A DNA stretch of 34,200 bases, from NCBI GenBank assembly GCA_903904195.1, contig CAIVBM010000008.1, positions 1-34,200 on the forward strand. The letters are read 5' to 3'. The translations under genes and the position numbers were made by a program. A model generated the notes under the pieces. It had not been told where the DNA came from. It ran no database searches and worked only from the letters and a program-made list of their open reading frames with translations. Of the stretch, positions 1 through 34,200 are shown one piece after another (the first letter of the stretch is position 1; each line of letters starts with the position of its first letter). This DNA comes from an uncultured bacterium. GTDB lineage: Bacteria > Patescibacteriota > Minisyncoccia > Phycocordibacterales > UBA9973.

Positions 1-77
1 ATAAAAATTTTTACAAACAACAGGATGTTGATAAAGCTAATAAAATATTAGATTTCTTGATAAAAGAGTTATCATAA
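1..77 (+). CDS. 3' end of an upstream gene (partial; ...KNFYKQQDVDKANKILDFLIKELS*)
   Basis: Open frame from position 3 ending TAA at 75-77; truncated by window edge. Confidence 0.4.
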   Translation, partial: KNFYKQQDVDKANKILDFLIKELS

Positions 78-104
78 AATATGATACTATATTAGTAATT
101 ATTT

Positions 105-1532
105 ATGGAAAAGAAATATTATCCGACAATTGGTTTAGAAATACATGCAGAGTTAAAGACGCAAACAAAGATGTTTTGCGCTTGCAAGAATGATCCGGAT
201 GAAGAGAATCCAAACGTAAATGTTTGCCCTGTTTGCATGGCGCATCCGGGAGCTTTGCCGGTTATAAATAAAAAAGCGATAGAAAATGTGATAAAAGTTG
301 GCTTTGCGGTAAATGGTAAAATTTCTGACTTTACCGAATTTGATCGAAAGAATTATTTTTATCCTGACATCCCAAAAGGTTATCAGATTTCACAATATAA
401 ATATCCGATAGTTTCAGGCGGGAATTTGGCAGATTTTGATATTACTCGTGTGCATTTAGAAGAAGATACAGCAAACAACAAACACGATAGGGGTGATTTT
501 TCTTTAATAGATTTTAATCGTGGAGGTGTGCCACTCATGGAGCTAGTGACCGAAGCGATGACTTTTCAAAATGATGAAGAAGCAGCAAAGGGCGCGACAA
601 AGTTTGCTAAAGAACTCCAACTCATACTCTGGTATTTAGGAGTGTCAGAGGCGAATATGGAAAAAGGAGAAATGCGTGTGGAGGCAAATATTTCTGTTTC
701 TACAGATCCAAAGAAATTAGGTACAAAAGTAGAAGTAAAAAATCTTAATTCTTTCCGAAGCGTAGAACGCGCTATCAAATACGAGCTTGATAGAATGACA
801 AAATTAATAGAAGAAGGAAAGGGTTCAGAAATAGTGCAGGAGACTCGTGGTTGGGATGACAGCAAACAAAAAACTTTTTCTCAGAGAAAGAAAGAAGGAA
901 GCGCCGATTACAGATATTTTCCAGATCCAGATTTACCAAAATTAAAACTTCATGAGGCTTTTGATTTAGATGCTATAAAAAATAGTTTACAAGAATTACC
1001 TCAAGTAAAACGTGCCAGATACAAGAAGGATTTCGGAATAAAGGATGAAGACATAGAAGTCTATGTAAATGAACCCAGCTTGGGTATGTGGTTTGAAGAA
1101 GTTGCCAAAATTCTCAAAGATACTGGAAAGATAAAGGTGTCATCAAATTATATTACGACAGATTTTATAGGGCTCAGAGCAAAAAGTGGGGCTAAACTTC
1201 CGTCTGTAGTTAATTTTGCAGAATTAATAAACTTAGTTTCAGAAAACAAGATTTCATCTCGTGTTGCAAAAGATGTCTTGGCAATGATTGTGATCAAAGA
1301 TGAATCACCAATAAAAATCGCAAGTGAGAAAAACCTTCTTCAGAGCAGTGATACAGGAGCTTTGAAAGAAATCGCAAAAAAGATAATAGACGCCAGTCCA
1401 AAGGTTGTGGCTGATTATAAAGGAGGCAAAGAACAAGCACTCATGTTTCTAGTAGGTCAGATAATGAAAGAAACAAAAGGTTCTGCAAATCCAGCTATTT
1501 CTAAACAAATTTTAATTGATTTGCTTAAATGA
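105..1532 (+). CDS. gatB: Asp-tRNA(Asn)/Glu-tRNA(Gln) amidotransferase subunit B
   Basis: Typical GatB N-terminus (YYPTIGLEIHAELKTQTKMFC), VCPVCMAHPGALPVIN, DFNRGGVPLMELVTE, DYRYFPDPDLP motifs. Confidence 0.97.
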   Translation: MEKKYYPTIGLEIHAELKTQTKMFCACKNDPDEENPNVNVCPVCMAHPGALPVINKKAIENVIKVGFAVNGKISDFTEFDRKNYFYPDIPKGYQISQYKYPIVSGGNLADFDITRVHLEEDTANNKHDRGDFSLIDFNRGGVPLMELVTEAMTFQNDEEAAKGATKFAKELQLILWYLGVSEANMEKGEMRVEANISVSTDPKKLGTKVEVKNLNSFRSVERAIKYELDRMTKLIEEGKGSEIVQETRGWDDSKQKTFSQRKKEGSADYRYFPDPDLPKLKLHEAFDLDAIKNSLQELPQVKRARYKKDFGIKDEDIEVYVNEPSLGMWFEEVAKILKDTGKIKVSSNYITTDFIGLRAKSGAKLPSVVNFAELINLVSENKISSRVAKDVLAMIVIKDESPIKIASEKNLLQSSDTGALKEIAKKIIDASPKVVADYKGGKEQALMFLVGQIMKETKGSANPAISKQILIDLLK

Positions 1533-2536
1533 ATACAGATAAATTAAAAGAAACAGTCGCTCGTTTAGTAAAACCTCCAAAAGGGATTCTTGCTATTGAT
1601 GAGAGTTTTAATACTTGTGGTGAACGTTTTTTAAAGCTCGGTGTGCCGAATATAGAAGATAAGCGTAGGGAATATCGTGAGCTTCTCATCACTGCGCCTA
1701 AAATAGAAAAATACATTTCCGGATATATTCTTTTTGACGAAACAATCAACCAAGAAACTGTCGCTGGGAAAAGTTTTGTTTCTGTCTTGCAATCGAAAGG
1801 CATAGAAGTCGGAATAAAAGTTGATGCCGGCACCACTAACTTTTCTGGACATGAAGGAGAAAAAATTACTAAAGGATTAGATGGTCTAGAAAAAAGATTG
1901 AAAGAATATAAAGAACTTGGCGCGACTTTTGCGAAATGGCGCGCTGTTTATAGGATTGGGGTAAATACTCCTAGTTTTGATTGTATGGAAAAAAATGCTG
2001 AAATATTCGTAAAATACGCAATCCTGTGTCAAAAAAATGACATTGTCCCGATTGTTGAACCAGAAATTTTGATAGACGGAAATCATACTATAGAAAAATG
2101 CTACCAAGTGACTGCTCGAAATTTAGACATGGTCTTTTCCAAACTTCGCTCCGCAAATGTTTTTATGCCAGGAATAATTTTAAAAACAAGTATGGTTCTT
2201 TCTGGAAAAGATTCAAGGGATAAATCTTTTACAGAAAAGATTGCTGAAATAACTTTGAAATGTTTAAAGGAACACGTGCCAGCAGATATTGGTGGGATCG
2301 TTTTTCTTTCCGGCGGACAAGCCGATGCCGACGCGACGATGAATATAAATGAAATGCATAAAATGGGGGATTTGCCTTGGCCTCTGACGTTTTCTTATGG
2401 CAGAGCAATCCAAAATCCCGCACTTGAAAGCTGGGCAAAGAATCCTGCTGACGTTTCCGGAGCCCAAAAGCTTCTTTTGCAAGCTGCAAAAAATAATAGT
2501 CTGGCTTCTACAGGGGAATATAAATATAAAGCTTGA
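1529..2536 (+). CDS. Class I fructose-bisphosphate aldolase
   Basis: GILAIDES, GIKVDAG, FAKWRAVYRIG, EPEIL, IILKTSMVLSG (Schiff-base Lys region), FLSGGQ, TFSYGRAIQ; 4-nt ATGA overlap with gatB. Confidence 0.93.
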   Translation: MNTDKLKETVARLVKPPKGILAIDESFNTCGERFLKLGVPNIEDKRREYRELLITAPKIEKYISGYILFDETINQETVAGKSFVSVLQSKGIEVGIKVDAGTTNFSGHEGEKITKGLDGLEKRLKEYKELGATFAKWRAVYRIGVNTPSFDCMEKNAEIFVKYAILCQKNDIVPIVEPEILIDGNHTIEKCYQVTARNLDMVFSKLRSANVFMPGIILKTSMVLSGKDSRDKSFTEKIAEITLKCLKEHVPADIGGIVFLSGGQADADATMNINEMHKMGDLPWPLTFSYGRAIQNPALESWAKNPADVSGAQKLLLQAAKNNSLASTGEYKYKA

Positions 2537-2554
2537 AAATCGATGCATTTAGTA

Positions 2555-2591
2555 CATTCTAACATTCTATAGAACATTGGAATAAAAATAT
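2555..2591. repeat. 37-bp direct repeat copy 1, overlapping imperfect dyad 2556-2583, upstream of wHTH gene
   Basis: CATTCTAACATTCTATAGAACATTGGAATAAAAATAT; 31/37 identical to 2838-2874. Confidence 0.8.
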
Positions 2592-2868
2592 GAAAGATAA
2601 ATTAGAATATAAAAAATTAGAGAGAATAATAAAAGGTGTTGCGAATCACAGAAGATTGCAAATTTTAGAACTTTTACAAAAAGAGCCAGAGCTGTCGGTT
2701 CAAGAAATTTCAGAACAGCTCAAATCCAAAATGAAAAATATTTCTGCGCATATCACGAAGATGGCAATAGCGGGTTTGTTGATGAAAAGGAGTGATAGTA
2801 AGTCCATTCGACATAAACTAACCAAGCGCGGAGTTGTCATTCTAAAGTTCGTTAGAATGTTGGAATAA
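2590..2868 (+). CDS. Small winged-helix (ArsR-like) DNA-binding protein
   Basis: NHRRLQILELLQKEPELSVQEISEQLKSKMKNISAHITKMAIAGLLMKR resembles wHTH. Confidence 0.75.
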   Translation: MKDKLEYKKLERIIKGVANHRRLQILELLQKEPELSVQEISEQLKSKMKNISAHITKMAIAGLLMKRSDSKSIRHKLTKRGVVILKFVRMLE

Positions 2869-2874
2869 AAATAT
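2838..2874. repeat. 37-bp direct repeat copy 2, spanning the 3' end of the wHTH gene
   Basis: CATTCTAAAGTTCGTTAGAATGTTGGAATAAAAATAT. Confidence 0.8.
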
Positions 2875-2911
2875 AGCATAGAAAATATAAATAAAGAATT
2901 AAAACTAAGAT

Positions 2912-2942
2912 AGGCCATCTTCCTTGCTGGGGAAGATGGCCT
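2912..2942. terminator. Bidirectional hairpin between convergent genes
   Basis: AGGCCATCTTCC-ttgctgg-GGAAGATGGCCT, perfect 12-bp stem. Confidence 0.75.
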
Positions 2943-2969
2943 GTTGCTGATTTCGTTTTTTGATGATGT

Positions 2970-3551
2970 TTAGTGGTTGCCCGCTTTGGCGACAGCCACG
3001 ATGGCGGATTTTGCTTGAGGGGGTGTGGAGTAATGACTCCACATTTCGAGTGCGACAAACGAAAAGCCGCAAATGACTAAACCAACAGCAAAACTTATCA
3101 CCGTCAGCTCAAACCCCAAAAGTTTACCTCTAAGCATGAACTGAATCTGCCAGTTCGTAAGCATCGAGGCAATCAGGAACATAATGATTGCCTGTTTGCT
3201 CATGCTGCCATTTTCCCATCCAGATCGAAGAATGGGGCAGGCAGAGATAGTGGTCGGCATTGAAGAGCCAATCACGAATGCTTTTTCGATTGCTCTGGGG
3301 CCACTTAACATTGCCTCAAGGTGTTCCGGATGGCGTTTGTTCATCGCGATGAGCTGGCCGCCCACGAGGGAAATCGAGAGGATGATTATAGCAAAGCCTT
3401 TCAACATCCCCACACCTTCCTTGAGTCCGGCAATCACATCCACCCACCCGCCAGCGCTGTAGTTTTTCAAGCAAAGCAAGAGAAAAAACAGGCTTACGAC
3501 GACAAGCATGGTATTTTCACCCATCAGCCACTTCATATTTCTTAGTTGCAT
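2970..3551 (-). CDS. Integral membrane protein, possibly permease-like
   Basis: Several hydrophobic segments; SD AAGGAG before ATG; higher GC than neighbours; family assignment uncertain. Confidence 0.6.
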   Translation of the reverse strand: MQLRNMKWLMGENTMLVVVSLFFLLLCLKNYSAGGWVDVIAGLKEGVGMLKGFAIIILSISLVGGQLIAMNKRHPEHLEAMLSGPRAIEKAFVIGSSMPTTISACPILRSGWENGSMSKQAIIMFLIASMLTNWQIQFMLRGKLLGFELTVISFAVGLVICGFSFVALEMWSHYSTPPQAKSAIVAVAKAGNH

Positions 3552-3601
3552 ACACTCCTTGGTTAAAAGGTTTGACTAACGTTGGAAAGATCTTTGGCTA
3601 G

Positions 3602-3630
3602 AGTATGCCATGCCAAAAGTTAAAAGTCAA
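3602..3630 (-). promoter_or_regulatory. Promoter for the membrane-protein gene: TTGACT-N17-CATACT
   Basis: Read on minus strand; -35 3625-3630, -10 3602-3607. Confidence 0.6.
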
Positions 3631-3673
3631 GCCTTAAAAATATACGATTTTTATTGCTTTTTATTTTTTTTCT

Positions 3674-3746
3674 GTATACCCCAACACTTATTTCAAAAAA
3701 TAGTATTATAAAAAGTTTTTGACTTTTAATAAGTGTTCGGGTATAC
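3674..3746. repeat. Inverted repeat overlapping the rplY promoter
   Basis: GTATACCCCAACACTTATT (3674-3692) vs AATAAGTGTTCGGGTATAC (3728-3746), 18/19 complementary. Confidence 0.8.
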
Positions 3747-3747
3747 T
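3719..3747 (+). promoter_or_regulatory. rplY promoter TTGACT-N17-TATACT, 6 nt before ATG 3754 (leaderless)
   Basis: Direct reading of -35 3719-3724 and -10 3742-3747. Confidence 0.75.
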
Positions 3748-3753
3748 ATCTTC

Positions 3754-4446
3754 ATGTTTGTAATTAAAGCTGATAAAAGAGATTTGGATACAAAATTAGG
3801 CGTTTTGAGAAAGTCTGGGAAAATCCCAGCTGTTTTTTACGGCGCTGGTGAGAAAACCACTTCTGTGACTATATCTATTACTGAATTCAAGAAAATCTGG
3901 CGAGACGCCGGAGAGTCTTCTGCTATTAAAATCTCAACTCCTACAGGAGATGTAAACGCTCTTATTCATGAGGTTCAAGTTGATCCAGTTACAGATGAGC
4001 CAATACATGTAGACTTTTTGGTTATTGATATGAAGAAGAAAATCCGTGTTGCTGTACCGCTTGTATTTGAAGGAATATCAAATGCAGTCAAGGGTGGTAT
4101 AGGAAACCTAGTCAAAGTTCTTCATGAAGTAGAAATTGAAGCTTTGCCTGCAGATTTGCCACACAACCTTATCGTAGATATTTCAAAGCTTGAGACTTTA
4201 GATAATAGCGTCCTCGTTTCTGATATTAAATTACCAGCAGGAGTCGTTGTTATTACAAATGCAAATGATGTTGTAGCTTCTGTCGTCGCTCAGGTTGAAG
4301 AAAAAGAAGAAGTCGTCGTTGCTCCAGATTTGTCTGCTATTGAAGTTGAAAAGAAAGGTAAGAAAGAAGAAGAAGGAGTTCCAGCAGCTGAAGGAGCCGC
4401 TCCAGCAAAAGAAGAAAAGACAGAAAAGAAGCCTGAAAAGAAATAA
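3754..4446 (+). CDS. rplY: Ribosomal protein L25 (Ctc-type) with Lys/Glu-rich tail
   Basis: KADKRDLDTKLGVLRKSGKIPAVFYGAGE, HEVQVDPVTDEPIHVDFL; start moved from 3733 because the -10 lies at 3742. Confidence 0.93.
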   Translation: MFVIKADKRDLDTKLGVLRKSGKIPAVFYGAGEKTTSVTISITEFKKIWRDAGESSAIKISTPTGDVNALIHEVQVDPVTDEPIHVDFLVIDMKKKIRVAVPLVFEGISNAVKGGIGNLVKVLHEVEIEALPADLPHNLIVDISKLETLDNSVLVSDIKLPAGVVVITNANDVVASVVAQVEEKEEVVVAPDLSAIEVEKKGKKEEEGVPAAEGAAPAKEEKTEKKPEKK

Positions 4447-4540
4447 AAAAGGTGAGTTTATAATATTTTTTCGTCCTGCGCCCTTCTCCTTTGGAGTGGG
4501 ACCCTCGGACAGAAAAAATTTTATAAACTCACCTTTTTTT
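4445..4540. terminator. Large hairpin with T-run after rplY
   Basis: AAAAAAGGTGAGTTTATAA... / ...TTATAAACTCACCTTTTTT with GC-rich apical stem. Confidence 0.8.
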
Positions 4541-4557
4541 ATGATACAATAAAAGCT

Positions 4558-5922
4558 ATGACGAGAAATACAGTCATAGTTTTTATTTTTCCACTTATTG
4601 TTGTTATGTTTGTTTTTTCCTTTATTTTTGCACCGACAGCAAGAGCTGATTTTGATTGTTTGACCCTCACTGTGTCATCTGCTCAATCCGACAAAGATTA
4701 TTGTCAAAATCAACTAACTCAAATAGAAGCTCAACTTACGGATTTATTAAATCAACAAGCAGAACAACAGAAAACCACGGGCACATTAAAAGGTGACGTG
4801 AATTATTTGACCAGTCAAATAAATGCTTTAAAAGTAAAAATAAAAGCCAGAGCTTTAACCATCGCCCAGCTAAAAGTAAACATTACAGAAAAAGTTAATA
4901 CTATTAATTCGCTTTCCGACAAGATAGATAGAGAACACGAATCTTTGGCCCAATTACTCAGAAATACAAATGAATTTGATGATTCAAATTTAGTTGATTT
5001 AGTCCTTTCAAATAATAGTATTTCCAATTTCTATTCTGATTTAGAGTCTTATACTTTTATAAAACAAGCCATAAAATCATCGGTTGATATAATCAATGGA
5101 GTAAAAAAACAAAATGAAGTAGCAAAACAAGATCTCGTAAATAAGCAAAACGCTGAAACGGACGCAAAGGCAGAATTAGAAAGTGCTCAAAAGGCTGTGG
5201 CAAAATCAGAAGCAGACAAGAAACAGCTTTTAGCTATTTCTAAAAATAAAGAGCTTGAATATCAAAAATTAGCGGCAGCAAAAAAGATGCAAGCAGATAA
5301 AATACGTAGCGCCCTCTTTAGCCTCGCTGGTATTTCACAAAAAATAGATTTCGGTACAGCTCTCAACTATGCCAATGAGGTAAAAAGTAAATTAGGAATT
5401 GATCCTGCGTTCTTGTTGGCCATTATGACCCAAGAATCAAATCTAGGAGGAAATGTCGGCCAGTGCTATCTGACCAGTCCTGACACAGGTGGAGGAGTGG
5501 GGAAAAATACCGGAACATTTTTCGCAAATGTTATGAATCCTACCAGAGATGTGCCAGTATTTTTGAGCATGACTGTTGATTTGGGAATAAATGCTTACAA
5601 GACGGCGGTTTCTTGTCCGATAGCAGGAGCTGGTGGTTATGGTGGAGCGATGGGTCCGGCACAATTTATTCCTTCAACTTGGAAAATGTTTGCCAGTCGT
5701 TTGAAAGATCTTTTGGGTTATATTGCTAATCCTTGGGCACCCCGTGACGCATTTATGGCTTCTGGAATGTATTTATCTGATCTTGGGGCAGTAGGCACTA
5801 GCACCAGCGCACAAAACAGAGCAGCTTGTAGCTATTATGGCACCAGAGGGTCTTCATGTACTTATAGCAGAAGTGTTCAGAAATTAAAGTCTACGATTCA
5901 AGCCAATATAGATTTGCTTTAA
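4558..5922 (+). CDS. Secreted coiled-coil protein with C-terminal lytic transglycosylase-like (SLT/MltB-type) domain
   Basis: Signal/TM N-terminus, long coiled coil, FLLAIMTQESNLGG ... GGAMGPAQFIPSTW. Confidence 0.85.
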   Translation: MTRNTVIVFIFPLIVVMFVFSFIFAPTARADFDCLTLTVSSAQSDKDYCQNQLTQIEAQLTDLLNQQAEQQKTTGTLKGDVNYLTSQINALKVKIKARALTIAQLKVNITEKVNTINSLSDKIDREHESLAQLLRNTNEFDDSNLVDLVLSNNSISNFYSDLESYTFIKQAIKSSVDIINGVKKQNEVAKQDLVNKQNAETDAKAELESAQKAVAKSEADKKQLLAISKNKELEYQKLAAAKKMQADKIRSALFSLAGISQKIDFGTALNYANEVKSKLGIDPAFLLAIMTQESNLGGNVGQCYLTSPDTGGGVGKNTGTFFANVMNPTRDVPVFLSMTVDLGINAYKTAVSCPIAGAGGYGGAMGPAQFIPSTWKMFASRLKDLLGYIANPWAPRDAFMASGMYLSDLGAVGTSTSAQNRAACSYYGTRGSSCTYSRSVQKLKSTIQANIDLL

Positions 5923-5951
5923 AATAGAATTCGTGATAATCTTTTTAAACA

Positions 5952-6170
5952 ATGAAAAAAGATATACATCCAAAATACGACATAAAAACAAAGGCTACCT
6001 GCGCTTGCGGAGCTGTTTTTGAGGTTGGTTCTACTATGCCAGCTATCTCAATGGAAATCTGCAGTCAATGTCATCCTTTTTATACTGGAAATGAAAAAAT
6101 CATGGACACCGCTGGACGCGTAGAACGTTTCAACAAGCGACGTGCTGCAACTGCTAAAGTTAAGAAGTAA
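5952..6170 (+). CDS. rpmE: Ribosomal protein L31
   Basis: [48 protein letters not shown]. Confidence 0.95.
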
Positions 6171-7136
6171 ATGAATCTAGAAGAAATAAAAAAAGATCAT
6201 AGGACTAGCTATCTAGCGAGCAGTCTAGAGAAGCTTTTGCGTGAAGAAGCGGAAGTGCGAGAGATGCTCGCAAGTGATGACAGTTTGCATGAGATGGCAG
6301 CAAAAGAATTAAAATTTATTCAAGAAGAAAAAGAAAGAATAGAAAAACAAGTACAAGAAATCCTAGATAAAGACAAAGCAGAAGAAGAATTTCCAAACGA
6401 AATAGTTTTAGAAGTGCGAGCTGGCGCAGGGGGAGACGAAGCAAGCCTTTTTGCGTGGGAGTTAGCACATATGTATGAAAAGTTCTCCGAGGCCGAGGGT
6501 TGGCAGTGGAGGGTGAACTATGAATCAAAAAGTGATTTAAATGGTTATAAAGAAGCGAGCTTTGAAATAAAAGGAAAAGACGTTTACAGAAAAATGCGAT
6601 ATGAAACAGGCGTGCACAGAGTGCAGAGAATGCCAGCGACAGAAAAGAACGGCAGGATACACACGTCTACAGCCTCAGTGGCAGTGTTACCGATAAGAAA
6701 AAAAGTCACGATAAAAATTGATCCTTCAGAATTTGAAATGGAATATTCTCGTTCTGGTGGAAAGGGTGGACAAAATGTAAACAAGGTTGAGACGGCTGTG
6801 CGTATAATTCATAAACCTACAGGGCTGGATGTGCGTTCTACTAATGAGCGAAGTCAGTTAGCAAACAGAGAAAAGGCTATGTCTATTTTGACTGCGAAAC
6901 TTCAACAACTTGAAGAGGAAAAGGAAGCGAAAAAGTATGCAGGAGAGCGCAAAGAACAAATAGGTACAGCAGATAGATCAGAAAAAATCCGCACTTATAA
7001 TTTTCCGCAAGACCGAGTGACAGATCATCGTATAAAGAAATCTTGGCATAATTTACCAAAGATAATGGAAGGTGGAATAGGGGAAATAATTAAAGACATT
7101 GAAACGGGTGCAGTTGGAAATGAGGCTGAAGAATAA
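6171..7136 (+). CDS. prfA: Peptide chain release factor 1
   Basis: RAGAGGDEASLFA, HRVQRMPATEKNGRIHTSTASVAVLP, RSGGKGGQNVNKVETAVRI. Confidence 0.95.
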   Translation: MNLEEIKKDHRTSYLASSLEKLLREEAEVREMLASDDSLHEMAAKELKFIQEEKERIEKQVQEILDKDKAEEEFPNEIVLEVRAGAGGDEASLFAWELAHMYEKFSEAEGWQWRVNYESKSDLNGYKEASFEIKGKDVYRKMRYETGVHRVQRMPATEKNGRIHTSTASVAVLPIRKKVTIKIDPSEFEMEYSRSGGKGGQNVNKVETAVRIIHKPTGLDVRSTNERSQLANREKAMSILTAKLQQLEEEKEAKKYAGERKEQIGTADRSEKIRTYNFPQDRVTDHRIKKSWHNLPKIMEGGIGEIIKDIETGAVGNEAEE

Positions 7137-7236
7137 TTATTTTTCTATTTGCTTTTCGATTTTAATATGGTATTCTCTTAGATGTAGTTTCTCACTTAGC
7201 GAAAAGAGTTTCTACGTTTTATTAAGTAGTTTTTTG

Positions 7237-7256
7237 TCCTTTTTATTAAAAAAGGA
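7237..7256 (+). promoter_or_regulatory. Hairpin overlapping the Shine-Dalgarno of the RRM gene
   Basis: TCCTTTTT-atta-AAAAAGGA next to GGAAGAAG. Confidence 0.5.
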
Positions 7257-7269
7257 AGAAGTAAAGAAA

Positions 7270-7590
7270 ATGGCTACAAAGCTATATGTAGGGGGTCTTC
7301 CTTACAGCACAGTCGAAAATGCTCTTAAAGAGCTTTTCGCACAGGCTGGAAACGTTGTTTCCGCTGTGATTATTATGGACAAGATGTCTGGTCGTTCAAA
7401 AGGTTTTGGATTCGTAGAAATGTCATCACAAGATGAGGCTGCAAAAGCTATCTCGATGTTCAACGATCAAGAATTCGAAGGACGCAAACTTACTGTCAAC
7501 GAAGCTCGCCCTATGGAAGCTCGCCCACCACGTTCTGGAGGCAATGACCGAGGCGGTTACGGGGGAGGAAGCGGACGAAGAGAATACTAA
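7270..7590 (+). CDS. Single-RRM RNA-binding protein with Gly-rich tail
   Basis: LYVGGLPYST (RNP2), KGFGFVEM (RNP1), GGNDRGGYGGGSGRREY; start moved from 7099 to ATG 7270. Confidence 0.93.
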   Translation: MATKLYVGGLPYSTVENALKELFAQAGNVVSAVIIMDKMSGRSKGFGFVEMSSQDEAAKAISMFNDQEFEGRKLTVNEARPMEARPPRSGGNDRGGYGGGSGRREY

Positions 7591-7604
7591 TTTAAATTTA
7601 GATC

Positions 7605-7637
7605 TCAGATTAAACAAAAAACCACCTTGGGTGGTTT
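7605..7637 (+). terminator. Rho-independent terminator after RRM gene
   Basis: AACAAAAAACCACC-ttg-GGTGGTTTTTTGTT. Confidence 0.85.
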
Positions 7638-7739
7638 TTTGTTTGCTTTAAGTTATTATTTTTGTTATATTTTCTGCACGGCTTCTTGTATTTTTTATTT
7701 TCTAGAACCTAGAAGCTAGTCCCTAGAACCTGTATTTTT

Positions 7740-7811
7740 GAGTGTGTAGTTCAGTGGTAGAACGCTGTCCTGATAAGACAGAGGTCGAAGGTCCGATTCC
7801 TTCCACACTCA
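7740..7811 (+). tRNA. tRNA-Ile (GAT)
   Basis: Cloverleaf: GAGTGTG/CACACTC acceptor, CTGTC-CTGATAA-GACAG anticodon arm, GAAGG-TCCGATT-CCTTC T arm; no encoded CCA. Confidence 0.93.
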
Positions 7812-7830
7812 CTAGGTATTTTCTTCACAT

Positions 7831-7859
7831 TTGCATCCAACATATTTTTCATTTATACT
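7831..7859 (+). promoter_or_regulatory. Candidate ATP synthase operon promoter TTGCAT-N17-TATACT
   Basis: -35 7831-7836, -10 7854-7859; followed by hairpin AAAGCC-gtgag-GGCTTT (7865-7881). Confidence 0.6.
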
Positions 7860-7887
7860 AGAATAAAGCCGTGAGGGCTTTGTTTTT

Positions 7888-8163
7888 GTGATTAATAAAG
7901 ACAATAAAAAAATAGATTGGAAACCAGCATTTGATATATTCAGCAAGGTTTCGACTTGGGTCATAGTGCCTATAATTTTGGCACTAATAATCGGAAAGGC
8001 ATTAGATAAACATTACGGCACGGATCCTTGGATATTCTTAGCTTGCACCGGTTTAGGATTTATAATTTCTTCATATGGTATCGTGCGAGTAGTTTTTAAA
8101 TATATGAAGACTTTAGAGATGGAAGATAAGAATAAAAAAGAAATAAATAATATTAATAAATAA
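7888..8163 (+). CDS. AtpZ/AtpI-like ATP synthase accessory membrane protein (GTG start)
   Basis: Two TM segments, GKALDKHYGTDPW..G.GFI, directly upstream of atpB. Confidence 0.75.
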   Translation: MINKDNKKIDWKPAFDIFSKVSTWVIVPIILALIIGKALDKHYGTDPWIFLACTGLGFIISSYGIVRVVFKYMKTLEMEDKNKKEINNINK

Positions 8164-8165
8164 TA

Positions 8166-9303
<1,138 letters not shown>

Positions 9304-9307
9304 TTTG

Positions 9308-9460
9308 AAAATTTTAAATAGCTTCTTTTAAAAAGCAATCTATCTGGCGAAGCTTTGGGAGCGTTCTGCTCGTCGATCAAGAAAATAATAAATGGATTAC
9401 CATTTTTATTTTCTAATCTCCTGCGCAAGGCTTTTTAAAAGAACTATTTTAAATTTTTTA
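9308..9460. repeat. Structured repeat element copy A (imperfect terminal inverted repeats plus internal palindrome)
   Basis: AAATAGCTTCTTTTAAAAAGC ... GCTTTTTAAAAGAACTATTT; core AAGAAAATAATAAATGGATTACCATTTTTATTTTCTA identical to reverse complement of copy B. Confidence 0.85.
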
Positions 9461-9471
9461 AATATAAACAA

Positions 9472-9933
9472 ATGGATTCAATTATATCTACATTTCACAT
9501 AGACTGGAAAATCATTGTTGCTCAAGCGATAAACTTTGTTATTGTTTTTGTTGTTTTATATATTTTCGCTTTAAAGCCACTTTCTAAATTGATGGCAGAA
9601 CGCGCAGAAAAGATAAAACAAGGTTTAGTTGATTCAAAGAAAGCTAATGAATTATTGCAAAAAGCTGGTGAAGAATATAAGGAAAACACAATTAAACTTC
9701 GAAAATTTTCAGTAGATGCTCAAAAAGAACTTCAAAAAGATTTGGAAAAATTAAGAGCAGAAAATATAGAAAGGATAAAAAAAGACGAAGAGGAATATAA
9801 AAAGAAGAGAATGGCGCAAATGGAATTAGACAAGAAAGCTTTAATTGAGTCGGCCACAAAAGAAGTCATATCTTTGGCGATGCTTGCCACAGAGAAATTA
9901 ATTAGTAGTAAGAAAGATTTAAATAATTTATAG
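9472..9933 (+). CDS. atpF: ATP synthase F0 subunit b
   Basis: N-terminal TM followed by charged helix (LKPLSKLMAERAEKIKQGL); operon position. Confidence 0.92.
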   Translation: MDSIISTFHIDWKIIVAQAINFVIVFVVLYIFALKPLSKLMAERAEKIKQGLVDSKKANELLQKAGEEYKENTIKLRKFSVDAQKELQKDLEKLRAENIERIKKDEEEYKKKRMAQMELDKKALIESATKEVISLAMLATEKLISSKKDLNNL

Positions 9934-9944
9934 AATATATTTTA

Positions 9945-10355
9945 ATGTCAGTAACATCAAACAATGACATAGCTCGCGCTATCTACCTTATGTCCAAAGA
10001 TAAGAGTAGTTCGGAGCAGAAAAATATATCTGAAAAAGTGGTTAAATTTTTATTTAAAAAAAGATTATTGTCAAAAGCCCCCGATATATTATTACGGCTT
10101 AAGAAAATAATAAATGGTGAGGAGGGAAGAATAGAAGCGAAAATATCAAGCGTAGAAGCCCTCAGTCATCAGACAAAAACATCCTTGGAGCAAGCTTTAA
10201 AAAAACGTTATTCCGTAAAAGAAGTTACTTTAAAAGAAAATATAGATAAAAAATTATTAGGTGGAATAAAAATAGAAGTGGATGACGAAGTAGTTGACCT
10301 TTCAGTCAAAAATAAAATTAATAAATTACAAGAATATTTAACAAAGACCGTATGA
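9945..10355 (+). CDS. atpH: ATP synthase F1 subunit delta
   Basis: Operon position; C-terminal [29 protein letters not shown] typical of AtpH. Confidence 0.88.
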
Positions 10356-11854
10356 ATAGCAATACAATCGTAGAAAACTTAAAAAAAGAGATAGAAAACT
10401 TTTCACTTCAAATGAAGGTTGAAAAGGTGGGTAAAGTCGTTGAGGTTTTTGATGGTATTGCGAAAGTTTCTGGACTTTCTGATATCAAATCTTCTGAAAT
10501 GGTGACTTTTCCAAACGGTGAGACAGGAGTAGCACTCAACCTCGAAGAAGATGCAGTCGGAGTTATTATCCTTGGTGATTTTTCTAAAATAAAAGAAGGT
10601 GATGAAGTCAAAGCAACAGGAAAAATTCTTGAAATTCCAGTAGGAGACAGTATTTTAGGCCGTGTAGTAAATGCTATCGGAGCGCCTATTGATGGTAAGG
10701 GAGCTATCAAGGCTTCAAAGACATATCCAATTGAAAAAGTGGCTCCAGGAGTCGTCACCAGACAGGCTGTGGATCAAGCCGTCGCTACTGGTATCAAAGT
10801 TATTGATGCCATTATTCCAGTCGGACGTGGACAACGTGAACTCATCATCGGCGACAGACAGACAGGAAAAACAGCTATCGCAATAGATGCTATTTTAAAC
10901 CAAAAAGGCCAAAACATGATTTGTGTTTATGTTTCTATCGGACAAAAAGATTCAAAACTTCGTAAATTAGGAGCACGATTGGAAGCTGGTGGTGCTATGG
11001 ATTACACAGTCATAGTTTCTGCCGGAGCATCTGAAGCAGCATCTATGTCATACATCGCTCCGTATGCTGGAGTATCTATTGCAGAATACTTTATGGATCA
11101 AGGAAAAGATGTGCTCATTATTTACGATGATCTTTCAAAGCACGCCGTGGCTTATCGTGAAATCTCTCTTCTCCTTCGCCGACCACCAGGACGTGAAGCA
11201 TATCCAGGAGACGTTTTCTATTTACACTCTCGTTTATTAGAACGAGCTTGTAGACGAAATGCTAAATATGGAGGTGGTTCTATCACTGCACTTCCTATAG
11301 TAGAGACACAAGCCGGTGACGTGTCTGCATATATTCCTACGAACGTTATTTCTATTACTGATGGACAGATTTTCTTGGAGACAGATCTTTTCTACAAAGG
11401 TATTCGTCCAGCAGTCAACGTCGGTCTTTCCGTCTCTCGTGTTGGTTCTAGTGCGCAAATAAAAGGAATGAAGAAAGTTGCTGGAACATTAAAACTTGAC
11501 CTTGCGCAGTTCCGTGAACTTGAAGCGTTTGCTCAATTCGGTTCAGACCTTGATGAGTCCACAAAGAAACAGCTTGAGCGTGGTAAAAGAGCTGTTGAAG
11601 TTTTGAAACAGCTTCAATATTCTCCTATTAAAATTGAGAATCAAATCGTTACTTTGTACGCTCTCACCAAGGGTTATATGGATGATGTTGCAATTGATAA
11701 GATAAAAGAATTTGAAAATGGACTTGTGGAATATTGTGAACGTCATGCAAAAGTTTTCTACAAAGAAATCAAAGAGTCCAAGATGTGGACAGACAAAGGT
11801 GAAATGGAATTAAAAAAGGCTATTGCGGATTTCAAAGTAGGCTTCAGTAAGTAA
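10352..11854 (+). CDS. atpA: ATP synthase F1 subunit alpha
   Basis: [47 protein letters not shown]. Confidence 0.98.
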
Positions 11855-11862
11855 AATAATTT

Positions 11863-12774
11863 ATGGCAGGGACAAAAGAAATCAAAAGAAGAATAAAGAG
11901 TGTGAAGAACACAAAAAAGATCACCAAAGCGATGGAGCTGGTGGCTGCTAGTAAGATGAAGCGAGCCGTTTCTTCTACTCTGGCTTCACGTTTATATGCA
12001 GGATATTCTTCTGAAATTCTTTCTTCTATAGCAAAAAATATCGAGGAAAATTACCACCCGCTTTTCACTGAAAGAGAAAAGAAGGGTGAAGAGAAAAAGA
12101 ATGTTTTACTCGTGCTTATTACTTCAAACAGAGGTTTGTGTGGAGCTTATAATGCGCAAGTTATAAAGAAAACCATTGCATTTTTAAAAAGTCAGAATAT
12201 AAATTTGGAAGTTGTTTCAGTCGGTAAAAAAGGAGATGTGGCAATGCGCAGACTAGGCATAAATGTTATCGCTTCTTTTACAGATTTGAGCGACAAGATT
12301 TCTTTATCTGAAATTCTTCCAATTTCAAAATTAACAATAGACGAATATACACTTCTTCATTACGATAAAATTTTAGTGGCTTACACTGATTTCGTTTCAG
12401 CTTTGACTCAAAGACCTAACATTAAACAAATCCTCCCCGTTTCTAAAATGAAAGTACAAGAACTGATAGATAATTTAGAAAAAGATAAATCCGGAGAAAA
12501 AGCAGAAGACAAAAAAGTAAATTATCTGATAGAGGGGGACATGGAAACACTTATCGGGTCACTTGCGGAAAAGATAACGAGGATGCAAATATATCAAATG
12601 TTTCTAGAATCAAATGCTTCAGAACAATCCAGTAGAATGATCGCCATGAAAAACGCCTCAGATGCTTCAGGAGAAATGATAGATGATTTGACTCTAATGT
12701 TTAACAAAGCAAGACAAAGCAACATTACAAGAGAGATATCGGAAATAAGCGCAGGTATGGCAAGTGTAAGTTAA
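11863..12774 (+). CDS. atpG: ATP synthase F1 subunit gamma
   Basis: KEIKRRIKSVKNTKKITKAMELVAASKMKRA; TSNRGLCGAYN; C-terminal NKARQSNITREISEISAG. Confidence 0.97.
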   Translation: MAGTKEIKRRIKSVKNTKKITKAMELVAASKMKRAVSSTLASRLYAGYSSEILSSIAKNIEENYHPLFTEREKKGEEKKNVLLVLITSNRGLCGAYNAQVIKKTIAFLKSQNINLEVVSVGKKGDVAMRRLGINVIASFTDLSDKISLSEILPISKLTIDEYTLLHYDKILVAYTDFVSALTQRPNIKQILPVSKMKVQELIDNLEKDKSGEKAEDKKVNYLIEGDMETLIGSLAEKITRMQIYQMFLESNASEQSSRMIAMKNASDASGEMIDDLTLMFNKARQSNITREISEISAGMASVS

Positions 12775-12797
12775 TGATAGTATATTATAAATATGAA

Positions 12798-14254
<1,457 letters not shown>

Positions 14255-14405
14255 AAATTAAATAGTTCTTGAGAAAAGCCTTGCGCAGAAGCTTAGAAAA
14301 TAAAAATGGTAATCCATTTATTATTTTCTTGAGCGACGAGCAGTTCGCTGGCGAAGCAACGCCCAGATAGATTGCTTTTCGAGAGAAGCTATTTGATTTT
14401 TAAAA
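14255..14405. repeat. Structured repeat element copy B, inverted relative to copy A
   Basis: Reverse complement aligns along most of copy A; 37-nt core identical. Confidence 0.85.
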
Positions 14406-14412
14406 TAATTTT

Positions 14413-14862
14413 ATGTCAACAAAACAATTAAAATTAAAAATAATCACTCCAGAACGACTTGTTTTGGAAGAAATGATAGACCAAGTCACTTTGCCAACCA
14501 TCGAAGGCGAAGTCACTATTTTGCCAGACCATATTCCCCTTATTGCTGGTTTGTCTTCAGGAGACATTGTGGCTTTTACCAGTGGTGAACATGTGCCGAT
14601 GGCTGTCGTGGGTGGATTTGTGGAAGTAAAGAAGAATAAAAATAAAATCACCGAAGTAGCCGTCTTGGCTGATTTTGCTGAAACTATGAACGAACTCTCC
14701 GAAGAAAAAATAGCTCAGGCAAAAGCTCGCGCCGAAGAATTGAAAAAGCAGATGGAAAACAAAGACCATGTTGACTTTGAACATTTCGAAGCCGAACTCG
14801 AACGTTCTCTCACTCGCATCAAAATTGCCGACAAATGGCGAACGAGAAAGTATAGGAAATAA
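14413..14862 (+). CDS. atpC: ATP synthase F1 subunit epsilon
   Basis: LKIITPERLVLEEMIDQVTLPTIEGEVTILPDHIPLIAGL. Confidence 0.95.
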   Translation: MSTKQLKLKIITPERLVLEEMIDQVTLPTIEGEVTILPDHIPLIAGLSSGDIVAFTSGEHVPMAVVGGFVEVKKNKNKITEVAVLADFAETMNELSEEKIAQAKARAEELKKQMENKDHVDFEHFEAELERSLTRIKIADKWRTRKYRK

Positions 14863-14977
14863 AACCTTATATTTGCTTGATTTTTTAATTTTTTAGTGAT
14901 AGTTTCAACTCGAAGGCGTTTGTTCAAGCCTTGTGGCTTTTTGTCAATTTAAACAACCAACACAAGAAGGGGTAAAT

Positions 14978-16021
14978 ATGAATATGAGACAAGGGTTAGA
15001 GCTTAGGCAGGTTCCAACAACGTTCATCATCGGTGATAGTTTGCATGCGAGGCATATGCGTCGTTTTGCCAAACGATTAGCGGGGACAACGTATCCGGTT
15101 CTTATAAGCGGGGAAACCGGAGTGGGAAAAGAAGTTGCCGCCATGGAGATTCACAGGCACGAGCAATCAGATGTTCCATTTGTTCCGGTGAATTGCTCTG
15201 CTCTCAGCCGTGATCTTTTTGAGAGCGAAATGTTTGGTCATAGGAAGGGTTCGTTTACGGGTGCAGTTGATGACAGGGAAGGTTTCCTAGAGTCGGCCGG
15301 AGATGGAATGGTTTTTCTTGATGAAGTAGGGACTTTGTCTCTTGCTTTACAAGTGAAACTCCTTCGCGTTCTGCAGGATGGAAAATTCAATCCGGTTGGT
15401 GAAAGGCGGCAGATTCAAATGAAAGCTAGAGTTGTTGCCGCGACCAATATCGACCTGCAAGAGTCAATACGGAAAGGAGAGTTTCGTTCGGATCTCTTCT
15501 ACCGTCTGAACGTAATCCTGTTCAATGTCCCACCCTTACGAAAGCGCTTGGAGGACTTGCCGTTGCTCGTTGAGTACTTTCTTCAAAAGGAGGGTTTGTC
15601 GAAAAAGTTTACGGCGAGCGCCTTAGTAGCAATGGGCAGCTATGACTGGCCGGGCAATATCCGCCAACTTGGAAACATTGTCCGCCGAGCAGTGTTCTTG
15701 GCTGATGAATGTGAACAGGTTGGTGTAGAACACATTAAGCTGTGCATCGAAGAAGCTGGGACGGACGGCGACGGAAGTAGTAAGAATGTTTGTCCTGATT
15801 CTTTTGTTGAGAAAGCTGCAACTAACGGAAGGTTTCCAACCTTACGGGAAGTGAAGAAGGTCTACTTGTGCGAACTTCTTAAACGAACCGGAGGAAACAT
15901 GACAAGAAGTAGTCGAATATCAGGTTTGACACTCAGGTCAATGAGAAATTGGGTTAGGTCGTTTGGTTTAAAAGATCTAGTTCGCTCAATCAAGAAAGAA
16001 GTAGAAGAAAAATTCACATAA
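14978..16021 (+). CDS. Sigma-54-dependent-type AAA+ transcriptional activator with Fis-type HTH
   Basis: GETGVGKE (Walker A), KGSFTGA (GAFTGA loop), GMVFLDEVGTL (Walker B), FRSDLFYRLNV, YDWPGNIRQL, C-terminal HTH; SD AAGAAGGGG before ATG 14978. Confidence 0.9.
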   Translation: MNMRQGLELRQVPTTFIIGDSLHARHMRRFAKRLAGTTYPVLISGETGVGKEVAAMEIHRHEQSDVPFVPVNCSALSRDLFESEMFGHRKGSFTGAVDDREGFLESAGDGMVFLDEVGTLSLALQVKLLRVLQDGKFNPVGERRQIQMKARVVAATNIDLQESIRKGEFRSDLFYRLNVILFNVPPLRKRLEDLPLLVEYFLQKEGLSKKFTASALVAMGSYDWPGNIRQLGNIVRRAVFLADECEQVGVEHIKLCIEEAGTDGDGSSKNVCPDSFVEKAATNGRFPTLREVKKVYLCELLKRTGGNMTRSSRISGLTLRSMRNWVRSFGLKDLVRSIKKEVEEKFT

Positions 16022-16038
16022 CAGAAAGGAAAATATTC

Positions 16039-16080
16039 AAGAACCGGAAAAGGACGCAGGCGCGGCCGCCGGTTCTTTTT
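16039..16080 (+). terminator. Intrinsic terminator
   Basis: AAGAACCGG...CCGGTTCTT followed by T-run. Confidence 0.8.
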
Positions 16081-16116
16081 CATTTGTGTTATAGTATAAT
16101 CGTTTAATAAAATAAC

Positions 16117-16821
16117 ATGTCAAAATTTTACGTTGTGGCGACGCCGATAGGAAACATGGGGGACATCACGTTTCGCGCGATTGAGACGCTGAAGGGCGTG
16201 GATTTGATATTATGCGAAGATACTCGGCAGACTAAAAAAATTTTGGAAAAATACGCAATAAACAAGGAGACTCTGAGCTATCCGTCAGACGATGTGGCGG
16301 GGAAGGGTTATGTGTTCGGCAAGAATGAAAAATTAGATAAAATTTTCAGGCTTTTATACGAAGGTAAAAATCTGGCGCTGGTGTCAGACGCCGGCACGCC
16401 CACAATATCCGATCCGGGCGCGATGCTTGTTTCTAAAATAAAAGAAAAATTTACAAATGAAGAAGTGCAAGTGATTCCGATTCCCGGAGCGTCAGCCGTG
16501 ATAGCCGCACTCTCGGCTTCCGGATTGCCGACTCACGAATTTACTTTTCTGGGATTTCTTCCGCACAAAAAAGGCAGAGAAACTCTGTTTAAGGAAATCG
16601 CAATTTCCGAGCGCACGATGGTATTTTATGAATCTCCGCACAGGATTTTGAAAACTTTAGAATCGCTTGTGAAATTTTGCCCAGATAAAAAAATCTGCGT
16701 CGCCCGCGAACTGACAAAAATTTACGAGGAATTCAAAACAGGCACACCGGTAGAAATTCTAGAATATTTTAATAAGAATACCGAAAAGCAAAGAGGTGAG
16801 TTTACCGTTATTGTCTCCTAA
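16117..16821 (+). CDS. rsmI: 16S rRNA (cytidine(1402)-2'-O)-methyltransferase
   Basis: FYVVATPIGNMGDITFRAIETLKGVDLILCEDTRQTKKIL, LVSDAGTPTISDPGAMLV, IPGASAVIAALSASGLPTHEFTFLGFLP. Confidence 0.96.
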   Translation: MSKFYVVATPIGNMGDITFRAIETLKGVDLILCEDTRQTKKILEKYAINKETLSYPSDDVAGKGYVFGKNEKLDKIFRLLYEGKNLALVSDAGTPTISDPGAMLVSKIKEKFTNEEVQVIPIPGASAVIAALSASGLPTHEFTFLGFLPHKKGRETLFKEIAISERTMVFYESPHRILKTLESLVKFCPDKKICVARELTKIYEEFKTGTPVEILEYFNKNTEKQRGEFTVIVS

Positions 16822-16850
16822 AAATAGCTAGGCAAGACCTAGCTATTTTT
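16820..16850. terminator. Bidirectional terminator between convergent genes
   Basis: AAAAATAGCTAGG-caaga-CCTAGCTATTTTT. Confidence 0.85.
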
Positions 16851-17172
16851 ATTTATTCAAATTGTGCTTCAGACATGTAATGATAGACCAATCAAATTTT
16901 CCCTTGGACGCGAGGTATTTCATTTTGTCTAAAGCCCAGATAGCGTCGTCTAGGACTTCATTACAAGCTTGGTAGAGCATCTTTGCTTCTTTTGCTAATT
17001 TATTATATGCATATCTACCGGTGTAAAAATCTTTTGGCATTTTTTCCCAACCATTCATTTTATAATAACAATTCACGATTTCATGAACAGGGTTTACGGC
17101 AGATTTGTGTTTTTGTAAGTTGGCTAAATATCCTGCAAACGGGTTCTTTAGATTGTTTTCTATGTCATTCAT
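16849..17172 (-). CDS. Hypothetical protein (107 aa)
   Basis: Stand-alone ORF, convergent with rsmI and ending in a shared terminator; no motif recognised. Confidence 0.6.
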   Translation of the reverse strand: MNDIENNLKNPFAGYLANLQKHKSAVNPVHEIVNCYYKMNGWEKMPKDFYTGRYAYNKLAKEAKMLYQACNEVLDDAIWALDKMKYLASKGKFDWSIITCLKHNLNK

Positions 17173-17208
17173 CCTTTGATTTTAGCATAAATATGATAAC
17201 ATAGGCTC

Positions 17209-18222
17209 ATGGGTATTTTCACTAAAAAATTAGGCATAGATTTGGGAACAGCCAACACCTTGGTTTTTTTACCTGGCAAAGGAATTATCCTAAACGAGCC
17301 TTCTGTCGTAGCTGTTTCTGAACAAGACAATAAAATTCTAGCTATTGGTTTTGAAGCAAAAGACATGATAGGTAAAACTCCAGAATCCATCATCACTTAT
17401 TGTCCGATGAAAGACGGAGTGATAGCGGACTATAGAGTGACAGAGGCGATGCTTCGTTATTTTATAAATAAAGCGATGGGAAAGTTTAATTTATTTAAAC
17501 CTGATGTGATGGTTTCTGTTCCAGCTGGAGTCACGAGTACAGAAAGACGAGCCGTGATTGAGGCAGCAATTCGCGCTGGAGCAAAGAATGCTTATGTGGT
17601 TAAAGAGCCCATCTTGGCAGCTATCGGTGCAGGGATTCCTATTTATGAATCTAGAGGTCATATGGTGGTAGACATAGGTGGAGGTACGACGGACGTGGCG
17701 GTGATATCTCTCGGAGGAATAGTGTCCTCAAAGTCTGTGAAATGTGCTGGAAATAAAATAGATGCTGCGATAGCTGATTACATCAAGAAAACTTTTAATC
17801 TTGCGATAGGTGACAGGACGGCTGAAGAAGTCAAAATCAAAATCGGTGCAGCAGTTTTGCTCGAAGAAGAATTGAGTGTGACGATAAAAGGACGAGATTT
17901 CATTCAAGGCTTGCCTCGTTCAGCGCGAGTGGGTACAAATGAAATAGTGCGCGCAATAGACGGAGAATTAAAACAAATTATCAAGGCTATTAAAGATGTG
18001 TTGCAAGAAACTCCGCCAGAACTAGCTTCAGATATTATTGATCAAGGTATCATTATGACTGGAGGTTCTTCTCAATTACGAAATTTCACTGACTTGGTTT
18101 ATCGTAAGACAGGGGTAAAGGCGATGCTAGCCGAAGATCCTCTATTTTGTGTGGTTAAAGGCACGGGTATAGCTCTAGAACATTTGGATGTGTATAAGAA
18201 AGCTGTTTTAAGTAAAAAATAA
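17209..18222 (+). CDS. mreB: Rod shape-determining actin-like protein MreB
   Basis: KKLGIDLGTANTLVFLPGKGIILNEPSVVA, VVDIGGGTTDVAVISLGGIV, IIMTGGSSQLRNF. Confidence 0.96.
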   Translation: MGIFTKKLGIDLGTANTLVFLPGKGIILNEPSVVAVSEQDNKILAIGFEAKDMIGKTPESIITYCPMKDGVIADYRVTEAMLRYFINKAMGKFNLFKPDVMVSVPAGVTSTERRAVIEAAIRAGAKNAYVVKEPILAAIGAGIPIYESRGHMVVDIGGGTTDVAVISLGGIVSSKSVKCAGNKIDAAIADYIKKTFNLAIGDRTAEEVKIKIGAAVLLEEELSVTIKGRDFIQGLPRSARVGTNEIVRAIDGELKQIIKAIKDVLQETPPELASDIIDQGIIMTGGSSQLRNFTDLVYRKTGVKAMLAEDPLFCVVKGTGIALEHLDVYKKAVLSKK

Positions 18223-18225
18223 GTT

Positions 18226-18291
18226 CTTTAAAAATTTGAAATAATACTTTTAAAAACCCGCTTTTAAAAGCACTATTTCAAATTTTTAAAG
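18226..18291. repeat. Long palindrome between mreB and the holB-like gene
   Basis: CTTTAAAAATTTGAAATAATACTTTTAAAA ... TTTTAAAAGCACTATTTCAAATTTTTAAAG, 28/30 complementary. Confidence 0.85.
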
Positions 18292-18299
18292 CCAAGATT

Positions 18300-19070
18300 A
18301 TGCTTTCAAAACATTTAGATAAAAATAATTTACATCACGCATATCTCATAGAAGGAGATAGGGAAAAAGTTGTTCCTGAAATTTTAAAATTTTGTGAAAG
18401 CTTGGATATAAAGACTTCTGGCAATCCTGACTTTTGTCATATATCAATTGATAATTTTAAAATTGAAGAAGCTTTAAATCTTCGTGGTATGGGAAGTAAT
18501 AAAGGTTTTTCTCAAGGTAAAAAAGTATTTATTGTCAGTTCAAATAGTTTTACTCTTGATGCTCAAGGCACGTTGTTAAAGATGTTTGAAGAGCCGATAG
18601 AAAATACGCATTTTTTCTTAGTTATGCCTGACACGAGTTCTCTTTTAAAAACTCTTATTTCAAGGTTTTACCTAATTTCAGCTAGGCAAGGCCTAGCTGA
18701 AGAAGAGATAAAAGATGCAGAGAAATTTATTAGTATGCCCTTAAGAAACAGAATTGATTTTATTAAAGAATTATTAATTGAATCTGAAAATGAAGACGGA
18801 GAGGGTAATGAAATAGTTGCTCTAGATTCTACTCGTTCAAAAGCCTTAAAATTTTTAAATGCACTCGAAAGTTCTATGCAAAACAAGTTTCTAAAAAATT
18901 ATTCAGGCTTAACCCTTCCCGGAGTACCGGTTGGGACCCACACCGTTCAAAATTCTTTAGAAACTTGTTTTGCGCACATTTTTAAAGTTCGTGAGTTTCT
19001 ACGAATGCCAGGAAGCTCAGCAAAAACTTTGATGGAATCGGTGGCTTTGATTATTCCAGAGAAAATATGA
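18300..19070 (+). CDS. DNA polymerase III delta'-like subunit
   Basis: HHAYLIEGD, KKVFIVSSNSFTLDAQGTLLKMFEEPIENTHFFLV, LISRFY. Confidence 0.78.
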   Translation: MLSKHLDKNNLHHAYLIEGDREKVVPEILKFCESLDIKTSGNPDFCHISIDNFKIEEALNLRGMGSNKGFSQGKKVFIVSSNSFTLDAQGTLLKMFEEPIENTHFFLVMPDTSSLLKTLISRFYLISARQGLAEEEIKDAEKFISMPLRNRIDFIKELLIESENEDGEGNEIVALDSTRSKALKFLNALESSMQNKFLKNYSGLTLPGVPVGTHTVQNSLETCFAHIFKVREFLRMPGSSAKTLMESVALIIPEKI

Positions 19071-19076
19071 TATAGT
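19068..19076 (+). promoter_or_regulatory. frr extended -10 TGaTATAGT, 6 nt before ATG
   Basis: Overlaps stop codon of upstream gene; ATG at 19083. Confidence 0.6.
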
Positions 19077-19082
19077 AGGACC

Positions 19083-19634
19083 ATGCAATATAATTTTTCA
19101 GTTTTTAAGACAGAATTAAAAAAAGTAGGAGATTTTCTGGCTAAAGAATACAGCCAATTAAACATAGGCCGAGCTTCACCGATGGTGCTAGATGGTGTGT
19201 CTGTGGAGTCTTATGGTTCTCGTGTTCCGTTAAAAAATGTTGCAAATATAAACATTGAAGATCCAAAGACTTTACGCATTGCGCCTTGGGATAAAAGTCA
19301 GGTTAAGGAAATAGAAAAAGCGATTGTGGCTTCTAACCTCGGATTGTCTGTGGCTACTGATGACCTAGGTATCAGAGTTATTTTTCCTCAATTGACTACA
19401 GAGACAAGGCAATCACTCGTAAAAGTGCTTAAAGAAAAATTAGAAGAACAGAGGATTACCGTACGTCGAGAACGAGAACGAATTTGGAAAGATGTTGAAG
19501 ATAAAGAAAAATCAGGTAAATTGACTGAAGATGAAAAATTTAAGGCAAAAAATGAATTGCAAAAAATTATTGATGAAATAAATAGAAATCTAGAAACAAA
19601 TTTTGAGAAAAAACAAAAAGAAGTGATGGGGTAG
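19083..19634 (+). CDS. frr: Ribosome recycling factor
   Basis: NIGRASPMVLDGVSVESYGSRVPLKNVANI, RIAPWDKSQVKEIEKAI. Confidence 0.96.
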   Translation: MQYNFSVFKTELKKVGDFLAKEYSQLNIGRASPMVLDGVSVESYGSRVPLKNVANINIEDPKTLRIAPWDKSQVKEIEKAIVASNLGLSVATDDLGIRVIFPQLTTETRQSLVKVLKEKLEEQRITVRRERERIWKDVEDKEKSGKLTEDEKFKAKNELQKIIDEINRNLETNFEKKQKEVMG

Positions 19635-19668
19635 AGACAATTACGAATTAATAATTACGAATTAGGAA

Positions 19669-20769
19669 TTGAATATCGTTATATTTATAATAATACTTCT
19701 CGTTCTCGTACTCGTCCACGAGTTTGGGCATTTTTTTACTGCAAAAAAGTTTGGAATTCGTGTGGATGAATTTGGTTTTGGTTTTCCGCCGAAAGTTTTT
19801 GGCTATAAATATGGAGAAACAGAATATAGCCTTAATCTGTTACCCATAGGTGGTTTCGTTAAAATTTTTGGTGAAGATCCTAATGAAGAAAATACAAATG
19901 GACTAGATGCCGGTAGAAGTTTTGTAAATAAAGCAAAATGGAAACAAGCGATAGTTTTGTGCGCAGGGGTAATTGCAAATCTTTTACTTGCATGGCTGTT
20001 ATTTTCTATTGGTTTTATGTCCGGACTTCCGACATCCGTTAGTGGAGAATCAGCTGGTTATAAGTTAGACAATATCAATCTGACTGTTGTTTCCGTCTTA
20101 GAAAAATCTCCCGCTCAAATGGCTGGGCTTAGGTCTGGTGATAAGATCGTTACTCTTGCAAATGGTAAAGATTCTGTTTCGGATATAAATCCGGATACTT
20201 TAAAATCTTTCATTCTTTCTCATGGTAATAAAGAAATTAATATTGGATATATGCGTGGACAAAATAAAGAAATTATTTCCACTGTTATTATTCCAACGAT
20301 AAATAAGACAAATAAACAGCCAGAAATAGGCATATCTATGGACATGATCGGTACGGTCAAATTACCCTTTTTTACAGCACTTAAAGAGGGAATGGCTCTG
20401 ACTTGGTTTATCACTAAAGGCACTGTTTTAGGGCTTTATACGCTTATTGTAGAGGGTTTACAGGGTAAAGGTAGCTTTTCATCGGTTACCGGACCCGTCG
20501 GGATGGTAGGCATTGTGGGTGATGCTTATCAATTTGGTTTTGTCTATCTTTTGTCTTTTATGGCTCTCATTTCCATTAATCTTGCAGTTATAAATTTATT
20601 GCCATTTCCGGCGCTTGATGGCGGAAGACTTTTCTTTTTATTAATTGAAAAAATTAAAGGTTCGCGGATAAATCCTAAAATTGCCAACACTGTGAATATG
20701 ATCGGTTTCTGTATTTTGATAATTTTAATGCTGGCTGTCACCTATCATGATGTTGTGAAGTTGCTCTGA
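19669..20769 (+). CDS. rseP: RseP-like site-2 (M50) membrane metalloprotease, TTG start
   Basis: VLVHEFGHFFTAKKFGI (HExxH), PDZ region, INLLPFPALDGGRLFF. Confidence 0.93.
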   Translation: MNIVIFIIILLVLVLVHEFGHFFTAKKFGIRVDEFGFGFPPKVFGYKYGETEYSLNLLPIGGFVKIFGEDPNEENTNGLDAGRSFVNKAKWKQAIVLCAGVIANLLLAWLLFSIGFMSGLPTSVSGESAGYKLDNINLTVVSVLEKSPAQMAGLRSGDKIVTLANGKDSVSDINPDTLKSFILSHGNKEINIGYMRGQNKEIISTVIIPTINKTNKQPEIGISMDMIGTVKLPFFTALKEGMALTWFITKGTVLGLYTLIVEGLQGKGSFSSVTGPVGMVGIVGDAYQFGFVYLLSFMALISINLAVINLLPFPALDGGRLFFLLIEKIKGSRINPKIANTVNMIGFCILIILMLAVTYHDVVKLL

Positions 20770-20821
20770 CCTCTCCCTAACCCTCTCCTTAATAAGGAGA
20801 GGGGAAAGAAAGGGGTGAGGT
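20769..20821. repeat. Palindromic intergenic element
   Basis: CCCTCTCCTT-aat-AAGGAGAGGG core (20781-20803), outer ACCTC...GAGGT. Confidence 0.7.
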
Positions 20822-20827
20822 GAATTT

Positions 20828-22543
20828 ATGGAATATAAAGCAGAAAATAAAACATGTCAGAATTGCAAAAAAGACTTTACGATAGAGCCGGAAGATTTTG
20901 GATTTTATGAAAAGATAAAAGTTCCTCCGCCGACTTGGTGTCCGGAATGCAGGATGATACGCAGAATGAATTATCGTAACGAAAGATCATTATATAAACA
21001 AGATTGCGCTCTTTGCAAAAAACCTATAATCACTATGTATAATTCAAAAGATGGATATATCGTGTATTGTATTGACTGTTTTAATTCTGATAAATGGAAT
21101 CCTGTTGATTATGGTAGAGATTATGATTTTTCTAAAAACTTTTTTGAACAGCTTAGTGAACTTTTTAAAAAGATTCCACGTAGGGCTCTTTATCAAGATT
21201 TTTCTGTAAATAGTGAATATAGTAATCAAGCAGTTTATATAAAAAATTGTTACCTTTGTTTTGGCGGGCATCATTATGAAGACTCTGCTTATTGTGCTCA
21301 AGATTTATATATAAAAAATTCTTTGGATACTGATTTTTCAAGTAAAAGTGAACTTTGTTTTGAATCTCTTTATTTAACGAATTGTTTTAGGGTCAGGTTT
21401 GGATATTTTTCAGAAAATTGTATGGATTCATGGTTTATGTATGCTTGTCGAAACTGTTCTAATTGTGTTGGATGTACAAATCTAGTTGGTAAAATGCATT
21501 GTATTTTCAATATACAATACACAAAAGAGGATTATAATAAAAAGGTAAAAGAAATGAATTTATCAAATAGAGAAAGTTTAGAAAAAATAAAAAAAGAATT
21601 TTGGAAACATTCTTTAATTTTTCCCAGAAAATATGCAAATATAAAAAATATTGTTAATTCTACTGGAGATTATTTAGAGCAAACTAGAAATTGCAGGTAT
21701 TCTTTTTCAATTATTGATGCGGAAAATGTATGTTATGCTTTTCATTCTCCGACCGGCGCTAAAGACTGTTATGATATCGATCATTGCGCGCTCGGAATTA
21801 GCGAAGTTTACGAATTACATAGCGCTTTTAGAGATAACAGAGTTTTCTTTTGTAATCGTGTTTACGATTCTCACAATGTTTCATATTCAGATGATGTTTA
21901 TAATAGTAATTATATCTTTGCTTGTGCTGGACTTCGTAAAAAATCTTATTGTGTCTTTAATAAGCAGTATTCTAAAGAAGAATATGATATTTTAGTAGAA
22001 AAAATAAGAAAACAAATTGATGAAATGCCGTATGAGGATAAAAAAGGTAGAATTTTCAAATATGGAGAATTTTTTCCATTTGAAATTATACCTTTTAGTT
22101 ATAATGATTCCGTAGTTTCTGAATATTTTCCTTTAAGTAAAGAAAAGATTTTAGAAGAAGGGTATAAATATACAGAACCTGAAGAAAAAAAATACAAATT
22201 TACAATTTCTCCTCATCAATTACCCGCAATAAAAGATGTAGATGAAAATATCTTGAAAGAAATTATTCAGTGCGAACACGGGGGTAAATGTAATCATAAA
22301 TGTACTACAGCTTTTCGTGTAATTCAAAATGAACTTAATATTTGTAAAATCTTAGAAACTCCACTACCAAGACTTTGTCCAAATTGCAGGCATATAGAGA
22401 GAGTAGAAGTATTGAATCAGCCTAGGCTTTACAATAGAAAATGTATGAACAAAGGATGTAAAAACGAATTTGAGACAAGCTATGCCTCTAGTAGGCCGGA
22501 AATTATTTTTTGTGATAGTTGCTACAAAAAGGAAGTATATTAG
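20828..22543 (+). CDS. Cys-rich protein with duplicated N- and C-terminal zinc-ribbon modules
   Basis: CQNC..CPEC..CALC..CIDC and CPNC..CMNKGC..CDSC; internal duplication CIFNIQYTKEDY / CVFNKQYSKEEY. Confidence 0.85.
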   Translation: MEYKAENKTCQNCKKDFTIEPEDFGFYEKIKVPPPTWCPECRMIRRMNYRNERSLYKQDCALCKKPIITMYNSKDGYIVYCIDCFNSDKWNPVDYGRDYDFSKNFFEQLSELFKKIPRRALYQDFSVNSEYSNQAVYIKNCYLCFGGHHYEDSAYCAQDLYIKNSLDTDFSSKSELCFESLYLTNCFRVRFGYFSENCMDSWFMYACRNCSNCVGCTNLVGKMHCIFNIQYTKEDYNKKVKEMNLSNRESLEKIKKEFWKHSLIFPRKYANIKNIVNSTGDYLEQTRNCRYSFSIIDAENVCYAFHSPTGAKDCYDIDHCALGISEVYELHSAFRDNRVFFCNRVYDSHNVSYSDDVYNSNYIFACAGLRKKSYCVFNKQYSKEEYDILVEKIRKQIDEMPYEDKKGRIFKYGEFFPFEIIPFSYNDSVVSEYFPLSKEKILEEGYKYTEPEEKKYKFTISPHQLPAIKDVDENILKEIIQCEHGGKCNHKCTTAFRVIQNELNICKILETPLPRLCPNCRHIERVEVLNQPRLYNRKCMNKGCKNEFETSYASSRPEIIFCDSCYKKEVY

Positions 22544-22583
22544 AAAAGTGTATTTTTGAAATAATTATTGTATACTACACCCT

Positions 22584-23552
22584 ATGGCAAAAAAGAAATT
22601 AAAAATCGGGGTGCTTTTTGGGGGTAAGTCGGCAGAACATGATGTGTCTTTGCAGTCTGCGAAAAATGTAATAAATGCGTTGGATGAGACAAAATATGAT
22701 ATAACTCCAATAAAAATAGGACGGGATGGGAAGTTTGATTTTAATATTGTTAAAAAATTTGATGTTATTTTTCCTGTGATGCATGGGCCTTTTGGTGAAG
22801 ATGGCAGCATGCAAGGACTTTTAAAGCTCGCCGGCGTGCCTTTCGTGGGTCCTAGTGTTCTTGGTTCTGCAGTGGGTATGGACAAAGATGTGATGAAAAG
22901 ATTATTCCGTGACGCTGGTATTCCTATTGGGAAATTTTTATCTGTTAAAGACAATGAAAAGATAGATTTTGAAAAAGCAAAGCAAGAGCTCGGTTTACCC
23001 TTATTTATCAAGCCGGCAAATATGGGTTCATCTGTGGGAATCAGTAAAGTACGAAATGAAAAAGAATTCAAGAAAGCAATTGCTGGGGCATTCAAATTTG
23101 ATAATAAAATAATTATAGAAGAATTTATTGATGGACGAGAGATAGAATGCTCTGTGATGGGTAATGAGAATCCAATTGCATCTACTCCGGGTGAAATAAT
23201 TGCCAACCAAGATTTCTACTCATATGATGCTAAATATATAGATGATGGTTATGTCATAAATATTCCAGCAAAAATCAGTAAAGAAGCATCAAATAAAGTT
23301 CAGGAATTAGCATTAAAAGTATTTAAGGTATTGGCTTGTGAAGGAATGGGACGAGTGGACTTTTTCTTAAAGAAAAATGGAGAAGTTATAGCAAATGAAA
23401 TAAATACTATTCCCGGATTTACAAATATCAGCATGTATCCTAAATTATGGGAAGCAGATGGAATATCACAGAAAATACTTTTGGGTAAATTAATTGATTT
23501 TGCAATAGCTCGTTTTAAAAGGGAACAGAAATTAAAAACTACGGTTAAATAA
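22584..23552 (+). CDS. ddl: D-alanine--D-alanine ligase
   Basis: KIGVLFGGKSAEHDVSLQSA, MHGPFGEDGSMQGLLKL, GMGRVDFFLKKNGEVIANEINTIPGFTNISMYPKLW. Confidence 0.97.
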   Translation: MAKKKLKIGVLFGGKSAEHDVSLQSAKNVINALDETKYDITPIKIGRDGKFDFNIVKKFDVIFPVMHGPFGEDGSMQGLLKLAGVPFVGPSVLGSAVGMDKDVMKRLFRDAGIPIGKFLSVKDNEKIDFEKAKQELGLPLFIKPANMGSSVGISKVRNEKEFKKAIAGAFKFDNKIIIEEFIDGREIECSVMGNENPIASTPGEIIANQDFYSYDAKYIDDGYVINIPAKISKEASNKVQELALKVFKVLACEGMGRVDFFLKKNGEVIANEINTIPGFTNISMYPKLWEADGISQKILLGKLIDFAIARFKREQKLKTTVK

Positions 23553-23555
23553 GCT

Positions 23556-24704
23556 ATGGAAAAATCGCAAAGAAAAGGTTTGAGAACTTGGATTGAGATT
23601 GACCGAAAAGCTATTCGGCATAATTTTTCAATTTTTCGATCTTTAATTTCTAAAAAGACTAAGCTTATGGCAGTAATAAAATCAAATGCTTATGGTCACA
23701 GTTTTATTGACTTCGCTCGTGAAATGGAAAAGTTGGGTGCTGATTTTTTAGGTGTGGACTCAATCGTGGAAGGTTTAGCTTTAAGAAAAGAAGGTATCAA
23801 ATTGCCCATATTGGTGTTGGGCTATACGTTACCTGAGATGATTGATTTAGCTGTGAGTAATGACATCTCAATATCAGTATCAACTTTTGAGTCCTTAGAA
23901 TACATAATCGCTAATCAAAAACATTTTTCTAAACCTCTGAACATTCATATAAAAGTAGACACTGGCATGCATCGGCAGGGTTTTCTTATAGAAGACCGAA
24001 AAAAAGTTTTAAATATTTTCAGTTCAAATAAAAATTCAGCTTTTAACGTTGAGGGAATTTTTACTCATTTCGCTTCTGCAAAAAATCCATCTTTCCCTGA
24101 GGATACACAAAAGCAAATAGTAGATTTTAAATTATGGATTCATGATTTTAATCAAGCTGGTTTAAAACCGTTAGCTCATGCGGGAGCTACGGCTGGCGCA
24201 ATGCTTTTCCCTAATTCTCATTTTGATATGGTGCGTATAGGTATAGGACTTTATGGTCTATGGCCTTCAAAAGAAACTAAGGCTGCTTTACAAGATAAGA
24301 TATTACTTCAGCCGGTTCTTTCGTGGAAATCGTTAATCACCGAAGTAAAAAAACAACCGAAGGGGAACCGGGTGGGTTATGATCTGACAGAATCGTTATC
24401 AAAAGATGGTGTCATAGCTATAGTGCCTGTGGGGTATTGGCATGGCTATCCACGTTCTCTTTCATCGCTCGGCAAGATGATTGTCAAAGGAAAGGAATGC
24501 AAAGTACTCGGTAGGGTTTCAATGGATATGATATGCATAGATGTAAGTGAAGTTAAAAATCTATATGTTGGAGACGAGGTCATAGTCATAGGTAATGACA
24601 GCAAATCATCTTGCTCTATGGAAGGAATCAGTAATGTTTTGGATTTATCATGGTATGAGACAGTTACACGAATTAACCCACTTATCAAGAGAATTTACAT
24701 GTAA
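23556..24704 (+). CDS. alr: Alanine racemase
   Basis: LMAVIKSNAYGHSFIDFA (PLP Lys), HIKVDTGMHRQGF, VRIGIGLYGLWPS, RVSMDMICIDV. Confidence 0.96.
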   Translation: MEKSQRKGLRTWIEIDRKAIRHNFSIFRSLISKKTKLMAVIKSNAYGHSFIDFAREMEKLGADFLGVDSIVEGLALRKEGIKLPILVLGYTLPEMIDLAVSNDISISVSTFESLEYIIANQKHFSKPLNIHIKVDTGMHRQGFLIEDRKKVLNIFSSNKNSAFNVEGIFTHFASAKNPSFPEDTQKQIVDFKLWIHDFNQAGLKPLAHAGATAGAMLFPNSHFDMVRIGIGLYGLWPSKETKAALQDKILLQPVLSWKSLITEVKKQPKGNRVGYDLTESLSKDGVIAIVPVGYWHGYPRSLSSLGKMIVKGKECKVLGRVSMDMICIDVSEVKNLYVGDEVIVIGNDSKSSCSMEGISNVLDLSWYETVTRINPLIKRIYM

Positions 24705-24705
24705 A

Positions 24706-24750
24706 AAGGGGCTTGCCCCGTAGCGAGCTTTGCTCTGCTTCGGGGTTGCA
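24706..24750 (+). promoter_or_regulatory. Two overlapping alternative hairpins between alr and rpmG
   Basis: GGGGcttgCCCC versus CCCCG...CGGGG. Confidence 0.5.
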
Positions 24751-24780
24751 ATTTAAAGGTTTTTAATATAATATATAAAT

Positions 24781-24939
24781 ATGTCACAAGATAGACTTAT
24801 AAAACTTGCCTGCGGAGTATGCAAACGTGTAAATTACTGGTCTAGTAAAAATAAGAAACTCGTCACTAAAAAGATTGAGCTCAAGAAATATTGCCGTTGG
24901 TGCCGAAAACAAACCAAGCATAAAGAAATCAAGAAATAG
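24781..24939 (+). CDS. rpmG: Ribosomal protein L33 (52 aa; below the ORF-track length cut-off)
   Basis: MSQDRLIKLACGVCKRVNYWSSKNKKLVTKKIELKKYCRWCRKQTKHKEIKK. Confidence 0.93.
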   Translation: MSQDRLIKLACGVCKRVNYWSSKNKKLVTKKIELKKYCRWCRKQTKHKEIKK

Positions 24940-24965
24940 ATTTTCTTCATATTTATGCTACACTT

Positions 24966-24989
24966 AAAACGGCTGAAAGTCCGTTTTTT
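24966..24989 (+). terminator. Terminator after rpmG
   Basis: AAAACGG-ctgaaagt-CCGTTTTTT. Confidence 0.75.
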
Positions 24990-24994
24990 AGTTT

Positions 24995-25065
24995 GGGTCC
25001 ATAGTTCAGAGGTAGAATAATCGTCTCCAAAACGATTGACCTAGGTTCGATTCCTAGTGGGCCCG
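24995..25065 (+). tRNA. tRNA-Trp (CCA)
   Basis: GGGTCCA/TGGGCCC acceptor; ATCGT-CTCCAAA-ACGAT anticodon arm; CTAGG-TTCGATT-CCTAG T arm. Confidence 0.93.
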
Positions 25066-25162
25066 CCTTTCTAATTAAATTGATTATAACTCTAGTTAGT
25101 GTATAGTTTACAGTGACATTAGTTCACAGTTCACAAAGTAAACAAAGAAAGGAACGCTCTTT

Positions 25163-25417
25163 ATGTATATTTTAGAAAGAAGTATCATGATCTTTCTATA
25201 TGAACTCAAGGGAAAGGAAAGCGTCAACCTAGCTATCATCGAGGCTATAAAGGTTGGCATAGAAAAGTACAAGGACAAACACAACCAGATCGATGAGTCT
25301 AGACTCGATGAAGTGATGGGTGATCCAAAACTCGCTCAAAAATTCAGGGAAGCTAGGGAAAAAAACTGGTATCTACAGGGCCAAGTGTTACCCAGTCCAA
25401 TAGGAGATGACGAATAG
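25163..25417 (+). CDS. Small hypothetical protein (84 aa)
   Basis: SD AAGAAAGGAACG, own terminator; start could be internal ATG 25187. Confidence 0.6.
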   Translation: MYILERSIMIFLYELKGKESVNLAIIEAIKVGIEKYKDKHNQIDESRLDEVMGDPKLAQKFREAREKNWYLQGQVLPSPIGDDE

Positions 25418-25456
25418 CCGCACGCGTCCTAGACGTGTTGCGGCTTTCCCTTTTTA
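25418..25456 (+). terminator. Intrinsic terminator
   Basis: GCCGCAcgcgtcctagacgtgtTGCGGC then T-rich tract. Confidence 0.75.
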
Positions 25457-25540
25457 AACAGATTTAAATAGACAAAAAAAATTGTGGGTGTATATTATAT
25501 TATGAGCCGCACAAATAAAACTTAACAGGGAGCTTAGATC

Positions 25541-25783
25541 ATGAAGATACATCGAGCTAAGATCGTGGAGTTTCTGAATTCGCTGGGTGAAGGGATAAAA
25601 GCCAAAGAACATGACGCAATCGAGCGAAGATTTGATGCAAGAGCGAACGAGGAGGGTTATGTAAAAAACGATGATCTTCTTCATGTCCTCGATGGCAGGA
25701 TGTCTGAGTTTCGGAAGTTCCAAAGGGGAGGCGATCCCAACCCTGCGTCACAAGTAGCCCCCGTTGTGTGTTTGGTCCACTAA
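25541..25783 (+). CDS. Small hypothetical protein (80 aa)
   Basis: SD CAGGGAG before ATG; two ORFs on the opposite strand are less convincing. Confidence 0.5.
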   Translation: MKIHRAKIVEFLNSLGEGIKAKEHDAIERRFDARANEEGYVKNDDLLHVLDGRMSEFRKFQRGGDPNPASQVAPVVCLVH

Positions 25784-25853
25784 ATCCAGCCGAAGATCGT
25801 TTCCAGAGTGGCTGCGCAAAGCTAAAGAGCAATGTGCGGCCTCCTACTTTTAG

Positions 25854-26204
25854 TTAAAAAGTTTCTTCTGCTCCTCCAAACATTTCTAATACAAAACTTA
25901 CGATTGCGAGTACGATTCCGAAAAGTAGCGCCCACCAGAAATTATCTACTGCAAAACCAGGGACGATAAGTGCTGCAAACATAACGAGAAATCCATTAAT
26001 TATTAAAACAAAAAGTCCTAAAGACAAGACAGTGAGAGGTAACGTTAAGAATATAAGTATCGGACGTAAGATAGCGTTTACTGCACCCAAAACCACTGCT
26101 AAAACAAATGCAGAAAATATTCCAGTGACATGAACTCCTGGTAAAATATATGCTGTTATTAATATTGCGATGACAGAAACCACCCAATGGATTAATGTTT
26201 TCAT
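25854..26204 (-). CDS. Phage-holin-family-IV-like (mycobacterial 4-TMS type) membrane protein
   Basis: ITAYILPGVHVTGIFSAFVLAVVLGAVNAILRPILIFLTLPLTVLSLGLFVLIINGF; start moved to MKTL. Confidence 0.85.
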   Translation of the reverse strand: MKTLIHWVVSVIAILITAYILPGVHVTGIFSAFVLAVVLGAVNAILRPILIFLTLPLTVLSLGLFVLIINGFLVMFAALIVPGFAVDNFWWALLFGIVLAIVSFVLEMFGGAEETF

Positions 26205-26229
26205 ATAGATTTCATTGTACACCTGATAT

Positions 26230-26237
26230 GATATAAT
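26230..26237 (+). promoter_or_regulatory. Extended -10 TGaTATAAT (from 26229), 7 nt before ATG 26245
   Basis: Direct reading. Confidence 0.65.
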
Positions 26238-26244
26238 ACCAAAA

Positions 26245-27891
26245 ATGGAAGCAAAGAAAATGAATTCAGCAGAAATTCTTGTACGATGTTTAGAGGATCA
26301 TGGTGTTTCTCATATTTTCGGAGTTCCTGGTGAAGAAAATTTAGCTTTTCTTGAGGCTATTCGTAAATCAAAAATAATTTTTGTTACTACTCGTCATGAA
26401 CAAGCAGCAGCATTTATGGCTGCCACATTTGGCAGGATGACTGGCAAAGTCGGTGTAGCATTGTCTACACTAGGCCCTGGAGCCACAAATCTGCTCACAG
26501 GCGTGGCTTACGCACAGCTTGGTGGATTTCCTTTTTTGGCTATTACCGGACAAAAACCGATTAAAAAGAATAAGCAAGGAAAATTCCAAATCGTTGATAT
26601 TGTGGCGATGATGAAGCCTATCACGAAATTTTCCATAACTATCACATCGAGCGAAAAGACGCCGAGCATGGTGTCTGAAGCGATAGAAAAAGCTGAAACC
26701 GAGCGCTTTGGCGCAGTTCATTTGGAATTGCCCGAAGACATTGCAAGTGAAGTCTGTGATGCTATTTCTTTTGATGCTCCGGTGATTCAAAATATAAAAT
26801 ATCCTACTGCAAAAGAAAAAGATATTAAAAAAGCATTGGAAGAAATAGAAAAATCTAAACACCCTTTGATAATCTTAGGTAGAGGTGCAAACGATGAACT
26901 CATCAGTAAAGTTCTAAAGAGTTTTTTAGAAAAGGCTGGTATTCCTTTTGTTTCTACGCAGATGGGGAAAGGTTCTTTTGACGAAAATTCAAAGTTATAT
27001 ATAGGCACTACTGCATTATCTGCTGGTGATTATGTGCATCAAGCTTTACAATCTGCAGATGTAATTATTCTAATTGGTCATGATGTGACAGAAAAGCCAC
27101 CGATGATTTTTGATAAAAAGAAAATAATTCATATCAATTTCTTTTCTTCAAAGTTTCCAGATGTTTATGTTCCTACCTGTGAGGTTATTGGGGATATTTC
27201 AAATACTCTTTCAGTATTTACAGAAAAAATAAAAATTAATCCCGCGTGGGATTTTAATTATTTCTTTAAAGTTCGTGATGCTTTAATAAAAATTATAAAA
27301 GAATCTTCTCAGTCTCAAGATTTTCCTCTTCGTCCTGAACGTATTGTCGGAGATATAAATAAAAATTTACCAAAAGATGGAACACTAGCTCTTGATAATG
27401 GCATGTATAAAATCTGGGTTGCAAGGAATTTTATTGCTAGTTCACCAAACAACATTCTTTTAGATAATACTTTGGCCACGATGGGTGCGGGTTTGCCTTC
27501 GGGAATAGCTTTAAAAGTTTTATATCCAAATAAAAAGGTCTTGGTTATGGCTGGTGATGGTGGGATTATGATGAGCATTGGAGATCTAGAGACTGCTGTT
27601 CGCCTCAAGTTTGATTTAGTCATATTGGTTTTAGATGATTCTGAATTTGGTATGATTCGCTGGAAACAAAGTAATATGAACTTGTCTCAATTTGGGCTTT
27701 CTTTTAATAATCCAGATTTTGTAATGTTAGCGAAAAGTTTTGGCGCAATTGGACATAAAGTTGAAAAAGCTGATGATCTTGCATTACATTTGCAAAAAGC
27801 GTTTAATTCTAAAGGTGTACATATCATCGTTTGTCCGATAAACTACGATGAAGCAAACAAGACATTAAAAAATATTAAAATAATTGAGTAG
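26245..27891 (+). CDS. TPP-dependent acetolactate synthase-like enzyme
   Basis: GVSHIFGVPGEENLAFLEAI, TRHEQAAAFMAATFGRMTGK, GPGATNLLTGVAYAQLGGFP, VMAGDGGIMMSIGDLETAVR (TPP motif). Confidence 0.92.
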   Translation: MEAKKMNSAEILVRCLEDHGVSHIFGVPGEENLAFLEAIRKSKIIFVTTRHEQAAAFMAATFGRMTGKVGVALSTLGPGATNLLTGVAYAQLGGFPFLAITGQKPIKKNKQGKFQIVDIVAMMKPITKFSITITSSEKTPSMVSEAIEKAETERFGAVHLELPEDIASEVCDAISFDAPVIQNIKYPTAKEKDIKKALEEIEKSKHPLIILGRGANDELISKVLKSFLEKAGIPFVSTQMGKGSFDENSKLYIGTTALSAGDYVHQALQSADVIILIGHDVTEKPPMIFDKKKIIHINFFSSKFPDVYVPTCEVIGDISNTLSVFTEKIKINPAWDFNYFFKVRDALIKIIKESSQSQDFPLRPERIVGDINKNLPKDGTLALDNGMYKIWVARNFIASSPNNILLDNTLATMGAGLPSGIALKVLYPNKKVLVMAGDGGIMMSIGDLETAVRLKFDLVILVLDDSEFGMIRWKQSNMNLSQFGLSFNNPDFVMLAKSFGAIGHKVEKADDLALHLQKAFNSKGVHIIVCPINYDEANKTLKNIKIIE

Positions 27892-27909
27892 GTGATTCTA
27901 CTAAATCAT

Positions 27910-29274
27910 ATGATTCAATCAAAAAATCCAGCAACAGAAGAAGTTTTGAAAAGTTTTAAAGAAATTTCAAATGAAGAACTTGAAAAGAAGGTTTCACTTG
28001 CGTCAAAGGCTTTTGAATCTTGGAAGAAAGCTTCGTTTAAAGAACGTGCGAGATTGATGCGTAAGCTCGGGAGTTATCTACGCGCTCACACCGAGGATTT
28101 ATCAAGATTACAGATGCTTGAAATGGGTAAAACTATAAAGTCAGGACCAGCTGGTATTTTAAAATGTGCTGACCTTTGTGACTATTATGCAGATAACGCA
28201 GAAAGTATTTTGACTAATGAGAAATTAAATACAAATAAAAAAGAACAATATGTGGAATTTGATCCTCTTGGAATAATTCTCGCCGTGATGCCGTGGAATT
28301 TTCCTTTCTGGCAAGTGTATCGTTATGCTGTACCAGCTTTGATGTCTGGAAACGTGGGGCTTTTAAAACATGCGTCAAATGTTCCACAATGCGCAGAAGC
28401 CATAGAAGAGTCATTTCGTGCTTCTGGTTTTCCTGAAGGAGTTTTTCAAAATTTATTTCTTTCATCTTCGCGTGTAGCTGGATTGATTCGTGATTCTAGA
28501 ATATCTGCTGTCACTTTGACTGGTAGCGAAAAAGCCGGCAGTGAAGTAGCTAGTGTCGCAGGATCTGAGATTAAAAAAGTAGTGCTTGAACTCGGTGGCA
28601 GTGATCCTTTTGTTGTTTTTGCTGATGCGGATATCGCTAAGGCTTCAAAATTTGCAGTTTTATCAAGACTTCAAAATAATGTGGGACAGAGTTGTATTTC
28701 AGCTAAACGCTTTATAGTGGAAGAAAGTATAAAAGATAAATTTATCAAGGTTGTCGTGGATGAACTTTCAAAATTATTTATTGGTGATCCTAGTGATAAA
28801 AATACAGACATAGGTCCGCTCGCCACAGAACAGATTTTGCTTGATGTTGAGAAGCAAGTAGAAAAGTCAGTATCTCTTGGAGCAAAGATAGTTTATGGGG
28901 GTAAAAGAAAATTTGAAAAGGGCCATTTCTATATGCCGACTGTTATGACAAATATTAAAAAGGGTATGCCTGTCTATGATGAAGAAGTCTTTGGACCAGT
29001 TGTGCCTATTATTACTTTTAAAAATGAAATAGAAGCAATACAAATAGCAAATGACACTAGGTATGGTCTCGGTGCATCTATTTTTACCTCTGATGTAAAA
29101 AAAGCAAAAAGAATCATCCCGCAGATTGATGCAGGAAATGTGTGTGTAAATGATATGGTCAAGTCAGATCCTCGTGCGCCGTTTGGTGGAATAAAGAAAT
29201 CTGGATATGGTAGGGAACTCGGCAGTTACGGAATAAAAGAATTTGTAAATATTAAAAACGTTTATTTTGGGTAA
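27910..29274 (+). CDS. NAD(P)-dependent aldehyde dehydrogenase (succinate-semialdehyde dehydrogenase-like)
   Basis: MPWNFPFWQVYRYAVPALMSGN, LELGGSDPFVVFADAD, NVGQSCISAKRFIV (catalytic Cys), EVFGPVVPI; start ATG 27910. Confidence 0.93.
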   Translation: MIQSKNPATEEVLKSFKEISNEELEKKVSLASKAFESWKKASFKERARLMRKLGSYLRAHTEDLSRLQMLEMGKTIKSGPAGILKCADLCDYYADNAESILTNEKLNTNKKEQYVEFDPLGIILAVMPWNFPFWQVYRYAVPALMSGNVGLLKHASNVPQCAEAIEESFRASGFPEGVFQNLFLSSSRVAGLIRDSRISAVTLTGSEKAGSEVASVAGSEIKKVVLELGGSDPFVVFADADIAKASKFAVLSRLQNNVGQSCISAKRFIVEESIKDKFIKVVVDELSKLFIGDPSDKNTDIGPLATEQILLDVEKQVEKSVSLGAKIVYGGKRKFEKGHFYMPTVMTNIKKGMPVYDEEVFGPVVPIITFKNEIEAIQIANDTRYGLGASIFTSDVKKAKRIIPQIDAGNVCVNDMVKSDPRAPFGGIKKSGYGRELGSYGIKEFVNIKNVYFG

Positions 29275-29280
29275 AATAGA

Positions 29281-29323
29281 AAACCGCCCTCCCACGGTCT
29301 TCGTTGTGCCCGTGGTGGGCGGT
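29281..29323. terminator. Bidirectional hairpin between convergent genes
   Basis: AACCGCCCTCCCACGG...CCGTGGTGGGCGGTT. Confidence 0.75.
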
Positions 29324-29336
29324 TAAAGGTCTGATG

Positions 29337-29828
29337 TCAACAGCTTGGGACTAGAATGTGGTGGCCGTACACAGAATGCCACACACGTTTTTCGACCCAT
29401 TTTTTTTCCATCCAGTAAGCAATAGGTCTCTCTTCTCTATTGATGCCAAGATTGACATCAATGTAAAGAACGCGTCCATCTCTGAATTCAAGGAAGGTGG
29501 CACGGCCATAATCGTTACCATTGCTAAGTTCTTCCGGATACGAACGAAACAATGTTGTGGCTTGACCTTGATTTCTCCAGCGACTTCTTCCATCACCTAA
29601 AACTCTTAGGCTATTGGCGAGAGTGGCATTACTCGTCATTTTGAAAACATGTACCCTCGTTGTTGGTAGGGCTGGATTCAAAATTCGCCATAATAGGCTA
29701 TATAGCGAACGGAAGGCGAATATTTGCCATGGATTGTCGTTAAAAACTCCGGCAGTGAATATACCACACGAGTTCAAGGTTTCACTGAGAGGAGCACCGA
29801 TAGAAATTGATTTCTGGTATTCCAACAC
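29337..29828 (-). CDS. Hypothetical protein (163 aa), GTG start
   Basis: SD AAGGAG upstream of GTG; higher GC; no family recognised. Confidence 0.6.
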   Translation of the reverse strand: MLEYQKSISIGAPLSETLNSCGIFTAGVFNDNPWQIFAFRSLYSLLWRILNPALPTTRVHVFKMTSNATLANSLRVLGDGRSRWRNQGQATTLFRSYPEELSNGNDYGRATFLEFRDGRVLYIDVNLGINREERPIAYWMEKKWVEKRVWHSVYGHHILVPSC

Positions 29829-29864
29829 GATTTGTCTCCTTGGTTTTTCATGAACTGTTCTTGT

Positions 29865-30707
29865 TTACCGCGATTCGGTTATTACTATAGCACGTTTTTT
29901 AGATGCATCAAACCACTGTATTTTCTTGTCACGTTTAAACCACTGCATCTGTCTTTTTGCATATTGTAGAGTTCCGCTCACTACTTTTTCATAAGTTGGG
30001 TCATTGTATTCAAAACCAAGCTCACTTAGTCTATTTTTTGATAATCTAGTTTGTTTTAATTTTTTAATTTCTTTAAGTAAGCCATCTTGAAACATCTTTT
30101 TTACTCTTTTTTCCACCTTATTTTTCAATTTATCTGATGGTAAATATAATCCAATTTTTATAAATTTATACAGCGGTGAAACCGCTGTAATTTTGGGGAC
30201 TCTACCTAAAACTTTAGCAATTTCAATTGCTCTGATTAATCTGACTTTGTTTTGTGGGTCAATATTTTTTGCGCGTCTTTTATCTAGCTTTTCTAAAATT
30301 TTGAAAAGTTGAAATGTAGATTTTTTATTTAGAATTTTTCTTAATTTTTGATTTGGTGGGACTTCTGGAAAAATGACACCTTTGGTAATAGCATCAATAT
30401 AGAATCCCGTGCCTCCACAAATTATTGGAGTCTTTCCTTTAGAAATTATTTCTTCTATTTTATTTTCAGCTAATTCTTTATATTCTGCGACTGTAAATTT
30501 GCGTTTTGGATTTGCTACATCTATCAGGTGATGGGGAATACCCTTCATCTCTTTCTTGGTGACTTTTCCCGTACCAATATCAAGGCCTTTATAAACTTGT
30601 CTTGAGTCAGCGGAGATTATTTCTCCATTTATCTTTTTAGCTAGTTTTATAGCCAAAGCACTTTTACCTGTAGCAGTCTGGCCTAGAATAACAATAACCT
30701 TTTTCAT
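29865..30707 (-). CDS. miaA: tRNA dimethylallyltransferase
   Basis: VIVILGQTATGKSALAIKLA, GEIISADSRQVYKGLDIGTGKVTKKE, PIICGGTGFYIDAIT. Confidence 0.96.
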   Translation of the reverse strand: MKKVIVILGQTATGKSALAIKLAKKINGEIISADSRQVYKGLDIGTGKVTKKEMKGIPHHLIDVANPKRKFTVAEYKELAENKIEEIISKGKTPIICGGTGFYIDAITKGVIFPEVPPNQKLRKILNKKSTFQLFKILEKLDKRRAKNIDPQNKVRLIRAIEIAKVLGRVPKITAVSPLYKFIKIGLYLPSDKLKNKVEKRVKKMFQDGLLKEIKKLKQTRLSKNRLSELGFEYNDPTYEKVVSGTLQYAKRQMQWFKRDKKIQWFDASKKRAIVITESR

Positions 30708-32242
30708 TAATTTCCTTTTATTATTTTAATGTCTGCGCCGATAGAATTTAGGCGTTCTGCTATTTCTTCATAACCACGATTTATCATATATACGTTTCGT
30801 AGAATAGATGTGCCACTGGCTCCGAGCATTGAAATAAGGATAACCATAGATGGTCGTAACGCTGGAGGACAGACTACTTGAGCAGGTTTTAATGTTGTTC
30901 CACCATTTATATATAAACGGTGCGGGTCTGCTAGAGTAATGTCTGCTCCTAGACGGTTTAAATCAGCTAGATAAATTGCTCTGTTTTCATAAACCCAGTC
31001 ATGAATCATTGTTTGACCTTTTGCTTTTATGGCTATGGGTACAAAGAAAGGCAAGTTGTCTATGTTTATCCCAGGATAAGGATTTGAATGTAGTTTATCG
31101 TCTAAGGCTTTTAGTTTACTTGGAAAGATTTCAATATCTACAAGCTTTGTTCTGCCATTATATGAATAATAGACATCCGAGAGTTTATATTTCAAATTCA
31201 TCCTTTTTAATTTTTCTAATTCTAAAGAAAGGAAATCAATAGGGGAACGAGTTATCGTGATTCTTGAATCAGTAATAATTCCGGCAGAAATAAACATCAT
31301 TGATTCTATTGGGTCTTCGCTATTCCAATATTCTATATTTTTATTTATTTCTGAAATTCCATGAATCGTCAATGACGCAGTGCCTATGCCATCTATTTTT
31401 ACCCCTAGTGCTTCAAGAAAGAAACACACTTCTTGCACCATATAATTTGCGCTAGCAAAACTAACCTTAGTAATCCCGGGGATAAGAGCAGATGCTGTGA
31501 GCACGTTTTCACAAGCTGTGTCACCGGATTCATACATTACTATTTCTGATGGTTTTAGATTTTTAGCTGTTATTTCGTAATTATTTCCTGTAGTTTTTAT
31601 CCTTGCTCCAAGTTTTTCTAATGCATAAATATGAGCGGCGATGGTTCTTTTACCTAGACTGCAACCATGCGCATGGGGAAGAGAAAAAGCAGATAACTTA
31701 TGAATAAGCGGACCAATTAACATCACCACAGAACGTGTTTTGATGGCTGATGTGACGTTGATATTTTCTAGATTAAATTTCTTTGGTGGGGTAATGATGA
31801 GGGTATTATGATCAAGCCATTTTATGTTGACTCCGATACTTTCAAGGATTTCTATGACTCTATAGACTTCTTCAATACGAGCGATGCCGTGCAAAGTAGT
31901 CACACCATCATTTAAAAGTGATGCACACAAAAGTCCCACTGAACCATTTTTAGAAAAGTTAGTTTTAATTTTTCCACTTAATTTTTTTCCTCCTCTTACT
32001 TCAAAATCCATTGATTCGTTTATGGAAACTATCTGATGATCTAAAACATCGCTTATTTTCAATAAAAGTTCGGTAGTAAAATTTTGTTCACCTTTTTCCA
32101 TGCGGGGGATAGAGCTTTGTGAAGTATTGAGTGCTTTTGCAAATTCACCTTGGGTCATACCCCTGTGTTCTCTCAGTTCTTTAATAAAAAACCCTATCTT
32201 TTGCTGTTCTGTCTGCAGATCACCTTTTCGTTCCTTTTTCAT
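30707..32242 (-). CDS. XRE-type HTH fused to MurA-like UDP-GlcNAc 1-carboxyvinyltransferase
   Basis: N-terminal IKELREHRGMTQGEFAKALNTSQSSIPRMEKGEQNFT; C-terminal SKNGSVGLLCASLL, HAHGCSLGKRTIAAHIYALEKLGA, INRGYEEIAERLNSIGADI. Confidence 0.9.
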   Translation of the reverse strand: MKKERKGDLQTEQQKIGFFIKELREHRGMTQGEFAKALNTSQSSIPRMEKGEQNFTTELLLKISDVLDHQIVSINESMDFEVRGGKKLSGKIKTNFSKNGSVGLLCASLLNDGVTTLHGIARIEEVYRVIEILESIGVNIKWLDHNTLIITPPKKFNLENINVTSAIKTRSVVMLIGPLIHKLSAFSLPHAHGCSLGKRTIAAHIYALEKLGARIKTTGNNYEITAKNLKPSEIVMYESGDTACENVLTASALIPGITKVSFASANYMVQEVCFFLEALGVKIDGIGTASLTIHGISEINKNIEYWNSEDPIESMMFISAGIITDSRITITRSPIDFLSLELEKLKRMNLKYKLSDVYYSYNGRTKLVDIEIFPSKLKALDDKLHSNPYPGINIDNLPFFVPIAIKAKGQTMIHDWVYENRAIYLADLNRLGADITLADPHRLYINGGTTLKPAQVVCPPALRPSMVILISMLGASGTSILRNVYMINRGYEEIAERLNSIGADIKIIKGN

Positions 32243-32249
32243 AACAGAC

Positions 32250-32255
32250 AGTATA
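32250..32255 (-). promoter_or_regulatory. -10 TATACT of the XRE-MurA gene, 7 nt before ATG (leaderless)
   Basis: Direct reading on minus strand. Confidence 0.6.
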
Positions 32256-32341
32256 TCTCATATATGATATAATGCAAATAGGCTGTGGATAACTTATTAA
32301 TAAATTGATTTTTGAATAAAATTCAAGTATTATCTATACAA

Positions 32342-32428
32342 GCCCAGGTGGCGGAATTGGTAGACGCGATAGACTCAAAATCTATTGTTGGCAACAACAT
32401 GAGAGTTCGATTCTCTCCCTGGGCACCA
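32342..32428 (+). tRNA. tRNA-Leu (CAA), CCA encoded
   Basis: GCCCAGG/CCTGGGC acceptor, ATAGA-CTCAAAA-TCTAT anticodon arm, long variable arm, GAGAG-TTCGATT-CTCTC T arm. Confidence 0.95.
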
Positions 32429-32467
32429 TAAGTTTTTTTAATTTATATTTTGTGTTAAAATCAATTA

Positions 32468-33463
32468 ATGTCCAACATATATTCAAATTCAATTTTCTGG
32501 GTTGATACAGACAAAATCAAACCAAACCCTTATCAGCCAAGACGAGACTTTGATGAAGTTCGTTTGCAAGATCTAGCAAACTCTATAAAACAGTATGGAG
32601 TGCTTCAGCCACTGACGGTTTCTCGTACAGAGAAAGAAAAAGAAGGCGGAGGGCTAGTCACAGAATACGAACTCATCGCTGGAGAACGCAGACTTCGTGC
32701 AGCTGTTTTGGCAAATGTGTCCCAAGTGCCGGTAATAATCCGTGAAGGTGACACAGCTATTATGAAGCTAGAGCTTGCTATTATTGAAAACTTACAACGT
32801 GAGGATTTAAATGTTGTGGATCGCGCTCGAGCCTTTTTTCGTTTGGCTAGTGAATTCAAATTTACACACAACGAGATAGCAAAGAAAATGGGTAGAAGTA
32901 GAGAGTATGTTTCAAATTCTTTGCGTATTTTAACTTTGCCTGAAGAAATCTTGACTGGTCTAAGAGACGGTAAAATCAGCGAAGGTCACACCAGACCAAT
33001 ACTCATGCTCGCAGATCACCCACAAGAACAATTAGTTTTATTTAAAGAAATTGTTTACAAGAAGATTACAGTGCGTGAGGCAGAACGACTCGCCAGAAAA
33101 ATAGCTTTTGATAGAGTTCGCAAAAAGGAATTTATGCCTGACCCAGAAATAGTAGAGCTCGAAGAAGAGTTTCAAGAAAAGCTTGGAACTAGAGTTCATA
33201 TTGATAGAAAAGAGTTGGGTGGTCAAATCAAGATTGACTATTTTTCCACCGAAGACTTACGCGCTATTTTAGATTTGATAAATAAATCAAATGTAGGAAA
33301 GAAGCCAGAAGATATGCTTGAGAATCATATTACTAATCTACCCCCACAGACAGGAAATGAAGTTGAAGGAAATACATCCGAAGCGCCAGTAGATGACAGA
33401 TCAAAAGAAGAAGTGACTAAAGACGATAGTGAACTCTACAACATTTCTAATTTTAGCTTATAG
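32468..33463 (+). CDS. parB: ParB/Spo0J-like chromosome partitioning protein
   Basis: VDTDKIKPNPYQPRRDF, ELIAGERRLRAAVLA, LAIIENLQREDLNVVDRARAF, GRSREYVSNSLRIL, GHTRPILML. Confidence 0.95.
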   Translation: MSNIYSNSIFWVDTDKIKPNPYQPRRDFDEVRLQDLANSIKQYGVLQPLTVSRTEKEKEGGGLVTEYELIAGERRLRAAVLANVSQVPVIIREGDTAIMKLELAIIENLQREDLNVVDRARAFFRLASEFKFTHNEIAKKMGRSREYVSNSLRILTLPEEILTGLRDGKISEGHTRPILMLADHPQEQLVLFKEIVYKKITVREAERLARKIAFDRVRKKEFMPDPEIVELEEEFQEKLGTRVHIDRKELGGQIKIDYFSTEDLRAILDLINKSNVGKKPEDMLENHITNLPPQTGNEVEGNTSEAPVDDRSKEEVTKDDSELYNISNFSL

Positions 33464-33467
33464 GATT

Positions 33468-34200
33468 TTATGATTTACCGAAAGATTTTAGCTTATTAGC
33501 GAAGCTATTTTTTTCTAGATATGATTTTATGTGCTTTCTAGCGATAGTCGTCTTTGCATATTCAAGCCATTTACTAGATGGATGAGCATCTTTCTTTTTA
33601 ATTATTTCTACGATATCTCTGTTTTTTAAGATAGAAAAAATCTGACTCATTTTTCCATTTATTTTTGCTCCAGAAATATGATTACCAACATCTGAGTGTA
33701 TGTTATAAGCAAAATCTATAGGAGTAGAATTTTCTGGCAGGTCTATTACGTCACCCTCAGGAGTAAAAGCAAATATTCTGTCGCTGAAAAAATCAGCCTT
33801 CAAATTATCTAAGAATTTTTGAGGTTCATTTGGTGTGTAATTTAATCCATTTAATTCTTCTATCCATTTAAATTTAAGTTTGTCATTTTTAATTTTCTTA
33901 CCAGCGTCTTCTTTGTATGCAAAGTGTGCAGCGATACCATGCGCAGCTTCTGCATGCATTTCTCTTGTTCTTATTTGGACTTCTGCAGCCTTACCAGAAC
34001 CGATAAAGATGGTGGAATGGATAGATCTATAGCCGTTTGGTTTTGGAAGTGCTATGTAGTCCTTGATTCTACCTGGAAGCGGGTTCCAGATAGAGTGTAT
34101 GATTCCGAGCACTCTATAACATTCTTCTTCATTTTCTACGACAACACGCAAAGCGATAACATCGTAAATTTTTTCTATTTCCATGTTGTAACGCAAGAGC
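33468..34200 (-). CDS. RelA/SpoT homolog, C-terminal part of synthetase domain plus TGS domain (5' end outside window)
   Basis: IALRVVVENEEECYRVLGIIHSIWNPLPGRIKDYIALPKPNGYRSIHSTIF; RIFAFTPEGDVIDLPENSTPIDFAYNIHSDVG (TGS). Confidence 0.93.
   Translation of the reverse strand, partial: LLRYNMEIEKIYDVIALRVVVENEEECYRVLGIIHSIWNPLPGRIKDYIALPKPNGYRSIHSTIFIGSGKAAEVQIRTREMHAEAAHGIAAHFAYKEDAGKKIKNDKLKFKWIEELNGLNYTPNEPQKFLDNLKADFFSDRIFAFTPEGDVIDLPENSTPIDFAYNIHSDVGNHISGAKINGKMSQIFSILKNRDIVEIIKKKDAHPSSKWLEYAKTTIARKHIKSYLEKNSFANKLKSFGKS

Follow-up and report, generated by a model that had tools for sequence, protein, structure and literature searches.

The gene at positions 20,828 to 22,543 of the window, the 34,200-nucleotide stretch of DNA analysed here, encodes a Cys-rich protein (P0001) with homologous modules at its two ends and a duplicated middle. 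It belongs to a diversified family whose genes are recurrently linked to those of a VirD4/TrwB-like ATPase and of TrmB-type regulators. Our leading interpretation, which we hold tentatively, is that P0001 may belong to a specificity repertoire whose members serve a shared ATPase of this type.

Architecture of P0001

The open reading frame reported in the first-pass annotation was present as described, and the coordinates given there for both end modules and for the duplicated motifs were correct. The following features were assigned.

20781..20803, strandless: REP-like perfect hairpin CCCTCTCCTTAATAAGGAGAGGG, with arms CCCTCTCC and GGAGAGGG, 25 bp upstream of P0001
20828..22543, + strand: whole P0001 gene, 571 aa, ATG start, one of at least eight paralogues in its own genome
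20849..21103, + strand: N-terminal putative zinc module, residues 8-92, two candidate treble clefs (hhalign, PF13451 cut-off passed by module relatives, AlphaFold2)
21188..21523, + strand: predicted solenoid 1, some seven turns of 12 residues over residues 121-232, with the cap motif HCIFNIQYTKEDY at its end (12-residue period, AlphaFold2)
21239-21490, + strand: residues 138-221, where the register of solenoid 1 is clearest
21524..21613, + strand: cap helix 1 with its linker, residues 233-262, where variability is highest
21632..21973, + strand: predicted solenoid 2, residues 269-382, a copy of solenoid 1, with the cap motif YCVFNKQYSKEEY at its end (hhalign, AlphaFold2)
21974..22231, + strand: cap helix 2 with its conserved linker (GEFFP...PFxYN...EYFP), residues 383-468
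22232..22540, + strand: C-terminal putative zinc module, residues 469-571, built like the N-terminal module; last residues CDSCYKKEVY

The end modules had been described as homologous zinc ribbons. Their homology was confirmed by BLASTP between the protein's own two ends (E 5e-11) and by profile-profile comparison with hhalign on a 96-member family alignment (probability 99.8, E 5e-29, 79 columns). The fold class was wrong, and zinc ribbon was dropped for treble clef on the matches to PF13451 and PF23477/TIGR04272. Stand-alone relatives of the N-module exceeded the cut-off of zf_Tbcl (PF13451; 36.6 bits vs 24) and four relatives matched PF23477 weakly (best 1.5e-4), while P0001 itself gave no match to PF13451, being below Pfam detection. 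Matches to Med15_N and LIM were short and sub-threshold, and these candidates were rejected. The Cys sites of the N-module (C10/C13/C38/C41 and C60-x2-C63-x17-C81-x2-C84) fit two metal sites, and the CxxC-x17-CxxC spacing of TIGR04272/PF23477 is exact at C60/C63/C81/C84. Two metal sites also fit the C-module (C539/C544/C562/C565 plus CPNC), whose second finger has a wider first pair, C539/C544, and keeps the x17 spacing from C544 to C562/C565. Judged from these spacings and family matches, each end module appears to consist of two treble clefs, one of zf_Tbcl type and one with CxxC-x17-CxxC, so four zinc sites would be expected per protein. P0001 shares treble-clef fingers in both end modules with zf_Tbcl and zf_Tbcl_2 (PF13451, PF23477, TIGR04272), but it differs from those domains in having two fingers fused per module and one such module on either side of a twin solenoid.

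The duplication of the central region was likewise recovered, by BLASTP (3e-7) and by hhalign on the same family alignment (probability 99.9, E 1e-35, 129 columns). With 105 homologues, the best AlphaFold2 model reached a mean pLDDT of 93.5 and a pTM of 0.92, the other four had mean pLDDT of 84.7-86.2, and residues 301-370 within solenoid 2 had pLDDT of 79-89; a first run on an 11-sequence alignment (pLDDT 66) was set aside. The model supported the module duplication and predicts that the middle forms two solenoids with 12-residue turns, each closed by a strand and a helix with the motif IFNxQYTKEEY. The earlier suggestion of a metal-binding or beta-helix-like scaffold thus held in outline, with zinc as the presumed metal. 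In the family profile, solenoid 1 showed 12-residue (z=8.3) and 3-residue (z 5.6) periodicity, and in solenoid 2 the 3-residue period (z 5.1) was clearer than the 12-residue one (z 3.4). Cys, Ser and small hydrophobic residues occupy every third position, as expected of a narrow core.

P0001 matched no entry in Pfam or NCBIfam and no PDB sequence, and, consistent with the first-pass annotation, no characterised family. Foldseek found no global match in the PDB (TM-scores about 0.1, the best being unrelated hexapeptide helices) and none among viral structures, where the confident matches (probability about 1) were only to zinc-finger proteins and covered about 40-65 residues. The weak neighbours included the hexapeptide enzymes GlmU and LpxD. 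A regular solenoid is common to P0001 and to hexapeptide left-handed beta-helix and pentapeptide-repeat proteins, but the turn of P0001 has 12 rather than 18 or 20 residues, there is no shared motif, and the TM-scores are 0.07-0.2. The Tenebrio TmAFP-type antifreeze beta-helix has 12 residues per turn, with every third residue pointing inward and a Cys-rich core. P0001 resembles it in all three respects, the inward direction in P0001 being deduced from the period, but unlike TmAFP it is cytosolic-looking, zinc-capped on our reading, and has two solenoids with helical caps. A TmAFP-like match was absent from the best 50 Foldseek matches, and none was found by sequence.

Family distribution and divergence

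Uncharacterised relatives had been anticipated in other CPR genomes, and an all-bacteria scan with P0001 peptides as query found them, so far essentially only in CPR. The impression of a single-copy gene did not hold: the genome carrying P0001 (0.68 Mb) contains nine family matches, two of them at contig ends, and thus at least eight copies. Some match was present in 49 of 287 Patescibacteria genomes and the family itself in 23 (about 8%), as full-length genes in 21 and as fragments in two; the remaining matching genomes had single zinc modules or short pieces only. Family-bearing genomes carry 3-21 copies, often in tandem operons, such as the 15 genes in 32 kb on one strand in G252 or the one-strand blocks of 13 and 8 genes in G135, with spacers in places of 10 bp. 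Gracilibacteria members (L013-L016) need UGA read as glycine (code 25) and are fragment-like under table 11. Split or permuted variants, with a twin solenoid lacking flanking zinc modules, were found at L109:3666-5207, L111:4173-5428 and L125:5947-7177. In such variants one or two zinc modules come after the twin solenoid, either fused or encoded separately, and those of G121, in which solenoids and zinc module are separate ORFs, still follow the ATPase gene.

A mobile or plasmid gene was considered and rejected: one array member had no plasmid match, and a single weak phage-record match was to the N-module. At its end, a phage-like IMG/VR contig (L121:4992-5147) encodes a piece of about 49 aa that clearly belongs to a family member (GCEGLRKKQYCILNKQYTKEEY). 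This contig carries tail-sheath-like and homing-type genes, and the family piece, which lies antisense to the start of the sheath gene, is a phage-borne copy, a pseudogene or the product of a chimeric contig.

P0001 is a solitary copy, flanked by rseP and ddl and remote from the linked ATPase; several other copies in its genome are likewise solitary and remote. A further Nomurabacteria genome (L005) has an orthologue with 77% identity at the corresponding place, and a sister genome (G132) has rseP-peptidase-ddl at the syntenic place without P0001. The REP-like hairpin occurs 12 times in the genome, three times within 1.2 kb of family genes; the other two of these are at C33:35038-35060, about 19 bp past the family copy there, and at C34:4794-4816. 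The hairpin upstream of P0001 is probably not part of its function. Elsewhere in the window, positions 14933-16021 encode a sigma-54-activator-type AAA+ protein (PF00158, 202 bits) in this 0.68 Mb CPR genome, flanked by an ATP synthase epsilon-like gene and an rsmI-like methyltransferase gene. Positions 26245-29274 encode a thiamine-pyrophosphate enzyme followed directly by an aldehyde dehydrogenase, a metabolic pair unusual in so small a genome.

The nearest relative of a family member is mostly in another genome, and the tree required at least 14 (G135) and at least 11 (G252) label changes on well-supported branches. Because paralogues within a genome are about 41% identical and orthologous subtypes persist across genera, recent amplification or an antigenic-variation array was rejected for most genomes; lineage-specific expansion was seen only in G243 and largely in G014. 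Comparison of paralogues places the solenoids (35% and 32% identity) with the least conserved domains and the zinc modules (47% and 53%) with the best conserved; comparison of orthologues gives the opposite order (70% and 66% for the solenoids, 62% and 63% for the zinc modules). The solenoid/zinc divergence ratio was 1.33 in paralogues and 0.82 in orthologues (Mann-Whitney p 7e-16, with pairs that are not independent). Cap helix 2 and its linker show some of the highest conservation in the family. The outward rung positions predicted from the sequence period (8, 9, 11 and 12) are 19% identical in paralogues and 68% in orthologues, the low paralogue value being partly a matter of choice, since these four positions were picked as variable, and the orthologue value not. 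Constant ends with a subtype-specific face are the pattern expected of a receptor or adaptor set with fixed docking ends. In the two orthologous pairs in which it was estimable, dN/dS was 0.05 and 0.11, indicating purifying selection, and synonymous sites were saturated in two orthologous pairs. Positive selection on the solenoid was considered and no sign of it was seen, with dN/dS about 0.1 where estimable and synonymous sites often saturated.

Linkage to an ATPase and to TrmB-type regulators

Clustering of neighbouring genes gave two recurrent neighbours, the first of which is a VirD4/TrwB/HerA-like ATPase of 500-790 aa. In 20 of the 21 family genomes it lay no more than 3 kb from a family gene, co-directional in 19, against a chance expectation of 1.0, whereas none of 56 other VirD4-like paralogues in the same 21 genomes was near a family gene. 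The ATPase encoded inside the array of P0001's own genome (C29:7562) is high-scoring and outside both counted sets; it carries a CxxC-x17-CxxC finger above cut-off, as the family modules do. An ATPase of at least 900 bits was present in 17 of 23 family-bearing genomes and 0 of 264 others (Fisher 1e-22), and in 9 of 13 vs 0 of 264 without the model-building genomes (p 3e-14), both tests ignoring phylogeny; the 900-bit line was chosen after the list had been seen, family-bearing and family-free genomes meet at 860-870 bits, and the separation is partly built in because the model was made from array-linked copies.

The linked ATPase exceeded the cut-offs of PF02534/PF10412 and matched TrwB (1e9r, E 2e-5), and it scored far below the NCBIfam equivalog cut-offs. 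It has the same P-loop core as the VirD4/TrwB/TraD coupling proteins (PF02534, PF10412, PF01935), but unlike them it has its own N-terminal domain, which lacks a Pfam match and is missing in the G000 (P0001 genome) and G163 copies, and no clear membrane anchor (hydropathy maxima mostly 0.95-1.57, with one of 1.67 at residue 341, not N-terminal). In the genus, a block of a PaaX-like regulator, DnaK and two VirD4-like ATPases (and DnaJ) is conserved (L077:4155-9661, L122:8182-14172). Family genes are inserted in this block in G000 and absent from it in G132, which has PaaX-DnaK-ATPase-ATPase-DnaJ and no family gene. Since G132 keeps two ATPases without the family, the ATPase has some use of its own. 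Together with the isolated position of P0001, this block indicates that a genome can lose the family and still keep the ATPase, and that P0001 works far from the ATPase gene.

The second recurrent neighbour was a TrmB-type regulator: 30 of 80 such genes lay no more than 2 kb from a family gene, where 2.4 were expected, with 26 of the 30 divergent, and divergent TrmB-type regulators accompany family genes in most family genomes. TrmB genes also occur in genomes without the family, and G000 has none.

Proposed role and alternatives

The occurrence of 3 to 21 versions per genome beside one ATPase suggests a system that recognises many targets. The shared treble-clef ends and the conserved cap and linker would dock on a partner common to all members, in all likelihood the linked ATPase, and the twin solenoid would present a subtype-specific face that recognises one cargo or target. 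Individual operons would be switched by the TrmB-type regulators that adjoin the arrays, and the cargo, or the protein itself, might leave the cell through a type IV apparatus. Against a repertoire that serves the ATPase stand the family-free ATPases of G132, the G000 and G163 ATPases without the N-terminal domain and the remoteness of P0001. A more specific version, which we regard as possible and advance with less confidence, is an adaptor system of these ultrasmall bacteria in which one VirD4-like motor would be served by a set of zinc-capped twin-solenoid receptors, up to about 20 in number. Each receptor would recognise its own cargo or host molecule, in operons under their own TrmB-type regulators, and the 12-residue-turn solenoid would be a cytosolic fold without a match among solved structures.

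We rank the repertoire that serves the ATPase first, exported effectors second and nucleic-acid binding or defence third. The family proteins could themselves be cargo, an effector repertoire that these epibionts export into the host by type IV machinery, with the ATPase as coupling protein and the conserved C-terminal end as transfer signal. The adjoining, mostly co-directional coupling-protein-like ATPase in 20 of 21 genomes points that way, as do the conserved tail, which is EVY in 64 of the 105 members, and the absence of an N-terminal signal, no signal-peptide-like or membrane segments being found in family members. Patescibacteria carry 5,713 VirD4 homologues in 2,918 genomes, only 148 of them near virB4, and their T4SS is thought to be co-opted, with exaptation suggested as possible (PMC12102498). 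We nevertheless consider this reading unlikely: a uniform, rigid architecture with two zinc modules and strong orthologue conservation would be unusual for effectors, the C-terminal module is missing in split variants, the linked ATPases have no clear membrane segments, and one Saccharibacterium did not require its t4cp homologue for epibiotic growth (PMC12102498).

Intracellular nucleic-acid-binding or anti-phage proteins, in which the treble clefs contact DNA or RNA, the solenoids give specificity and the HerA/VirD4-like ATPase moves DNA, seem more improbable still. Treble clefs often bind nucleic acid, the zinc modules are slightly basic, and the phage-like contig has a family fragment at its end. 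The ATPase matches generic HerA/Mad8 defence models, but the Mad8 match is to the general ATPase core and no family protein matched the PADLOC models. Each solenoid is acidic, with a charge of about -4 on average, and the copies in P0001's genome lie among housekeeping genes, with orthologues stable across genera. Metal or thiol storage is very improbable: family proteins average 37.6 Cys, recurring at rung positions 1, 4, 7 and 10, which could hold zinc or another metal, but the rung Cys are freely swapped for Ser, Val, Ile or Leu in paralogues, as for core packing, and storage would not need 20 distinct subtypes with orthologue-conserved faces. Selfish or neutral amplification without a specific role, to which patchy presence, tandem arrays and the REP hairpins near three copies might point, is scarcely credible, being already largely refuted by purifying selection in the two estimable pairs and opposed by ancient subtypes kept across genera and by conserved partners.

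A description of the family or the system was not found in the literature searched (mostly open-access, main texts), and nothing relevant appeared there on a treble-clef, tandem or TrmB-linked family in CPR. The label 'Caib/baif', which we take to be applied to such CPR proteins, led to no papers. We call the family new because nothing so far described, family or fold, matches its central part and because the three-part association was undescribed in that literature. Some genomes near 1 Mb give 1-3% to diversified copies of this one family and to its dedicated ATPase. The family bears on how Patescibacteria select what passes to or from their hosts, and thousands of VirD4-like ATPases located away from virB4 have no known partner (PMC12102498). 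The family is a first candidate partner for one subclass of them and, since it predicts which residues would set specificity, offers a testable partner hypothesis.
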